Source: an uncultured Fodinibius sp. (GTDB lineage Bacteria > Bacteroidota > Rhodothermia > Balneolales > Balneolaceae). From it: 64,000 bases of DNA. Positions 1-64,000 of this stretch are shown in pieces. The translations under genes were made by a program, and so were the position numbers. The first letter of the stretch is position 1. Each line of letters opens with the position of its first letter. The DNA lies in the NCBI GenBank assembly GCA_913056235.1, contig CAJXMW010000005.1:248001-312000 (forward strand), given 5' to 3'. The notes under the pieces were generated by a model. The model was not told where the DNA came from. It ran no database searches and was given only the letters and a program-made list of their open reading frames with translations.

Positions 1-137
1 TGCGCGACGGCGACCACAAAGGCGACAACAACCTGTACCGGCACGAGTTCGATACCGGCCAGCGTCCCGTCAGCGTGATGGGCGACATTGTGGTTATTGA
101 GAATATCGAATGGAACGAACGCGGAATTTTAAACTAG
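1..137 (+). CDS. C-terminal fragment of an unidentified element protein
   Basis: An open frame enters from the left edge (codons in phase from base 3) and stops at TAG 135-137, giving 45 residues that end NERGILN. The next gene starts 6 bases after this stop, and both run on the + strand, so it is probably the preceding gene of the same operon. The fragment is hydrophilic and shows no recognisable motif. Too little is visible to name it. Confidence 0.55.
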   Translation, partial: RDGDHKGDNNLYRHEFDTGQRPVSVMGDIVVIENIEWNERGILN

Positions 138-143
138 GTGATT

Positions 144-917
144 ATGAAAAAAGCAATTAGCAACCCGGCAGAATTAACTGAAACCGTTATTGACAATCCC
201 GAAAACGGCGGCGGTGCGCGGAAGAATCCGAAAAAAGTGGCCGCAGGCTACAAAGGCTATATTCAGCGACTCAAAAACGAAAACAGTAAACTTAAAAAGA
301 AACTTTCTAATAAAACCAGCAACGAGGATAACAACATGGACGCACGAGAAAACGCAGAAGAAGTGTATGAAACAGGCAAAAATATGGTAACCCAATCCAT
401 ATTAGTGATTGGCGGTACCTTTTTTGCCGGTAAGATCATTGGATTTTTGACCGACCGTTGGGGCGAAGATATGGGCGACAACATGCGTGCCGTGGTAGCC
501 TCTGGCGTGCCTATTGTCAGCGGTGCCGCGCTTGCCACCTATGGCAAGGGATCAACCATTGCCGAAAACGCGGCTACCGGTATGGTGCTTTCGGGCGTCA
601 GTACCGGCGTTGACGAGATGATAAACAAGGTGCTGCCCCAGGGCAATGAGGATCTGGATGATGCCTTCGGCTACAACTACGAAAATGGTCTGGCCGACGC
701 TCAGATGAGCGAAGGCGCGATCATCGTGGAGCCCAGCGGCGATATGTACATGAAAGACGGCACCTATATGGGCAACCTGAAAGACAGTTTACAGAATGGA
801 GCGCAAGAGGACTTGAGCTCCCAATCTTCCGCAAAATCATTGCCTGACCGTGATGGCGGCAGTGAGGTTCAAACAGGTTTCAATAGCTTCGAAAGCGGCG
901 AAAGTTACGAAGTCTAA
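144..917 (+). CDS. Coiled-coil protein with glycine-rich hydrophobic segments, putative virion protein
   Basis: The protein has 257 residues from ATG 144; a GTG at 138 in the same frame is a possible longer start. Residues about 35-60 are rich in Lys/Glu/Asn with a heptad-like pattern. They are followed by a hydrophobic stretch (about 85-105, SILVIGGTFFAGKIIGF) and a second small-residue-rich region (about 118-155). The C-terminal third is acidic and Ser/Gly-rich. I recognise no family. The position directly before the structural-type genes and the membrane-active look suggest a minor virion or membrane protein. This is inference only. Confidence 0.6.
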   Translation: MKKAISNPAELTETVIDNPENGGGARKNPKKVAAGYKGYIQRLKNENSKLKKKLSNKTSNEDNNMDARENAEEVYETGKNMVTQSILVIGGTFFAGKIIGFLTDRWGEDMGDNMRAVVASGVPIVSGAALATYGKGSTIAENAATGMVLSGVSTGVDEMINKVLPQGNEDLDDAFGYNYENGLADAQMSEGAIIVEPSGDMYMKDGTYMGNLKDSLQNGAQEDLSSQSSAKSLPDRDGGSEVQTGFNSFESGESYEV

Positions 918-1000
918 TATACGATTTTTGGATTTGTGGCTGTGGTTTCTGTGCGGCATAGAGGGCTAACAGAAAACACAATACTAAGGACACGAATCCT

Positions 1001-1621
1001 ATGTATAACGTTAAACCACCTTTACCACCAACAGCAGAGCGCGACCGTATTTATCATCGCGTGCTTTTAGACGATTCAGGATCGACATTCAACTTCTTTA
1101 CGGCCAATCCTTCCGGCGGTGAAGCGGTCCAGAATTACGATCAGATGCCCCTTGCCACCAACAAAAACACGGTGTTCTTGGGTATCAAAGTAACGCCAAC
1201 AATTTCAGTCATTTATGATGACGGCACGATCGATCCCGCCAAAGTCGTAAATGCTTTTACCGACGGCGTTATCAAGGGCTTGACCAATCAGCGGAACCGT
1301 ACCGAGTTTCGGTATCCTATTACGGATGTACTGAACCTCAACGGAGTGCAACCCGCAGGTTTCTATGATGGCAACAATACCGAAAATCGAATGGCATTTA
1401 CGATCCCTGCCACCGGTTTCCGGGCGATGGACGATATCTTTTATGTCGAAGACAACGAAGTCTGGGGCATCGACATGGTATTTAATAACGCCAATTTCCC
1501 TGCACAAGGCGATTGGCCGGATACCAAGTTCGGGCTCACAACCGAAATCCCCGTCGCTTATATGACGGATGATGAGCTCCAGAAATATGAAAATCGCTGG
1601 GTTCGAGATCACGGATATTGA
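1001..1621 (+). CDS. Putative structural (capsid-type) protein of the left element
   Basis: A soluble, beta-rich-looking protein of 206 residues without signal peptide or membrane segment. I do not recognise a family. Two contextual points suggest an abundant structural protein. It stands as a single gene with an 83-base leader. It is also followed at once by a strong rho-independent terminator (1646-1685), the only clear one within the left gene run. Together with the 246-residue protein at 1716 it could form a pair of capsid proteins, as in viruses that build capsids from two single jelly-roll proteins. A structure prediction is needed to test this. Confidence 0.6.
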   Translation: MYNVKPPLPPTAERDRIYHRVLLDDSGSTFNFFTANPSGGEAVQNYDQMPLATNKNTVFLGIKVTPTISVIYDDGTIDPAKVVNAFTDGVIKGLTNQRNRTEFRYPITDVLNLNGVQPAGFYDGNNTENRMAFTIPATGFRAMDDIFYVEDNEVWGIDMVFNNANFPAQGDWPDTKFGLTTEIPVAYMTDDELQKYENRWVRDHGY

Positions 1622-1645
1622 TCCCATCCCGACGAGAGCAAACCA

Positions 1646-1685
1646 GAGCCCACGGCCGCCTGGTCGTGGTCGTGGGTTCTTTTTT
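1646..1685 (+). terminator. Rho-independent terminator after the putative structural gene
   Basis: A 9-bp stem, GAGCCCACG (1646-1654) with CGTGGGTTC (1671-1679), includes one G-T pair. A 16-base loop and a run of six T follow. It lies 25 bases after the stop of the gene at 1001-1621 and 31 bases before the next start. It probably uncouples that gene's transcript from the downstream operon. Confidence 0.85.
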
Positions 1686-1715
1686 AATCCCTACTCATAA
1701 ACGACGACGAATATT

Positions 1716-2456
1716 ATGAGAAAACCCAAAGCACCATACTTTAGCCCCTCCGAAAATACCGACATTGCATCGGGCGACACCGAAACATTAGAATTTGGCG
1801 GACGTCATGGACGCGAATTTGCGTTTAACCGCATATTGTTTGGATGCAGCGATCCCTCGAAATTACACTTACTTGAAGCCGAATTGCAGATTGGCAGCCG
1901 TGATGTCATTATCCCCAAGGTGCAACTACTGGCCTTGAACCGGTTGTTTTATGATCGATCACTTGAAGGAGCATTCCAGATCGACAGTAACCGGACGCTG
2001 CAAATTGAGATTACCAACAACCACAACAGTTCGTTAAATGTGGGTGCAAGCCTTAACGGTTACGATGGCAACCAACTGGAAAATAAGAAACAAGAATACC
2101 AGAGCCGCGGACGCACGATTCCCGAACCGGTATTTTTGTATGGCAGCAAAAGTATTCCGGCCAATGCCACGCTTTCAAAAGTGGGTATAGAGCTTCCCAA
2201 ATATGACGTGGTATTTAATCGCATGGCCGTAAGTTCAGGTTCGGACGATAACTTGAAAATGCTGTTGCGCTACGATAATACCGACATCATGCCCGAACGG
2301 TATGTAAAGCAGGTTAACAACGAGTTTCAGTCCATGCCGGTGGTAACGCCGTTCAGCTTGAAAAATCACAAAAACCTGAATGCGCGTGTTACGAATCAGG
2401 ATGGCGGAAATGCTCATGACATAAGCATAATTGTTGAATCGTATAAAGCTGATTAA
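1716..2456 (+). CDS. Putative structural (capsid or spike) protein
   Basis: The protein has 246 residues with no signal peptide or membrane segment. Polar and hydrophobic residues alternate in a beta-strand pattern throughout, for example the stretches around residues 50-70 and 95-120. I recognise no family. It stands just after a strong terminator and 2 bases before the next gene (start 2459), so it begins a tightly packed + strand operon. Size and context suit a capsid, penton or spike protein. It is the best partner candidate for the 206-residue protein at 1001. Confidence 0.6.
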   Translation: MRKPKAPYFSPSENTDIASGDTETLEFGGRHGREFAFNRILFGCSDPSKLHLLEAELQIGSRDVIIPKVQLLALNRLFYDRSLEGAFQIDSNRTLQIEITNNHNSSLNVGASLNGYDGNQLENKKQEYQSRGRTIPEPVFLYGSKSIPANATLSKVGIELPKYDVVFNRMAVSSGSDDNLKMLLRYDNTDIMPERYVKQVNNEFQSMPVVTPFSLKNHKNLNARVTNQDGGNAHDISIIVESYKAD

Positions 2457-2458
2457 TC

Positions 2459-2860
2459 ATGGATTTAGTCCGACAATTCATAAACCAACTGGCGTGCCAG
2501 TTTTTGCCCGACCTGTCTAGAAAGTTAGGTATTGGGTACAAGGTAGAAACCAACATTACGGCCCATAACTTTGAGGTTGAAGACGGCACGGATGGGAAAA
2601 AGACGTTACTGGCCCCCAATGAGAATCGCGTTGATTACAGGGTGTACAATGAAAGTGATAACTCCATCTACATTGCCGAAAGCAGCAACGAGGCAGGCCC
2701 TGAGCATTATACAACGCAATTAGGCGCGAACAGCGAAGAAGATTCAAGCGCCTCTGGTGGGCTGCGTCCCTATACCGGAGAAGTGACGTTTAATCCCAGC
2801 GTGGAAGCGGAAGGCCGCGTGCAAGTAACAGAATATGTATTAGTTGAAGACAGAAGTTAA
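2459..2860 (+). CDS. Small structural-type protein with N-terminal amphipathic helix
   Basis: The protein has 133 residues. A short N-terminal helix-like segment (MDLVRQFINQLACQFLPDL) is followed by a beta-rich domain. It starts 2 bases after the previous stop and ends 2 bases before the next start, so translation is probably coupled. The same layout, about 20 helical residues then a compact beta domain, recurs in the proteins at 3992 and 5180. I do not recognise a family; a virion accessory or vertex role is inferred. Confidence 0.6.
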   Translation: MDLVRQFINQLACQFLPDLSRKLGIGYKVETNITAHNFEVEDGTDGKKTLLAPNENRVDYRVYNESDNSIYIAESSNEAGPEHYTTQLGANSEEDSSASGGLRPYTGEVTFNPSVEAEGRVQVTEYVLVEDRS

Positions 2861-2862
2861 TT

Positions 2863-3969
2863 ATGGCACAGTTTCCAAACGAGACAAGGCAGAAAGCCAA
2901 CACCGATCCACAGCTATTAGTAAAGCAGTGGAGAAATCTGAATCAGGAAAAGTATATAAAGTCTGAACTTGGGCTACAGGCCGATGGCATTTTGCAGGCC
3001 ATATTCAACAGCCAGTACAACGGTATTCCGGCTAAAGTTTTTAAAAATGAGATCCCATTTGGACTAGAGCCCGACACGGCGGTCGAAAGTTGGCGCGGAC
3101 TTGAGCTTATTGGCGGCATGATTGCCGATGTCATCAACTATAATTATCTGATTGCCTTCCCATTCAGCATGTGGAAGCCCAACGATCAGGCGATATATGC
3201 CTCTGACCGCATAGACAGCGGCAATGTACTTGGCGTTGATTTTACGGATGTATCGATGCCGTTAAGTTTTATGCCCGATGCGTATTTTGCCAACTGCAAG
3301 TTCGACAAGTCGAACCTTAACCGGTCGGTCGTTGTAGGGGCTTTATTCGAAGATATCACCGTATTTGACAGCAACTTAAAAGAATTGAGTGGTCTGGATA
3401 GCACCAATCAAGACCCGGTATATTTTGGGAATTCCTGGTTCCGTGACAGTATTCTTACCGGCTCTCGAATGAATATGCTTATTGAAACATGCACATTTGA
3501 GGGGTGTCGTTTCGATCACATGGTTGGGTATAATGACGCAGGAGCGTTATTGGTTATCAAAGACGGATCGACTGTAGATGATTGTCACTTTGTAAGCGCT
3601 GAAATTAGCCCAAGATGTAACCTGGATAAAGGCGGTTATCAAATCATCAACAGTTATTTCAACAAAGCCATTATTGAGAATGCTGTGAAGCCGCCGCAGA
3701 TGGCGAATATTATTAACTGTGAGTTTGATAATGCTGTTATAACCGATGCAACGATTTACGGCGATTTTACCGACAACAGCATGCGAAATGTGGAGTTCAA
3801 GAACAGCATAAACTTTGCTACGGATACGGCTTTTCCCGATCTGCCGGATATCGCAGGGACCAACTTTGAAGGCTCCAATATTGATGATTTCTACACGCAG
3901 CAAGAGCTGAAAAACGCAGTAGGAAATTGGAACTCCAACACGATCTGGGTAGATGGCACCCCCTTTTAA
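2863..3969 (+). CDS. Beta-helix / pentapeptide-like structural protein
   Basis: The protein has 368 residues. From about residue 120 to 330 there are repeated short units with a hydrophobic or aromatic centre, of the type A(N/D)(C/L)xF, for example ANCKFDKSNL, GALFEDITVF, ETCTFEGCRF, DDCHF and INCEFDNAVI. This is typical of pentapeptide-repeat or right-handed beta-helix folds. The C-terminus (about 335-368) is different and ends in a small polar segment. Such folds are common in phage spikes and fibres. No enzymatic motif is visible. It lies within the structural operon upstream of the DGR target. Confidence 0.65.
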   Translation: MAQFPNETRQKANTDPQLLVKQWRNLNQEKYIKSELGLQADGILQAIFNSQYNGIPAKVFKNEIPFGLEPDTAVESWRGLELIGGMIADVINYNYLIAFPFSMWKPNDQAIYASDRIDSGNVLGVDFTDVSMPLSFMPDAYFANCKFDKSNLNRSVVVGALFEDITVFDSNLKELSGLDSTNQDPVYFGNSWFRDSILTGSRMNMLIETCTFEGCRFDHMVGYNDAGALLVIKDGSTVDDCHFVSAEISPRCNLDKGGYQIINSYFNKAIIENAVKPPQMANIINCEFDNAVITDATIYGDFTDNSMRNVEFKNSINFATDTAFPDLPDIAGTNFEGSNIDDFYTQQELKNAVGNWNSNTIWVDGTPF

Positions 3970-3991
3970 TCGAAGAAACTAGCAGAACACT

Positions 3992-4420
3992 ATGAGTCAA
4001 TTTTTAAAACGCATACGCGACGTTGTAAATCACTGGTATTCGGATATCCCGGATATTAAAACTGCTGTGGATAGCATTAATAATGGCAGTATTCGTGAAA
4101 CAAAAGATTTGACCATTGCCGACGGCAACAAAATATCAAACGGAGCAATCGACTGCGAAAAGAAGCAACTTATTGCCGTCAAGTTTCCGGCTGCGTTCGA
4201 CGGTGCGGAGCTTCAATTTTTAGGCAGTGCGGATAATAACACTTTTGAGCCCATATATGCGCCTTCGGGCAATCGGTATTTTGTGAGCGTACAAACCGAA
4301 GCGTGGATGTATCTGGATGAGCCGATGGCAACGTTGCCGTTCCGGTATGTGAAAGTAAAAAGCAGTGTTTCTGAGACGGCACAGCGATCGTTAACCGCAA
4401 TCATAAGACACGTAAGCTAA
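3992..4420 (+). CDS. Small structural-type protein, amphipathic helix plus beta domain
   Basis: The protein has 142 residues. The first 25 or so form an amphipathic helix-like segment (MSQFLKRIRDVVNHWYSDI). The rest alternates in a strand-like way, including LIAVKFPAAF and RYFVSVQ. The stop TAA overlaps the ATG of the next small gene (TAATG), so translation is probably coupled. I recognise no family. The second half reads like a beta-sandwich accessory domain of a virion protein. Confidence 0.6.
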   Translation: MSQFLKRIRDVVNHWYSDIPDIKTAVDSINNGSIRETKDLTIADGNKISNGAIDCEKKQLIAVKFPAAFDGAELQFLGSADNNTFEPIYAPSGNRYFVSVQTEAWMYLDEPMATLPFRYVKVKSSVSETAQRSLTAIIRHVS

Positions 4421-4560
4421 TGGGTGCTGCAAATGTACTACGGCTGCGAAAATTTAAAGTTGGCAGAAGCCGAGTGGGCGGTTCGTATAACATAAACCGC
4501 ATTCAGCCCACAGAAGGCGTGGAGTACTCAAAAATTGGAATAAATTTTAGAATACAATGA
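4420..4560 (+). CDS. 46-residue basic protein, overlapping both neighbours
   Basis: ATG 4420 shares its A with the upstream stop (TAATG). The stop TGA 4558-4560 overlaps the downstream ATG 4557 (ATGA). This double stop/start overlap and the exact fill of an otherwise unexplained 136-base gap are the evidence that it is a gene. The product is small and basic in its first half (RLRKFKVGRSRVGGS) and ends KIGINFRIQ. It has no membrane segment and no recognised family. A structural or DNA-binding minor protein is possible. Confidence 0.65.
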   Translation: MGAANVLRLRKFKVGRSRVGGSYNINRIQPTEGVEYSKIGINFRIQ

Positions 4561-5177
4561 GCAAGAAAGACAAAAATATACTAAAGGAATATTTTGATCC
4601 CGGCGACGTCCCTACATCGCAGCAATTTGCGAATCTTATCGATTCATTTGTCCATGTGGATTCATATACCGCAGGGCTACTGTCGTACCCCGATAAAGCG
4701 ACCATGGATGCCGATGGCAGCCAGCCCGACGGGACGCCTGCTCTTGTCACAAATGACCCGGATATAACAAAGAACGGCTTTTATCGCTGGGATGACGGTG
4801 GTGCCACATGGGTAAAAGCAGATTTGACGACACAAACACTGGACCCCCAAGATGGCAGTACATGGTTGACCGGCAAGGCCGTTGCCGATTGGCGTCCGGC
4901 ACGACTCATTAAGCAGTGGGCGTCTAATATTGTATCAACCGGCGTTGGGCTTTCGAATATCACCTACAGCAATAATGAGAATCTAAAAACGGCAGATATT
5001 ACCTGGCCTGACGGAAAGCAAGGCACGGTTAGCGACTTGCAGGAAAATGCCGACGGTGACTTAACGTCTATTCGGTTCAACTATGATGCAGGGAACGGTA
5101 AATATGTGACGATCACACGGTCATATGATGCTAACAGGAATATTACCGACACAAATATTAACGCAACAGGATTTTAA
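4557..5177 (+). CDS. Phage structural protein with LKEYFDPGDVPT N-terminal motif
   Basis: The protein has 206 residues. The N-terminal segment NILKEYFDPGDVPTSQQF, followed by ANLIDSF, resembles an attachment motif I know from structural or tail-type proteins of Bacteroidota phages (of the form LKxYFxxGDxPTxxQFxxLIDS). The rest is polar and beta-rich. It starts inside the stop of the 46-residue gene and ends 2 bases before the next start. I would call it a virion-attached fibre or spike adaptor. The motif match is from memory and has not been computed. Confidence 0.65.
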   Translation: MSKKDKNILKEYFDPGDVPTSQQFANLIDSFVHVDSYTAGLLSYPDKATMDADGSQPDGTPALVTNDPDITKNGFYRWDDGGATWVKADLTTQTLDPQDGSTWLTGKAVADWRPARLIKQWASNIVSTGVGLSNITYSNNENLKTADITWPDGKQGTVSDLQENADGDLTSIRFNYDAGNGKYVTITRSYDANRNITDTNINATGF

Positions 5178-5179
5178 TT

Positions 5180-5539
5180 ATGGGAGCATTGACCAACACG
5201 AAGAAGTTTTTAGAGCAGATTAAGTCATGGGTAGAGAAGGAATTTAAAGATGCGGCCTATACCAGTAGCGTAACAACCGGCCAAAAGACGGTAACCGCCA
5301 CCCCTGCTGCACTCTTTGCAGGAGGGAGCGAAATGAGCGGCCGCGTTCGCATGCTTGTGCGCAACGATAGTACCGACATTCGCATGCGATACGGCACCGC
5401 TCAAAGTAACCTGCAAGAAAATGGCTATCCCATCGAGCCCGGCGAAGAAAAAGAATTTGTTTTCGACGCCGATACTAGCCAAACGATTTACGGCGTAAGC
5501 GAAGGCGGCGAAGTGCCGGTCTTCATCGAAGAAAAATAA
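5180..5539 (+). CDS. Small structural-type protein, amphipathic helix plus beta domain
   Basis: The protein has 119 residues. An N-terminal helix-like segment (TKKFLEQIKSWVEKEF) is followed by a compact beta-rich domain with RVRMLVRNDSTDIRMRYG. It ends acidic (VPVFIEEK). It shares its layout with the proteins at 2459 and 3992. It lies 2 bases after the previous stop. The 61 bases after it hold short repeats of the type CTGACNGCTGACN. No family is recognised; a virion accessory role is inferred from context. Confidence 0.6.
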   Translation: MGALTNTKKFLEQIKSWVEKEFKDAAYTSSVTTGQKTVTATPAALFAGGSEMSGRVRMLVRNDSTDIRMRYGTAQSNLQENGYPIEPGEEKEFVFDADTSQTIYGVSEGGEVPVFIEEK

Positions 5540-5600
5540 ACCTGACGGCTGACCGCTGACAACTGACAGCTAAATTACGCAATACGAAATACTCAATACT

Positions 5601-5816
5601 ATGAAATCCACAATTACACAGATCGAAGAAGGCAAGCAGAAAGTAGAAATCGACTTTAGCGACGAAAACGTTGACGTGCAGGCCGAAACTACGGTTATAG
5701 GCGATGAGGCCGATGCGCAGCGCTATCTACCAGTGTTCGAGAAAGACATTCGCCGACAAAACCGGCACAAGTTCCCCGAACCAAAGATGCCTGACCCTGA
5801 CGGGCAAATGGTATAA
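5601..5816 (+). CDS. Small acidic protein upstream of the DGR target
   Basis: The protein has 71 residues and is hydrophilic, with an acidic middle (EIDFSDENVDVQAE) and a charged, proline-rich C-terminus. It lies 39 bases upstream of the DGR target gene on the same strand. It could be a chaperone or adaptor for the target, since small genes often precede DGR targets, but nothing in the sequence shows this directly. No family is recognised. Confidence 0.5.
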   Translation: MKSTITQIEEGKQKVEIDFSDENVDVQAETTVIGDEADAQRYLPVFEKDIRRQNRHKFPEPKMPDPDGQMV

Positions 5817-5855
5817 TCCATAAAAAGAAATTTGTAACCTGAAAACTGTACTACT

Positions 5856-7022
5856 ATGAGACTTATTGAAAAAGACAAAGACATTCGCGGCATTGAGCTG
5901 GCACTAACCCGCCGCGCCCACGAAGTAGCTGACTTTGGCATCACTGACGCCACCGAACGCCGCAACTGGCGCGAACGCATCGAAGAAGCCAGCGACGGCC
6001 GCAACACGGTAAAATACAACAAAGAAAATATGCCCGGCATCTATGTGCGAATGCCTAGCAAGCGACAATCGGCACTGGACAGCCAGTTTCCCGACCAAAT
6101 TCACCCGGCTTTTATCGTCAACAGTAACATTTACGACGAGTTCTTACCGGCGAAATACCAAGGCTACCGCGTGGATAAAAACGGCACCAAATATGCGCTT
6201 TCGCTGCGTGGTGTAAACCCCACGGTGAACATTGACTTTGACGAATCGGTTGCCGCCTGCGAAAATAACGCCGCAAATGGATTTCACCTTATCAGCAATG
6301 CCGAATGGAGCTTCATAGCCCTGTACAGCATGATGCAAGGCTTTGAGGCGCGTGGCAACACGAACTACGGTAAAAGCCACGAACGCGGTGACGAAACAGG
6401 ACGTCCCGCATCACAAGATACCGGCAGCGGCGACATTGACCGCACCAAGACCGGCAGCGGCCCGCGAGCATGGAGTCACGACGGCTCGCCTTATGGTATT
6501 TTCGATATGGTTGGCAACGTCCGCGAATGGTGCGGCGGCTTCCGGCTTGACGGCGGCGAAATACAAGTCATTGCCGACAACGACACCGCCGACGGCCAAA
6601 CCGATCAATCAGTGAATGGACCGTGGAAAGCGATATTGCAAGATGGTAGCCTGGTAGCGCCCGGCACGGCCGATACGTTAAAATATGACGCCACAGCGGC
6701 CGACGGCGGCAACGCGCAACTTGATATTAAGATTGATAACCAGCTTGCCGGTGGCGATAATACCAATAATTATTTTGATAGCACAGAAGTTGATGGGGCT
6801 GTGACGGTGCCCGATCTAGCAAAATTGTTGTGTATCTACCCTACCAGCAAGGCGTTTAGTAATGGTCGGATATATACTAGAAACTATGATGAGCGGTTGT
6901 GTTACCGTGGCGGCCGCTGGGGCTACGGCTCCGCTGCGGGCTTGTTGTACTCCCACTTGTCTAACGGCCGTGGCTATTCGCGCTCGGGTATCGGTTTCCG
7001 TCCTGCTTATGTCAATCTGTAA
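5856..7022 (+). CDS. DGR target protein with C-type-lectin / formylglycine-enzyme-like domain
   Basis: The protein has 388 residues. Residues about 60-388 carry the CLec-type fold used by many DGR targets (FGE-sulfatase/SUMF1-like). Seen are GFHLISNAEWSF (about 145-156), a TGSGPRAWSHDGSPYGIFD stretch (about 200-218), GNVREWCGG (about 222-230) and the C-terminal RGGRWG...GFRPA block. The last 39 or so codons are the variable repeat (6894-7008). It is probably a receptor-binding or surface-display protein whose ligand-binding face is diversified. The N-terminal 55 residues are charged and may form the attachment region. It is followed by avd, TR and the RT gene. Confidence in the DGR-target role is high; the ligand is unknown. 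Confidence 0.93.
   Translation: MRLIEKDKDIRGIELALTRRAHEVADFGITDATERRNWRERIEEASDGRNTVKYNKENMPGIYVRMPSKRQSALDSQFPDQIHPAFIVNSNIYDEFLPAKYQGYRVDKNGTKYALSLRGVNPTVNIDFDESVAACENNAANGFHLISNAEWSFIALYSMMQGFEARGNTNYGKSHERGDETGRPASQDTGSGDIDRTKTGSGPRAWSHDGSPYGIFDMVGNVREWCGGFRLDGGEIQVIADNDTADGQTDQSVNGPWKAILQDGSLVAPGTADTLKYDATAADGGNAQLDIKIDNQLAGGDNTNNYFDSTEVDGAVTVPDLAKLLCIYPTSKAFSNGRIYTRNYDERLCYRGGRWGYGSAAGLLYSHLSNGRGYSRSGIGFRPAYVNL
6894..7008 (+). repeat. DGR variable repeat (VR)
   Basis: These 115 bases at the 3' end of the target gene align without gaps to TR 7411-7525 (offset 517). I count 18 mismatches, and every one lies at an adenine of TR (A to T, C or G). All 89 non-adenine positions are identical. 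The last 19 bases (ATCGGTTTCCGTCCTGCTT) are identical in both, as expected for the initiation-of-homing end. Homology stops 11 bases before the stop codon. Confidence 0.97.
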
Positions 7023-7045
7023 TCTGAAAATTTTGGGAATCTGTT

Positions 7046-7384
7046 TTGTCTGAAAAATTGAAAATATATCAAAAGGCCTACGATATGGTACTGTTTTCGT
7101 ACCCGTGGCTAAAGAATTTTCCCAAGGCTGAGCGACATACCTTGGTGGCGTCGATCAAGAAAAGCATGTATCGCGTGCTGGAACTGATAACGAAGGCACA
7201 AAAGGCACGAAATAAGGAACGGTACCTGTACGGCCTTGATACCGAATTAGAGATTCTAAGCTCTAAGGTTCGGCTGGGTGCCGAATTGCAGTTTCTGCCT
7301 ATTAAAAAATACGGCAAATGGTCGGACCGGCTCGAAGAACTTGGAAAAATGCTAGGCGGCTGGATAAAGCAATGCACAAACTAA
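7046..7384 (+). CDS. avd: Avd, DGR accessory variability protein
   Basis: The protein has 112 residues. It opens KLKIYQKAYDM and continues with a YPWLKNFPKAERHTL block, then helical segments rich in Lys/Arg/Leu. This is the pattern of the small basic four-helix-bundle Avd proteins that bind DGR reverse transcriptase and template RNA. The start is TTG 7046; the first ATG (7085) would remove the conserved N-terminal helix, so TTG is preferred. It lies 23 bases after the target stop and 26 bases before TR, the classic target-avd-TR-RT order. Confidence 0.88.
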   Translation: MSEKLKIYQKAYDMVLFSYPWLKNFPKAERHTLVASIKKSMYRVLELITKAQKARNKERYLYGLDTELEILSSKVRLGAELQFLPIKKYGKWSDRLEELGKMLGGWIKQCTN

Positions 7385-7410
7385 TTACAACCATAGGGAA
7401 CAGTTTGTTA

Positions 7411-7525
7411 CGGATGTGTAACCGTGGCGGCAACTGGAACAACGGCTCAAATGCGGGCTTGTTGTACTCCAACTTGAATAACGGCCGTGGCAATTCGAAC
7501 TCGAATATCGGTTTCCGTCCTGCTT
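7411..7525 (+). repeat. DGR template repeat (TR)
   Basis: This 115-base non-coding template lies between avd and the reverse transcriptase. Read in the VR frame it contains 11 AAC/AAT codons among 26 adenines; 10 of the 11 are altered in VR. AAY codons can mutate at both adenines without creating a stop codon. Eighteen of the 26 adenines differ in VR and no other base does. The template is transcribed on the + strand in the same direction as the RT. Confidence 0.97.
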
Positions 7526-7683
7526 TTCACACCGCCAGAAGGTTGTTGGTTACGGCCAGCAATCCAGTGCATAGTAATAAGGAAACTGTTTCCACTCTGC
7601 GAGAGCAGCGAAAAACACAACCAGCCGGGGAGGTTTGTCATCACCCACATGGCATATCAAGCCCGGCACTTTTTTTAATAATC
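7526..7683 (+). ncRNA. TR-RT spacer, probable structured part of the DGR RNA
   Basis: These 158 bases between TR and the RT start have no convincing gene of their own; one frame is open only because it is in phase with the RT. They contain small inverted repeats: GGAAAC-T-GTTTCC at 7581-7593 and CTGC-GAGA-GCAG at 7597-7608. A T-run (7671-7677) lies just before the RT start. In the Bordetella phage DGR a downstream spacer of similar size primes and templates cDNA synthesis with RT and Avd. Assigning that role here is inference from position and length. Confidence 0.55.
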
Positions 7684-8742
7684 ATGATTCTATTAGAACA
7701 CATATTTGACTTTGAGAACCTGTATCAGTCGTACCGAGAAGCCCGTAAGGGGAAGCGGTACAACAATGAAGTGATCCGGTTCTCTCGACGCCTGGAACAA
7801 AATCTTATTCAGCTTAAAAATGAGCTGATGTGGGATGAGTACCAGCAGGGTGACTACCGCGAATTTTATGTAAACGAACCGAAAAAGCGGCTGATTATGG
7901 CCTTGCCCTTCCGTGATCGCGTGGCGCAGTGGGCTATTTATCGTCAGTTGTATCCGATGTACGACCGTAAGTTTATCTACGATTCGTATGCGTGTCGCAT
8001 TGGCAAGGGTACCCACAAAGCCTTGCAGCGAATCAAATATTGGATTAACGGCAAAGGTGAGTGGTATTACCTGAAATGCGACGTAAAGAAATTTTTCTAC
8101 CGGATTCATCACAATACGCTTATCGATCGGTATAAGAAGCATGTGAAAGATGAGCGCATTGTGGATCTGTTAGCCCACATCATTAAAGCCGGTGACGGTC
8201 AAATGGGCGTCGTAGCACAGGCCGACGATTACGATAAGCGTGTTACCGGTCGGGGTATGGCCGTGGGCAACCTCATTAGTCAGCTCAGCGCCAACGTATA
8301 TATGAATGCGCTTGATCAGCATGTAAAACACACGCTTAGAGCAAAATATTACGCCCGTTACATGGATGACATGCTTGTTATCCACAAGTCGAAAGATCGG
8401 CTGTGGGAAATAAAGGATATGATCGAAAATTTCCTAGACGAAACTCTGCGGCTTAATCTGAATAACAAGACCGCCGTTCGCAAGGTGCGCGACGGTATTG
8501 ATTGGGTCGGCTTTCGGACGTATCTCACACATATTAAGCTGGCGAAGAAAACCGCCAAACGGATGAAGCGCAGCATCAAAGCCGTGGCAAAGAAGCTGTT
8601 TACAGGACATATATCAGAATCGAAGTATTACAGCGTGGTAGCATCGTACATGGGCATGCTCAAGCATGCTGACTGCTACCAGCTTAAGCAATCGATAAAA
8701 CGAATTATTCAAAAACAGAAAAACCAATATGCCGTCGTTTAA
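7684..8742 (+). CDS. DGR reverse transcriptase
   Basis: The protein has 352 residues from ATG 7684. The frame stays open further upstream, but that part is TR and spacer. RT motifs are clear: CDVKKFF with the first catalytic Asp (132-138), GNLISQ (195-200), the DGR-type motif 4 region that differs from group II intron RTs, and the catalytic YMDD (226-229). A basic thumb region follows, WVGFRTYLT then a Lys/Arg-rich tail. The enzyme makes adenine-mutagenised cDNA from TR and transfers it to VR. The 3' end overlaps the transglycosylase gene by 14 bases. No endonuclease or maturase domain is present, as expected for a DGR. Confidence 0.96.
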   Translation: MILLEHIFDFENLYQSYREARKGKRYNNEVIRFSRRLEQNLIQLKNELMWDEYQQGDYREFYVNEPKKRLIMALPFRDRVAQWAIYRQLYPMYDRKFIYDSYACRIGKGTHKALQRIKYWINGKGEWYYLKCDVKKFFYRIHHNTLIDRYKKHVKDERIVDLLAHIIKAGDGQMGVVAQADDYDKRVTGRGMAVGNLISQLSANVYMNALDQHVKHTLRAKYYARYMDDMLVIHKSKDRLWEIKDMIENFLDETLRLNLNNKTAVRKVRDGIDWVGFRTYLTHIKLAKKTAKRMKRSIKAVAKKLFTGHISESKYYSVVASYMGMLKHADCYQLKQSIKRIIQKQKNQYAVV

Positions 8743-9358
8743 GCAGTCTGTACTAGAACATTTAGATCACGCTCGACAGTTAGGGCTTTTTCCGGTGTAT
8801 AAGTCAGCGGCTAAAAAGTACGATATTCCCGTACAGGTATTGCTAGCCAAAGATTCCCGCGAAAGCTGGCTGGGTAGCTATCCCGATTTGGCGTCCAATG
8901 ATTGGTACGGCAGCGACGGCAAGAGCCGTGGTATTTCGCAGATTAATACCGACGTGTACCCGCAGGCCGTGATGGTGGACGGCGATGCTCACAAGTGGTT
9001 TATCATGCGGGGAGCGCAGCTATTGCGCAAGGAATTGGACAATTTTGACGGCAATATGAAAGCAGCATTGGCGGCCTATAATACCGGCACCGAGGACGTG
9101 CGCAGTGCCCTACAGCAGGGTAAGAAGCCCAACAGCGTAACCACCGATGGCAATTATGTAAGCGACGTGCTGCGGCGGGCTGATATCATCAAAAAGGATT
9201 TAAGCATGATTAACAAGGTCTTGCCTATTGTGGGCAGCATGCAGGCGGGATTCCAGGGCAACGTCAAAGAAGCCGCGCTGCAATCCATACCGGGGCTGCT
9301 CATCTTGTCGGCCGGCGCCTATTTCGTTAAAGATTTAATCGACCAAAAAACAGAGTAG
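8729..9358 (+). CDS. Membrane-anchored lytic transglycosylase (SLT-like)
   Basis: The protein has 209 residues. The N-terminal two thirds form a lysozyme-like SLT domain: catalytic Glu45 in DSRESW, GISQIN (68-73, matching the GLMQI-type motif) and AALAAYNTG (112-120). Residues about 185-203 are a hydrophobic, alanine-rich segment (IPGLLILSAGAYFV) followed by a charged tail, so the enzyme is probably held in a membrane by its C-terminus. It would cleave peptidoglycan glycan strands. There is no signal peptide. A virion-associated entry enzyme is more likely than the main endolysin, because a separate lysis cassette lies downstream. The start overlaps the RT gene. Confidence 0.85.
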   Translation: MPSFKQSVLEHLDHARQLGLFPVYKSAAKKYDIPVQVLLAKDSRESWLGSYPDLASNDWYGSDGKSRGISQINTDVYPQAVMVDGDAHKWFIMRGAQLLRKELDNFDGNMKAALAAYNTGTEDVRSALQQGKKPNSVTTDGNYVSDVLRRADIIKKDLSMINKVLPIVGSMQAGFQGNVKEAALQSIPGLLILSAGAYFVKDLIDQKTE

Positions 9359-9367
9359 GTAGTAATT

Positions 9368-9934
9368 ATGGCTAAGCTAATAGAAAGCAGAAAACAAAAA
9401 AACGCGCTGGGAAAGCGAGGCGTGAATTCTGGCCGGTATGAGAACCTAAACAGCCAAACAAATGATTTGCTACAGCGACACAACAATTATTCAAACCAGG
9501 CAAATAATATATCTGAATCGATAAGAAGCCTTAAGTCCCAAATAGACAATTTCCAGTCTAAAATTAATACCCATCAAGGGACGATATCGGAATCAAAAGA
9601 TATAATCAGCAACGCCAATAAGTATTTACCTAAGATGAAAGATGCCAAAGGGGTGTTGGCAAAGCTTAAGAGCAGTCAGTATGGTGAAATTCGTTCTGAG
9701 GCCAACACGCTGTACAAGAAAGTTATTAATGCTATTGATGATTTGGAACGTATTAAAAAGAGCATGCAGTCATTCATCAATAGTCGTCAACAATCGATCA
9801 ATAATTTACAGAATGAGATTAGCACCCTTAAGGACAGGATTGAAAGAAAGCAAAATGAAAAGGACGATTTTAGCACTCCTGACCTTCCAGGACACGGTTT
9901 GCCCGATCCCATAGGCAGAAGATTACGCATGTAA
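9368..9934 (+). CDS. Coiled-coil protein, copy 1 of a tandem pair
   Basis: The protein has 188 residues and is almost entirely long alpha-helical coiled coil (about 30-165), rich in Ser/Asn/Gln/Lys. The N-terminus KLIESRKQKNALG and C-terminus LPDPIGRRLRM match those of the next gene (KLVDSKKRKNSLG and LDPIRRIRNL), and an RYxNLxSQT block is shared. The two genes are therefore a tandem duplication. No membrane segment or enzyme motif is present. The role is unknown; a fibre-like, scaffold or DNA-associated structural protein is possible. Confidence 0.7.
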   Translation: MAKLIESRKQKNALGKRGVNSGRYENLNSQTNDLLQRHNNYSNQANNISESIRSLKSQIDNFQSKINTHQGTISESKDIISNANKYLPKMKDAKGVLAKLKSSQYGEIRSEANTLYKKVINAIDDLERIKKSMQSFINSRQQSINNLQNEISTLKDRIERKQNEKDDFSTPDLPGHGLPDPIGRRLRM

Positions 9935-9964
9935 ATTGGAATTATTACTAAAAGCATAAATGGT

Positions 9965-10528
9965 ATGAAATTGGTTGACAGCAAGAAGAGAAAAAACAGT
10001 TTAGGTGCAGTTAATAGCAACCTGTCACCTAGCAGATACAACAACTTGTATTCGCAAACGCAGCAACTTGTTGAGAAGCAAAATGAAAAAGCGGGCGAAA
10101 CAGACCAGCTACAGGGAAAGGTCTCAAACAAGGAGTCCACCATTAATAGCCTGAATAAACAAATCGAAAAGCATAAATCGGATATCGAGGATGCACAAAG
10201 TATCCGTAGCTCGGCTAAAAACTATGAGTCGAAAATGGAAAAGGCACTGAGCGACCTTAAGAAGCTGGTAAATTCAAGTATTGCCAGTATCCGAAAGGAT
10301 GCCAAGTCGCTGAAATCGAAAGTAGAGTCAGCGCTTAATGATTTGCGAAGTATTAAAAACGATATGAACGGCGTGATCAGCGACCGTAACCAAAAAATAA
10401 GTTCCAAAATACAGCGCCGAGAACGACTAAGAGCAGAGGTAAACAACCTGCATTCCCGTATCCGTAATCTTACAGGCGGTGGCGGCGGTAGTGCTTTAGA
10501 TCCCATTCGTAGAATCAGAAATCTTTAA
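9965..10528 (+). CDS. Coiled-coil protein, copy 2 of a tandem pair
   Basis: The protein has 187 residues and is a paralogue of the preceding gene: same length, same N-terminal basic motif, RYNNLYSQT block, long central coiled coil and C-terminal DPIRR motif. A Gly-rich linker (GGGGGS, about 172-177) separates the coiled coil from the terminal motif. The sequence between the conserved ends has diverged, which suggests the ends bind a partner while the rod varies. The function is unknown. Confidence 0.7.
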   Translation: MKLVDSKKRKNSLGAVNSNLSPSRYNNLYSQTQQLVEKQNEKAGETDQLQGKVSNKESTINSLNKQIEKHKSDIEDAQSIRSSAKNYESKMEKALSDLKKLVNSSIASIRKDAKSLKSKVESALNDLRSIKNDMNGVISDRNQKISSKIQRRERLRAEVNNLHSRIRNLTGGGGGSALDPIRRIRNL

Positions 10529-10540
10529 GACAGCATTATT

Positions 10541-10867
10541 ATGGTCAACAAAGGATTAAGCAATTCCACAAAAGAAGCGTACGACGAGATTTTTGAAGAC
10601 GTTAATAAACTAAAAAACAGGCGCGACCGCCTTGTAGAAGGCAACGGCAGCAACAACGGCGGCCAGCCATCAGACCCGCCCCAACAACCCCAAAATAATG
10701 GGGGTAACGATGGAAGTAGCGACAATAATAACGCTGTCATTCCGGCTGACAACGTGGAGTCAGTCGTGTCCGGTATATCCCAAGACCAACTGCTTTTAGG
10801 CGCAGCCGGGCTATCACTGGCTCTGGGTTCGTACTGGATATGGCAACGGCAACAATCCAACAGTTAA
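10541..10867 (+). CDS. Small protein with disordered linker and C-terminal membrane segment
   Basis: The protein has 108 residues in three parts: a charged helical N-terminus (1-32); a low-complexity Asn/Gly/Pro/Gln linker (about 33-68); and a hydrophobic segment near the C-terminus (about 84-101, LLLGAAGLSLALGSYWIW) followed by a short polar tail. This is a tail-anchored membrane protein. It is one of several small membrane proteins in this element, which would suit a virus with an internal membrane or a lysis/entry complex. No family is recognised. Confidence 0.6.
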   Translation: MVNKGLSNSTKEAYDEIFEDVNKLKNRRDRLVEGNGSNNGGQPSDPPQQPQNNGGNDGSSDNNNAVIPADNVESVVSGISQDQLLLGAAGLSLALGSYWIWQRQQSNS

Positions 10868-10871
10868 TACG

Positions 10872-11294
10872 ATGCGTAGCATAGAGGCAGAATATCATCA
10901 AATGATAACTAAACATTCGCATCGTATGGAGACGGCTATTATTTCGGGGATTTCGGGCATTATTGGTGCCCTCATTGGTATGTTCGGTAAAAAATGGGTG
11001 GCAGAAACAGAAACAGAGGCGACCAGCAGGGATGAATTTTACGACAACCTGCTAGAGCGCGTGAATAAATTGGATAGAAAATACAACAACCTTAAAGACG
11101 ACTATTCCCACCTACGCGAAGATTATGTGGAGCTTAAGCAGAAACTAAACTTGTGGATCAATCGCTATTTTGCCGTGTACTATTGGCAGTACGATGCCAA
11201 AGAAGAGGTAGATCCTCCGGCCTTCCACAAGATGAGCGTTGAAGAAATGAACAAAAAAAAGTTCAAAAGCCAAGAAGAATATGAAGAAGCTTAA
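10872..11294 (+). CDS. Membrane-anchored coiled-coil protein
   Basis: The protein has 140 residues. One hydrophobic segment (about 22-40, IISGISGIIGALIGMFG) is followed by a long charged coiled coil (about 50-100). The C-terminus is acidic (KSQEEYEEA). The last 14 bases overlap the next gene. The layout resembles phage spanin- or holin-accessory proteins, but no family is recognised. It starts 5 bases after the previous stop. Confidence 0.6.
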   Translation: MRSIEAEYHQMITKHSHRMETAIISGISGIIGALIGMFGKKWVAETETEATSRDEFYDNLLERVNKLDRKYNNLKDDYSHLREDYVELKQKLNLWINRYFAVYYWQYDAKEEVDPPAFHKMSVEEMNKKKFKSQEEYEEA

Positions 11295-11649
11295 CCAAAT
11301 TATCAGCTGGATAACGAGTAAATTCAAATGGCTTAGTCGTAACCTGGACACATGGAAGTTTTACGGCTTGCTAATGAGTATTGGCGGCCTCATTACATGG
11401 TTTACCTATTCGTTTAGCACAGAGTTGCGAAGGGATACCATGTACTTTTCCGACTTTGGGCTGATCCTGCTTTTTATCGCTATCTGCGTGGGCACCTACC
11501 ACGCATTTGATGTATTCATTCTCAAAGACATTGACACCATAAACGAAATCAAAGGTCATGGAGAAAACAGCCAAGGAAATATCTCTCTGGGACTGCTGCT
11601 TGTGGCTCTGGCTATTGTTATCCTTGCCGGTGCTATCACCGTCAGCTAA
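11281..11649 (+). CDS. Putative holin-like membrane protein
   Basis: The protein has 122 residues with three predicted membrane segments (about 29-47, 58-78 and 98-120) and a short charged N-terminus. It overlaps the previous gene by 14 bases and contains the start of the next gene, a peptidoglycan-hydrolase-like protein, inside its own coding region. Three membrane segments placed directly before a secreted hydrolase match the usual holin-endolysin order. The role is assigned from topology and position, not from a recognised holin family. Confidence 0.55.
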   Translation: MKKLNQIISWITSKFKWLSRNLDTWKFYGLLMSIGGLITWFTYSFSTELRRDTMYFSDFGLILLFIAICVGTYHAFDVFILKDIDTINEIKGHGENSQGNISLGLLLVALAIVILAGAITVS

Positions 11650-12154
11650 TGCACAGCGTCCCGCACATGTTGACACTGCTCTTACTTATTTTGGCCGCAA
11701 AGAAGTAGAACAGGAAAACCACGGGCCGGATATTGAAAAATTCCTAGCTTCTGTAGGGTTGGAAGAAGGGTATCCATACTGTGCAGCATTCGTCAGCTAT
11801 TGTTTAGAGCAGCCCCAAAAAGATATACAATTGCCACGAGTCCGCAGCGCCCTGTCCACCGATTTCATTACCGACCGTTCCATTGACGCCAAAAAAGTAC
11901 TGCGCGGTCAAGTGACGGTTCCGGCCGGTGCTATCCACATTATGCCCAAAGGCGAAACCGGCAGCGGCCACACTGGTTTTGTGCTAAAAAAATGGACCGG
12001 CGCAACTGGCCTGGTGATCGATGCCAACACCAGCACTGGGCTTGAAGGCACTTCCGAGCGCAACGGGCAAGGCGTCTGGATTCGACAGCGCCAAATATAC
12101 TCTAGCTGCTACTTTTGCATTAAAGAATTTACGTTGGTTCGATATGAAGATTAA
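11558..12154 (+). CDS. Secreted CHAP-like peptidoglycan hydrolase (putative endolysin)
   Basis: The protein has 198 residues. A Sec signal peptide (about 1-32, with LLLSLPVLSPSANA before a likely cleavage) is encoded inside the preceding membrane-protein gene in another frame (92-base overlap). The mature part has a CHAP/NlpC-like pattern: catalytic Cys in YPYCAAFVSYC (about 73-83), His in SGHTGFV (about 136-142) and DANTS (about 154-158) as possible third site. It would cut peptide bonds of peptidoglycan after export. It sits between a holin-like and a spanin-like gene. The fold call is from these motifs only. Confidence 0.68.
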   Translation: MEKTAKEISLWDCCLWLWLLLSLPVLSPSANAQRPAHVDTALTYFGRKEVEQENHGPDIEKFLASVGLEEGYPYCAAFVSYCLEQPQKDIQLPRVRSALSTDFITDRSIDAKKVLRGQVTVPAGAIHIMPKGETGSGHTGFVLKKWTGATGLVIDANTSTGLEGTSERNGQGVWIRQRQIYSSCYFCIKEFTLVRYED

Positions 12155-12833
12155 ACTAACTCATATACTGGGAATCCTTTTTGTTTTTGTACTGCTTGTG
12201 GCCGGGAATGTGTGGCAATATCAGAACCCGGAAGTAGTAAAAGTTCCAGCAGACCAAACCAAGATCGATTCCACGGCTTGGGTGCAGCAAAGCACCTACA
12301 TGGCACGCCAACTGCTGATTGATAGCCTTAGAGCGGAAAATGAGAAGCTTGCAGAAAAGATTGAGCAGTCGCAGGACAAAATTGCTAATTATACGTCGAT
12401 CATTGGCCGGTTGCGTATCGAAAACGATTCCCTTAAGAATGAGCCGGTGAACATAGCCGACCTGTTCACCTTTGATACTACGGTCACCCGCAACACGCAA
12501 CCCGCCGATTTAAACGTGATGGATACCACGCTCACTTTCCAGCAGACCTTTTCCGATTCGCTGTTCCGGGTAAAAAGCAATGTATCATTTAACTGGCCGT
12601 ACCTGGATAATGAGCTGCATTTGTCCCAGCAGCGGCCTATCAACATTGATGTGGTGAACACCTTTAACGACGATCGATCTCGCATGTTGACCTATGTTAC
12701 CAGTCCCGATTTTGACAGTCTGCGGTATAAAAGCTATACCGAGCTGCAACCGAAAGACGAGCTGCCCAAGTTCTGGATTGGTGCCGGTACGGGTGTTGCA
12801 GCAACGTTGGTAGGAATTATACTGATTAACTAG
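12144..12833 (+). CDS. Membrane-anchored periplasmic coiled-coil protein, spanin-like
   Basis: The protein has 229 residues from ATG 12144. Upstream in-frame codons only mirror the hydrolase gene in another frame. One N-terminal membrane segment (about 7-23) is followed by a coiled coil (about 45-95), a beta-rich domain, and a hydrophobic C-terminus (FWIGAGTGVAATLVG). This matches inner-membrane spanin (Rz-like) layout and position after holin and endolysin candidates, though it is longer than most. It overlaps the upstream gene by 11 bases. Its stop overlaps the stop of the convergent integrase by the palindrome CTAG. Confidence 0.55.
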   Translation: MKIKLTHILGILFVFVLLVAGNVWQYQNPEVVKVPADQTKIDSTAWVQQSTYMARQLLIDSLRAENEKLAEKIEQSQDKIANYTSIIGRLRIENDSLKNEPVNIADLFTFDTTVTRNTQPADLNVMDTTLTFQQTFSDSLFRVKSNVSFNWPYLDNELHLSQQRPINIDVVNTFNDDRSRMLTYVTSPDFDSLRYKSYTELQPKDELPKFWIGAGTGVAATLVGIILIN

Positions 12834-14056
12834 TCGCTTTTCTTATCCATTTTGCGCTGCTTTTCCAGTAGCCGTTTCCCTCTTAAATGCGTGTACTTAT
12901 CGGTTTGGCTACTCCGCGAATGACCAGCCATAAATTGGGCTTCCGATGTATTATAACCATTCTCTAACCAGCTTGTAATACGTTCGTGCCGCATGCCGTG
13001 CAACGTCCGCTCAGACGGCAAATTTGCCAGCTTCAAATAATGCTTGAATTGCCGATACGCCCGTTCGCCGGTCACGGGGTACCCTTTGCGCCGGCCGCCC
13101 TGGTAGATGAATAGATAGTCATTGTATCCCACCTCTCCCCTTCGCTCTAAATACTGCTCTACCAACTTCCGGCACGGGTCAGGCACGGGAATGGCCCGCT
13201 CGTTGGGTCCTTTGGTCGTTGAAAGATAGATCATTTCCAGCCGGTCGTTCTCGAAATACAAATTTTGTCCCTGTAGACCGGAATAGTCAATATCACTTTT
13301 ATAAGCGGCTTCATGTTTGCGAAGTCCACAATAAAAATATATTGATATCAACGGCTTGAACCAGTGCTGGACTTGACTTTCGTCGTACTCTTGCCGCTCT
13401 TTTTTGCGTTCCAACTCCTTATCAAAAGTTGTAAACAGCTTTTGCAGCTCCTGTTCCGACATCATTTTGGACTTGGTATTACTTCGCTTTTTGGGCAAAT
13501 CTTTTTTGATATCCGGAAAGAAATTGCGGTCCACAATGCCCCAGTCGATCAGCTTATTCCACCATACTCGCAGCTGCTTAAAATAAAAGTGGCGCGTGGC
13601 GGGTTTAATGCCGGGTTTGAATATCACATTATCGAAGTGCTGCTGACGAACCATTAACGGCGATAGCCCCGCAATATCGTTTTTGGTGATAAAGTGTTCT
13701 ATAGCCCGTTCATACGCCCCGGAATTGTCAAGCGTCCTATTTTTGGGATTGCGTATAGTGGCGTTGGATAGATGGGATTTACGCTGGTAAAAATAGTCGG
13801 CGGCCTGACGAACAGTATTGATATTGAGCTTTTTGTCGCTGCTGTTTAGCTCTTTTAATACGTGCTTGGGATCGAAGTCTTTATGGTAGGGATCTATTGC
13901 GCCCTGGCCTTCAAGTTCTTCCAATGTGTCAAGGGCTTTTTCGGCCTCTTTCTTGTACTTGATGCCTAAGCTCTTGACGTTCTCCCGTCGTTCTCCATCC
14001 TCTGTTTTAAAAAATTTAATGTAGTAGTACTTTCCGCGCTTCTTGAGTGATGCCAT
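12830..14056 (-). CDS. Tyrosine recombinase integrase (tRNA-Pro type)
   Basis: The protein has 408 residues. The N-terminus (1-45) has an arm-binding-type segment, about 75-180 a core-binding SAM-like domain, and about 195-395 the catalytic domain. Catalytic residues are visible: Arg246 (CGLRKHEA), Lys282 (TTKG), His353 and Arg356 (HGMRH), His379 (GHS) and nucleophile Tyr388 (KYTH). It is convergent with the lysis genes and lies 202 bases from the 3' end of tRNA-Pro, so it most likely inserted the element into that tRNA. Repeats of two types lie between its start and the tRNA. Confidence 0.93.
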   Translation of the reverse strand: MASLKKRGKYYYIKFFKTEDGERRENVKSLGIKYKKEAEKALDTLEELEGQGAIDPYHKDFDPKHVLKELNSSDKKLNINTVRQAADYFYQRKSHLSNATIRNPKNRTLDNSGAYERAIEHFITKNDIAGLSPLMVRQQHFDNVIFKPGIKPATRHFYFKQLRVWWNKLIDWGIVDRNFFPDIKKDLPKKRSNTKSKMMSEQELQKLFTTFDKELERKKERQEYDESQVQHWFKPLISIYFYCGLRKHEAAYKSDIDYSGLQGQNLYFENDRLEMIYLSTTKGPNERAIPVPDPCRKLVEQYLERRGEVGYNDYLFIYQGGRRKGYPVTGERAYRQFKHYLKLANLPSERTLHGMRHERITSWLENGYNTSEAQFMAGHSRSSQTDKYTHLRGKRLLEKQRKMDKKSD

Positions 14057-14076
14057 AGCAAGCTTTCTTTTTATTG

Positions 14077-14172
14077 TGTACCCAAATTGTACCCAAAATT
14101 GTACCCAAATCGTTAAAACTCATTTGAACATACGTTCTAATTTTGTTCAAATATGTTCTAATCTGTTCAAAC
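14077..14172. repeat. Two sets of short direct repeats between integrase and tRNA-Pro
   Basis: Three perfect copies of TGTACCCAAA start at 14077, 14088 and 14100 (11-12-base spacing). They are followed by four copies of GTTCWAA-type repeats at 14134, 14145, 14155 and 14165 (10-11-base spacing). A further ATGTTCTAA lies at 14221. Helical-turn spacing beside an integrase gene and its presumed attachment site suggests arm-type integrase or excisionase binding sites, or an operator. One frame reads through them as an ORF (14016-14222, minus), which I take as spurious. Confidence 0.6.
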
Positions 14173-14192
14173 GATGTGCGCGGATAGGCAAT

Positions 14193-14234
14193 AAAAAAGG
14201 CCGTTAAAACACACAAACGCATGTTCTAACGGCC
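14193..14234 (-). terminator. Rho-independent terminator downstream of tRNA-Pro
   Basis: On the minus strand GGCCGTTA (14234-14227) pairs with TAACGGCC (14206-14199) over a 20-base loop and is followed by six T (14198-14193). It lies 24 bases beyond the tRNA 3' end and would end the tRNA transcript. If the element's attachment core is inside the tRNA, this terminator belongs to the element end rather than to the original chromosome. Confidence 0.75.
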
Positions 14235-14257
14235 TCTGAAAGCTCACAATAAACAAG

Positions 14258-14331
14258 TCGGGACGACTGGATTTGAACCAGCGACCCCTCGACCCCCAGT
14301 CGAGTGCTCTACCTGGCTGAGCCACGTCCCG
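14258..14331 (-). tRNA. tRNA-Pro (anticodon GGG)
   Basis: A full cloverleaf of 74 bases including discriminator A. The acceptor arm is CGGGACG/CGTCCCG, the D-arm GGCTCAG...GAGC, and the anticodon arm CTCGA with loop CTGGGGG and TCGAG (anticodon 14297-14295). The T-arm contains GGTTCAAATCC. CCA is not encoded. Its 3' end faces the left element's integrase, so it is the probable insertion site, and the gene remains intact. Confidence 0.95.
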
Positions 14332-14679
14332 ATTAAAAATCATCAGTAAAAAAAGAACCTGGTTCTCCGTAACTATAGCGTAGGAGAACGTCCTGAAATA
14401 AGACTCATAAATATAGGGCTGTAAGTAGCAAAACTCAACCGCTATAACAGGTTTCCAAATAATTATTTAAATCAATATCACAAGCTGCACAACAAATACA
14501 AATGCCGCAGTAATCACGTCATTCATGAATAAAGACTTGGTGTAAATGCGTATTAAAAATGATTGAATAATTTATATAAAAGAGATAAAATCAGTAACTC
14601 TTTAATCACAACAAATTTTTTACTTATCACAGTAATAAATATACCTTAGACTTTTGCAATTTAACATCACAAGAGGATA
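14332..14679. promoter_or_regulatory. AT-rich upstream region of kup
   Basis: These 348 bases lie between tRNA-Pro and kup. The sequence is AT-rich with several TTTATAT/TTTAAAT-like stretches but no promoter I can place with confidence. A Shine-Dalgarno AGAGGA lies 5 bases before the kup ATG. I see no gene, terminator or recognised riboswitch here. Confidence 0.3.
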
Positions 14680-16611
14680 ATGGCACATACCGATAGCGAA
14701 CAAGACAGCAATAGCAAGGGATTAAAACATATGGCAGCGCTATCGCTTGCTGCCGTTGGCATTGTGTACGGCGATATCGGTACAAGCCCTATATACGCAT
14801 TCCGGGAAAGTTTTCATGAAGAGTATGGTCTGGCAACCACGCCCGATAATATTCTGGGGGTTTTATCGCTCATTTTCTGGGCACTTATCCTCGTTATTTC
14901 TCTTAAATACCTTGTTTTTGTCCTTCGTGCCGATATTAAGGGCGAAGGGGGAGTACTCGTTCTCACCTCCCTGATAACTCCGAAAGGCAAGGCCAGTAAA
15001 TACCGAAATTGGATGATTATTGCGGGTCTTTTTGGAGCAGCCCTTCTCTATGGAGACGGCATGATTACTCCCGCCATTTCGGTATTGAGTGCAATCGAGG
15101 GCCTCAAAGTGGCCACCCCCATTTTTGAACCCTATATTATTCCTATCACTATTGGTATCATTTTTGGACTTTTCTTTTTCCAAAAATACGGTACCGGCGG
15201 ACTCGGGAAAGTTTTCGGTCCCATTACCACGATATGGTTCACAGCCCTTGCTATTCTCGGTATAAGCCAAATTCTCGGATCGCCCGAGGTTTTTCATGCT
15301 CTCAATCCAGCCTATGCAATAGATTTTTTTGTTCGTAACGGCATTGCGGGATTTCTGGTGCTCGGCTCTGTATTTCTCGTTGTAACCGGCGGAGAGGCCC
15401 TTTATGCTGATGTCGGACATTTTGGGGTGTTGCCCATACGCATGACATGGTTCGGGCTGGTGCTTCCAGCGCTGCTTATCAACTATTTTGGGCAAGGAGC
15501 CTTGCTGTTACAGAATCCTGAAGCCGTTCATAATCCATTTTTCTTAATGGGGCCAAAATGGGCACTTTATCCGCTTGTAGTTATAGCCGCTATGGCAACG
15601 ATCATCGCTTCTCAAGCCGTTATTTCGGGTGTTTTCTCCTTGACGCGACAAGCAATTCAATTCGGATATTTACCGCGCATGAAAGTTGAACAGACCTCCG
15701 ATAAAGAATACGGTCAAATATATATGCCCGGTGCTAACTGGGTTATGATGCTTGCCTGTATAGGCCTTGTTCTCGGCTTCGGTTCGTCCAGTAATCTTGC
15801 TGCCGCCTACGGAGTTGGAGTAACAACAACGATGGTCATAACCACTCTTCTTTTTGCTGTGGTTACCTATACCAAATGGAAATGGAGCCTCTTTTCTACC
15901 ATCCTTTTATCTACAGTATTCCTTCTCATTGATCTTTCGTTTTGGGGCGCTAATATGGTGAAGGTACCTGACGGCGGATGGTTCCCTCTTTTCATCGCGG
16001 GTATCATAATTATCGTAATGACCACCTGGAAGAGAGGTCGTGAGATATTGACAGATCATTTAGAAAACAGCCAAATATCGCTCGAGAAATTCTTAAATAA
16101 CCTGGGAGATTATGCAGAAACCAAAGAAGATAATATCAAAGAAGTTAAGGGTACTGCAATCTATATGTATTCCAATCCTGATGGTACGCCACCGGCACTT
16201 CTAAATAATATCAAATTCAATAAAGTGCTGCATGAAACTATTATCATATTGAGCGTTAAACTGGATGAAGATCAACCCTATGTTGCCCAAGATGAACGCT
16301 TTGAAGTTAAACGACACTCCGATAGGTTTCATCAAATTATTATCAAGAATGGATTTGCGGAAAATGTTAATGTCCCAGATGTATTAAAAAGCATAGACCA
16401 GCAACAGGATGATCTATCTTTTGATATTTCCGAACTCACATACTTCCTTGGGAAGGAACAGATTCTACCTACCGATAAGGATGAATCGGCCATGGCCAAG
16501 TGGAGAGACAAACTATTTTCCGTGCTAGTTAGAAATGAACAGCGCGCTACTGCCTTTTTCGCGCTTCCTCCGGATCGGGTGATAGAGGTAGGCACCCAGA
16601 TAAAGATGTAA
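14680..16611 (+). CDS. kup: Kup-type potassium uptake transporter
   Basis: The protein has 643 residues, normal for the KUP/HAK/KT family of K+ (H+-coupled) inner-membrane transporters. The conserved N-terminal signature GIVYGDIGTSPIYAFRESF (about 27-45) is present, as are LLYGDGMITPAISVLSA (about 121-137) and about 12 membrane segments up to residue 450. A hydrophilic cytoplasmic C-terminus (about 455-643) follows. The start is supported by AGAGGA upstream. It stands alone between tRNA-Pro and the minus-strand LOV kinase. Confidence 0.95.
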   Translation: MAHTDSEQDSNSKGLKHMAALSLAAVGIVYGDIGTSPIYAFRESFHEEYGLATTPDNILGVLSLIFWALILVISLKYLVFVLRADIKGEGGVLVLTSLITPKGKASKYRNWMIIAGLFGAALLYGDGMITPAISVLSAIEGLKVATPIFEPYIIPITIGIIFGLFFFQKYGTGGLGKVFGPITTIWFTALAILGISQILGSPEVFHALNPAYAIDFFVRNGIAGFLVLGSVFLVVTGGEALYADVGHFGVLPIRMTWFGLVLPALLINYFGQGALLLQNPEAVHNPFFLMGPKWALYPLVVIAAMATIIASQAVISGVFSLTRQAIQFGYLPRMKVEQTSDKEYGQIYMPGANWVMMLACIGLVLGFGSSSNLAAAYGVGVTTTMVITTLLFAVVTYTKWKWSLFSTILLSTVFLLIDLSFWGANMVKVPDGGWFPLFIAGIIIIVMTTWKRGREILTDHLENSQISLEKFLNNLGDYAETKEDNIKEVKGTAIYMYSNPDGTPPALLNNIKFNKVLHETIIILSVKLDEDQPYVAQDERFEVKRHSDRFHQIIIKNGFAENVNVPDVLKSIDQQQDDLSFDISELTYFLGKEQILPTDKDESAMAKWRDKLFSVLVRNEQRATAFFALPPDRVIEVGTQIKM

Positions 16612-16758
16612 GGCTAACAACCAAAAGATATCCAAGAGCTAGTGCTAAAAAAGTGTCATCAAAAAAAGTTCGGAAGGCATTGCCTAAAACAGAATAAGGA
16701 TTTAAAACTGCTTTGGGTGAAACCCAACCTTTTATATACATATAAATTCGTCTGCTAC

Positions 16759-17799
16759 TTAGGAAAGCTCCTCAATTCTTAGGTTTTGCGAGGGTCCTTT
16801 TTTGTTCGACCTAATAAATGAAAGGGTAACACCAAAGCCTTCCTTCTCTTCAACTACATTGGTGCTGGCATCCACTTGTGCCAGCAGCGTTTTTATCAGA
16901 CTAAAGCCGAGAGTATCAGGCTCATCAAAATTTACCGTTTCGGGCAGCCCGGTCCCGTAATCCCGAATGGTAAGCTCCACCTTCTCATCGTATACATTCA
17001 AAGAAATATCTGCCCGGCCTTTAGGGCTCTCGGGGTAAGCATGCAAAGAAATATTATGTAGAAGTTCGCTAATAATAATGGAAAGCGGAATTGCTTGGTT
17101 GATATTTACTTCAACCGGGTGAAGATCAAAATTGTAATTTATTTCGGTTTCCACATCAGTAATATGCCGACGGTTTGTCAGCTCTTTAATAAAGTTGGAA
17201 AAATCGATAAGAGCCAATCCTTCCTTCTGGTACAGCAGTTCATGAATAAGGCTCATAGAATGCACACGCAGACGACTTTTTTCCAGTGCATCGGCCTCAC
17301 TCCTTTCATTCTGCTCTAATTCCAGCATGCTCGACATAACAGCAAGGTTATTTTTTACCCGATGATGTACTTCCGTCAGCAGCGCTTCATTCTCTTTTTC
17401 TTTTCGGGCCAGTTTTTTGCGTGTGGAAATTATATTGGTAATATCATCTTGGATACCTATATAATGGGTCAATGTGCCCTCATCATCAAAAACGGGTGTC
17501 AAACTTAGGCGATTCAAAAAAAGTTCGCCATTTTTACGATAATTCCTGATCACGACCTTGCAGGGATTGGCCGCCTTAATGGCTGATCGCAACACATGTA
17601 ATGCCGGCTGATCGCGATCACCTTTCTGTAAAAAACGACAATTTCGGCCAACTACTTCCTCCTCTTCGTAGCCGCTCATTCGCAAAAACGTATCGTTGCA
17701 GTAAATGATAGGCTCATCAGGGCGGCGCATATCCGAAATAACCACCCCCTCCAGACTCGCATTCATCGTTTGGGCCAGTTTGGAAATGTATTGATCCAT
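16759..17799 (-). CDS. LOV-domain blue-light histidine kinase (HisKA_2 type)
   Basis: The protein has 346 residues. The N-terminal PAS domain (about 10-120) contains the LOV signature GRNCRFLQ with the flavin-adduct Cys54. After a short helical linker comes a HisKA_2/HWE-type dimerisation segment EVHHRVKNNLAV (143-154) with the phospho-acceptor His, then a HATPase domain with ELLHNISLHAYP (N box), DYGTGLP and a GFGV-type G box. There is no membrane segment, so it acts in the cytoplasm. It presumably autophosphorylates in response to blue light and signals to a response regulator not encoded nearby. It is a single gene on the minus strand. Confidence 0.92.
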   Translation of the reverse strand: MDQYISKLAQTMNASLEGVVISDMRRPDEPIIYCNDTFLRMSGYEEEEVVGRNCRFLQKGDRDQPALHVLRSAIKAANPCKVVIRNYRKNGELFLNRLSLTPVFDDEGTLTHYIGIQDDITNIISTRKKLARKEKENEALLTEVHHRVKNNLAVMSSMLELEQNERSEADALEKSRLRVHSMSLIHELLYQKEGLALIDFSNFIKELTNRRHITDVETEINYNFDLHPVEVNINQAIPLSIIISELLHNISLHAYPESPKGRADISLNVYDEKVELTIRDYGTGLPETVNFDEPDTLGFSLIKTLLAQVDASTNVVEEKEGFGVTLSFIRSNKKGPSQNLRIEELS

Positions 17800-17878
17800 A
17801 TACCTTATATCTGCTAAATAACTTTCAAAATGCTACAGGTGTAATAATAAATCTTCAAAAAGAAGGCTAAAAGTTAAC

Positions 17879-18277
17879 TCAAGAAATGGATTGACACAAT
17901 TCTACCAGCACGCCATGGTTATCTTTGGGATGCACAAACGCCACCAACTTGTTGTCGGCTCCGCGCCTGGGCTCGTCGGTCAGTACCGTAAATCCTTCGC
18001 TGCGCAGCCGTTCCAGCTCGGCATGGATATCATCCACCTCAAAAGCCACATGGTGCATGCCTTCGCCCTTCTTTGCTACATACTTGGCAATCACCGAATC
18101 CGGATCCGTAGCACCTAAAAGCTCCACCTTTGACTGACCGGTCTGGAAAAAGGCCGTTTCCACTTGTTGACTCTCTACAGTTTCACGCTTGTAGCATTTG
18201 CCATCAAGCAGCTTTTCATAAGTTGCGATGGCTTCTTCAAGGTCCTCTACCGCTATGCCAATATGATCTATATGCAT
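17879..18277 (-). CDS. mce: Methylmalonyl-CoA epimerase (VOC family)
   Basis: The protein has 132 residues, typical length. The two beta-alpha-beta-beta-beta modules of the vicinal-oxygen-chelate fold are visible, with metal-ligand-type residues in HIDHIGIAV (start), GMHHVAFEV (about 73-81) and LVEL near the end. GVLVELCQ closes the protein. It interconverts (R)- and (S)-methylmalonyl-CoA in propionate metabolism. It lies 27 bases downstream of serA on the same strand and may share its transcript. Glyoxalase-like functions are an alternative, but the size and C-terminal motif favour the epimerase. Confidence 0.85.
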   Translation of the reverse strand: MHIDHIGIAVEDLEEAIATYEKLLDGKCYKRETVESQQVETAFFQTGQSKVELLGATDPDSVIAKYVAKKGEGMHHVAFEVDDIHAELERLRSEGFTVLTDEPRRGADNKLVAFVHPKDNHGVLVELCQSIS

Positions 18278-18304
18278 TGTCCGTTATTGGTTTTTAGTTG
18301 GCCA

Positions 18305-19903
18305 TCATCCGTTCATTGGTAAACTCACATACTGGAGCGCTTTAACACCATCAAGCTCAAGAATTGGCTTTAGCTCGTTGTCTGTCATCTTCTTGTCGAC
18401 CGAGACAGCCGTGATAGCATTTTTGCCTTTTTTAGTACGACCCAGGCTCAGTGATGCAATATTGATATCCTGTTGCGCGAGCGCGCCACTCACACCAGCA
18501 AGCATACCGGGCTTATCCACATTTTGGTACATAATGATATCACCTTCGAGGCGCAGCTCAATACCATAACCGTCAATTTCGACAATGCGATAATCCTCAT
18601 CGCCAAACACCGTCGCCGAAATCTTCTGATACTCGGCTCCACCGCCTAGTTCAATAGTAATCAGATCGTTAAAGGTCTTGGTCTGTGTAGCTGTGGTTTC
18701 GCGGATGTTGAGCCCCCGCTCCTTAGCATAATGACGTGCGTTAATAAGGTTTACTGCCTCACTGACGTGCTGCGAAAGAATGCCTTTGAGGATTGAATCT
18801 GTAAGCACATCGGCAAATTTTGCGCAGGTGCCGCTGTACTCAAACGAAAACTCGTTGGCATGCTCGGGAGCCAGCTGAATCGCCATGCTTCCCAGCTTTT
18901 CGGCCAGCTTCAGATAAGGCTGCACTTCTTTATTGGTAATCAGCGAAATCGACTTGCCGTTCAGGCTTCCTTTGAAACTTTTCTGCTCAAGCGCATCCGC
19001 CATCTGATGGGCAATCTGCTCGGCTACTTTTTCCTGGGCTTCTTCAGTGGAAGCTCCAAGGTGAGGCGTACAAATAATATTGGGATGCTTCAGGATCTCA
19101 TACAAGTCATCTTTGGGCGGCTCGTTGGTGTATGAGTCCAGCGCAACGCCGGCAACGTATCCTTCATCAATCAGTTTGGGAAGATCTTCCTCTTTGTAAA
19201 TACCACCCCGGGCACAGTTGATCATAAACATGCCCTTCTTGAGTTTATCGGCATTTCCCATCGATACCATGCCCTTGGTCTTCTCAGTGAGCGGAGTATG
19301 CACGGTTAAAAAGTCGGAAACACCAAGCAGCTCATCCAGTTCCAGCAACTCCACTTCCAGGCGATCAGCTTTCTCCTGAGAAGCAAATGGATCGTAGGCT
19401 TTCACGGTCATGCCAAACTGCTGCATGCGCTTGGCTACTTCGGACCCGATTTTACCTAGTCCTACAATACCAAGTGTTTTATTGTGTACCTCGGTACCCA
19501 TGTACTTCTTCCGATCCCATCCGTTATTTTTTACTTTGTCAACCGACTGTGGAATGTTGCGGGCCACGGCCAGGATCATTCCACAAGTATGCTCGGCAGT
19601 AGAAATGGTATTGCCGTCGGGCGTATTCATCACAAGTACGCCACTTGCCGTTGCTGCGGGAATATCAATATTATCAACCCCTACACCGGCACGGCCGATA
19701 ACTTTCAGATTTTTAGCTGCTTTGATCAGTTTTTTGCTCACGGTCGTAGAACTACGAACGACCATACCGTCATATTCGGGAATCTCCTCAAACAGTTCAT
19801 CTTCTGTTAAGTTGTTCTTTCGAACCGCTTCGATTCCCCGTTCGGCAAAAACATCTTCACAAACGGGATCAACATTATCTGCTAGTAAAATTTTAAATGA
19901 CAT
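18305..19903 (-). CDS. serA: D-3-phosphoglycerate dehydrogenase
   Basis: The protein has 532 residues, the long form. It has a substrate-binding domain and an NAD-binding Rossmann domain (LGIVGLGKIGSEVAKR, about 144-159). The active-site blocks include INCARGG (about 229-235), DSYTNEPP, and the catalytic His in CTPHLGAST. An intervening allosteric domain and a C-terminal ACT domain (about 460-530, beginning DIIMYQNVDKPGMLAGVSG) follow. It catalyses the first step of serine synthesis; the ACT domain suggests serine feedback. It is followed by the epimerase gene and preceded by engB, with 16 bases between. Confidence 0.96.
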   Translation of the reverse strand: MSFKILLADNVDPVCEDVFAERGIEAVRKNNLTEDELFEEIPEYDGMVVRSSTTVSKKLIKAAKNLKVIGRAGVGVDNIDIPAATASGVLVMNTPDGNTISTAEHTCGMILAVARNIPQSVDKVKNNGWDRKKYMGTEVHNKTLGIVGLGKIGSEVAKRMQQFGMTVKAYDPFASQEKADRLEVELLELDELLGVSDFLTVHTPLTEKTKGMVSMGNADKLKKGMFMINCARGGIYKEEDLPKLIDEGYVAGVALDSYTNEPPKDDLYEILKHPNIICTPHLGASTEEAQEKVAEQIAHQMADALEQKSFKGSLNGKSISLITNKEVQPYLKLAEKLGSMAIQLAPEHANEFSFEYSGTCAKFADVLTDSILKGILSQHVSEAVNLINARHYAKERGLNIRETTATQTKTFNDLITIELGGGAEYQKISATVFGDEDYRIVEIDGYGIELRLEGDIIMYQNVDKPGMLAGVSGALAQQDINIASLSLGRTKKGKNAITAVSVDKKMTDNELKPILELDGVKALQYVSLPMNG

Positions 19904-19919
19904 GGATGTTGTTGGTTAA

Positions 19920-20519
19920 TTATTGAGATTCAAACTGGGCAAATTCGGAAATCAGTTTCTTCACTTCGCCAACTCCGGTGCCCTCTTTGGCTGAGCTGAT
20001 CACAATGGGTACTTCAATATTCATTTCATCGAGGATACGCTTCAGACGCGCCTTCGACTGCTGACGCTTGTTATAAGAAATTTTGTCGCCTTTGGTCAAT
20101 ACGACAATAAACGGCAGCCGGTTGGCGCCGAGCCAGTAGAAAAACTGTTCATCCAGATCACTGGGCTCGTGCCGAATATCCACCAAGTGAATTACAAGCT
20201 TCAACGTGGGGCGCTGCAACAAATAGTCGCGAATATCACGTCCCCACCGCTCGCGTTCTTCCTTCGAAACCTGGGCGTAACCGAATCCCGGAAGGTCCAC
20301 TAAAAAAGTACGATCATCCACCAGGTAATAATTCATCACACGCGTCTTGCCCGGCACGTTACTGGTGCGCGCCAATCCTTGGTGATCCACCAACGCATTT
20401 ATCAGCGTAGATTTGCCCACATTCGATCGACCAGCAAAGCAGATTTCCGGGAAATGCGGATCCGGACATACATCCAGTGAGGGAGCGCTCGTAACAAATT
20501 TCGCCTTCTTGAACTGCAT
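19920..20519 (-). CDS. engB: Ribosome-biogenesis GTPase EngB/YihA
   Basis: The protein has 199 residues. All GTPase motifs are present: G1 GRSNVGKST (about 31-39), switch region with the conserved TSNVPGKT, G3 DLPGFGYA and G4 TKGD. The G5-like SSAKEGTG lies near the C-terminus. EngB assists assembly of the 50S subunit. The ATG shares its A with the stop of purF (TAATG), so the two are translationally coupled; serA follows 16 bases later. Confidence 0.95.
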   Translation of the reverse strand: MQFKKAKFVTSAPSLDVCPDPHFPEICFAGRSNVGKSTLINALVDHQGLARTSNVPGKTRVMNYYLVDDRTFLVDLPGFGYAQVSKEERERWGRDIRDYLLQRPTLKLVIHLVDIRHEPSDLDEQFFYWLGANRLPFIVVLTKGDKISYNKRQQSKARLKRILDEMNIEVPIVISSAKEGTGVGEVKKLISEFAQFESQ

Positions 20520-22018
20520 TAAACTATCTCGTTGTCTTCTTTTTCGATTCCAAAATTAACGGGAACCGGATATTTCTCTGTAAAGCAGGCGGTACAGTAT
20601 CCTTTGGGGGATACGTTGGCTTCTTTCACTGCATTGACCAATCCATCCGGCGACAAGTAGCGCAGGCTGTCCACCCCAATCTCTTTGCCCATCGCCTCAA
20701 TATCGCGATCAAAACGATTGGCCATCAATTCATCGGGATCGGGAAAGTCCATGCCGTAGTAGCAGGGACTGATAATGGGGGGCGAGCTCACCAAAAAGTG
20801 TACCTCAGCCGGGTTGGCTTTGCGAATCATATCCACCAGATAGCGCGAGGTAGTACCGCGCACAATAGAATCATCCACAATAATAACCGATCGACCTTCG
20901 ATGACACCCTGTACGGTATTAAACTTGGTGCGCACTTTCTGCTCACGCTGCTGCTGACCGGGCGAAATAAACGTTCGACCCACATAGTGATTACGGATCA
21001 GCCCGATCTCGAACTTGCACTCGTAGCCAAATTTCTGATTTTCGTGCACATAGCCCAACGCCGCTGTATTACTGGAGTCGGGTACCGAAATCACGATGGG
21101 TTTATGATTGGTCTCCTTGGTTAATACCTCATTAATCGGATGCTCTTTGGCCAGATACTTGCCTAAATTGCGTCGAACTTTATCCACATTTTCGCCAAAA
21201 ATCTTGCTGTCGGGACGCGAAAAGTATACATACTCAAAGATACACTGACTTGTGTCGGTACCGTACTCTGCATCCAAATGATAAGATTCGGGCTCTGAGT
21301 CGGAATCCGCATCCTGTTCGATAACCAACACTTCACCGGGCTCCACATCGCGGATATATTCGGCGTCGATGATATCAAAAGCACAGGTTTCGCTGGCCAC
21401 GCAATACGAGCCATCAACCTTGCCGAGACACAGCGGACGAAATCCGTTGGGGTCGCGCACGGCAATCAGCTTGTCATCAGTGAGCATCACCAAGCTATAT
21501 GCTCCTTCGACCTGCTTCAGCGCCTCGAGCACCTGTTCCAGCTGGGTGTCTTTCTGGCTATGCGATATCAGGTGTAGAATCAGTTCGGTGTCGGAGGTAC
21601 TTTGAAACAGCACGCCTTGCTCGCGAAAACGATCACGCAGCTGCTTGGCATTAGCCAGATTCCCGTTATGGCCGATGGCGATGTTGCCTTTGCGATAATG
21701 CACGCGAAATGGCTGAATATTGGCGGGATTCCTGGAGGCACCGGTCGTCGAATAGCGGTTATGGCCAATAGCTGCCGTGCCTTTGAGCTCTTCCTCGAAA
21801 ATTTCCTGATCATCAAAAACATTAAGCACCAGTCCAAAATCGCGGTGCGCCGGCATAGTCCATTTATTGAGTTGATCGTCATAAAAGGAGGTTACAATAC
21901 CTGCCGACTCTTGTCCTCGGTGCTGAAGGGCGTGCAATCCATAATAGGTTAAAAGCGCGGCATCGGGATGGTTTTGAATCCCAAAAATACCGCAATAATC
22001 ATGTGGCTTGTCGATCAT
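20519..22018 (-). CDS. purF: Amidophosphoribosyltransferase
   Basis: The protein has 499 residues. A short propeptide-like N-terminus (MIDKPHDY) precedes the catalytic Cys9 (YCGIFGI). The glutaminase domain has QHRGQESAGI and GHNRYST. The PRTase domain carries the PRPP-binding motif VIIVDDSIVRGTT. The C-terminus has the GYCTACFTEKYPV Cys pair seen in Bacillus-type enzymes that bind an iron-sulfur cluster. It makes phosphoribosylamine, the first committed purine step. It begins the minus-strand run purF-engB-serA-epimerase. Confidence 0.96.
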   Translation of the reverse strand: MIDKPHDYCGIFGIQNHPDAALLTYYGLHALQHRGQESAGIVTSFYDDQLNKWTMPAHRDFGLVLNVFDDQEIFEEELKGTAAIGHNRYSTTGASRNPANIQPFRVHYRKGNIAIGHNGNLANAKQLRDRFREQGVLFQSTSDTELILHLISHSQKDTQLEQVLEALKQVEGAYSLVMLTDDKLIAVRDPNGFRPLCLGKVDGSYCVASETCAFDIIDAEYIRDVEPGEVLVIEQDADSDSEPESYHLDAEYGTDTSQCIFEYVYFSRPDSKIFGENVDKVRRNLGKYLAKEHPINEVLTKETNHKPIVISVPDSSNTAALGYVHENQKFGYECKFEIGLIRNHYVGRTFISPGQQQREQKVRTKFNTVQGVIEGRSVIIVDDSIVRGTTSRYLVDMIRKANPAEVHFLVSSPPIISPCYYGMDFPDPDELMANRFDRDIEAMGKEIGVDSLRYLSPDGLVNAVKEANVSPKGYCTACFTEKYPVPVNFGIEKEDNEIV

Positions 22019-22077
22019 GAATATTTAAAGTGAAGGAGGATTCCAGTGACAGCAAAGTTAATAAAATCGCACAGTAA

Positions 22078-22209
22078 TTAGTAACATAAATGAATTATTT
22101 TCCCCAGTTGTTTTTTGGATAAGACTTTTAACCATAAGATCATTTCTTTGTCATAGCGACCACAAGCCATAAACAATACCAGGCACGATAGAACAATTAG
22201 TTTCTTCAT
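22078..22209 (-). CDS. 43-residue predicted lipoprotein downstream of the TonB receptor
   Basis: A short ORF with a clear lipoprotein signal: basic start MKKL, hydrophobic LIVLSCLVLFM, then a lipobox-like FMAC-G with Cys at residue 15. The remainder is small and basic (KKQLGKIIHLCY). AAGGA lies one base before the ATG, closer than usual. It follows the TonB receptor after a terminator on the same strand. It is too short to assign, and could be real or chance; the signal sequence argues for real. Confidence 0.45.
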   Translation of the reverse strand: MKKLIVLSCLVLFMACGRYDKEMILWLKVLSKKQLGKIIHLCY

Positions 22210-22215
22210 ATCCTT

Positions 22216-22255
22216 AAAAAATTTAAAAGCCACCCTGCGTTAGGGGCAGGATGGC
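22216..22255 (-). terminator. Rho-independent terminator of the TonB receptor gene
   Basis: On the minus strand GCCATCCTGC (22255-22246) pairs with GCAGGGTGGC (22238-22229) with one T-G pair and a 7-base loop. A T-rich tail (TTTTAAATTTTTT) follows. It lies 10 bases after the receptor stop. Confidence 0.8.
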
Positions 22256-22265
22256 CAAATAAGCA

Positions 22266-24596
22266 TTAGAAATTATAAGTTAATGTTGCACCGCCGTAAA
22301 AGGTGGCCTTGTATGGAGCAGGCGAAATGTAGTTATCGCCCAGCGAGCCTATATTTTGTCCCACAAACAAAAAGTTATAGTAGGTACTGCTGGTCAGGTT
22401 GTTGCTCCCCACAAAGGCATCCAGATCAAAATGATTGAACTCTTTTTCATATCCGATGCGCCCGCTCAACAGATTGTAGGATTTTACGTACTCCTGGTTA
22501 TCGAACGTAACCGGCGTCTTATCCATGTACTTATATTTCAGGTGCAGGTAAAAGCCCGGATTGGTTTGCATATCAATGCCCAGATTCACCATGTTCGGTG
22601 CCACACCAGCCACGGAATTAGCTGAATAGTCGGCGGCCAGCGAATCGTTGCCTGCACTGTTTTGAGCATACACTTTGAACTCATCATAGGTAAAATCAGA
22701 GTGGGTATAACTGCCCCAAACTTTGAGCAGTGAAATGGCGGCCTGTTGATCTTGCAAGATATTGTATCCTGCAGAAACCTCTAACCCTCTATTCTGCTGC
22801 TTGCCCGCATTGGTGGTGTACGCAATGGAATTTTCGTATTGCGTGACGAGGCGATCAGAAATCTCAATATCAAATAGCGCCAGCTTGTATGAGAAACGGC
22901 CGTCCATAAGATGTCCTTTGGACCCGATCTCGTACTGCACCGCCTGCTCAGGACTCAGCTGATCATTCACCGATCCGTCGGATGCGATAATATCTCCCAG
23001 CAGCGGCGGCGTCTGTCCCGCATTCACACTGGCATACACTGATGCCTGATCGTTAAAGGATTTCAGCACCGAAATACTCGGGCTAAAGGTGGGATCAAAG
23101 CGCTTGTATTTGGTCGAACTGCCATTATAGAGGCTGCCATTATTGAGCATGTTACGGATGCCGAACTTGTTAAAGTTCAGCACACCTCCCGCCGAAATCC
23201 TGAAGTTATGGGGAAGGCTGAACTCCCACTTAGTGAACAGGTTGTAGTTCAGTGCCCTGTTTTCATTATTCGTCGGGAATTGCGGCTGCGTCGACGGAGT
23301 AAACGGCGGTGAAATAAATGGAGGAATAAAGACGCCATCTTCCGACTCGTTAGACTTCTGGATAAAAGCGCCCAGTTGTCCGTTGACGCCCACATTTTCG
23401 AACTGTTGCTGATACATAAAATTCGTGCGTCCGCCGTAGTTCAGGTTTTCGTAATAGCTGAAACCATGCGCAAAATTTTGATCCAGCGTATGCCCCGTTG
23501 CAAAAACGGTTGTCTTATTGCTCAGGTGAGGATTGAAACTATGCACGGAGGTAATACCCGCACGGTAGCTTTCAATCTCCACCCCGCCGTCGTTGTTGAC
23601 ATAATTGGGAGCGGCAATGGCTCGCTCAGCATAAAAATCTTCCCTGCTAATATTACCGGCCAGCTGTTCATCCGAGTTGTTGTAGCTAAAGTATGTGCTG
23701 ATAACCTGTTTGTCGGATACCTGAAAATGCCCGGAAACACTCACGTAATCTTTCTCCGAGGAATCATGCGGGCGAAAACTGTCATACGACTGGCGCCCAT
23801 AGTTAATCCTCAAATCAGATTTTGCACTTTTCGTCATCACGGTGGTATTATTCCGAAATAGCCCATGACTGCCACCAACCAGCTGCTCAGAAATAGAGGT
23901 TCCTCGCTCATCAGGACGCTGCGAATAGAGATTGACCGTCCCGGCAATCTCGTTGCCATACAGCGGCGATGGGCCTTTGATGACTTCGACGCGTCCCAGG
24001 GTGGAAAAATCGATATCATCCATAATAGTTGTACCTGTGGCATCGGTAACCGGCACGTTATTCAGAAAAAGCTGATAGCCCAATCCGTTAAAGTTGGTAT
24101 TCAGGCCGGCATTGGGATAATAACCGCGGATGGTGATGCGCTGGCCACCCCACGGAGAACGTGACTGCATTTCAACACCGGGCAGTGTATTAAGCGCCGA
24201 CTCCAGGCGAAGGCCCGTCTGCTTGTCGAGATCCGCTTTGCTAATGGTGCCCACAGAGCTCGCTTCCTGAATATCAGCCTGCTCGGTCACGCTGATCTTT
24301 TGCATGGAATACGACAGCGGCACGAGGACTACATCGAGCGACATATCGCAATTATCGATGACTTTTTGATAGGTTCGATAGCCAATATGCGAAATCCTGA
24401 TGCTAACGGATTCGCTACAAGGAATCTGGAAATGCCCTTCGGCATCGGTGGTCGTACCCTTGCCTTGACCGTATGTCACATTGGCTCCTTCCACGGGCTG
24501 ATCAGTGCGTGCATCATGCACCTGTCCTGTAAGCTGCTGACCAAAAGCGGGCTGACATGAAAATATTAAACAAAATATTAATAAAAATTGCTTCAT
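22266..24596 (-). CDS. TonB-dependent outer-membrane receptor, siderophore/iron type
   Basis: The protein has 776 residues from ATG 24596; the frame is open 34 codons further, but only this start gives the signal peptide MKQFLLIFCLIFSCQPAFGQ. Next come a carboxypeptidase-regulatory-like domain (about 22-105, with GANVTYGQGKGTTTDAEG), a plug domain (about 115-240, with IRGYYPNAG and VEVIKGPSPLYG) and a 22-strand barrel ending in GGATLTYNF. It imports a ligand, probably a ferric siderophore judging by its plug, powered by TonB. A 175-residue membrane-linked protein lies just upstream on the same strand. Confidence 0.9.
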   Translation of the reverse strand: MKQFLLIFCLIFSCQPAFGQQLTGQVHDARTDQPVEGANVTYGQGKGTTTDAEGHFQIPCSESVSIRISHIGYRTYQKVIDNCDMSLDVVLVPLSYSMQKISVTEQADIQEASSVGTISKADLDKQTGLRLESALNTLPGVEMQSRSPWGGQRITIRGYYPNAGLNTNFNGLGYQLFLNNVPVTDATGTTIMDDIDFSTLGRVEVIKGPSPLYGNEIAGTVNLYSQRPDERGTSISEQLVGGSHGLFRNNTTVMTKSAKSDLRINYGRQSYDSFRPHDSSEKDYVSVSGHFQVSDKQVISTYFSYNNSDEQLAGNISREDFYAERAIAAPNYVNNDGGVEIESYRAGITSVHSFNPHLSNKTTVFATGHTLDQNFAHGFSYYENLNYGGRTNFMYQQQFENVGVNGQLGAFIQKSNESEDGVFIPPFISPPFTPSTQPQFPTNNENRALNYNLFTKWEFSLPHNFRISAGGVLNFNKFGIRNMLNNGSLYNGSSTKYKRFDPTFSPSISVLKSFNDQASVYASVNAGQTPPLLGDIIASDGSVNDQLSPEQAVQYEIGSKGHLMDGRFSYKLALFDIEISDRLVTQYENSIAYTTNAGKQQNRGLEVSAGYNILQDQQAAISLLKVWGSYTHSDFTYDEFKVYAQNSAGNDSLAADYSANSVAGVAPNMVNLGIDMQTNPGFYLHLKYKYMDKTPVTFDNQEYVKSYNLLSGRIGYEKEFNHFDLDAFVGSNNLTSSTYYNFLFVGQNIGSLGDNYISPAPYKATFYGGATLTYNF

Positions 24597-24776
24597 CTTG
24601 TTGTGCTTTATGTTCAAGGAAAATGAATATGAGATGCGGCTTCCGATCCATATAAACCTTTCTGACGCCGTTTCCAGAAATTGATGAGCCACAGCCATGC
24701 TATCCCAGCTGCTGATGGATATAGCAATCCTGAAAACAGTCAGTGGAAAATTAGAACTGGATCGGAATGTAAGGGG

Positions 24777-25304
24777 CTATGTAACTTGCGGAGGTTGCGT
24801 AAGCGGTGGGGCAGTCCACGTTTTTACCTGGAAGGAATACAGGCTGCGTATCGAAGCAATAAAGGGATGAACAACCTTGGGATGTTGATGATGCCCCCTA
24901 AACAAGGATTTGAGCAGGCGATGAAATGCTTGCCGCTGTTTTCTCCTTTTGGGATTATGGTTCATCTGATCGTCAACGATGTTGTTCAGCTTGTTAACGA
25001 CCTTTGTTTCGGCTGTATCGCGGTAGCAATAGCACCAAGTCTGCTCGCCGTGGGACTCTTTCCTAACGACATCATACATCGTGCCCGAGTAGCGAAGCTC
25101 ATCAGACCCCAAAAACTGCCAAGACGGATTGGCCTCCTCATCCGATAATTTGATAAGTGTCAGTTCGCTGTCTGGCAATTCGGATATCAGGTGGTGCTTT
25201 ACTCGATATCGCACCTGCAATTGTTGAAGTTTGAAAATCACAAGGCACCCCAGCGACTGGAAAAAGAATACTAGCGCCAGCAATATGGATATCGTTTTAC
25301 GCAT
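24777..25304 (-). CDS. Single-pass membrane or secreted protein preceding the TonB receptor
   Basis: The protein has 175 residues from ATG 25304, the start that gives a signal-anchor (RKTISILLALVFFFQSLGCLVIF). The frame also opens 34 codons earlier. The rest is soluble and likely periplasmic, with a SDEEANPSWQFLGSDELRY stretch and a basic, His-rich C-terminus (about 130-160) that could bind metal. It lies 180 bases upstream of the TonB receptor on the same strand, so a role in the same uptake system is likely. No family recognised with confidence. An overlapping + strand frame (24681-25148) is rejected. Confidence 0.7.
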   Translation of the reverse strand: MRKTISILLALVFFFQSLGCLVIFKLQQLQVRYRVKHHLISELPDSELTLIKLSDEEANPSWQFLGSDELRYSGTMYDVVRKESHGEQTWCYCYRDTAETKVVNKLNNIVDDQMNHNPKRRKQRQAFHRLLKSLFRGHHQHPKVVHPFIASIRSLYSFQVKTWTAPPLTQPPQVT

Positions 25305-25440
25305 AAAGCGATTTAAAAATGGGATGTCTCGTTGTTTTAAATAATAAGGGACTTTCCCCAATACTGCACCTAACATCTTATCCCTGCACTCAATAATCAA
25401 CTCCAATATTGCAAAGCCTTGTATAGAATATATCTAAGAG

Positions 25441-25467
25441 AAAAAGCCCTTGCGTCGTGCAAGGGCT
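25441..25467 (-). terminator. Rho-independent terminator of the aldo/keto reductase gene
   Basis: A 9-bp stem AGCCCTTGC/GCAAGGGCT (25445-25453 and 25459-25467) with a 5-base loop. On the minus strand it is followed by five T. It lies 57 bases after the reductase stop. The stem sequence is the same as in the two terminators near tRNA-Gly (26948 and 27310). Confidence 0.85.
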
Positions 25468-25523
25468 TTGGTGAAATATAATCGGATCTTGGATATCAAG
25501 TTAAGCTAAAGCAATAAGTCAAC

Positions 25524-26612
25524 TTACTCTTCCATCGGCAATTTTTTAAATCGAAGGTCTTCCCAGGGACCGCCATCTTCAAACTTTTGCGGCTCTAGCG
25601 TGCGAGCCCGGGGATCCTCAGCTTGGGCCTGCTGCTTAACCATCCACCGCGGATAGGGAATACCGGGATCGGATACCTCGTCAAGCAGGTCGATATCTTC
25701 ATCATCAAGCTCAAGGTCAACTGCTTTGATGTTGTCTTCTAGGTGCTCCAGCTTTCGGGCAGCAATAAGCACACTGCTGATGTTATCGCGGGAAAGCGTC
25801 CAGGCCAGTGCTGTCCGCGCCGGGCTCACGCCGTGCTTGTCACCTACCTTCTTAAGGGCATCTACGATCTCAAATCCTTTGTCAACATCGAAAGGAACAA
25901 ACTGACCGGCTTCGGCAAAACGGGTTCCCTCGGCGGGCGGATTATCGCGATCGTACTTACCAGCTAAGAAACCTCCTGCCAGCGGACTCCAGACGATGAT
26001 GCCCAAGTCGTGATAATCTGCAAATGACATAAATTCATTTTCCAGGTCACGTCCTACAAGGCTGTAGTACATCTGAGCGGTGATATATTTTTCGAGTCCC
26101 TGGCGCTCCTGGAGTCCCAATGCAGTGGCCGCCTGCCACGCCATATAGTTACTAAGTCCAATATAGCGGACCTTACCTTGTCGGACGAGATCGTCGAGCG
26201 CCCGCAATGTTTCTTCCAGCGGCGTGTAGGGATCCCAGCTGTGCATCTGGTAGAGATCGATATAATCTGTTTGCAGGCGCTTTAAGCTGGCTTCAACCTC
26301 CCGCATGATATTGACGCGCGTAGCACCGCTGTGGTTGATATTATCATCCATCGGCAAGCGACATTTGGTAGATATAACCACATCTTCGCGTTTACCTTTA
26401 AGTGCATTGCCCAACAATTTCTCGCTTTCACCCAGGCTGTACACATCGGCAGTGTCGATATAATTAATGCCATGATCCAAGGCAAAATCGACCATTTCGT
26501 TGGTCTCTTTTTGTCCCAGTCCGCCCATCTGCATGTCTTCGCCGAACTGCATGGTGCCAAGGCCCACTTCACTGACAATTAATCCACTATTTCCCAGCTT
26601 TCTATATTTCAT
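25524..26612 (-). CDS. Aldo/keto reductase
   Basis: The protein has 362 residues, a complete (beta/alpha)8 AKR. Present are GTMQFGEDMQMGG near the start, NYIDTADVYSLGESE (catalytic Asp and Tyr, about 49-63), VISTKCRLP with the catalytic Lys, and DLYQMHSWD with the catalytic His (about 123-131). The C-terminal NADPH-binding part includes SSVLIAARKLEHLEDN. It would reduce carbonyls with NADPH; the substrate is unknown. An acidic 25-residue C-terminal extension follows the usual domain. It stands alone, with its own terminator. Confidence 0.92.
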   Translation of the reverse strand: MKYRKLGNSGLIVSEVGLGTMQFGEDMQMGGLGQKETNEMVDFALDHGINYIDTADVYSLGESEKLLGNALKGKREDVVISTKCRLPMDDNINHSGATRVNIMREVEASLKRLQTDYIDLYQMHSWDPYTPLEETLRALDDLVRQGKVRYIGLSNYMAWQAATALGLQERQGLEKYITAQMYYSLVGRDLENEFMSFADYHDLGIIVWSPLAGGFLAGKYDRDNPPAEGTRFAEAGQFVPFDVDKGFEIVDALKKVGDKHGVSPARTALAWTLSRDNISSVLIAARKLEHLEDNIKAVDLELDDEDIDLLDEVSDPGIPYPRWMVKQQAQAEDPRARTLEPQKFEDGGPWEDLRFKKLPMEE

Positions 26613-26895
26613 AAATCCTTTAGTCTATTTTCGTTAACTCTTTCTTGCTGTTACAATAAACAAATCTATACTGTTTGCATTCACTACGCTAATTAAAAAT
26701 TCATTAGAGGATAAATCCAATCGTAACAATAAAAATCCTATGCTATTTAGGTAGCTAAAATCTGTTCCTGAAACTAAAGATACTGAAACTCCGAATGCTC
26801 AGAACACGGCAAGTCAGCATGACATGAACAGGTAATGGACTTTTAGCTAATCCAAATAGAGGTTTGAGAGGTAGATATTAAGAAAGGTGTGTGTC

Positions 26896-26928
26896 AACCC
26901 TGAAAGGGTTCGGAACCCTTTCAGGGTT
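26896..26928. repeat. Perfect 15-bp inverted repeat in a gene-free stretch
   Basis: AACCCTGAAAGGGTT (26896-26910) and its exact complement AACCCTTTCAGGGTT (26914-26928) are separated by 3 bases. There is no T-run next to it, so it is not a typical terminator. It could be a REP-like intergenic repeat. The rest of 26613-26895 holds no gene that I can support. Confidence 0.7.
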
Positions 26929-26936
26929 AATGAAGC

Positions 26937-26989
26937 AAAAATAAAAAAGCCCTTGCAAAAACTTGCAAGGGCTCAAACTGAGCGGGAGA
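26937..26989 (-). repeat. 53-bp direct repeat copy 1: tRNA-Gly terminator plus tRNA 3' end
   Basis: Identical to 27299-27351 over 53 bases. It contains a terminator (stem AGCCCTTGCA/TGCAAGGGCT, 26948-26957 and 26964-26973, T-rich on the minus strand) and the last 9 bases of tRNA-Gly. It ends the minus-strand transcript after the GIY-YIG gene. Its presence on the far side of that gene shows a duplication of the tRNA 3' flank. Confidence 0.9.
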
Positions 26990-27034
26990 TCCCGAACCAT
27001 CGGGACGACCTGCTCGTTGCCAACGAGCAGGCTA
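26981..27034 (-). pseudogene. Partial, degenerate tRNA-Gly-like 3' half
   Basis: Read on the minus strand this stretch keeps the order of a tRNA 3' half. An anticodon-like arm comes first (CTGCTCG...CGAGCAG with loop-like TTGGCAA), then a T-arm-like hairpin TCCCGA-TGGT-TCGGGA, then an intact 3' acceptor end and terminator. The 5' half is absent and the T-arm lacks the TTCAAT loop, so it is not a working tRNA. It resembles the intact tRNA-Gly at 27343-27414 position by position. Its first bases overlap the stop of the GIY-YIG gene. Confidence 0.6.
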
Positions 27035-27295
27035 CTGCCATTCATTACCATCACCTGCAATTAACTTTTCAATAAATTGCCGGCTCTTCTGTTGTTTAAT
27101 AAAATTCTCCCATTTAATCGCTTCGGTCTTCGTCTCGAATCCTTTGCAATATTTTATAACCCAAGGCTCACCCGACTTCGTTGAGGGAACAGTTCCATTG
27201 TTATGACGCTGTAAGCGTTTCTTGACTCCCACCGATGTATACCCGGTATAATACTGATCGCTCGATTCGCTATATAAAATGTAAGTATGATACAT
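27032..27295 (-). CDS. Small GIY-YIG nuclease-family protein
   Basis: The protein has 87 residues, a single GIY-YIG domain of the UPF0213/YhbQ size class: HTYILYSESSDQYYTGYT (GIY-YIG motif variant, about 3-20), Arg and His in KKRLQRHNNG (about 25-34), catalytic-type Glu in EAIKWENFIK. There is no DNA-binding addition. It sits exactly between an intact tRNA-Gly (upstream) and a degenerate tRNA-Gly half (downstream), with a 53-bp duplicated terminator on both sides. Cellular function is unknown; its position suggests insertion or mobility at the tRNA. The start is 3 bases from the upstream terminator's T-run and has no visible ribosome site. Confidence 0.85.
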   Translation of the reverse strand: MYHTYILYSESSDQYYTGYTSVGVKKRLQRHNNGTVPSTKSGEPWVIKYCKGFETKTEAIKWENFIKQQKSRQFIEKLIAGDGNEWQ

Positions 27296-27298
27296 ATA

Positions 27299-27351
27299 AA
27301 AAATAAAAAAGCCCTTGCAAAAACTTGCAAGGGCTCAAACTGAGCGGGAGA
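27299..27351 (-). repeat. 53-bp direct repeat copy 2: terminator and 3' end of tRNA-Gly
   Basis: Second copy of the repeat at 26937-26989. It holds the terminator of tRNA-Gly (stem 27310-27319/27326-27335, T-rich tail on the minus strand) and the last 9 bases of the tRNA. The GIY-YIG gene lies between the two copies. Confidence 0.9.
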
Positions 27352-27414
27352 CCGGAATTGAACCGGCGACCTTCTCGTTGGCAACGAGATGCTCTACCGC
27401 TGAGCTACTCCCGC
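27343..27414 (-). tRNA. tRNA-Gly (anticodon GCC)
   Basis: A complete 72-base cloverleaf including discriminator T: acceptor GCGGGAG/CTCCCGC, D-arm with AGCTCAGCGGTAGAGC, anticodon arm TCTCG-TTGCCAA-CGAGA (anticodon at 27382-27380), T-arm GCCGGTTCAATTCCGGT. CCA is not encoded. A terminator lies 8 bases downstream. Its 3' 9 bases and terminator are duplicated 362 bases away. Confidence 0.95.
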
Positions 27415-27551
27415 TAATAAATCAAAGAACCGAAAGGCATTTACTGTTAGTGCCTTTCAAAGAGTCCCAAATATAAGGTCATTTACCTATACATTTCAAC
27501 ACTAATTTCTATTTTTGTCTACTTTTCTTTCCCTCGGGAAACATTCAAAAA

Positions 27552-28010
27552 CTACTGCCGAATCTTCTCTAGCACATCGGCTGATTCAATCTGATCAGCA
27601 ATCGCATCTTGGTCCGGAAGCGTCGGACGATCGCGATAGCGATTTACGACACACAAAAAGCCAAGCTTTTCGCCGCGGTCGGCATGAAACTGATGCAACG
27701 TCTCAGGTGCAATATAAACCACATCGTGTAACGACAGCTCGTGCAGAGAATCATCCAAAATAACGGTGCCAGAACCACGAATAATGATCACGGAGTGGGG
27801 ATGACGATGATACTCAAACGAAGTATATCCGCCGGCTTCTACTTCAAAATAGCGCGTCTGGAATGTTAATGCTTGTTCATCAGGTTGTTCGCCCAGCAAC
27901 GAGTAACGGTGGACTCCTTTGTAGCAACTCGTATCATCCTTATACTCCTTACGAGCAACCGAATCCCACTGGTAGTTCGAGCACTTAATGACTTTTGATT
28001 CTCCAGACAT
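27552..28010 (-). CDS. Cupin-domain protein paired with a RuBisCO-like protein
   Basis: The protein has 152 residues with one cupin barrel. Motif 1 is EVEAGGYTSFEYHRHPHSVIIIRGSG-like (two His and a Glu-type position, about 55-80) and motif 2 is DVVYIAPETLHQF (about 94-106), giving a likely metal site. It starts 3 bases after the stop of the RuBisCO-like gene, so the two are an operon. In Rhodospirillum rubrum a RuBisCO-like isomerase and a cupin act together in the methylthioadenosine-isoprenoid shunt. The same job is possible here but not shown by the sequence. Confidence 0.75.
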   Translation of the reverse strand: MSGESKVIKCSNYQWDSVARKEYKDDTSCYKGVHRYSLLGEQPDEQALTFQTRYFEVEAGGYTSFEYHRHPHSVIIIRGSGTVILDDSLHELSLHDVVYIAPETLHQFHADRGEKLGFLCVVNRYRDRPTLPDQDAIADQIESADVLEKIRQ

Positions 28011-28013
28011 TCG

Positions 28014-29129
28014 CTACCCTCCTGCTTGCCTTAGTTTATTCTGAAATTCTTTTGATGCAGCCTCAATTCCATCGGGATGCTCATATAAACTACCTCCAAT
28101 AAGAAACGTAATATTCTTCCCGTAATCATTCATCCACTGTTCGACGGAATCCAGTTTGATGCCGCCTGCAGGCATGGGAAATGCTTTTTTAAATGGAGAA
28201 TGATTTTGGGTAGCGGCCTTATTGATTCCCTGACAATCTTCGGCACTCAAAGAAAAACGTCCCCCCTTATTGGGATAAATCACAAAGTCGGCACCAAGGG
28301 CCCGCCACAACTGTCCATATAAGAAATCAGGACTCAACCCCCGATCCCCATTGGTTGTCAATCCCCCCGAAAAAGCCGGGTGCGCAATAATGGGCAGCCC
28401 TATATCCAACTGCGCCAGCCGATGCATGGTTTCCAGTCCAGCGATATGGGGACACAGTAACACGCCATCGGCGCCTTGTTCAGCCGCACGTTTATAGCGA
28501 TCGACCGTTTCGGAGGCAAAAGCGGTGATATTGGGATAGTAATGTGAACGATTTCCCGTATCGTCGCCTGCACGATCTACAGCGGATACGCAGGCTTCCA
28601 GGCGTTCTTCGAAAGGAGCAAACTCCTGATCGGCCAGTCCGTGATCATCTTTAATGACATCAATGCCTCCCTTGGAAAAGTAGTAGGCTAACTCAGCTAG
28701 TTCATCAGACGAACTACCCAGTGGTTTAAGGGCTGTTGCCGAAAGAGGTCTTTGCTGTATGTTGTACTGTTGGCGTATATTTTTAATACCAGCGGCGGGA
28801 CCTTCAAAAACATCTGGACACAATACTTCCCAGTCGGCAGATATTATTCTAATACCTGGTTGTAACGAGATGTTGCCGTACAGTATATTTAAGAACTGCG
28901 AAATATCATTCCCGATATTGGCCAACGGCCAAGTTATGACCACTTCGTATAAGTGTTCACCAATCTGATCCGAGCTGACCGGCTTGCCAACAACTTTCTC
29001 CTGCACCTCTGAACTTAGCACGCCGCGGGGAAGTTCAGCCGTCTGCTCAATGCATATCCCTTCGATCTTCTCGTCGATCTGCTCATCATCCTGAACAGAA
29101 ACACGGTATGTTATATCGAAGGTGTTCAT
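28014..29129 (-). CDS. RuBisCO-like protein (form IV family)
   Basis: The protein has 371 residues with the RuBisCO large-chain layout: alpha/beta N-terminal domain (about 1-115) and a barrel. Barrel motifs are recognisable: RPLSATALKPLG (Lys175-type region), GGIDVIKDDHGL (the GxDFxKDDE motif with His for the usual Glu), IAHPAFSGG, PMPAGGIK and FLIGGSLYEHP. Because the KDDE motif and several flanking residues are altered, true CO2 fixation is unlikely. Form IV members are enolases, isomerases or decarboxylases of sugar phosphates. A good ribosome site (GAGGT) supports ATG 29129. The cupin gene follows. Confidence 0.85.
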   Translation of the reverse strand: MNTFDITYRVSVQDDEQIDEKIEGICIEQTAELPRGVLSSEVQEKVVGKPVSSDQIGEHLYEVVITWPLANIGNDISQFLNILYGNISLQPGIRIISADWEVLCPDVFEGPAAGIKNIRQQYNIQQRPLSATALKPLGSSSDELAELAYYFSKGGIDVIKDDHGLADQEFAPFEERLEACVSAVDRAGDDTGNRSHYYPNITAFASETVDRYKRAAEQGADGVLLCPHIAGLETMHRLAQLDIGLPIIAHPAFSGGLTTNGDRGLSPDFLYGQLWRALGADFVIYPNKGGRFSLSAEDCQGINKAATQNHSPFKKAFPMPAGGIKLDSVEQWMNDYGKNITFLIGGSLYEHPDGIEAASKEFQNKLRQAGG

Positions 29130-29250
29130 AATTATACCTCAAAAATATACTGCTGTAAATCCCGTAGGGTTTCCCTACTTAAAAAATTAACAGCTTTAAC
29201 GGATTCAACCTCATAGAAATAAGAACACTGTGGATTTATTGTTTCTAGTT

Positions 29251-30576
<1,326 letters not shown>

Positions 30577-30592
30577 TTAAATTTGAGTTGAA

Positions 30593-30940
30593 TTATTCGT
30601 CCTCGGAATATGATTCTACCGCTTCTTCAAGCGACTTGTAATGATTGAAGACGGTAATCAGTTTCGTCACAACCAACAGGCTTTCTATCTTATCGGTAGG
30701 ATTGGCTATTCGCAGGTCGCCCCCGGCTTTGCGCATAGTTGTCAGCCCACCGATCAGCATTCCAAGACCCGAGGAGTTCATAAATTTAACTTTGCCTACA
30801 TCGGCAACGATATTGGTCTTGTCTTCCTCGATAAGCTCATGTAGTTTCTCATTCAACTTCACGGCATCGGGGCCACCCATTACATTGCCTTTAAACTCAA
30901 TTACAACACAATTATATCGCTCGGATACATTAAAATTCAT
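30593..30940 (-). CDS. STAS-domain anti-anti-sigma factor (SpoIIAA/RsbV-like)
   Basis: The protein has 115 residues with a single STAS domain. The phosphorylatable Ser lies in FMNSSGLGMLIGG (about 53-65), as in SpoIIAA and RsbV. The family works by partner switching: the unphosphorylated form binds an anti-sigma kinase. No kinase or phosphatase partner is encoded beside it. It ends 53 bases before a terminator and starts 36 bases after secF, so it may also be on the secDF transcript. Confidence 0.9.
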   Translation of the reverse strand: MNFNVSERYNCVVIEFKGNVMGGPDAVKLNEKLHELIEEDKTNIVADVGKVKFMNSSGLGMLIGGLTTMRKAGGDLRIANPTDKIESLLVVTKLITVFNHYKSLEEAVESYSEDE

Positions 30941-30976
30941 CTTGAATCTCCTGTTGATTAGAATTAGGAGTTAAAA

Positions 30977-31888
30977 TTAAGTGCTTTCTAGTCGGCGATT
31001 CAGCTCCACGACCATTGAACTGGCAACAAACAACGAGCTATAAGTACCAATAATAACGCCGAGCATCAAGGCAAACGAGAAGCCTTTCAAAACCTCCCCG
31101 CCAAATATAAATAGAATGGTTACTACAAAAAAGGTAGTAATCGAAGTAATGACGGTACGGCTGAGCGTATCATTCAGGCTCTTGTTAACCATCTGGTCGT
31201 GGTCCATGGTTTTATACAGTAATTTATTTTCCCGGATACGGTCAAAAACAACTACTGTATCGTTTAGCGAATACCCTACAATAGTCAGGAAGGCGGCAAT
31301 AATCGCCTGGTCGATCTGCATACTGAAGGGGGCAATATCCGAGAAGAAGGTGAAGACCCCGACCACAATAAGAACATCATGGAATAGCGCGGCAACCGCA
31401 CCGGCCGAATAGGTCCATTTCTTAAACCGAATCAGGATGTAGATAAAGACCACAATCAACGCAAATATAATGGCGTTGAGGGCCCCCCGTTTGAGATCTT
31501 CGGCAAAGCGGGCACCTACAATGTTGGTCTTTATGACCTCCGCCGAATTATCGGGATAAAGTTTAGTGACCGTCTCCATGATAGTAGACTGAACTACTGA
31601 TATCTCCTCCGAATTATCCGTACGGATAAGAATATCCCGCGGCGAACCAAAACGCTTGACCACCGGTGTGCCACCAAGTGGCTCCGTAAGCTCACTTCGG
31701 ATATCCAGCACATCTACCGGCTGCTCAAATTCAAGGACAAACTCTTGACCACCCTTGAAGTCGATACCGTATTGTAAGCCTTTTGTGAAAATTCCAATAA
31801 TGGAAACCACAAGCAAAATGCCGGAAACAACGTAGGCGATCTTGTGGCCTTTCAGAAAGTTAAAATCAGGTGTTTCGAACCATCTCAT
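30977..31888 (-). CDS. secF: Protein-export membrane protein SecF
   Basis: The protein has 303 residues with six membrane segments and the SecF signature near the N-terminus (YGIDFKGGQEF, about 40-50). The fourth to sixth segments contain IVGYSLNDTVVVFDRIREN (about 204-222), the family hallmark. With SecD it drives protein translocation using the proton gradient. It lies 37 bases downstream of secD on the same strand. Confidence 0.97.
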   Translation of the reverse strand: MRWFETPDFNFLKGHKIAYVVSGILLVVSIIGIFTKGLQYGIDFKGGQEFVLEFEQPVDVLDIRSELTEPLGGTPVVKRFGSPRDILIRTDNSEEISVVQSTIMETVTKLYPDNSAEVIKTNIVGARFAEDLKRGALNAIIFALIVVFIYILIRFKKWTYSAGAVAALFHDVLIVVGVFTFFSDIAPFSMQIDQAIIAAFLTIVGYSLNDTVVVFDRIRENKLLYKTMDHDQMVNKSLNDTLSRTVITSITTFFVVTILFIFGGEVLKGFSFALMLGVIIGTYSSLFVASSMVVELNRRLEST

Positions 31889-31925
31889 AATTAAAGTCCC
31901 TTAGTCTAAAGTTGAATTTCTTGAA

Positions 31926-33740
31926 TTAACCGAAGCTGATTTCTGCGGATCGGTCGCGCGTCAGGTAATCGACTACCACGCGGGTAATCACAATCGCGCT
32001 GAACAGTGAAGCCGCAATACCGGCCATCAGCGTAACGGCAAAACCTTTAATCGGTCCTACCCCAAAGCTATAAAGGATGATACCCACGAAGAAGGTAGTC
32101 ACGTTGGCATCCATAATAGCACTCATGGCATTGGAATATCCGCCCTCAATGGCGGCGCGGAGAGTCTTGCCGGCTCGCTGCTCCTCCCTGATTCTGTCAA
32201 AGATCAGGACGTTTGCATCGACGGCCATACCGATGGTCAACACAATTCCTGCAATACCAGGTAAAGTGAGTGTGGCCTTGAAGGCCGCCAAAATACCGAG
32301 TATAAAAATGATATTTAGCAACAGTGCCAGGTCAGCAATCGCTCCGCCAGTCTGGTAGTAAACAATCATAAAGATAGCCACAATTACCAGCCCAATAAGC
32401 GTGGAGTAAAATCCAGCCTGGATCGATGCTTCACCAAGCGTAGCACCTACTGTTCGTTCTTCGATAATCTCGAGCGGCGCGGGCAATGCACCGGAAAGCA
32501 GAATATTTACCAAGTCTTCGGCTTCAGTGACGCTTTCCAAGCCGGAAATAGATGACCGCCCGTTGGATATCTTGGTCTCCACATTAGGATATGAATACAC
32601 ATATCCATCCAGCACAATAGCGATAGGCTTGCCGATGTTGGCTCCGGTAATACGAGCCCAGCGGCGTGCACCTTCGGCATTCATGTTCATCGAAACGCGG
32701 GGCTGATTCGTTGCCTGATCAAAATTAACGCTGGCCTCTGAAATTACTTCACCAGTTAACTCAATTTCTGATCGTACCCCAATAAGCTCAAACAGTTCGC
32801 CCTGCTGGGTCTCCTGGAAAGGCGTTGCGCCCCACATAAACACAATGTTGCGTGGAATCAGCTTTTGCACTTCGGGACGCTGCAGTAACTCATTAACGCG
32901 GGCAGTATCACGTCCGGTGGCATATCCCAACACGTAAGGTGAACGTCCCCGCGTATTAAGAACCTCGAGCAATGGATTCTGTTGGGAGGCCTGTTGTGCT
33001 GTATCGGAGGTATCAGACGCTACCTTATCGTAGTAGTTGACAATTCGCTCCTGGGCGTTATTAATTTGATCAGGTTGCCCCACTAAGCGAAATTCGAGAC
33101 GAGCCGTCCCTTTCAACAGATCGCGAATACGTTGTTTATTGGCCACACCGGGCAGCTCTACAACCACTCGGTTATCACCCTGGGTAAAAATAGCAGGCTC
33201 GGTAACGCCATAACGGTCAACGCGGGTTCGGATAATTTCCTTGGCCCGGTCAACGGCAGAATCGCGCTGCTTTTTAAGATACGATTTAATCTCTTCGTTC
33301 GAGGATCGACGTGTAATGTCTTCGGCATCTGAACGATAGTAGCGGCTCAGACGACCATCAGGATAGCGTTGCTCAAATTCCTGGACCATCTCGTTAATGA
33401 AATCAGTATCATTTTGACGAGACTTTCGTTGGGCGACATCGATAACATTTATCAGTGTACTGTCGGCATTTTGACCGGCTAACTCTTTCAAGAACTTTGC
33501 TGTTCCCACTTCAAGAGTAACGTGCATACCACCCTGCAGATCGAGCCCCAGCGACAGTGAATTTTGCCGCAAATTTTGCAGGCGCTGCGCATTTTCTTGG
33601 CGGTACTCCACTTTTTCTGCCTCAGGCAAATTCTCTATATAATTCTGCTCCAACATGTTAACTGCCGTCGGCCACAAGTAGTAAATCGAGATTGCCAGAA
33701 AGGCGACAATAAATCCTATTTTTGTTCCATTACCTTTCAT
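31926..33740 (-). CDS. secD: Protein-export membrane protein SecD
   Basis: The protein has 604 residues. The first membrane segment (about 8-25) is followed by LGLDLQGGMHVTLEV (about 64-78). A large periplasmic P1 domain (about 80-420), longer than in Escherichia coli but usual for FCB bacteria, comes next. Five more membrane segments contain TIGMAVDANVLIFDRIREE (about 510-528). It forms the SecDF complex with the downstream product. Confidence 0.97.
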   Translation of the reverse strand: MKGNGTKIGFIVAFLAISIYYLWPTAVNMLEQNYIENLPEAEKVEYRQENAQRLQNLRQNSLSLGLDLQGGMHVTLEVGTAKFLKELAGQNADSTLINVIDVAQRKSRQNDTDFINEMVQEFEQRYPDGRLSRYYRSDAEDITRRSSNEEIKSYLKKQRDSAVDRAKEIIRTRVDRYGVTEPAIFTQGDNRVVVELPGVANKQRIRDLLKGTARLEFRLVGQPDQINNAQERIVNYYDKVASDTSDTAQQASQQNPLLEVLNTRGRSPYVLGYATGRDTARVNELLQRPEVQKLIPRNIVFMWGATPFQETQQGELFELIGVRSEIELTGEVISEASVNFDQATNQPRVSMNMNAEGARRWARITGANIGKPIAIVLDGYVYSYPNVETKISNGRSSISGLESVTEAEDLVNILLSGALPAPLEIIEERTVGATLGEASIQAGFYSTLIGLVIVAIFMIVYYQTGGAIADLALLLNIIFILGILAAFKATLTLPGIAGIVLTIGMAVDANVLIFDRIREEQRAGKTLRAAIEGGYSNAMSAIMDANVTTFFVGIILYSFGVGPIKGFAVTLMAGIAASLFSAIVITRVVVDYLTRDRSAEISFG

Positions 33741-33832
33741 AATAAATCATTTTGAAAATTTAAGAATTGAATTCATTGAAAAACAGGCTCCAGCCATATG
33801 CAGAGCCTAAAACAGTCGGCAAGAAGAAAAGC

Positions 33833-34375
33833 CTATGGAGCACCTATTGCAATGCCCCCTACCATTGGAACCACATTTTTAGAAACCGTCATGCAGTTGA
33901 TCGGCAATATATCAGATATCAGACAAGGCAAAGCTGCTGGCTGTGTCCCGACTGATGAAAAGCTACCTGTACCCGCTTTATCAAAAGTTGCCGGCACAAA
34001 CAACTTGGCAAGATGTTGAGTGGGTATACTGGCCATTGCATTTTCAGTCTGGAATTGGCTCCATTCGATAAGCAACAGCTGATAGATATGCTGTGATGCG
34101 GTCGACTCCGTAAAGGAAAAGGCAAAATCTTCGTTATTGCGACTAACAATTTGTGAAGCTTCCTTAATAGTATTCCCTAAATGACCGGCCTGACGCAAAT
34201 CATTAAGCTGCTGCAAATCCAAGCCATCTGATGATTTGGCCATCGTGCTGAGCCAGTTGGCAAACGCCAGTGACGACTGGTTTGCCTGAGCAGGCTGCGC
34301 CAAGTACAGGCTGAATCCGGTTAGTACCAGAACAGTAACTGCAATACGTGCTATGTGTGTGCGGAGTCGATTCAT
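33833..34375 (-). CDS. Secreted protein of unknown function
   Basis: The protein has 180 residues. A Sec signal peptide (about 1-32, RIAVTVLVLTGFSLYLAQPAQA before a likely cleavage) is followed by a soluble helical region and a C-terminal Pro/Gly-rich stretch with two Cys (PALPCLIS and PINCMT) that could form a disulfide. No family recognised. It lies between secD (92 bases) and two small membrane proteins on the same strand. Confidence 0.7.
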   Translation of the reverse strand: MNRLRTHIARIAVTVLVLTGFSLYLAQPAQANQSSLAFANWLSTMAKSSDGLDLQQLNDLRQAGHLGNTIKEASQIVSRNNEDFAFSFTESTASQHIYQLLLIEWSQFQTENAMASIPTQHLAKLFVPATFDKAGTGSFSSVGTQPAALPCLISDILPINCMTVSKNVVPMVGGIAIGAP

Positions 34376-34459
34376 TTAGGAGCGGAAAATAGGGAGAAAG
34401 TAACAGCGGGACAAATGGTTTCTACAGGAATAAGAGCGGTCTCATCACTCGGTTATCTG

Positions 34460-34684
34460 CTACTCACCATTTGAAAGATCCACAGTACATGAATCGGGGC
34501 CAAATTTATATTTTACCAAGGCAAACACGGCAGCAGTAATACCAACCTGGAGCGCTACCCTTAACAGGTAAGTATAGGTAAAAGAAAAATTTCCCAGATA
34601 ATAACTAACGCCAACAAAGATCGGCAGATATATTGCAGCAAAAGACAAGCCGTCTTTTAAGGGTATCAGAAAATTCTTTTTCAT
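34460..34684 (-). CDS. Small two-pass membrane protein
   Basis: The protein has 74 residues with two membrane segments (about 14-32 and 39-58). The short C-terminus is polar (FGPDSCTVDLSNGE). It starts 14 bases after the next small membrane gene on the same strand. The pair is probably co-expressed. No family recognised. Confidence 0.65.
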   Translation of the reverse strand: MKKNFLIPLKDGLSFAAIYLPIFVGVSYYLGNFSFTYTYLLRVALQVGITAAVFALVKYKFGPDSCTVDLSNGE

Positions 34685-34698
34685 AAAAGACTGCTACC

Positions 34699-34902
34699 CT
34701 ATTCTTCAAGTCCCGGCTGACGGTGCTGAATAAATGAGTCATCCACCCAACCGTAAAAAATAGTAAGCACTAAACTAAGCACTCCGCTCAACAGAACAAT
34801 GCCCGAAAAGTCGAGATCAAACTGCAATAAATACACATCCAGCAGAAGAAATACGACCCACAGGATGACAAATACAGCAAGACATTTAAAAAAGAACTTC
34901 AT
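34699..34902 (-). CDS. Small two-pass membrane protein with good ribosome site
   Basis: The protein has 67 residues from ATG 34902, chosen because GAGGAGA lies 6 bases upstream; the frame opens 17 codons earlier without such a site. Two membrane segments (about 5-22 and 31-50) and a charged C-terminal tail ending in GLEE. No family recognised. It precedes the other two-pass protein. Confidence 0.65.
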   Translation of the reverse strand: MKFFFKCLAVFVILWVVFLLLDVYLLQFDLDFSGIVLLSGVLSLVLTIFYGWVDDSFIQHRQPGLEE

Positions 34903-35076
34903 GGTAGTCTCCTCATTTGAGTGATGAAGTATTCTGAAAATGCAGAAACTCAATCAGTATGACAAATATCGACATAAATAATAAAAAGGTAATTACAGAG
35001 ATCTACCCACCTTCCAAACCGGGAATAAAGGTAACTACCAGAATACAATATGAGTCGGCCATTGGGGTAAGTAATT

Positions 35077-37932
35077 TTAAGCCGTCACTTTCTGATCTTG
35101 CTCACGGTTGAACTCCTCTTTCAAAAACTGACCGGTGTAACTATCCTCAATCTCGGCTACTTCTTCCGGCGTGCCTTCGGCAATAATCTGCCCACCGGCA
35201 TCACCGCCCTCAGGACCAAGATCCATAATCCAGTCGGCCGCTTTAATAAGGTCAAGATTATGCTCAATAACAATAACCGTGTTACCCTTATCCACGAGCT
35301 GCTGAACCACATCCACCAGCATACGCACATCCTGAAAATGGAGACCAGTAGTCGGCTCATCCAGTATATAAAGCGTGTCGCCAGTGCCCACTTTGGCCAG
35401 CTCGCGTGCCAGCTTAATACGCTGCGCCTCTCCACCAGATAACGTAGTGCTGGGCTGTCCAAGCCGGAGGTACCCAAGTCCTACATCCACAAGCGTACCA
35501 AGGATGCGGTTGATAGCTGGCACGGAATCGAAAAACTCGTGCGCCTCCTCGATCGACATATCCAACACATCAGAAATATTTTTGCCCTTGTAATAGATCT
35601 CGAGCGTTTCCCGATTGTATCGCCTGCCATTGCAGGTTTCGCAATCGACGTACACATCCGGCAGGAAGTTCATCTCAATTTTGCGAACGCCGTCGCCATT
35701 ACATGCCTCGCAGCGACCGCCTTTTACGTTAAAGGAGAAACGCCCCTGATCATAACCGCGAATCTTCGACTCCGGCAACTCCGCAAACAACTTACGGATG
35801 TGATCAAACACTTTGGTATAAGTGCCCGGGTTAGATCGCGGCGTGCGTCCGATTGGACTCTGATCCACGGAGATAATTTTGTCCAGATTGTCAATACCCT
35901 CTACCTCGTCATACGGCAGTGGTACTGACTTGGAATTATAAAACTCAGAAGACAAAATCGGCTCGAGCGTTTGATTAATCAGTGAGCTCTTACCGCTTCC
36001 ACTAACGCCAGTCACACAAATGAACTTACCAAGCGGAATTTCAGCATCAACCTTTTTTAGATTATGACCGCGCGCACCTTTTAATTTTACGGACTTTCCA
36101 TTGCCCTCCCGGCGTTCATCCGGATAAGGAACCGTCTCTTCATCCTTCAAAAACTTCGCCGTCATTGAATCGGGATCGAGCTCATCAGGTTGGCCTTCAG
36201 TCACTATTTCGCCCCCGTATTCACCGGCGCCCGGTCCCATATCCACCACATAATCAGCTGACTCAATGGTCTCCCGATCGTGTTCGACCACAATGACGCT
36301 GTTACCCAGATCACGCAAGGTCTCAAGTGACTCAATCAGCTTGATATTATCACGCTGGTGCAGGCCGATGCTGGGTTCGTCCAGGATATAAAGAACCCCA
36401 ACCAGTTGCGTACCAATTTGTGTTGCCAACCGGATACGCTGGGCTTCGCCACCGCTAAGTGTCTGGGCTTCGCGATCAAGCGTAAGGTAATCAAGCCCTA
36501 CGTTGAGCAGAAAGTCCACGCGGTCGCGTACTTCCTTAAGCACCTGGCTGCCAATCTTTTGCTGGCGCTCATTCAAGTCAAGATTGTTGATAGTATCCCG
36601 TAGTGATGCGATATCGAGGTTCACCAGCTCATCGATGGTATGCCCGTCAATGCGGTACGAAAGCGCCTCTTTATTGAGCCTACCGCCCCCGCACTCGGGA
36701 CAGTTAATTTTTGCCATATAAGATTTGGCTTTGTCGCGCTGTTTCTTGGAACTGCTGTCTTCGTACTTCTCGCGGATCATTTCGCGCAGCCCTTTGAAGG
36801 AGTGCTTGTAGGTGACGTTATCGTCACGAAAATCATAACTGACATCATATTTCTTGTCGCCGCCTCCTTCGAACAGCAGATCCAACTGCTCATCAGTAAA
36901 CTCGTTGATGGGCGTTTCAAAATCGAGATCCACCGAGTCGAGCACCGCTTTGAGCTGCTTAAAAGCAAAAATATCACGCGGTTCACCGAGATAGCGGATG
37001 GCTCCCTCTTCTATGGTCTGTTCGGGATTGGGTATCACCAGGCTCCGATCTACATCATAGGTGTAGCCAAGGCCATCACATTTTTGGCAGGCGCCGTAGG
37101 GAGAGTTAAAGGAAAAAATATTGGGCGCCGGATCTTCATACGCCAACCCGGTTTCGGGATCGAACAGATTCTGCGAAAACAAGTGATCCTCAAATTCCAC
37201 ATCGCCATCATCTGCTTTTGGGATAGAGAGAATCACATTGCCCTCGGCCATCTCCAGAGCAAGACGTACGCTCTCAGCGATACGCTTTTCGCTATTGTCA
37301 TTAATCACAAACCGGTCGACCACTACTTCGATATCGTGTTTTTCGTAGCGTTCTACCTTCATGTCTTCTTCCAGATCCATGAACTCTCCGTCCACGCGAA
37401 CCTGCACGAAGCCTTGCTTCATGGTCTGCTCAAAGAGCTCTCGATAGTGGCCTTTACGTCCCCGCACTACCGGCGCCAGGCAGTACGCCTTGGTACCCTC
37501 AGGCATATCCATGATGGTTGAAACGACCTGGTCGGCCGTCTGTTTTTCCATCCTGTTACCCGATTTCCACGAATAGGGTACGCCAATACGCGCATACAGC
37601 AAGCGCAGGAAATCATAAATTTCGGTAACCGTACCCACCGTTGAACGCGGATTTCGGTTAGTTGTTTTCTGATCGATGGAAATCACCGGTGACAAGCCAT
37701 CGATGAAATCTACATCAGGACGTTCCATCATGCCCAGGAACTGGCGGGCATAAGCCGACAGCGATTCGAGGAATCGCCGCTGCCCTTCTGCATAAATGGT
37801 GTCAAATGCCAGTGATGATTTCCCCGATCCCGAGATGCCCGTTACAACAACAAGTTGCTCACGGGGTATGTCGATGTCAATATTTCGGAGGTTGTGTTCA
37901 CGTGCGCCACGGATAACTATGTTTTCTCGCAA
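35077..37932 (-). CDS. uvrA: Excinuclease ABC subunit A
   Basis: The protein has 951 residues, normal length. Two ATP-binding cassettes are present: Walker [15 protein letters not shown] (about 31-44) and [12 protein letters not shown] (about 636-647). Each has an [24 protein letters not shown] signature. Zinc-finger-type Cys pairs occur at [27 protein letters not shown] and CETCNGRRY. It recognises DNA lesions in nucleotide excision repair together with UvrB. It is a single minus-strand gene. Confidence 0.97.
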
Positions 37933-38073
37933 AGGAAGTACAGATTTTTGGATTCGATTAAACTTTTAAAGATATGGAAAAATGGTATCTTTTGAAGCCT
38001 GTATTTATACCTGGATTTGCTTGTGGGCAATCCTATCTTATAACTCAAAATCACTTTTTTTAATTCAGTTAGC

Positions 38074-38727
38074 ATGTCGCAACTTTCTATCGACCTGGTA
38101 GCAGTTTTTAAGTTTAGTTTCGCCCAATTTAAAAAGTATGCCTCATTTATCATCGGAGCCATGCTCACCTATGTCGTACTTGCCGTAGTTCCACAAGTTT
38201 ATCTGATGATAAATACACCCAAAAATCCAACCACTAGCCAACAGTTTGTATCATTTCTGCTAACGATGGTACAAGTTTTCCTGAGTCTAGGCTTCACAAA
38301 AATAATCTTATTACTCGTTCAAGATAAATTTGTGGAAGTGGCCGACATGTTCAACAACTTCAAACCTTTTTTGAGCTATTTTGTTGCCACTTTTCTGTAC
38401 AGCATTGCCGTAATATTAGGAATTTTATTACTGGTATTGCCGGGAATCTTTATTCTTATTCGCTTTCAATTCTATCCCTACCTTATCCTCGAAGAAAACA
38501 TATCTTCGTTCTCCGCTCTCCAGAAGAGTTATTATTTGTCACAAAACCTCACCTTAGAACTCTTGCTGTTTGGCGTTGCTGTAGTAGCTCTGAACATTGC
38601 AGGCTTTTTACTCTTTGGCGTGGGAATAATCTTCACTTATCCCCTCACAACCATGGCTATCGCGGTGGTGTATAAGAGTTTAACCGAACAGGGAGAAGAG
38701 ATCCCCACAAGTTCATATCGCCTGTAG
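38074..38727 (+). CDS. Multi-pass membrane protein of unknown function
   Basis: The protein has 217 residues with about five hydrophobic segments (about 27-45, 66-88, 103-135, 166-192). The layout resembles the glycerophosphodiester-phosphodiesterase membrane-domain / DUF975-like families of small integral proteins, with the typical YPYLILEEN motif (about 136-144). No enzyme motif is visible. It is transcribed away from uvrA and 105 bases before a WG-repeat lipoprotein. Confidence 0.75.
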   Translation: MSQLSIDLVAVFKFSFAQFKKYASFIIGAMLTYVVLAVVPQVYLMINTPKNPTTSQQFVSFLLTMVQVFLSLGFTKIILLLVQDKFVEVADMFNNFKPFLSYFVATFLYSIAVILGILLLVLPGIFILIRFQFYPYLILEENISSFSALQKSYYLSQNLTLELLLFGVAVVALNIAGFLLFGVGIIFTYPLTTMAIAVVYKSLTEQGEEIPTSSYRL

Positions 38728-38832
38728 TAGTTATCCCCATCTGCGATAGTGTATCTACATGGGGAACATAGCTACGAGCACGCTGTTTAAATGCTTACAA
38801 ATTGTAACAACTAAGACCAGCACATATCTATC

Positions 38833-39882
38833 ATGCAATTTTCCGCCGGCAAGGGGACTTTCATTACTGTAATTTGTTTACTATTGGCATCATGTAAAGC
38901 TACTGAGTCAACCTATTCTTCAGACGCCATCCTCTATCCTTATATCGAGAATAACAAAGTGGGATTTGTAACCAACAGCCTGGACACTAAAATTTCCGCC
39001 AAGTTTAAGTTTTTGAACAGCCAGGTTTGGCCGTATAAATTCTCCGAGGGATTGGCCGCAGTTAGCTTCTTAGGACGTATAGGATACATCAATCGCAATG
39101 GTAAAATTGTGATCGATCCCCAGTTTGATTACGCCACTGCTTTCAAGGACGGGATCGCCCTGATCAGGAACAATGGGCAATATGGATTTATCGACAAGTC
39201 CGGTAATTACATCATTGAACCCCAATTCAATGGAGCTACCCGTTTTAAAGAAGGACTGGCTGCCGTTCAGGATCATAACAGAAGTAAATGGGGCTTTATC
39301 AATAGCGATGGCAAGATGGTTATTGCCCCCCAATATGTTTCAGCGAAAAGTTTCCACGAGGGACTGGCCCTGGTGCAAACTCCCGAACACAACGAATGGG
39401 GATACCTGAACAAAGAGGGTGAAATGGCTATCAAAGCACAGTATACTCAGGCCAAGTCTTTTTCTGAGGGCTTAGCACCTGTACAACTCGGCTTTAAGCA
39501 GTGGGGCTATATCAACGAGAACGGCGCTGTTATCATCCAATCGCAATACCTGGAGGCAGAACCATTCTCAGAAAATAAAGCCGTGGTGGCCATGCCAATG
39601 GATGAGGATAACCTCGAACAGAAAAAGTATGGCTACATCAACCGGCGGGGGGAATTCATTATCGAGCCCAAGTACGACCAAGCGTTCGCCTTCCACGAGG
39701 GATTGGCCCGCGTTAAAATAAACGGCAAATTCGGATTTGTGGACAGCCGCGGCAATGTCGTTGCAGAACCAGTTTACGATCAAGCCTGGAACTTTCATGG
39801 CGAAATGGCAATGGTGAAGCTGGATGACAAATACGGATACATCAATAAGCAGGGCATCTTTGTGCTGGAGCCGGTAAGCTAG
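38833..39882 (+). CDS. WG-repeat lipoprotein
   Basis: The protein has 349 residues. The signal ends in a lipobox LLLASC-K (Cys about 21). The remainder is about ten WG (KWG) repeats of the kind WGYINxxGxxVIxPQYxxAxxFxEGLAxV, for example FGFVDSRGN and YGYINKQGI. These fold as a beta-sheet array that usually serves as a binding surface. It is probably anchored at the outer membrane or cell surface. The function is unknown. It precedes the DAHP synthase gene by 124 bases. Confidence 0.9.
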   Translation: MQFSAGKGTFITVICLLLASCKATESTYSSDAILYPYIENNKVGFVTNSLDTKISAKFKFLNSQVWPYKFSEGLAAVSFLGRIGYINRNGKIVIDPQFDYATAFKDGIALIRNNGQYGFIDKSGNYIIEPQFNGATRFKEGLAAVQDHNRSKWGFINSDGKMVIAPQYVSAKSFHEGLALVQTPEHNEWGYLNKEGEMAIKAQYTQAKSFSEGLAPVQLGFKQWGYINENGAVIIQSQYLEAEPFSENKAVVAMPMDEDNLEQKKYGYINRRGEFIIEPKYDQAFAFHEGLARVKINGKFGFVDSRGNVVAEPVYDQAWNFHGEMAMVKLDDKYGYINKQGIFVLEPVS

Positions 39883-40006
39883 GCAACTCTTTTTGGATCC
39901 CCCCCATGCAGATCATAATTAAATGCCCTAAAAGATTGCTCAAATGCCTTAATTTCGGTAACCTTAGGGCTTATTAGAATTAGTCGAAATAACCAGCAAT
40001 TTGACA

Positions 40007-41392
40007 ATGTACCCCAAAGAAAATGTGGCTCCTGAAGTAGCAAATCCTCATGACTGGTCCCCCCTGTCCTGGAAGAACTATCCGGTCAAGCAACTCCCGA
40101 CCTATCCGAATCAGGCAGAGCTCGAAAAAGCGTACAAGCAGCTGAGCGATAATCCCCCGCTTATCACTTCGTGGGAAGTGGAGGCCTTGAAGAAAAAGCT
40201 GGCCGATGTTAGTGCCGGCAAAGGATTTCTGTTGCAGGGCGGCGACTGTGCGGAAAGCTTTGACGACTGCAAGTCACCAAAAATTGTAAACCTGCTGAAG
40301 GTACTGCTGCAGATGAGTTTCATCCTGATCCACGAGATGGAAACATCGGTGGTTCGCGTGGGTCGCATTGCCGGACAGTATGCCAAACCGCGCTCCCGTG
40401 ACTACGAAATTGTAGATGGTGAGAAGATCACTAATTACCGGGGCGATCTCATTAATAGTATTGAACCAAATGCCGAGTCTCGCAAACCCGACCCCCAGCG
40501 TCTGCTTACCGGCTACAACAAAGCGGCACTGACGCTCAACTTTTTGCGGGCGCTTTCCAATGAAGGTTTTGCTGATCTGCACCACCCTGAGTACTGGGAG
40601 CTCGATTTTATGAAAGAAAATGAGTACTACAAAGATTACGAATCGATGGTCAACTCCATCCAGAAGGCAGTTAACTTTATGGAGACCATCACTCCAAATC
40701 AGTTCAATACGCTTCAGAAAATCAATGTGTACACCTCGCACGAGGGGCTGAACCTCTATTACGATTCTGCACAAACCCAACGCGTGCCCCGTCGCGAAGG
40801 TTGGTACAACCTGAGTGCGCACCTCGTGTGGCTGGGTAACCGCACCCGCGATCTCGGTGGTGCCCATGTGGAGTACCTGCGTGGCATCCGCAATCCCATT
40901 GGTATTAAAATTGGTCCTAATTACGATCTTGACCATACGCTGAAGCTTATTGAACGCCTCAATCCCACACATGAGGAGGGCAAAATTGTGCTGATCACCC
41001 GCTTTGGCAAAGACGAAGTGGAAGATGGGCTTCCGGATCTCATCAAAAATATAAAACATGAAGGCATGCCGGTGGTATGGAGTTGCGACCCCATGCATGG
41101 TAATACCTTTAAAACTGATAATGAGGTCAAAACGCGTAACTTTGATGATATTATCTCTGAAATTCGCAGTACCTTTGCCATCCACCGCGACCTGGGAAGC
41201 TACCTCGGCGGGGTGCACCTCGAACTTACCGGCGATAATGTCACCGAATGCGTTGGTGGTGCAGAAGGATTGCACGAAGGAGAGCTCCACAAAAATTACG
41301 AAACCTACTGCGATCCACGTCTTAACTACCAGCAAAGCCTGGAGATGGCCTTTCTGATTGCCCGCGAATGGAATCAGAGCTATAAACAGTGA
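40007..41392 (+). CDS. Class II (plant-type) DAHP synthase
   Basis: The protein has 461 residues from ATG 40007; a TTG two codons earlier is a weaker alternative. Characteristic motifs: LLQGGDCAESF (metal-binding Cys, about 72-82), RVGRIAGQYAKPRS (about 117-130), NPIGIKIGPN, WSCDPMHGNT (metal His, about 362-371), GGVHLELTGDNVTEC. It condenses PEP and erythrose 4-phosphate at the entry to the shikimate pathway. No chorismate mutase fusion is present. Class II enzymes are larger than the AroF/G/H type. Confidence 0.95.
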   Translation: MYPKENVAPEVANPHDWSPLSWKNYPVKQLPTYPNQAELEKAYKQLSDNPPLITSWEVEALKKKLADVSAGKGFLLQGGDCAESFDDCKSPKIVNLLKVLLQMSFILIHEMETSVVRVGRIAGQYAKPRSRDYEIVDGEKITNYRGDLINSIEPNAESRKPDPQRLLTGYNKAALTLNFLRALSNEGFADLHHPEYWELDFMKENEYYKDYESMVNSIQKAVNFMETITPNQFNTLQKINVYTSHEGLNLYYDSAQTQRVPRREGWYNLSAHLVWLGNRTRDLGGAHVEYLRGIRNPIGIKIGPNYDLDHTLKLIERLNPTHEEGKIVLITRFGKDEVEDGLPDLIKNIKHEGMPVVWSCDPMHGNTFKTDNEVKTRNFDDIISEIRSTFAIHRDLGSYLGGVHLELTGDNVTECVGGAEGLHEGELHKNYETYCDPRLNYQQSLEMAFLIAREWNQSYKQ

Positions 41393-41792
41393 GCAATTGA
41401 CAGTGAGCAGTTAACAGTAAACAGTTGGAAGTAGACATCCGGCAGTTAACATTGAGCTTGTATCAGTAAAGGTTCTGAAAACCCAAATGGTCTTGGATAC
41501 GGCAAGTTCAGAATGACACTTCTTTTTTAATATCATCCGTAAAACTGTTAACTGTACACTGATCACTGTTTACTGCTAACTGCCACAAATACAGCCGTGC
41601 TGTCGGTTTGACTTTGGGACAATGACATTTTTTGCAGTAGCAGATTTCTCCTCTGAAAAAAACGCATAGCCGGAATGGCTGAATGTCAGTATAAGCCCCA
41701 TAAATACCTCTTGGCATAAGTGTTGCTCCTATTAAAGTGAGTTTGAAGAAAACAATTAACTTTGAATTAAAAACACTTGTGAGGTACTCATT
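41393..41792. repeat. Gene-free region with CAGT-type inverted repeats
   Basis: The first 35 bases are an array of CAGT-based units (GACAGTGAGCAGTTAACAGT and AAACAGTT). Near 41536-41584 the complementary array ACTGTTAACTGTACACTGAT-CACTGTTTACTGCTAACTG appears, so the two could pair. Similar units occur near 5543 and 60275. I see no gene in this 400-base stretch and no hsp20 promoter I can place. Confidence 0.6.
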
Positions 41793-42221
41793 ATGGCTTT
41801 AAGACGATATAACAAACCTAGCAACGAACTCTTGTCGAAACGATTCTCCGATATTATGGACGAATTCTTCAATGATGCCGTAACTGCACGGCGCGATAAC
41901 TTCGTCCCAAGTATTGACATATCAGAAACAGAAGACCAGTTTCTGATTTCTGCTGAACTGCCAGGTATGAAGAAAGATGATATTAACATTAGCCTGGAAA
42001 ACAGCCGACTGTCGATCAGCGGTGAACGCAGTTTTAAGAATGAAGAAAAAGGTAAAAAGTTTCACCGTGTAGAAACACAGTATGGCTCTTTCGAACGCTC
42101 TTTCCAACTGCCTGACAATGTTGACCAAGAAAGCATTCAGGCAACATATGAAGATGGACTATTGAACATATCCATCGACAAGAGCGAAAATGAAGTGAAA
42201 AAGCAGATCGAGATTAGCTAA
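41793..42221 (+). CDS. Hsp20 small heat-shock protein
   Basis: The protein has 142 residues. The alpha-crystallin domain runs from about 40 to 130 (FVPSIDISETEDQFLISAEL, ERSFQLPDNVD), with the family A-x-x-x-n-G-x-L signature as ATYEDGLLNISI (about 120-131). The C-terminal I-x-I/V-type tail is KKQIEIS. It is an ATP-independent holdase. A terminator follows at 42253. With degP and the J-domain gene it forms a proteostasis cluster that the 8.76-kb element now interrupts. Confidence 0.94.
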   Translation: MALRRYNKPSNELLSKRFSDIMDEFFNDAVTARRDNFVPSIDISETEDQFLISAELPGMKKDDINISLENSRLSISGERSFKNEEKGKKFHRVETQYGSFERSFQLPDNVDQESIQATYEDGLLNISIDKSENEVKKQIEIS

Positions 42222-42252
42222 CACAGCTAGTCATATTATCCCCGAAAAATCT

Positions 42253-42292
42253 GCGGGAGCTACGCTATTAGTAGCTCCCGCTTTCTTTTTTT
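42253..42292 (+). terminator. Rho-independent terminator after hsp20
   Basis: A perfect 11-bp stem GCGGGAGCTAC/GTAGCTCCCGC (42253-42263, 42271-42281) with a 7-base loop and a T-rich tail (42282-42292). It lies 31 bases after the hsp20 stop. Confidence 0.93.
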
Positions 42293-42382
42293 ATTCAATA
42301 CACAATAATCGCCCCTTTAAGATTGTTTATTGAACTGTCAGAAATTCAAAATTATTAATATCGATTTAAATCGGAGTTCATT

Positions 42383-43885
42383 ATGAAACGATTTCGTTCA
42401 TCTCATGTACTTTGGGCCTTTATGGCGGTGCTTGTAATCGGTTTTTACACCGTTGATTTCCAGTCGCAGCAGGCCTCGGTGTTTTCCTTACCAGACTTTA
42501 CATCCACCACAAATTCCAAGACTGCTGAGACGCCACCAAACAACACAATCACCGAACTCAATAATGCTATTGTAGATATAGCTGATAAAGCAAAATCTGC
42601 AGTCGTTACCGTAACCGTTACACAAACGGTAGAAGCACCACAGAGTCCCTTTAGCCGTTTTTTCGGGGATCCCCGACAACAACCCGAAGAATACAAACGG
42701 CGTGGACAGGGGTCAGGAGTCATTGTTTCTGAGGAAGGATATATCTTGACCAATAATCACGTAATAGAAAATGCTAGTAAAGTAGAAGTACAGCTTTACA
42801 ACGACAAGCAATACGATGCCGAAGTCATTGGCACTGACCCTATGACGGATGTTGCCGTGCTAAAAATTGATGCTAAAAAACTGGATGTGATCAAACTGGG
42901 CAACAGCGAGAAACTGCGCGTGGGCGAAATGGTACTAGCCATTGGTAGCCCACTGCAGGCCAACCTGGCTCACTCTGTTTCGATGGGCATTGTTTCGGCC
43001 AAGGGACGATCTATCGGCATTATTGAAAAGGGCGCCGGTTACGAAAACTTTATCCAAACCGATGCAGCTATTAACCCCGGTAATTCGGGTGGTGCCCTTG
43101 TAAACCTGGATGGAGAACTGGTAGGCATGAATACAGCTATAGCTTCGCGATCAGGCGGAAGTGACGGTATTGGATTTGCGGTACCTATCGACATAGCCAA
43201 AGGTGTTATGGAATCGATCATCCAAAATGGGCGCGTAGTGCGCGGTTACCTTGGAATCCAGATGGATGGCGAAGTAGACGCCCCTATGGCAAAAGCACTT
43301 GGCCTAGACGAAGCCTACGGCATTGTTGTAGGAAAAGTACCTGAAGATGGACCAGCGGCTAAAGCAGGTGTCCAACCAGAAGATATTATTCAAACGATTA
43401 ACGGCGATCCCGTTCGAAGCTGGAACGCATTGCGCACAAAAATTGGTACCTCCTCTCCCGGCACAAAAGTGAAACTGGGTATTGTCCGAGATGGAGAAAA
43501 GAAAACAATCACCGTCACCCTTGGAGAACAACCCAACGATATGATGGCCGCTACCCAACAGAACCAGTCATCTGAACCTAACATGGAAAAACAACTAGGC
43601 TTTAAGGTGCAGGATATCAATGCCAACATAGCTCAGGAGCTCGGCCTCGAATCTGGCCAAAATGGTGTTGTCGTAGCTCAAATTTCCCAAGGTAGTAATG
43701 CCCATCAACAGGGACTGCGTCGAGGCCATATAATTACCGAAGTGGATCGCAAAAAAGTCGAAAACACTCAAGACTTTAATCGCATTATGGGGGGACTGAT
43801 TGAAGAAGGAAAAGACGTTGCCCTTCTGCGCATTCTGAACCCCAGAAATGGAACCAGCCAACTCATGGCATTCGAATTAAACTAA
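42383..43885 (+). CDS. degP: Periplasmic serine protease DegP/HtrA
   Basis: The protein has 500 residues. An N-terminal signal anchor (about 8-24) is followed by the trypsin-like domain with the full triad His126 (TNNHVIEN), Asp156 (TDVAVLKI) and Ser235 (GNSGGAL). Two PDZ domains follow (about 280-370 and 405-495). It degrades or refolds damaged envelope proteins. It is in line with the upstream hsp20 and, before the element inserted, with the J-domain gene. Its own terminator follows at 43917. Confidence 0.96.
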   Translation: MKRFRSSHVLWAFMAVLVIGFYTVDFQSQQASVFSLPDFTSTTNSKTAETPPNNTITELNNAIVDIADKAKSAVVTVTVTQTVEAPQSPFSRFFGDPRQQPEEYKRRGQGSGVIVSEEGYILTNNHVIENASKVEVQLYNDKQYDAEVIGTDPMTDVAVLKIDAKKLDVIKLGNSEKLRVGEMVLAIGSPLQANLAHSVSMGIVSAKGRSIGIIEKGAGYENFIQTDAAINPGNSGGALVNLDGELVGMNTAIASRSGGSDGIGFAVPIDIAKGVMESIIQNGRVVRGYLGIQMDGEVDAPMAKALGLDEAYGIVVGKVPEDGPAAKAGVQPEDIIQTINGDPVRSWNALRTKIGTSSPGTKVKLGIVRDGEKKTITVTLGEQPNDMMAATQQNQSSEPNMEKQLGFKVQDINANIAQELGLESGQNGVVVAQISQGSNAHQQGLRRGHIITEVDRKKVENTQDFNRIMGGLIEEGKDVALLRILNPRNGTSQLMAFELN

Positions 43886-43916
43886 CGGCTGTTTAACCTA
43901 TTCCCTTAGCATCCCG

Positions 43917-43947
43917 GCCCTCCGATTTTATCGGGGGGCTTTTTTTA
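43917..43947 (+). terminator. Rho-independent terminator after degP
   Basis: A 10-bp stem GCCCTCCGAT/ATCGGGGGGC (43917-43926, 43930-43939) with one T-G pair, a short loop and eight T. It lies 32 bases after the degP stop and 118 bases before the left attachment site. Confidence 0.9.
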
Positions 43948-44065
43948 TGACAAGCTGACGAGATTAAACTTCATCTTTGACAAAACGTTAGCTTTTTTTC
44001 TGTGGCACTTTATTTGCTTTACTATAATATGAAGTAAGGTGAAATCCTGCAGGCAACTTAACATT

Positions 44066-44080
44066 ATGGAATATAAAAAC
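44066..44080 (+). repeat. Left attachment repeat (attL)
   Basis: ATGGAATATAAAAAC, identical to the first 15 bases of the J-domain gene at 52813. Read from here the frame gives MEYKNN and then a stop, so the old gene start now makes only a 6-residue peptide. It marks the left end of the element. Confidence 0.88.
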
Positions 44081-44184
44081 AACTAAATATATCCCTCCCT
44101 CCTACCCGTAAAACGCCCTTAATTTTATTTAAATAGCATTTCTTTTATCTAAGTTTATACTCTTTTATAGATATTTGTAGAGGT

Positions 44185-44272
44185 TTTGTTACTTATTTGT
44201 TACTTTGGGAGTAATAATTAGTGCCAATAGTGGTATTTAAACAGGGTGTCGACCACCCCAAATTTGTTACTT
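44185..44272. repeat. TTTGTTACTT direct repeats near the left end
   Basis: Three perfect copies of TTTGTTACTT at 44185, 44196 and 44263, in the leader between attL and the integrase. The same 10-mer recurs near the right end (52698, 52747). Likely arm-type integrase binding sites. Confidence 0.75.
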
Positions 44273-44296
44273 CTAACCCCTTTATCGGAGTTAATA

Positions 44297-45370
44297 ATGA
44301 GTATTACAATTCGCAAAAAGGAACTGAAAAGCGGTAAGAAATCTCTTTATCTCGATATTTATAAGGACGGTCAACGCCGGTACGAATTTCTGCAGCTATA
44401 CCTTACCGGTAACAAACAAGAGGACAAAGAGACGCGCCAACTGGCAGAATCTATTAAGGCCAAACGCCAACTGGAATTAGCTCACAACAATCACGGATTT
44501 ACAGCCCCATTTAAGAAAAAAGCTGACTTCATATCCTATTTTGAAAAGGACGCGGAATCCTTCGGTAAGGGTACAAAAAAGCAGTACAACAATGTGCTAA
44601 ATAAATTGAAAGACTATGCCGGAGACAGCCTACAATTTGGAGCCATTGACCGGCGGTTTTGTGAAGGCTTTAAAGCACACTTGTTAAGCGAACTCAATCC
44701 CAATACGGCGCGCGTATATTTTGCCATGTTCAAAGCCGTATTAAACCGCGCGGTAAAAGAAGAAATTATTCCCGAAAATCCGGCTGACAAAGTTGATGGG
44801 ATAACTGCTAAGAACGGCCGAAAGATTAAATATTTAACCATTGAGGAATTGCGCACCTTAGCAAAGGCAGATTGTCCACATTCCGAAGTCAAAGCTGCTT
44901 TTCTGTTTTCCTGTAATACCGGATTGCGTTGGAGCGATGTTCAGCCGCTTACCAGTGATGATATTATTGACGGACAAATTCAGATCCGACAAACAAAAAC
45001 AGGCGGCGCGGAATATTTTCCTTTATCAGATCAAGCGTTAAAGATTTTAGACGGTCGCGACTCTGATCCGTTATTTGATTTACCTACCAATGCACAAGCT
45101 AACCGTATTTTAAAAGATTGGGCAAGTAATGCCGAACTGGAACGCTGGATAAGGCTTAAAGATCACAAGGGAAATGTAGTGCAGCAAGGCCTAACCTACC
45201 ATGTAAGCCGCCACACGTTCGCGGTGCAGGTGTTGGCTTCAGGCGGTGATATTTACACCCTTAAAGAGTTGTTAGGCCACGAATCAATCCAAAGCACCGA
45301 AGTTTATGCCAAAGTTGTAAACCAGACGAAAAGAGACACGGTAAATAACTTGCCGGAGGTGGAGTTATGA
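44297..45370 (+). CDS. Tyrosine recombinase integrase of the satellite-like element
   Basis: The protein has 357 residues from ATG 44297, with GGAG 6 bases upstream; a start 17 codons earlier lacks this. It has an N-terminal arm-type DNA-binding domain (1-60), core-binding SAM-like domain (about 75-165) and a catalytic domain with Arg211 (NTGLRWSD), Lys234 (TKTGG), His302 and Arg305 (HVSRHTF), His328 (LLGHES) and nucleophile Tyr337. This is the integrase layout common in Bacteroidota elements. It lies 216 bases from attL and shares ATGA with the next gene. Confidence 0.95.
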   Translation: MSITIRKKELKSGKKSLYLDIYKDGQRRYEFLQLYLTGNKQEDKETRQLAESIKAKRQLELAHNNHGFTAPFKKKADFISYFEKDAESFGKGTKKQYNNVLNKLKDYAGDSLQFGAIDRRFCEGFKAHLLSELNPNTARVYFAMFKAVLNRAVKEEIIPENPADKVDGITAKNGRKIKYLTIEELRTLAKADCPHSEVKAAFLFSCNTGLRWSDVQPLTSDDIIDGQIQIRQTKTGGAEYFPLSDQALKILDGRDSDPLFDLPTNAQANRILKDWASNAELERWIRLKDHKGNVVQQGLTYHVSRHTFAVQVLASGGDIYTLKELLGHESIQSTEVYAKVVNQTKRDTVNNLPEVEL

Positions 45371-46344
45371 GATTAGAAGAGGCGGCTAAATCAACAAAAG
45401 ATCAATTGTTAGAAACCATAAACGATTCATTTAAAAGTGATGAGGATACCTTTATAACTAAGGAAATCAGAGCAACTTCGATCAGTTGGCCGACATTTCT
45501 TTTGGAACATCAAGAGTTTTTCAGTCATAAAGATGAATTGTTAATTCAAGAGAGAGCAAATAAATATAAGAATGTATCAAAAATCGAGTTGCGTGTAGAA
45601 AGGAATGAACTGAAAGATGATTTAAGAGATATTCATTCAGAGTGTCAAAATATTTATAATCTGATTGGAAAAATAATAGAAAGCTACTTTGAAGGTGAAG
45701 TCAGGAAAATATCGAATAGCAAAAATGATAAACATCAAAAGGTTGAACAACTAGAACACCTAAGGAGTAAGATCCAAACCCTAGTCGCTGCATATGGGAT
45801 AAAGAATCCAGCTAATCAATTTTTAAATGAAGGCTTAATTTTTGGAAATATAGATGAGTTTAAATTTGAGATAACAGCTATTAATGAGTTAACAAGTATT
45901 TTAAACCGAGAACAATTAACAAATAAATTTGTCCCAGGAGAATCTAAATATAATTTTCTGTATCTCATTCAGCTTTTGGATAAGGCAATTCCGAAAGCAA
46001 AAGACTTTGTAGCTGTTCAATATGCAATTTCTAACTTTAATGAATTAAACCCATATCAAAACAATTCTGACAAAAAAAGATGGGCGTTTTTAGATCCAAT
46101 TTTTCAGGAACTGTTTCGAAAAGAACCTTTATCCGATCAAGAAGTGCTGGATATTTTACAAGGATATGACAAAGAATTGACCTATCGACCGCCCAATGGA
46201 TTCTTTACTAATGAAATCGGGAAAGCAAAAAAAAGGACTTTTTCTACAGCATTTAAAGAAATCTATGAGAACAACTTTCCCGGAGAATCAGTAACTCCAA
46301 AAGCAATAGAAGATCATTACGATTTTAGTCAACTTTCAATTTAA
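45367..46344 (+). CDS. Unknown protein translationally coupled to the integrase
   Basis: The protein has 325 residues and is hydrophilic, with Lys/Glu-rich helical segments (about 60-150 likely coiled coil) and no membrane segment. Its ATG overlaps the integrase stop (ATGA), so the two are co-translated. The codon use is more AT-rich than in the integrase and capsid genes, which suggests a different origin. No family recognised. Candidates are a regulator of integration, a helper-phage sensor, or cargo. I assign no function. Confidence 0.65.
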   Translation: MRLEEAAKSTKDQLLETINDSFKSDEDTFITKEIRATSISWPTFLLEHQEFFSHKDELLIQERANKYKNVSKIELRVERNELKDDLRDIHSECQNIYNLIGKIIESYFEGEVRKISNSKNDKHQKVEQLEHLRSKIQTLVAAYGIKNPANQFLNEGLIFGNIDEFKFEITAINELTSILNREQLTNKFVPGESKYNFLYLIQLLDKAIPKAKDFVAVQYAISNFNELNPYQNNSDKKRWAFLDPIFQELFRKEPLSDQEVLDILQGYDKELTYRPPNGFFTNEIGKAKKRTFSTAFKEIYENNFPGESVTPKAIEDHYDFSQLSI

Positions 46345-46442
46345 AAATTGAAGTTGCTTACTTCCATTTTCCATTTCTAAAGACAGATTTGTAGGGCTTA
46401 TCTATGTTTGGAATAGTTAATTGAAACTAATCAACTATTCCA

Positions 46443-46670
46443 ATGAAAAATTCCGACCTTCTCACTTCAAAAGAAGCTGCTGAATATCTCAAAATTGAGC
46501 TACCCACTTTATACGCCCTGACCAGTAACCGGAAAATCAAATTTACAAAGCCCGGCGGCAACCGAATTTATTTCCGCAAAGAATGGCTTGACGAATATAT
46601 TGATTCCGGCGCGGTTAAAACGCAGGACGAAATCGACCAGGCGGCGGCCGATCATATTGTTAACCAATAA
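46443..46670 (+). CDS. Excisionase/MerR-like HTH protein
   Basis: The protein has 75 residues: the DNA-binding winged-helix of the helix_turn_helix_17 (excisionase) type, with LLTSKEAAEYLKIELPTLYAL (start to about residue 25) and KPGGNRIYFRKEWLDEYI (about 37-54). It probably directs excision or controls element transcription. It lies 98 bases after the unknown gene and 28 bases before the ATPase gene. Confidence 0.9.
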   Translation: MKNSDLLTSKEAAEYLKIELPTLYALTSNRKIKFTKPGGNRIYFRKEWLDEYIDSGAVKTQDEIDQAAADHIVNQ

Positions 46671-46698
46671 GAATAGATTTTAAACGAGGTTAGCAGAT

Positions 46699-48258
46699 AT
46701 GAGTAAGGAAAACACAACAACCGCCGAAAAGTTGATGGACATCATTGAAGATGTTCTATTTTTCCACGACCCAAGCGGCGTTGGATGGGCACGGATTGAT
46801 GGCCATGCCGTTCCCGTTCGGAGTACAAAATTTAAGCGATGGCTTCAACGGCGGTATTATCAACTGTATAATAAAACGCCCCATTCACAGGCTATTCAGG
46901 ACGTAATAGATCAAGCGGCTGGAAAGGCTCTGTTCGATTCAAGTTTGGAAACTGTATCCGTTCGTGTTGCCAAACAACCAGACAGCATTGTGGTTGATTT
47001 ATGCAGCGATTATGGCGTTTCTAAGGTTGAAATTACGCCGGACGGCTGGCAGGAAGGAACTTCAAAAATAGTCAACTTTTGGAGACCGCAAGGAATGAAC
47101 CCCTTACCAAAGCCAATACATGGTAGCATTAATATGCTGCGACCATTCGTAAACGTGGAAAGTGATTCTGACTTTCGATTATTGGTAGCATGGCTACTGG
47201 CAGCACATAATCCCGAAATAGCTTGCCCAATCTTAGTTCTACAAGGTGAACAGGGTACAGCGAAAAGTACCACCGCTAAGGTGCTTAGATCCCTTATTGA
47301 CCCGAACGGTGCGTTAATCAGAAGTAAGCCCCGAGACGAAAAGGAAATCATTATTCAAGCGCAAAACAGCCGCGTTCTTTGCTTAGATAATCTTTCAGGT
47401 TTGAATAAATGGTTATCTGATATGCTATGCCGAATTTGTACCGGTACGGGATTCAGTACCCGAAGATTGTACACAAACGATGAGGAAAAAATATTCAAAG
47501 TGAAACGCCCGATCATACTTAATGGCATTGATGATATTGCAACCCGTGGCGACTTACTTGATCGTTCCATAGTGTTGAGCTTACCAACTATCCCAGACAG
47601 CAAACGGAAAGACGAGCGTGAATTTTGGAAGGATTTTGAAAAAGCGCAACCGGAAATAATGGGATCGTTATTTAATGCTATTTCAACAGGATTAGCATCC
47701 GAAAATCCAAACTTAGAAGAGTTGCCCCGAATGGCAGATTTTGCGGAATGGATAACGCGATGTGAAACAGCCTTCGGATGGAATTCAGGCACACTTCTAT
47801 TTGATTACAACGCCAACCGTGATGAAGCGGTCGAGACTGGATTAGATAGCGATTATTTGGCCGGTGCTATCAGAAAAATTTTATCAACTGATAACCAGTA
47901 CAAAGGTACTGCAACCGAGTTAGTAGAAAGAATCAGAACTGTTTCACCAGATGTAAACGAAAAATACTTACCAACTACCCGAACGCTTAAAAGCAGGTTA
48001 CGAAGATTAGCACCAGCGTTAAGGAAAATTGGAATTACATGGGAATACAAAAGAACCGGTTCCGATGGTAGCCGAACCTATTTTTTAGAAAGTAAAGAAC
48101 TTGACCCGTCAGAAGTGTCAGCACCGTCAGAGAATGAGACTAAAACCGACACAACTGACAGTACCGACAGTTTAGAACAAGAGCTATCTAAAAATGGAGC
48201 TAACCCAAACGCGGACATATTTGGAGAACCTTCACTAACAGACAAAGCACCCTTTTAA
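46699..48258 (+). CDS. SF3/D5-like replication ATPase
   Basis: The protein has 519 residues. The central AAA+ type domain has Walker A GEQGTAKST (183-191), Walker B LCLDN (227-231), ILNGID sensor (273-278) and LLDR with a likely arginine finger (286-289). A winged-helix-like C-terminal part runs about 380-470. The N-terminus (1-150) may hold a primase-associated or substrate domain but no clear primase motif. It is probably the replication helicase of the element, comparable in role to satellite replication proteins. The acidic tail (about 475-519) is of unknown use. Confidence 0.83.
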   Translation: MSKENTTTAEKLMDIIEDVLFFHDPSGVGWARIDGHAVPVRSTKFKRWLQRRYYQLYNKTPHSQAIQDVIDQAAGKALFDSSLETVSVRVAKQPDSIVVDLCSDYGVSKVEITPDGWQEGTSKIVNFWRPQGMNPLPKPIHGSINMLRPFVNVESDSDFRLLVAWLLAAHNPEIACPILVLQGEQGTAKSTTAKVLRSLIDPNGALIRSKPRDEKEIIIQAQNSRVLCLDNLSGLNKWLSDMLCRICTGTGFSTRRLYTNDEEKIFKVKRPIILNGIDDIATRGDLLDRSIVLSLPTIPDSKRKDEREFWKDFEKAQPEIMGSLFNAISTGLASENPNLEELPRMADFAEWITRCETAFGWNSGTLLFDYNANRDEAVETGLDSDYLAGAIRKILSTDNQYKGTATELVERIRTVSPDVNEKYLPTTRTLKSRLRRLAPALRKIGITWEYKRTGSDGSRTYFLESKELDPSEVSAPSENETKTDTTDSTDSLEQELSKNGANPNADIFGEPSLTDKAPF

Positions 48259-48260
48259 TT

Positions 48261-48491
48261 ATGAATAAACAACAAATGAACGGTAACGACATTTCAAACA
48301 GCCTTTACGCTGCACCGGATAATAAAGAAGATTATTCCGATTGTTGCCCTAAATGCAGTCACATTGAAACACCCATAACGATGCAGAAGGTAAAGCATGG
48401 CTATAAAGGGATATTCTGCTGCAGTACATGCCGGAGGACGTGGACTTGTTTCTTTGCTAAAGCGTATCCCGAATTTATTAACCGACTGTAG
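48261..48491 (+). CDS. Small zinc-ribbon protein, first of two
   Basis: The protein has 76 residues with a Cys-x2-Cys pair (CPKCSH, about 30-35) and a second pair in CCSTCRRTW (about 53-61), a four-Cys zinc ribbon. It starts 2 bases after the ATPase stop. Such small proteins can act as DNA-binding activators (Ogr/Delta type in P2 and P4). The spacing differs, so this is only a comparison. It forms a pair with the protein at 48562. Confidence 0.65.
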   Translation: MNKQQMNGNDISNSLYAAPDNKEDYSDCCPKCSHIETPITMQKVKHGYKGIFCCSTCRRTWTCFFAKAYPEFINRL

Positions 48492-48493
48492 TT

Positions 48494-48565
48494 ATGGACA
48501 AAGCAGACTTTGAATTTTACAGCATAGCAATAGTAATAATCATTCTAATATTCTTAATAGCATGA
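48494..48565 (+). CDS. 23-residue single-pass membrane peptide
   Basis: ATG 48494 starts 2 bases after the zinc-ribbon stop, and TGA 48563-48565 overlaps the next ATG (ATGA). The product is MDKADFEFYS followed by a hydrophobic run (IAIVIIILIFLIA), that is, one membrane segment with a short acidic N-terminus. The exact coupling to both neighbours is the evidence. The function is unknown; a toxin, holin or lysis-interference peptide is possible. Confidence 0.55.
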   Translation: MDKADFEFYSIAIVIIILIFLIA

Positions 48566-48759
48566 AAACAATAAACCGACAGTGCCCAAAGTGCGAAACG
48601 TTGAACCAGCCGATAGAAAAAAATAAAGTGGCAGACTTATTGATTCTACATTATAAATGTAAATGTGGTGAATATTTTCATGGACGCTGCAATGATTCTG
48701 TTTATAAGCTAACAAGCGATGCCGTCGACCGGATATGTAAGCCCGAAATTGCTAACTGA
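48562..48759 (+). CDS. Small zinc-ribbon protein, second of two (Ogr/Delta-like in outline)
   Basis: The protein has 65 residues with CPKCETL (about 8-14) and YKCKCGEYF (about 31-39), giving a CxxC...CxC type zinc site close to the Ogr/Delta pattern. In P4 satellites Delta activates the helper's and its own late genes; a similar control role here is inference only. It is translationally coupled to the 23-residue peptide. Confidence 0.6.
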   Translation: MKTINRQCPKCETLNQPIEKNKVADLLILHYKCKCGEYFHGRCNDSVYKLTSDAVDRICKPEIAN

Positions 48760-48894
48760 TATGCTACGGGGTATAAGGGGGGTAAATCATAAACAGATTG
48801 CCATATCAAAAACCGCTCATTAAGCGATCTTTTTCTTTCTGCGACGACGACCGGGGGGAGGGGTTCAAACATTAACCACAAAACAAACTGACTT
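48760..48894. other. Short non-coding gap between regulatory and structural blocks
   Basis: These 135 bases hold no ORF longer than 20 codons. A G/C-rich patch (GACGACCGGGGGGAGGGG, about 48845-48862) stands out from the AT-rich surround. It lies between the zinc-ribbon block and the small genes that lead to the capsid gene. It could hold a promoter, pac or cos site, but nothing in it is diagnostic. Confidence 0.3.
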
Positions 48895-49131
48895 ATGAAA
48901 AACGAAAAAATGACACTTGACGACGCTCAAATTTTAATGACAAAAGCCATTAAGCGCATTGAAACGGCTATTGAGGATGAAAGCGATGCCAAAGCAATCA
49001 ACGCTGGAAATTGTCTTTCAGGCCTTATTAGCCGGTATGCAAAACTAATTGAGACCGTGCAACTCGAAAAGCGTTTGGACGCTCTCGAAAAAAGGATGGA
49101 TCAAAATTCTAAACTTAAAAAAGTTCAATAG
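48895..49131 (+). CDS. Small helical protein of unknown function
   Basis: The protein has 78 residues, mostly helical and charged, with a coiled-coil-like C-terminus (VQLEKRLDALEKRMDQ). It lies 2 bases before the next gene. Size, charge and position before a capsid gene would suit a small-terminase or scaffold-like protein, but no motif supports either. No family recognised. Confidence 0.55.
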   Translation: MKNEKMTLDDAQILMTKAIKRIETAIEDESDAKAINAGNCLSGLISRYAKLIETVQLEKRLDALEKRMDQNSKLKKVQ

Positions 49132-49133
49132 TA

Positions 49134-49439
49134 ATGAAACGTCGAATTGAAAAATTGGAAGATCAGCAACCCGAGTTGGATCAAAAAAAAGTGTTGATTC
49201 AGTTGGGGGAACAATGGCAGAAATCAGCCTGGAAGGGAGACACAGCGACCGCCTTACAAGCGCGAAAAGATGCCGGGCCATTACTTGATGCCGTTGATAA
49301 GCCATACTGTAAGAAGATGTTATACATCCATTGGCGTTGGTTTGTCAACTATCTAAATGAAGATGTAAGGGATTGCTTAAACGAATTGGTATACGAAGGT
49401 AAAATGCCAAACGCGTTTGCAGATCCTGACGAATTATAA
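49134..49439 (+). CDS. Small protein of unknown function
   Basis: The protein has 101 residues. The charged N-terminal helix (RRIEKLEDQQPELDQKK) is followed by a region rich in Trp/Tyr (MLYIHWRWFVNYLNEDV). No membrane segment or enzyme motif is visible. It starts 2 bases after the previous gene and ends 22 bases before the next, so it belongs to the capsid operon. No family recognised. Confidence 0.55.
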   Translation: MKRRIEKLEDQQPELDQKKVLIQLGEQWQKSAWKGDTATALQARKDAGPLLDAVDKPYCKKMLYIHWRWFVNYLNEDVRDCLNELVYEGKMPNAFADPDEL

Positions 49440-49461
49440 CCAACCCAAAAAATGAAATATT

Positions 49462-49671
49462 ATGCCGGAAGTGACCAAGTTACAATTAAGGTTAGTTGAC
49501 CCTGAAACCTTTTTAGAGGAATTTTACAGGGCAAAACATGAAACCGGCTTACCGGATAGAGTGGTATTTGATGCGCTTAATCAGATTTTCCGAAAAACGT
49601 ATGGGATCGACCGGTATTCAAGCTGGGACTCATTCCGAGTGGCACGGAATAGACGTATCAATAAAAGCTGA
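49462..49671 (+). CDS. Small basic protein of unknown function
   Basis: The protein has 69 residues, basic at the C-terminus (FRVARNRRINKS), with a helical middle (about 15-48). It ends 91 bases before the capsid gene. A DNA-binding or packaging role is conceivable from charge. No family recognised. Confidence 0.5.
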   Translation: MPEVTKLQLRLVDPETFLEEFYRAKHETGLPDRVVFDALNQIFRKTYGIDRYSSWDSFRVARNRRINKS

Positions 49672-49762
49672 AACATTGTTTCATTTATGGCCTATGTGCT
49701 TCATAAAGGGCATTTTATGGGGTATCTTTAGGTAGTACAAATTTAAACGAAACGCCACAATT

Positions 49763-51016
49763 ATGGACAAAGAAAACATAAATAGACTTTTAAACATAGA
49801 TCCCAGTTCGTTTGATTTTTCGAAAATGAAGCTGGCAATTGAAACCCGCGACGAATTTTTCAAAGCAATTGACAAATTATCGAATAACGGTGGGAATGCT
49901 GACCAAATCAATTCATTGGTTGCTAAAGCTAATCTCTTTGAATCTGAAATTGATACCCGCAAAAAGGAAGAACTTGAGCGCGCGCGTGCTGCAGACAACG
50001 GTTCCAGCGCTTCTTATAGTTTGCGTGGTGGCAAGCCGCTGAATGAATCTGGCAGTATTCGGCTTTACAGCCCGAATCAGCGAATTTCGAATGACTTCGA
50101 TAAGCCGCAAGGAACTGGCCGGGACGTTGACTTAGGTTCTTATTTAAGAGCCGTCGTTGACAAGCCCCGAAACAGTGCCGAACGGGAAATTGTTCAAAAT
50201 TCAGTGACTTCCGGGGACTATGAACTTCCGACTCACATTGCCGGAGAGCTTATCGACCGCCTTCGAGCAGTCAACCCCTTGCTACGAAATAAGGGAGCAG
50301 GAGCCCGAACAGTTACCCTTGACGGTGGAGATACAAAATTTATTAAGATAAATTCAGATCCCAATGCTATTTGGCACTCTGAGCTCACATCTGAGACTCC
50401 AAGTGATCCATCTTTCGGATCGGTTACGATGTCTCCTAAGACTGTTTTAAGTATGACAGAGGTAGGCAGAGAGCTTTTACAAGATTCTGCGAATGTTGAG
50501 GAAGCCTTGGCGTCTGCTTTTGTAGGCTCTTTGAACGATGCTATTCTGACGGCCACCTTTACCGGAAGTGGGGCCAATACACCAACGGGATTGGCTACAA
50601 CGGTTACACAGACCGATACTTATACCAACGGAGGCAGCCCTGACTGGACAAACTTTGTCGGAGCTTCCAAAACATTGCATGATCAGAATGTACCGAATGA
50701 CAACCGCAGCTTTATTCATGCGCCTGACGTGTGGGAAACCCTGGCACTAACTAAAGATAATAATGGGCGGTATCAGGACGCTCCAAGTTTCATTCGAGAC
50801 GTTCCAAACTTTACCAGTTCCGGGTTGACCGCTGGACAAGCCTATGCAGGCGACTTTAGCAATGTGGTGTATGGCTTCCGGTTGAATATTACGCTGGAAC
50901 AATTTCCGGCCGCCCTTGCAAAGAGTTATGGAACGCTTTGGGTAGCTGCTGCACGTTTGGATATTGCGACTTTCCGACCGAACGCACTCGTACGTGTTGA
51001 GGAAGCTGCTGCATAA
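49763..51016 (+). CDS. HK97-type major capsid protein
   Basis: The protein has 417 residues, normal for HK97-fold major capsid proteins with an N-terminal delta domain. Residues about 1-95 are helical and charged (delta-like). The core from about 120 carries the family pattern: SVTSGDYELPTHIAGELID, MSPKTVLSMTEVGRELLQDS, EEALASAFVGSLNDAI, GLATTVTQT, PDVWETLAL, and the C-terminal FPAALAKSYGTLW. No neighbouring prohead protease, portal or tail genes are found. The element therefore makes its own shell protein but must rely on others for packaging and tails. Confidence 0.93.
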   Translation: MDKENINRLLNIDPSSFDFSKMKLAIETRDEFFKAIDKLSNNGGNADQINSLVAKANLFESEIDTRKKEELERARAADNGSSASYSLRGGKPLNESGSIRLYSPNQRISNDFDKPQGTGRDVDLGSYLRAVVDKPRNSAEREIVQNSVTSGDYELPTHIAGELIDRLRAVNPLLRNKGAGARTVTLDGGDTKFIKINSDPNAIWHSELTSETPSDPSFGSVTMSPKTVLSMTEVGRELLQDSANVEEALASAFVGSLNDAILTATFTGSGANTPTGLATTVTQTDTYTNGGSPDWTNFVGASKTLHDQNVPNDNRSFIHAPDVWETLALTKDNNGRYQDAPSFIRDVPNFTSSGLTAGQAYAGDFSNVVYGFRLNITLEQFPAALAKSYGTLWVAAARLDIATFRPNALVRVEEAAA

Positions 51017-51103
51017 TATTCCCCCGTTGCAATGCACCTTATCAACGTGGCGTTTGCGCTTGATTCATCATCTGCGCTTAGTTATCCATGGTGCATTTGC
51101 ATG

Positions 51104-51145
51104 CCCCGTTCGGTTTTCAAGTGCCGGACGGGGATTTTTATTTTT
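51104..51145 (+). terminator. Rho-independent terminator after the capsid gene
   Basis: Stem CCCCGTTCGG (51104-51113) and CCGGACGGGG (51124-51133) with one G-T pair, 10-base loop, then ATTTTTATTTTT. It lies 87 bases after the capsid stop and would insulate the cargo genes. Confidence 0.88.
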
Positions 51146-51162
51146 AGCCAAGGCTAACTTTT

Positions 51163-51309
51163 ATGAAAACGAAAAGAGTTGAACGCAGGATCTTATTTCT
51201 TGAAGAACGTATCCAACGAGCGCGGAAAGCTGGCGAAGATACCAGCGAACTGGAGAAACAGCGGAAACAGGCTATTCAGTATTTGAACCGTCTAAGTAAG
51301 CAATACTAA
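51163..51309 (+). CDS. 48-residue coiled-coil protein after the capsid gene
   Basis: ATG 51163 to TAA 51309. The product is basic and amphipathic throughout (RRILFLEERIQRARKAGE, ELEKQRKQAIQYLNRL), typical of a short coiled coil. It follows the capsid terminator by 18 bases. Its length and charge suggest a dimeric regulator or assembly factor. No family recognised. Confidence 0.5.
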   Translation: MKTKRVERRILFLEERIQRARKAGEDTSELEKQRKQAIQYLNRLSKQY

Positions 51310-51390
51310 CCCCTTGCACCCTTCGAGATAACCGCTTAGAATCCAATTATGAAGGCCGTTTACAGACCGTGAAGGGCAATTTTTAGAAAT

Positions 51391-52036
51391 ATGGCAAATA
51401 TGGAAAAAATAGGTAAATGGAACCGAGTTCATAGAAATGATGTAGGGCCAACGAGGTATTTTTGGCAACATGAAGATGATCCCGAACTATTGGGATACAT
51501 TCAGTTACAGGGTAAGAGAAACGGAGAGCCTGACCCTAAATTCCTGAACCGAATTGAATCACTGAAAGGATTGGACCACCCCAATATATTGAACCTTTTG
51601 GACTACGACCTAGAAGCCGAACGCCCGTACATGGTTACCGAACTTTGTAGGGGGGGGAACCCTTAGAAGCACCAACCTTACAGAATGGACGGTTAACGAA
51701 AAAAGAAGATGTTTCAATCAAATATGTGAAGCGTTCGCCTACCTTTGGGATAATGGACTCGTAAGGGGAGATCATAACTTTAAAAACATCTTTTTGAAAG
51801 AAGATAAGACGCCCGTTATTGGAGATTTTGAGCATACAACTAAAATTCATAAAGATGCCGAGGGCGTAGCAACGGTTCTGCATACAGCTGGCTATACCTT
51901 TTGGGAGATCATGGAAGAAAAGGAATTCAATTCTGTTTGGGCAAAGGAGCGACAAATCAATGAGCAGATCAAATCCCTAACCAGCCAACTGGAAGAGCTA
52001 CAGCAGCAGAAAGCGGAATTGCTAAGTTCAAGTTAA
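51391..52036 (+). pseudogene. Protein-kinase-like gene split by a frameshift at a run of eight G
   Basis: The first part (51391-51666) reads RIESLKGLDHPNILNLLDY and ends at a G8 run (51650-51657) followed by TAG. Dropping one G continues the frame to TAA 52036: catalytic-loop-like GLVRGDHNFKNIFLKED, DFG-like IGDFEHT, and a coiled-coil tail (EQIKSLTSQLEELQQQKAEL). A full product would be about 214 residues; the N-lobe is short and has no clear Gly-rich loop, so it may be a pseudokinase. G8 may be real phase variation, decay or a sequencing error. Confidence 0.72.
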
Positions 52037-52056
52037 GACCATCTTGTATTCCCAGA

Positions 52057-52485
52057 CTATGGAGCTTGGTCTAATCCTTCTAAAAATTCCTGAAATGAAT
52101 CTGATGTTTCAGCTTTCAGTATTTCCTTTTTTAAGTCATTAAATATTTTAGTGTTTTGAAGTTCTTGCAAAACCTTCTCCCCTTTAGATTTAACTTTTAG
52201 GTTTATCTTTTCACTACTTTCAACATTGCTCAAGATGTTACGTAGGGATTTAGAAAAACATTTATTGACAAACATTTCGATATTATCTGATCTATTTTTA
52301 ATTCCAATTTCTCCTCCCTTTAGTAGCATTAGATTATAATTGAAATCGTCTTCATCAATAAAAAGTTCATGTATTCCAATCGGATGCAATTTTCCCTTTT
52401 GAATATGGAAGTCAGCAATTAAATAGGGATCTCCTAATCCTTTAATATCGTTGTATTTTCTAATCCAAAAGTTTTTATCTGACAT
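52057..52485 (-). CDS. AT-rich cargo protein of unknown function
   Basis: The protein has 142 residues and is transcribed against the rest of the element. It is charged (KSKGEKVLQELQNTKIFNDL) and lacks membrane segments. The codon use is more AT-rich than in the capsid gene, which suggests a separate acquisition. The place next to the right attachment site is where satellites carry defence or anti-helper cargo. No family recognised. Confidence 0.55.
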   Translation of the reverse strand: MSDKNFWIRKYNDIKGLGDPYLIADFHIQKGKLHPIGIHELFIDEDDFNYNLMLLKGGEIGIKNRSDNIEMFVNKCFSKSLRNILSNVESSEKINLKVKSKGEKVLQELQNTKIFNDLKKEILKAETSDSFQEFLEGLDQAP

Positions 52486-52812
52486 AACTACTCCTGTTTT
52501 TTGTTAAAAGTCATTTATAGTAAGACCGCTAAGAGAGGCAATCTTTACAATTTGATAGGTCAATGTTAAAAGGCTCTTGTCTTAATTGGTAAAGGTTTTA
52601 TGTGCTGACACTACTGACAGAACTGACACTTCGTTTATTCAGCTATCTAAAAAATGCAATAATGGCATCAAATAGCAATAGGTATTGTTTTTGCATATTT
52701 GTTACTTGGAAAGATTTGTTAGAATATGACTTTTTATTGTTACCTATTTGTTACTTTAGCGGCGTATCAACCATGCTAAGTAATTGATAATAAAGGACTT
52801 GCGCGAAACAAA
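52486..52812. other. Right end of the element, non-coding, with integrase-type repeats
   Basis: These 327 bases hold no gene that I support. Two perfect TTTGTTACTT repeats (52698-52707 and 52747-52756) and a near copy (ATTGTTACCT, 52736-52745) match those at the left end. AAAGGA at 52791 is 16 bases before the J-domain ATG, too far for a normal ribosome site. Any promoter for the downstream gene must now lie here. Confidence 0.6.
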
Positions 52813-52827
52813 ATGGAATATAAAAAC
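52813..52827 (+). repeat. Right attachment repeat (attR) forming the start of the J-domain gene
   Basis: ATGGAATATAAAAAC, codons 1-5 (MEYKN) of the downstream gene, identical to attL at 44066. The integrase appears to target the conserved start of this gene and rebuild it on insertion. Confidence 0.88.
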
Positions 52828-53850
52828 TATTACGACATACTTGGTGTCAGCAAAAATGCCTCTCAAGACGAGATAAAAAAGGCATATCGTAAGAAAGCGG
52901 CCAAATATCATCCCGACAAAAACCCCGATGATCCCTCGGCCGAAGAAAAATTCAAGGAGGTCGGCGAAGCCTATGAAGTGTTAAAAGACCCCGAGAAGCG
53001 TAAACTTTACGACCGGGTGGGCAAAGACTGGAAGAAATACCAACGAGCCGGCGGCAGTACCGACGGATTTGACTGGTCGGATTACGCCCAGCAAGGGGGT
53101 GGTCGCGGCTTTGGTGGCCAACAGCAATACCAAAAAGGCTTTGACATTAACGATCTTTTTGGGGGCGGTGCCCGTGGACAAGCCAGCGGTCGTGGCCAAG
53201 GCAGCCCATTCTCCAGTTTCTTCGAAACAATTTTTGGCGGTGGAGATGCCAGCATGTTTGAACAGGCTCAGCAACAAGGTCGTAGTCAGCAGCGAGGCCG
53301 TAGCCGTGGCTTTCAGGCCAATACCCGCCAACGCCAACAGCGAACAAAGAAAAATATCAAAGCCGAGGTGACGATTTCGCTGCAGGAAGCTTATGACGGC
53401 ACATCGCGGAAACTGCGCGTGGGCGGTGAAAAGATGAAAGTAAAAATTCCGGCCGGTATTAAAGACGGCCAGCGACTAAAGCTTAAAGGCAAAGGATCCA
53501 GCAAAGTGCGCGGCGGCACACGTGGCGATTTGTATTTAACCGTGCGTGTTGATATGCCGGAAGGCTATGAACGCAAAGGCAAAAACATCTACTACGATCA
53601 TCCAGTAGATCTTTACACAGCAGTACTTGGTGGCGAAACGGTCGTCAATACACTTGGCGGACGGGCCAAGATAAACATCCCGGCCGGTACCTCGGGCGGC
53701 AAACTATTTCGTCTGACCGGAATGGGTATGCCCGAATTCCGAAATCCCTCTAATAAAGGAGACTTTTTAGTACGTATCCAAGTGCAAGTGCCTGAAAACT
53801 TATCCGACGAGGAAAAAGAGTTGTTCCAAAAGCTTGTGCAAAGCACATAA
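52813..53850 (+). CDS. cbpA: CbpA-like J-domain co-chaperone (no zinc finger)
   Basis: The protein has 345 residues. The J-domain (1-72) has the HPD motif (His33-Asp35). A Gly/Gln/Phe-rich linker runs about 75-175 ([10 protein letters not shown] type). The two beta-barrel C-terminal domains (about 180-340) include [20 protein letters not shown] and ETVVNTLGG. There is no Cys-rich zinc finger, so it is a type II Hsp40 rather than canonical DnaJ. It stimulates Hsp70 ATPase. Its original upstream region now lies 8.7 kb away at 43,950-44,065, cut off by the element. Confidence 0.9.
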
Positions 53851-53851
53851 T

Positions 53852-55252
53852 CTAGTATAGATTGCGACTGAAGTAGTAACGAAGTCCTAAGCCGGCACTC
53901 CAGTTAAATCTGCGAGCATCTAGTGTTGCATCACTTTGGGTATTCCCCTTATGCGTCAACGTAGAATTCAACGAAAGCGTAAGAGAAAGGCTGTTTTCCA
54001 GGTAGTAGCTAAAATTATTATTCAGCAATAACCGATTGGTCCATTGCGAAAATACATCACCTCCCCCTATAGAAAAACCCTCGAGTTTCGAACGGCTGTA
54101 AATATTGGATAGCTCCGAGCGAAACAGAAATCGATCAGATACATTCCAAAGGTAATTTACACCAGCCTGAAGGCTCAGACTCCGCTTTTCCTCGAGCGTA
54201 TTTGAATCTCCATCTCTGAGCGGATAGCTAAGCATTGCATTTCCAGTAACACCCCACTGCTGCGTGAGCGAAATATTTTCGTACCAACGTCCATCTACAA
54301 ACAAGCCAGCACGTTTCCTGATATATTTACTGCGATCAACCGTGCTGTTTTCTTCCGTTCGATCTAGATCGTTCTGATAATCAAACTCCGCTCCACCGAT
54401 CACTTCCCATCCCTCAAGCCTAGTTCCTATCGCTTCATTAAGCACATCGGTAAGGTACAGCATGTCAAAGGTATTCAGCGAGCTTATATTGGGAGACATT
54501 GCCTCATCCATATCGCTCCAGAAATATTTCTCGGGTCGGTCGTAGGTTTGCTGGTAGCCATTGTAGCGGGTAAACTGATCGGCAGCCCCCTGTATATCCT
54601 GGCGACTAAAATCAAAACCGCCATTAACTGCTTTTGCTCGTTCTTCAAGACGTATCGCCCGGATATTGGGATTCACATTTCTAACGCGTCCAAAGCCATA
54701 TCCTACGCGAGGGGTAGCGCTGAAATTGCGATCATAACTGATATTTTTAGCATCAAGTCCGGTATCATCAAAATTTTCTCTTTTACTACTTACATAATCG
54801 AGAGCCATATTCACTTCTCCCAAAAGAAATGATCGGTTCGTAATATACTCCCGTAAATCGGTTGAAAAATCGATATCAAAATAAAAATCCCGTCTTTTTC
54901 TTTCGGTATCTGAAGAACTTGAACTGGAGCTTTGGACTACCCCTATATAGCGCGTGTCCACCGAAGTATTGAGGTTAAAAATTCGTTCCTCCGACTCCCG
55001 GAACAATCGATAGGTTGGCTCAATACTAAAATCACCGTTCCTCCTAACGTTTTTTGTATCCCCGACCTTTACATCTTGTCCCGTTCCACGGGCATCGAAA
55101 TCCAGGTAGAAGTTAGAATAGCCCCAGTCGGGCAGCCGGTAATCCAGCAGCGGCTCAATATTATCAGGATTGGAAAAACCCACCGACTCTTGGGCAAAAA
55201 CGGAGGGTACCGAACAGAAAACCAGGACAACACAAATAGCGAAATATCTCAA
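53852..55252 (-). CDS. Outer-membrane beta-barrel protein
   Basis: The protein has 466 residues. Signal peptide RYFAICVVLVFCSVPSVFA (about 2-20). The mature part alternates polar and hydrophobic residues in about 16-18 strand-like segments and ends in a terminal aromatic (LRYYFSRNLY), the usual outer-membrane insertion signal. A Ser-rich loop (SSSSSSSD) lies near 112-119. It lacks a plug domain, so it is not a TonB receptor. The substrate is unknown. The stop lies 1 base beyond the convergent J-domain gene's stop. Confidence 0.82.
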   Translation of the reverse strand: MRYFAICVVLVFCSVPSVFAQESVGFSNPDNIEPLLDYRLPDWGYSNFYLDFDARGTGQDVKVGDTKNVRRNGDFSIEPTYRLFRESEERIFNLNTSVDTRYIGVVQSSSSSSSDTERKRRDFYFDIDFSTDLREYITNRSFLLGEVNMALDYVSSKRENFDDTGLDAKNISYDRNFSATPRVGYGFGRVRNVNPNIRAIRLEERAKAVNGGFDFSRQDIQGAADQFTRYNGYQQTYDRPEKYFWSDMDEAMSPNISSLNTFDMLYLTDVLNEAIGTRLEGWEVIGGAEFDYQNDLDRTEENSTVDRSKYIRKRAGLFVDGRWYENISLTQQWGVTGNAMLSYPLRDGDSNTLEEKRSLSLQAGVNYLWNVSDRFLFRSELSNIYSRSKLEGFSIGGGDVFSQWTNRLLLNNNFSYYLENSLSLTLSLNSTLTHKGNTQSDATLDARRFNWSAGLGLRYYFSRNLY

Positions 55253-55371
55253 AATAGATGAATTTAATTAGCAGTTGCTTACAAATAAGAAAGATGAGGA
55301 AGCTTGTCGATCACATATTAATGCGATTTTCGCTGATGGTCAGATAAACCATTGCGCGCAAGTAGCTTACT

Positions 55372-55752
55372 CTAAGATACGATGGGGCGTTTTTTGAAAT
55401 CCCTAAAGTTAACATAGAACGAAATGACCACCGCCAGGAAGAAAAGGACGGCCGTTCCCACATCCACCACAGCCGCATCGAGGTTAATGCCGGTCAGCTG
55501 CTGAATCAGAAACTTGATATAGGAGTTGGGCATGTCGGTATACCCAAGCTCGCGGCGCACCATCCAGTGCCAGTGCGTGCAGGGACAATATCCAAAGCCG
55601 AACCAAATGCCTAAACCAAACCACGAAAACGCAGTAAGCAACAGGATAGCTAAATTCCAGCGGCGGGTGGTCTTCCAGATCCATCCCAACAGATTAAACA
55701 GGATGAGCGCGGTATGGAAAATGATAAAGAAAACATTGAGCAACGCATACAT
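55372..55752 (-). CDS. DUF2784 family membrane protein
   Basis: The protein has 126 residues with four membrane segments (about 4-22, 32-52, 60-70, 98-118). The conserved segment WKTTRRWN..., GFGYCPCTHWHWMVRRELG (about 52-70) matches DUF2784. Function unknown. It is a minus-strand gene divergent from the S1/P1 nuclease gene. Confidence 0.85.
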   Translation of the reverse strand: MYALLNVFFIIFHTALILFNLLGWIWKTTRRWNLAILLLTAFSWFGLGIWFGFGYCPCTHWHWMVRRELGYTDMPNSYIKFLIQQLTGINLDAAVVDVGTAVLFFLAVVISFYVNFRDFKKRPIVS

Positions 55753-55857
55753 AGCTATGCTGCAAATTGATGTTAAAACATAAAGATAGCTGTTTACCTT
55801 TCTGCTAAAACTACTGATATTTGTTACCGCTTAAAATTATCATCTAATGAGGCTATT

Positions 55858-56631
55858 ATGTTTTTTATTATCCTGTTCTCGGTACTTCTTTTGATTCCCA
55901 ACGGCCACACAAATGAGGCCATGTGGGGACAAAACGGGCATCGCATTGTTGGCGATATTGCTGCCAACTACCTGACGCCGGAAGCGCGTGAAGCGGTGGA
56001 TAGCATACTTGGCCCTACCTCGATGGCTATCGCCAGCACCTGGATGGACAGGATTAAGTCTGATCCCGCCTACGACCATACCCACGACTGGCACTGGGTT
56101 ACCATACCTAATAACAAAACCTATGCTGAGACCGAAAAGAATCCGAACGGAGACCTTATTAATAGTCTGCGAACTATTATTCATGAGTTGAAAAGCCAAA
56201 GTTTATCGGCTGAAGAGGAGACTAAAAAACTAAAGATGCTTATTCATCTTATGGGCGATATCCATCAGCCCCTGCATGTAGGCAATGGCAAAGATCGTGG
56301 CGGCAACGAGACCAAGGTGGAATGGTTTTATGATGAGTCAAACCTGCACCGCGTGTGGGACACCGAGATGATTGATGACACCAAGCTTAGCTACACTGAG
56401 TTTTCAACAGCTATTAATCATCCCACCGAGGAGCAGATAAACAAATGGCAAGACTCCAAGGTGATTGACTGGGCCCGGGAATCAAAACAGCTGCGGGACC
56501 AAGTGTATGACCTGCCGGAAGATCATCAAATTGGATATGAGTACCAGTATAAAAATCGTGATCTGCTGGACCGACGTCTGCTTAAGGCCGGGGTACGACT
56601 AGCGGGAGTATTGAATGAAATTTATGGGTAA
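55858..56631 (+). CDS. S1/P1-type secreted nuclease
   Basis: The protein has 257 residues. A signal peptide of about 22 residues ends just before Trp in MWGQNGHR, and the mature N-terminal Trp is the zinc ligand typical of the family. Further zinc ligands occur in DPAYDHTHDWHWV (about 70-82), LIHLMGDIHQPLHVG (about 128-142) and NLHRVWDTEMI (about 161-171). It hydrolyses single-stranded RNA and DNA, in the periplasm or outside. It stands alone on the + strand. Confidence 0.94.
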   Translation: MFFIILFSVLLLIPNGHTNEAMWGQNGHRIVGDIAANYLTPEAREAVDSILGPTSMAIASTWMDRIKSDPAYDHTHDWHWVTIPNNKTYAETEKNPNGDLINSLRTIIHELKSQSLSAEEETKKLKMLIHLMGDIHQPLHVGNGKDRGGNETKVEWFYDESNLHRVWDTEMIDDTKLSYTEFSTAINHPTEEQINKWQDSKVIDWARESKQLRDQVYDLPEDHQIGYEYQYKNRDLLDRRLLKAGVRLAGVLNEIYG

Positions 56632-56705
56632 TTACCCTGTCAAACCTTACAATTGATCTAATTTGATCTGATTACGAAGCTCCAGCTTCGTAATCAGATA
56701 TGAAA

Positions 56706-57242
56706 TTAACCAAACACTTCGTCCATGACTTCTTCATGGATATCCATTGCCTGCTCACCCCAGAGTACGAAGCGTATCAACTCGACCGACGATAATCCTG
56801 CTGCTGTTTCCTTGACCGTCTCAAAAGCTACGGTAGCAGCATCCTTCATGGGATATCCGAAAGCCCCGGTGGATATGGAAGGAAATGCAATGTGGCTGAT
56901 GGCGTTATCTTCAGCTAGTCCCAACGCATTTTTGTAGCAGTTGGCCAAGATCTCGTCCTCCGGCTTATCGCGGCCATACACCGGTCCAAGGCAATGAATA
57001 ACATACTCATTGGGTAAGTTATGTCCGCCGGAGATTACCGCTTGCCCGGGCTTGATCGGTGCCATCGAACGCGTCTCCTCGGCCAATTCGGGTCCGGCGG
57101 CACGATGGATCGCTCCCGCTACCCCACCACCGGTTCGCAGCTCTGCATTAGCCGCATTTACGACCGCGTCAATATCTTCTTGGCTTGCGATGTCACCTCT
57201 TTTTAGTTCAATTTTGACTCCTGAAATAGTTGTTTCTGTCAT
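56706..57242 (-). CDS. Macrodomain protein (ADP-ribose / O-acetyl-ADP-ribose hydrolase type)
   Basis: The protein has 178 residues, one macrodomain: DAVVNAANAEL with the substrate-orienting Asn (about 25-35), GGGVAGAIHRAAG (about 38-50), HCLGPVYG, and ISTGAFGYP (about 121-129). This pattern is the MacroD/YmdB class that removes ADP-ribose from proteins or hydrolyses O-acetyl-ADP-ribose. It is convergent with the S1/P1 gene; no ADP-ribosyltransferase partner is nearby. Confidence 0.92.
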   Translation of the reverse strand: MTETTISGVKIELKRGDIASQEDIDAVVNAANAELRTGGGVAGAIHRAAGPELAEETRSMAPIKPGQAVISGGHNLPNEYVIHCLGPVYGRDKPEDEILANCYKNALGLAEDNAISHIAFPSISTGAFGYPMKDAATVAFETVKETAAGLSSVELIRFVLWGEQAMDIHEEVMDEVFG

Positions 57243-57635
57243 AACTCCTCCACATTTTTATTATGATATAGAAAAACACAAAAGACCAACAGCAAATTTA
57301 AATCTTGATTCACAGGTAGTACGGAAATTATTACTGCTTCTGGTTCTATCACGGTGGGCCGGACAAATCGGCCCAACCCAATGATACGGGTTCGTGTCTC
57401 CTTTCGCTTATCCCAAAAGTAACAATCACAACTTAAAATACTTATTCTGTCAAAGAGGCTCCCGATGTAACCCGATATGGCAGTCGGCGTACCAATTTAG
57501 CAGGTTCCGCTAAAAAGCGTCAGCTTTTAAAACCATTGCCCTGCTATTTAGGCATATTTTGGGGATCGGTACGGTATTCGCAACTATTATTAGTGAAACG
57601 ATCAAAAAGAATTTTCAACTAACGTATTATCTGCT
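57243..57635. other. Gene-free upstream region of clpB
   Basis: This 393-base interval holds no supported gene. It contains the inverted repeat GGGCCG...CGGCCC near 57357-57376. No CIRCE or sigma-32-type heat-shock promoter can be placed with confidence. Confidence 0.4.
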
Positions 57636-60269
57636 ATGAATTTAGATAAGTTGACACTCAAAGCACAGGAGGCCGTAAAATCAGCAGTAGACCTCGCCTC
57701 CAACAACAATCATCAGGCAGTAGCCCCGGCCCATATTTTAATGGCTTTTTTGTCTGATTCAGACAATGTAGTTAACACGATTTTAAACAAAATTGGGGTA
57801 CGACTGCCTCAACTCAAAACAGAACTGGAACAGCGCATCGATAAGCTACCCGTAGTTAAGGGGGCTTCGGTATCCGGACAGTATTTGTCCAACGATTCCA
57901 AAGAAGTATTCGACAAGGCCCAGGAGTCGGCTGATAAGCTGGGGGATGAATACATTAGTTCCGAACATGTCCTTATCGGGATGGTAGACTCCAAAAGCGA
58001 AGCCGGCAACCTCTTGAAGCAGAAAGGGGTTAAAAAAGACGATGTGCTCAAAATTCTTCAGGATGTCCGCGGCTCGCAGAAAGTGGATGATCCCAATGCC
58101 GAAAGCCGTTATAATGCCCTCAAAAAATATGGTCGTGACCTTAACGAGCAGGCCGAAAAGAATAAGCTCGATCCCGTTATTGGACGTGACCAGGAAATTC
58201 GGCGCATTATGCAGATACTATCGCGGCGGACCAAAAACAACCCTGTGCTTATTGGCGAAGCAGGAGTTGGTAAAACTGCTATTGCCGAGGGACTAGCCCT
58301 GCGCATCAACAAAGGCGATGTGCCCGAAAGCCTCAAAACCAAACGCATTGTAGCTCTTGACATGGGCGCCCTGATGGCTGGTACAAAATTCAGAGGGGAG
58401 TTCGAAGAACGCCTTAAAGCTATTGTAAATGAGGTGCAGGAATCCGAAGGCGAAATAATCCTTTTTATCGATGAAATTCATACTCTGGTGGGAGCAGGTG
58501 CTACCGAAGGGGCCATGGATGCTGCCAACATCCTAAAACCCTCACTGGCTCGCGGTGAACTGCATGCCATCGGTGCTACCACGCTGGATGAATATCGGAA
58601 ACATATTGAGAAAGACCGTGCCCTTGAGCGACGCATGCAGAAGGTGCTCATTAACGAACCTACGGTCGAAGATACCGTATCAATTCTGCGTGGACTCCAA
58701 GAGCGGTACGAACTACACCACGGCGTAAAGATTCGTGACGAAGCCCTGGTAGCTGCCGCAGAGCTTTCTCATCGATACATCAGCGATCGTTTCCTGCCAG
58801 ATAAGGCAATCGACCTGATTGACGAGGCTGCATCCCGACTACGACTGGAAATTGATTCCATGCCCGAAGAACTGGATCAAGTAGAGCGCCAAATTCGTCA
58901 GCTCGAGATTGAACGCGAGGGTTTGAAACGCGATCAAAATGAAGAGAAGATTGAAAATATTGAGAAAGAATTGGCTGATCTCGAAGAGAAGCGCAACACT
59001 ATGCGCAATCAATGGGATACCGAACGGGATCTCATCAAGAAAACGCGCGATCTGAAACAGGCCATTGAAACTTCACGTAACCAGGCCGAAAAAGCTGAGC
59101 GCGAAGGCAATTACGAAAAGGTCGCTGAGCTGCGATACGGCACTATCAATCAGCTAGAAAATGACCTTGAGGAAACCAAAGAAGAGCTGGAAGAAGTGCA
59201 GGAAGGTCGCGCCATGTTGAAAGAGGAGGTTGAATATGAAGACATTGCCGACATCGTTTCGCGATGGACCGGCATCCCGGTAACAAAGATGTTGCAAAGT
59301 GAACGCGAAAAACTCGTCAACCTGGAAGAAGAGCTACACAAGCGCGTGGTAGGACAAGATCCCGCCATAGAAACTGTATCGAACGCCGTACGACGATCGC
59401 GCGCCGGCTTGCAGGATGCCCAACGTCCGATTGGCTCATTCTTCTTCCTCGGTTCAACTGGGGTGGGTAAAACCGAACTGGCCCGCTCGCTGGCCGACTT
59501 CCTTTTTGATGACGAAGACGCGATGGTCCGCATAGACATGAGTGAATATATGGAGCGCCACAGCGTAAGCCGACTGGTCGGTGCGCCTCCTGGCTATGTG
59601 GGTTACGATGAAGGCGGACAACTGACCGAAGCCGTACGCCGCAAACCCTACTCGGTTATCCTGCTGGATGAAATCGAGAAAGCACATGCCGACGTGTTTA
59701 ACATGCTACTGCAAGTGCTGGACGAAGGACGACTAACCGATAACAAAGGAGTGACGGTCGATTTCACAAATACGATCATCATCATGACTAGTAATATCGG
59801 CTCGCACCTTATTTCGGATAAAATTGAGGAAACCGGCGGCGAATTTACTGATGAGGTGTACAACAAGCTTCAAGACCAATTGATGGATCAGCTCAAGAAG
59901 CAGATACGTCCGGAATTCCTAAACCGAGTGGATGATATCATCGTCTTCCATCCGCTGGAGAAAGAACACATCCGCAAAATTGTGGATATCCAGTTGCGAC
60001 GTGTCCACAAGATGCTCGACAAAAAGGATATCAAGCTGTCCATTTCCGACAACGTCAAAGACTGGCTGGCCGATCGCGGTTACGATCCCGTCTATGGTGC
60101 TCGTCCGCTGAAGCGACTCATCCAGACCAAAATCATCGATAAGCTGGCTACCGAGCTCATCAAACGCGAAGAGGAAGGCGAAACCAAATTCGAGGCTACC
60201 CTCAGCAAGGATGGAGAAAGCATCGAATTCGCTGAAGTCTATGACGATGCCGAAGCGTGGGCAGATTAA
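57636..60269 (+). CDS. clpB: ClpB disaggregase
   Basis: The protein has 877 residues. N-domain (1-145), first AAA+ domain with [13 protein letters not shown] (about 206-218), middle coiled-coil domain (about 400-535, rich in Glu/Arg/Lys) typical of ClpB, and second AAA+ domain with [13 protein letters not shown] (about 605-617). [13 protein letters not shown] lies near the end. With DnaK and DnaJ-type proteins it rescues aggregates. It fits with the hsp20, degP and cbpA genes in the window. Confidence 0.97.
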
Positions 60270-60283
60270 GTGAGTTTACAGTG

Positions 60284-60309
60284 GGCAGTGATCAGTTATA
60301 ATCACTGCC
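60284..60309. repeat. Perfect 9-bp hairpin after clpB
   Basis: GGCAGTGAT (60284-60292) and ATCACTGCC (60301-60309) with an 8-base loop. It lies 14 bases after the clpB stop. No T-run follows, so it is not a canonical terminator; it belongs to the CAGT-type intergenic repeats seen near 41400 and 41540. Confidence 0.7.
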
Positions 60310-60324
60310 TTACTGTTCACTGTC

Positions 60325-60404
60325 TTACTGCAAAAGATTCTTAGGATTCAGCCGTTTTAAATCGTCTGAAATAAACTCACGTCCGTCGCGGACTTTTACT
60401 CATC
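60325..60404 (-). pseudogene. 3' remnant of a second M29-type aminopeptidase gene
   Basis: The minus strand reads KVRDGREFISDDLKRLNPKN then LLQ and a stop, close to the C-terminus of the intact aminopeptidase at 62062 (KVREGREFVADDLKGLNPEN then LL). The frame breaks just before this block (GATGAGTAAAAGTC against GATGACGAAAAAGTC). Only about 23 codons survive between clpB and the amidase gene. It shows a duplication followed by loss. Confidence 0.75.
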
Positions 60405-60488
60405 TGTTTCCCAAGCTCCTGCTTGGCAAACCTATCTTGGTAATACTCACACCCTCCCCGATCCTCGGGTCCAGCTTTTAAATCCCCC

Positions 60489-61973
60489 CTACTTTACTAG
60501 CACCATTTGCTGCACATCCGATTCGTCCCCAAACTGTACCCGGCAAAAATAAATCCCGGAAGCATAACCAGCAGCCCGCCACGTCTCCGAATGGGTACCA
60601 GCCTCATAATAGTGGTCCGTTAATTCGTGCACCATCCGCCCAGAAGTATCCCAAACCGTAATACGCACATTCCCGGGATGATCAATGGAAAAAGTGATGT
60701 TTGTCTCTTCAGAAAAGGGATTTGGATAATTATCCTGAAGCATAAAACCCGTTGATATCTCAGACTGTTCGGTTTGTTCGCCTACTTTTTGTTCAACATT
60801 TTCACGGATTTCCGGAAGCCGTATATACAGGTTTTCACCCGGGCAAAGGGTACTGCATCCATCCCGATGACCGCTAATAGTAAACAAATTGAGACCACTC
60901 CAGGAGTGATAATCCCGTGCTGTAGGATCAATATTCTTTTCATCAGATTTCCAGGCCAACAACTCCTCCAATGAGCTTTGAGTATCGGTGGTTGGCCTTG
61001 TTTGTTCAAAATTGCCCATCATACAAACATCCATCGTATTGGAATTAGTACCACAGAAATGAGCACCCATCACCTCATCATCCCCATTAATCCAGCCACG
61101 TCCTTGATAAATCACTCCATTGGGATCTACGAGCCAGTTATAGCCAATATCACTCCAACCATTGGTGTTGACATGATAATCCCAAATGCTGCGAACCACG
61201 GCTGGCCAGTCGGATGAGGTGTTGGTCCCCGCTGAGTGATGCACAATTTGGTGCGTCACGTCTGTCAGCGACACTGGTCCACTTGGCTGCTGCCCATCAG
61301 GACAATCCCAGTCGGTGCGCGATACATACTCCGGCATCGGATAATCCTCCTTAGCCTGTTCACCTGGTTTCGGATGCCCTTCCGATTTTTGATGTATTTT
61401 TTGGAGCTTATCCGTTGCGGTGGCTCCGGGACTGGTAAAGGAAAGGTCGATAGATCTCAGCCGAAACTGCTGCACGCCTGATGAAGACGGCAACACAATT
61501 CGAAACTGCAGAAAGTTCGTATCTTTCGAAAGATACTGCAGCCCACCAACCAGCGTATCACGGCTGGTCGTCAGGTGATCATCTTTATCAATCACCGACC
61601 ATTTGGTCCACTGCCCGGCATTTACCGCAGACCGGAGATCTATGCGTATGTCTTTAAACTTTGTGGGGGACTCACCGAACACCAGTTGGCTGCCCACCGC
61701 TAAAAAAGGCTCTATCCGATCAACTGGGACCGCAATTTCGTTGGACATCAGCACGGCACGTTTTGAGGAATCGGCAGCCTTAACCCCTCCCTTGACCTGT
61801 ACAATATTCTCAGCTGATTTTAATTGCTCAGTTCCAAAATTAAGCTGAACATGCTCGGTTCTAATCGCTGTAGAATCTTCCTTCCAGCTGCTGGTAGACT
61901 GCGCATCAGCAAACTGGCTTGTAATAACCAATGCGAACAGCAAAAGAGCATACGTCTTAAAAGATGAAGGCAT
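60489..61973 (-). CDS. Secreted N-acetylmuramoyl-L-alanine amidase (PGRP-like) with C-terminal sorting domain
   Basis: The protein has 494 residues from ATG 61973, the start that gives the signal peptide (YALLLFALVITSQFADA). The central Amidase_2/PGRP domain (about 215-385) has zinc-ligand motifs HQIVHHSAGT, GYNWLVDPNGVIYQGRGW and SGHRDGCSTLCPGE. The C-terminus (about 413-494) is a type A sorting domain (DNYPNPFSEETNITF ... GIYFCRVQF ... MVLVK), used by the type IX secretion system in many Bacteroidota. It would cut amide bonds in peptidoglycan outside the cell. Confidence 0.93.
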   Translation of the reverse strand: MPSSFKTYALLLFALVITSQFADAQSTSSWKEDSTAIRTEHVQLNFGTEQLKSAENIVQVKGGVKAADSSKRAVLMSNEIAVPVDRIEPFLAVGSQLVFGESPTKFKDIRIDLRSAVNAGQWTKWSVIDKDDHLTTSRDTLVGGLQYLSKDTNFLQFRIVLPSSSGVQQFRLRSIDLSFTSPGATATDKLQKIHQKSEGHPKPGEQAKEDYPMPEYVSRTDWDCPDGQQPSGPVSLTDVTHQIVHHSAGTNTSSDWPAVVRSIWDYHVNTNGWSDIGYNWLVDPNGVIYQGRGWINGDDEVMGAHFCGTNSNTMDVCMMGNFEQTRPTTDTQSSLEELLAWKSDEKNIDPTARDYHSWSGLNLFTISGHRDGCSTLCPGENLYIRLPEIRENVEQKVGEQTEQSEISTGFMLQDNYPNPFSEETNITFSIDHPGNVRITVWDTSGRMVHELTDHYYEAGTHSETWRAAGYASGIYFCRVQFGDESDVQQMVLVK

Positions 61974-62061
61974 AGAATGTGCTATCACGGTAAACTTGCG
62001 TTGATGAACGAGTCGGTTTATTAGATATTCAGGCAAGTGGTTGCGATAGGATTACCGTTTA

Positions 62062-63162
62062 TTACAATAGATTTTCAGGGTTCAATCCTTTAAGATCATC
62101 GGCAACAAATTCACGTCCCTCACGGACTTTTTCGTCATCAAGATACACATCGGCGCCAATGCACACCAGATCCCAGTGGATATTACTCTCATTGCCGTTG
62201 GGCGCAATTTCGTAATCATTGCCGAGTGTCAGGTGATTGGATCCGTAGATTTTCTCATCAAACAAGATATCGTACATCGGCTCTTCAATCACGGGATTGA
62301 GTCCAAAGCTGAACTCTCCAAACTGACGCGCCCCGGCATCGGTATCCAGAATTTCTTCGAGCGCTTCGTTATTGGATGAGTCCGAATCAATAACAACCCC
62401 ATCCCGTACTTCCAGTTTCACGTACTCAAACGGCTTGCCCTGATAGACAGTAGGCGCATATGTAATGTACCCGTTGACTGACGACAAGATCGGCGACGAA
62501 AACAGTTCGCCATCGGGAATATTGCGCTTGCCAAAGCAGGGAATCCATGTTTGCCCCTCGACCGAAAACTCGATGTCGGTGCCCTCTCCTTCAAGGCGAA
62601 TCATCTTGGTATCTTTGAGACGCTCGTGAAGTGGCTTCATCGCTTCGGCCAGCTCGCTGTAATCAAGCAGGCAGGCCTTGTAATAAAACTCCCGGAACCG
62701 CTGGGTCGGCATCTTGGCGTTCATCGCAAAAGCCTCGGACGGATATCGAAGCACCACCCAGTTGGTATTGTTGACGCGCTCTTTAAAATGCACTGGATCC
62801 GCGAAGTGGTCGGCATAGGCCTTATTGGCTTTTTTACTCGCATCTGCCTGCTCATAAATGTTGAGCGCCGCGCGAACACCCACAAACGCATCCATCTGTT
62901 TCATGAGGGGTAGCTGGTCTACCTCAGCTTGGTTCTTCCAGAACTTTTTGTCGCCTTTCTCGACGAGCATCCGTTGAATTTCGGTATCTTCAATTTGCAC
63001 AAAGGGATGGGCATTCATCTCACGAGCATGCTCTACCAGCGCCCGCAACAGCCCAATGCCGTTGATCCCTACCAGCTGGAGCATCACGTTTTGTCCCTCT
63101 TTGAGCTCGCAGCTAAATTCTAAAATTTTCTTGGCCAGTTGTTTGTCTTCTTGGTTATACAT
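62062..63162 (-). CDS. Aminopeptidase of the M29 (AmpS/AmpT) family
   Basis: The protein has 366 residues. The N-terminal domain is followed by a metal-binding C-terminal domain with EGEGTDIEFSVEGQTW (about 195-210), IPDGELFSSPI (about 218-228), GEFSFGLNP (about 282-290), KIYGSNHLTLGNDYE (about 303-317), and SNIHWDLVCIG (about 327-337). It hydrolyses N-terminal residues with a two-metal centre. A degraded remnant of a second copy lies at 60325. Start ATG 63162 follows a region without clear ribosome site. Confidence 0.92.
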   Translation of the reverse strand: MYNQEDKQLAKKILEFSCELKEGQNVMLQLVGINGIGLLRALVEHAREMNAHPFVQIEDTEIQRMLVEKGDKKFWKNQAEVDQLPLMKQMDAFVGVRAALNIYEQADASKKANKAYADHFADPVHFKERVNNTNWVVLRYPSEAFAMNAKMPTQRFREFYYKACLLDYSELAEAMKPLHERLKDTKMIRLEGEGTDIEFSVEGQTWIPCFGKRNIPDGELFSSPILSSVNGYITYAPTVYQGKPFEYVKLEVRDGVVIDSDSSNNEALEEILDTDAGARQFGEFSFGLNPVIEEPMYDILFDEKIYGSNHLTLGNDYEIAPNGNESNIHWDLVCIGADVYLDDEKVREGREFVADDLKGLNPENLL

Positions 63163-63225
63163 GTTAAACCTAATCGTTGAATTTTGAACTTTAATTATTT
63201 CGTATCTCGTAGTACATAATATGCT

Positions 63226-63698
63226 TTAGACAACAGTTGTAAAATCGTATTCTTCAAGGTCAACAGATAACTCTACATAATCTACTTCTGGTTCCTTTAT
63301 TCTAGCATTCCTAGTATTAGAAACTATCTTTAATAACAGTTAAATGATATGCGTTAGCAAGGCTAACATTGATTTCAGTATTTCTTCGGGGAGCTCATGT
63401 CTAGAGTTATAATACCACCCCCGACACTCTCGAGCAGATCCTAAAGCATACTCATAAAATCGCGCTTGATCCAACTTTGATTTCCTTGAATAACCTTCTG
63501 ATATATTTGCGCTTACAGAACAGGTAGATCGATAAAGCTAATCAGAAGATGAAACAAGTATATCATTTTTTGCTAACCTATTTACATTTTGCCAAGCAAT
63601 TTCTGATAAAACAGAGCATACCTGTAAACCTGCATTTTCCATAAAGGATCTTTTGTAATGCTCTTCGGCACTGTTTTTACCCATTCCTTATATATCAT
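63226..63698 (-). pseudogene. Decayed four-helix-bundle protein gene (23S intervening-sequence protein family)
   Basis: From ATG 63698 the minus strand reads MIYKEWVKTVPKSITKDPLW and KMQVYRYALF, then shifts frame to SEIAWQNVNRLAKNDILVSS, then a stop (TAG), then LYRSTCSVSANISEGYSRKS, LDQARFYEYALGSARE, a second stop (TAA) and LLLKIVSNTRNARI to TAA 63226. The SANISEGYSR...RFYEYALGSARE block is diagnostic of the family. There is one frameshift and two nonsense codons, both at positions where family members usually have Gln (CAG/CAA to TAG/TAA). The gene is dead. Confidence 0.8.
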
Positions 63699-63862
63699 AG
63701 CTCTCTTGGCTTATTGCAACATACGCACTACGAAATATTAAATGTACCCAGATGCTGAAAAAGGCCTAATCGCCGAAGTAGCTACAGCTACATAGGCTTA
63801 ATTCAGGATTATCCTTTCAGAGAGCGCATTACTCAAGACTCATAACTCAATACTCAAAACTA

Positions 63863-64000
63863 TCAATAATCATAATTCCACTTGACGTCCACCCCCTGGC
63901 GGATGCCGTTGCCCTGCTGCAAAATAAGCTTCAGATTTTTGCGCAACATGTATTCAAGTAAGAAACTAGTATCAGGTGTAGAGCCGGTTATCACGTTCTG
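63863..64000 (-). CDS. C-terminal fragment of a possible TamB-like or outer-membrane protein
   Basis: An open frame enters from the right edge on the minus strand and stops at TGA 63865-63863, giving 45 residues. The end QGNGIRQGVDVKWNYDY has an aromatic final residue and strand-like alternation, which resembles the end of TamB/DUF490-type translocation proteins (typically ...GVDLxWxxEY). The fragment is too short to be sure. The 164 bases before the pseudogene hold no other gene. Confidence 0.45.
   Translation of the reverse strand, partial: QNVITGSTPDTSFLLEYMLRKNLKLILQQGNGIRQGVDVKWNYDY

Follow-up and report, generated by a model that had tools for sequence, protein, structure and literature searches.

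The diversity-generating retroelement (DGR) of the Bordetella phage BPP-1 acts on the protein Mtd, which is located on the tail fibres of this tailed phage. Salisaeta icosahedral phage 1 (SSIP-1, NC_017983) is a tailless, membrane-containing phage. A global DGR survey discusses structural targets in the Caudovirales (PMC8144416), and the targets of phage DGRs have been described as usually being tail parts (PMC10743442), generally receptor-binding proteins associated with the tail. In TaqVP, the variable protein of a Thermus aquaticus prophage DGR, the VR is reported to span residues 341-381 within a C-type-lectin fold, the variable residues being exposed to the solvent (PMC6328139). A search of titles and abstracts in the open-licence literature returned none that described a DGR from a tailless phage; we do not claim the present one as the first.

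Here we describe a DGR found in 64,000 nt of DNA (the window, whose numbering is used below unless a contig is named) of an uncultured Fodinibius sp. (assembly GCA_913056235.1, contig CAJXMW010000005.1, positions 248,001 to 312,000; our contig G000:C5). In our judgement the locus is very probably a complete DGR of the TaqVP/BPP-1 layout, residing where an integrated tailless phage of the SSIP-1 type has its host-recognition slot, and hypermutating a displayed protein. The DGR itself is intact and of a known kind; it is the setting, an SSIP-1-like tailless provirus, that is new.

The cassette is encoded on the forward strand with all frames intact, in the gene order of BPP-1 (target-Avd-TR-RT). 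The target gene (5856-7022) specifies a 388-aa DGR variable protein of the FGE-sulfatase/C-type-lectin-fold type, matched by PF03781 (2e-7; Pfam) and phrog_2889 (2.5e-99; PHROGs). It aligns with TaqVP (PDB 5vf4) over nearly its full length (phmmer, 3.3e-69 across residues 37-386), VR against VR stretch, and a Foldseek match to the same structure (2.5e-14), based on a low-confidence model (pLDDT 46.5), adds little beyond this sequence match. Judged by homology, the VR sits in a target of the C-type-lectin type. The Avd gene (7046-7384; 112 aa, TTG start) was identified by NF033474 DivGenRetAVD (111.4 bits, above the NCBI equivalog cut-off of 80) and PF22296 bAvd (8.6e-29; Pfam). The RT (7684-8742; 352 aa) matches RVT_1 (1e-25) and phrog_1423 (1.4e-130) and contains the motifs CDVKKFF, VGNLISQ (GxxxSQ type) and YMDD (YxDD type). 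Its best PDB match, ranked above group II intron RTs, is 8ub7 (8.5e-42), which we take to be the Bordetella DGR RT, the entry in the structure table reading simply "Reverse transcriptase". The start of the RT was set at the ATG at 7684. An open frame of 474 aa beginning at 7318 is probably not the RT gene, because it runs through the TR; within 7318-7683 the TR is open in the RT frame and encodes the same residues there as in the target frame.

The VR (6894-7008; codons 347-385, at the 3' end of the target gene) and the TR (7411-7525) form the sole long direct repeat between positions 4500 and 10000 (repeat finder; 115 nt, 84% identity, spacing 517), and no extra copy of either was found in the 3.97-Mb genome. 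When the two were compared base by base, all 18 mismatches fell on TR adenines (n=26), the other 89 positions being identical (p=3.3e-15 for 18 randomly placed mismatches all lying on adenines). The replaced adenines appear in the VR as G (7), C (6) or T (5), and the final 20 bases of both repeats, considered with respect to an initiation-of-mutagenic-homing element, are identical. Read in the target frame, the differences fall in 12 codons and alter 11 amino acids; 10 of these alterations occur at Asn (AAY) codons. The TR is AAY-rich in this frame, a stop is reachable from none of its 15 A-bearing codons, and its theoretical repertoire amounts to about 4e14 protein variants.

An IMG/VR search with the target alone retrieved no relatives; these emerged through the search with the RT, which led to eight loci whose target, Avd and RT are all homologous (in one, L015, the contig end cuts the RT), each with a VR/TR pair of 108-120 nt. 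In these cassettes 88 of 90 mismatches lie at a TR adenine, the exceptions being one in Bacillus phage BalMu-1 (L011) and one in L014. Just 3' of the TR, at 7541-7564 on the forward strand, there is a hairpin (CAGA-stem-loop-stem-CAG), presumably part of the DGR RNA, which folds in the window copy. Across nine homologous cassettes 85.6% of the cells of its 10-bp helix are paired, two-sided changes occur in 9 of the 10 pairs, and covariation reaches 0.894, compared with 0.277 for shuffled and at most 0.236 for slid alignments. Since this helix covaries, the region from TR to RT is probably a structured part of the DGR RNA; the hairpin copy considered here is intact.

A sequence-only reading of this DNA had listed all parts of a DGR in canonical order with intact frames, the three RT motifs, and a 115-bp VR/TR pair mismatched solely at TR adenines. 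Target, Avd, TR and RT, as well as the motifs, are present as it described them, and our recomputation of the repeat pair agrees with it to the base. Its interpretation of the pattern as the signature of adenine-mutagenic retrohoming is strengthened by the homologous cassettes, which repeat it, and the check that it proposed, placement of the RT in the DGR clade, gave the expected outcome both in the PDB search and in a tree, where the RT groups with TR/VR-bearing cassettes. In this tree it joins BalMu-1 (support 90/80), within an 11-row set of the same cassette type (98/93). Proteins encoded upstream of six such cassettes (L011, L013, L014, L015, L027 and L040) match tail or baseplate families, those of L018 match minor head and, weakly, tail families, and those of L016 only an unknown family; capsid-type homologues of the element studied here were absent from the examined flanks of the related loci. 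Because related cassettes neighbour tail or baseplate genes and the RT nests among them, the simplest and most likely reading is that a tailed phage was the source of the cassette.

The carrier is flanked by an exact 45-bp repeat, one copy of which (14257-14301) lies in the 3' end of a tRNA-Pro gene (14257-14331) adjoining the integrase gene, the other lying 26.5 kb to the left of the window (G000:C5:221476-221520); the provirus therefore extends over 40.8 kb. Its genes for a tyrosine integrase (12830-14056, reverse strand; phrog_1, 1.4e-40) and an endolysin-like protein of the lysis module (11558-12154, forward strand; phrog_21825, 1.8e-9) were found with PHROGs and Pfam, as were genes for a repressor, a DNA methyltransferase, a primase/helicase, a transglutaminase-like protein, an ATPase/ParB protein and a transglycosylase. 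The same scan, which covered every ORF longer than 350 aa and all but a few of the short ones, revealed no terminase, portal, HK97 capsid or tail genes, the sole tail-family matches being weak ones from coiled-coil and lysis ORFs. The earlier assignment of a complete DGR to a prophage is supported, the att repeat delimiting the provirus; the description of the locus as a clean new example was right about the completeness of the DGR and missed the nature of its carrier.

In a translated search of 50,697 phage records, SSIP-1 was the top match for two structural candidates of the element. The proteins annotated as structural in SSIP-1 include gp34, gp40, gp41 and gp45-48, and direct comparison yielded homologues of gp34 (5e-30) and of the gp38 primase (6e-21). 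A 1017-aa protein with a ddrB-like ParB domain (G000:C5:245084-248137, ending at window position 137) fuses homologues of gp40 (ATPase; 5e-28), gp41 (3e-10) and the gp43 C-terminus (7e-10) around this domain. It is followed, on the forward strand, by genes for a structural protein resembling gp45 and its paralogue gp46, the candidate major capsid protein (1001-1621; blastp 1.9e-13 to gp45 and 4e-7 to gp46; tblastn 4e-8 against the entire phage collection), a gp47-like structural protein, the candidate second capsid protein (1716-2456; blastp 1.4e-14), and a gp48-like structural protein (2459-2860; 3e-5 to gp48, about 1e-6 to the gp48 counterparts encoded in other proviruses). The structural genes are collinear with those of SSIP-1; the primase gene is displaced.

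We infer that the adjacent gp45/46- and gp47-like proteins are the two capsid proteins; the carrier is very probably an SSIP-1-like tailless provirus. The capsid-type proteins are just 23-27% identical to their SSIP-1 counterparts; a single-sequence model of the gp47-like protein had a pLDDT of 34, and profiles matched no solved capsid. The resemblance of a 119-aa ORF (5180-5539) to gp48 (E 0.016) is a lead at most. Small proteins encoded before the ATPase have hydrophobic C-termini by eye, which would suit a membrane virion, but with one alone passing a strict hydropathy cut we give this no weight. IMG/VR searches with the 1017-aa protein, and with the capsid-type proteins of this element, of its closest relative (G007) and of a second provirus in the same genome, found no relatives; SSIP-1 gp47 matched a contig of 43,788 bases at 100%, presumably SSIP-1 itself.

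Related SSIP-1-like proviruses share a succession of genes (ATPase/ParB, gp44-, gp45-, gp47- and gp48-like) that leads into a variable stretch and ends with a gp54-like transglycosylase. Large proteins that differ from one provirus to another are encoded in the variable stretch, and those scanned (411-763 aa) have no Pfam family above the cut-off. In our element the slot begins after the gp48-like gene and ends at a gp54-like lytic transglycosylase gene (8729-9358, forward strand; 38% identity, 7.5e-29; SLT, PF01464), and it holds a pentapeptide-repeat protein (2863-3969, forward strand; PF13576), small ORFs and the DGR. The pentapeptide protein resembles proteins at the same position in two other SSIP-1-like proviruses (3e-18 to L096 and 2e-16 to L098). 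The closest relative (L095, G007:C4:155001-175000), with 65% identity in the integrase, 64% in the ATPase/ParB protein, 67% in the endolysin-like protein and 50-67% in most lysis-region genes, has a single 526-aa ORF in place of the DGR. The slot between gp48 and gp54 may thus represent a host-recognition locus.

Among 394 genomes of the phylum, the gp47 family profile detected 19 loci, spread over 15 genomes, and a search of these 15 for the RT at 1e-8 gave G000:C5 only. A gp45-like protein was found in 15 of 98 related genomes; the phage group to which it belongs has a single named isolate in the phage collection searched. The genome studied here contains two more SSIP-1-like proviruses or remnants (G000:C1:430884-432296, L101; C1:1264626-1266039, L100), which belong to a different subgroup and have no DGR in the stretch examined. 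In G067:C1 (L096:8946-10037) a glycosyltransferase gene, possibly concerned with surface modification, stands beside the gp54-like gene of another SSIP-1-like provirus. DGR-like loci with the RT placed before Avd were noted in two genomes of the same order (L102:8712-11342 in G062; L103:2165-4790 in G084); their repeat pairs measure 183-189 nt (85-86% identity, spacing 2442-2443 nt), and no SSIP-1-like structural genes were seen nearby.

The intact parts and the heavily rewritten VR suggest that the DGR is currently active. RNA transcribed from the TR, with its conserved 3' hairpin, would be bound by RT and Avd; cDNA synthesis would place random bases opposite template adenines, and the cDNA would replace the VR by retrohoming. 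This would rewrite about 11-14 surface residues of a virion protein with a C-type-lectin fold. Because of its position in the slot and the type of target, this protein is most likely displayed on the virion as a vertex spike that substitutes for a tail fibre, where rewriting may let the phage change its receptor. We consider it probable that the DGR passed from tailed phages to a membrane-containing lineage without tails and hypermutates a vertex spike there. If so, DGR-driven tropism switching does not need a tail, the SSIP-1 group has its receptor-binding protein slot between gp48 and gp54, and targeted hypermutation is a module that works in virions of unrelated architecture. Provided that the provirus works, tailless phages too could rapidly reinvent their recognition of bacteria.

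Taking into account that the cassette is present in a single copy, that no close relative carrying the same cassette was found, and that no DNA hairpin was folded within the 80 nt 3' of the VR, one might regard it as a decaying passenger, no longer mutagenic, with a VR fixed long ago. This is unlikely, as the three genes, the TR, the VR frame and the RNA hairpin are all intact, and none of the 89 non-A positions is mutated despite changes at 18 A positions; TR-templated rewriting would therefore be more recent than background drift. We think it rather more doubtful that the target is a secreted or cell-surface factor of the lysogen: its FGE-sulfatase domain, and the small unnamed ORFs that separate it from the gp48-like gene, would suit such a role, but its gene stands between structural and lysis genes, the cassette is packed tightly against the gp54-like gene, and phage homologues of the target adjoin tail genes, some being annotated as antireceptor.

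The remaining explanations concern the carrier. No family could be assigned to many ORFs of the element, most of the related cassettes that we checked belong to tailed phages, lytic transglycosylases also occur there, and the coiled-coil ORFs do give weak tail-family matches, all of which would agree with an ordinary DGR in a tailed prophage (Caudoviricetes) so divergent in its head and tail genes that PHROGs and Pfam miss them. Nevertheless, no ORF above 350 aa encodes a terminase, portal or tape measure protein, and the homologues of SSIP-1 structural gp34, gp40, gp41 and gp45-48 appear in similar order, which makes a tailed prophage very improbable. It is still harder to credit an assembly chimera that joined a tailed-prophage DGR to an SSIP-1-like element. 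Only one element with this combination is known to us, and the GC content of the target gene is 0.53 against about 0.46 in its surroundings; but SSIP-1-like genes lie on both flanks of the cassette inside a 424-kb contig, the 3' end of the RT gene overlaps the start of the gp54-like gene by 14 bp, and the RT and spacer match the rest of the element in GC content.

The SSIP-1-like provirus with a DGR in its variable slot thus combines features of several described systems. With SSIP-1 it shares homologous, mostly collinear genes for the primase, ATPase, transglutaminase-like, structural and transglycosylase proteins; SSIP-1, however, has no homologues of the RT, Avd or target, and its gp48-gp54 slot is filled by gp49-gp53. 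The DGR of BPP-1 is alike in gene order, adenine-specific rewriting, Avd family and, via 8ub7, RT family, but it belongs to a tailed phage, whereas no tail genes were detected in the present element. The RT of BalMu-1 is the nearest one both by search of the phage collection (50%) and by position in the tree; the BalMu-1 cassette has a homologous target and Avd and VR/TR mismatches at adenines but one, and differs in having baseplate genes upstream. The Thermus aquaticus prophage DGR encodes a target, TaqVP, that is about 35% identical to ours and homologous over nearly the whole length, with the VR at the extreme C-terminus, and it is described as having the same arrangement, i.e. avd between target and TR, the RT last, and an AAY-rich TR (5vf4; PMC6328139).
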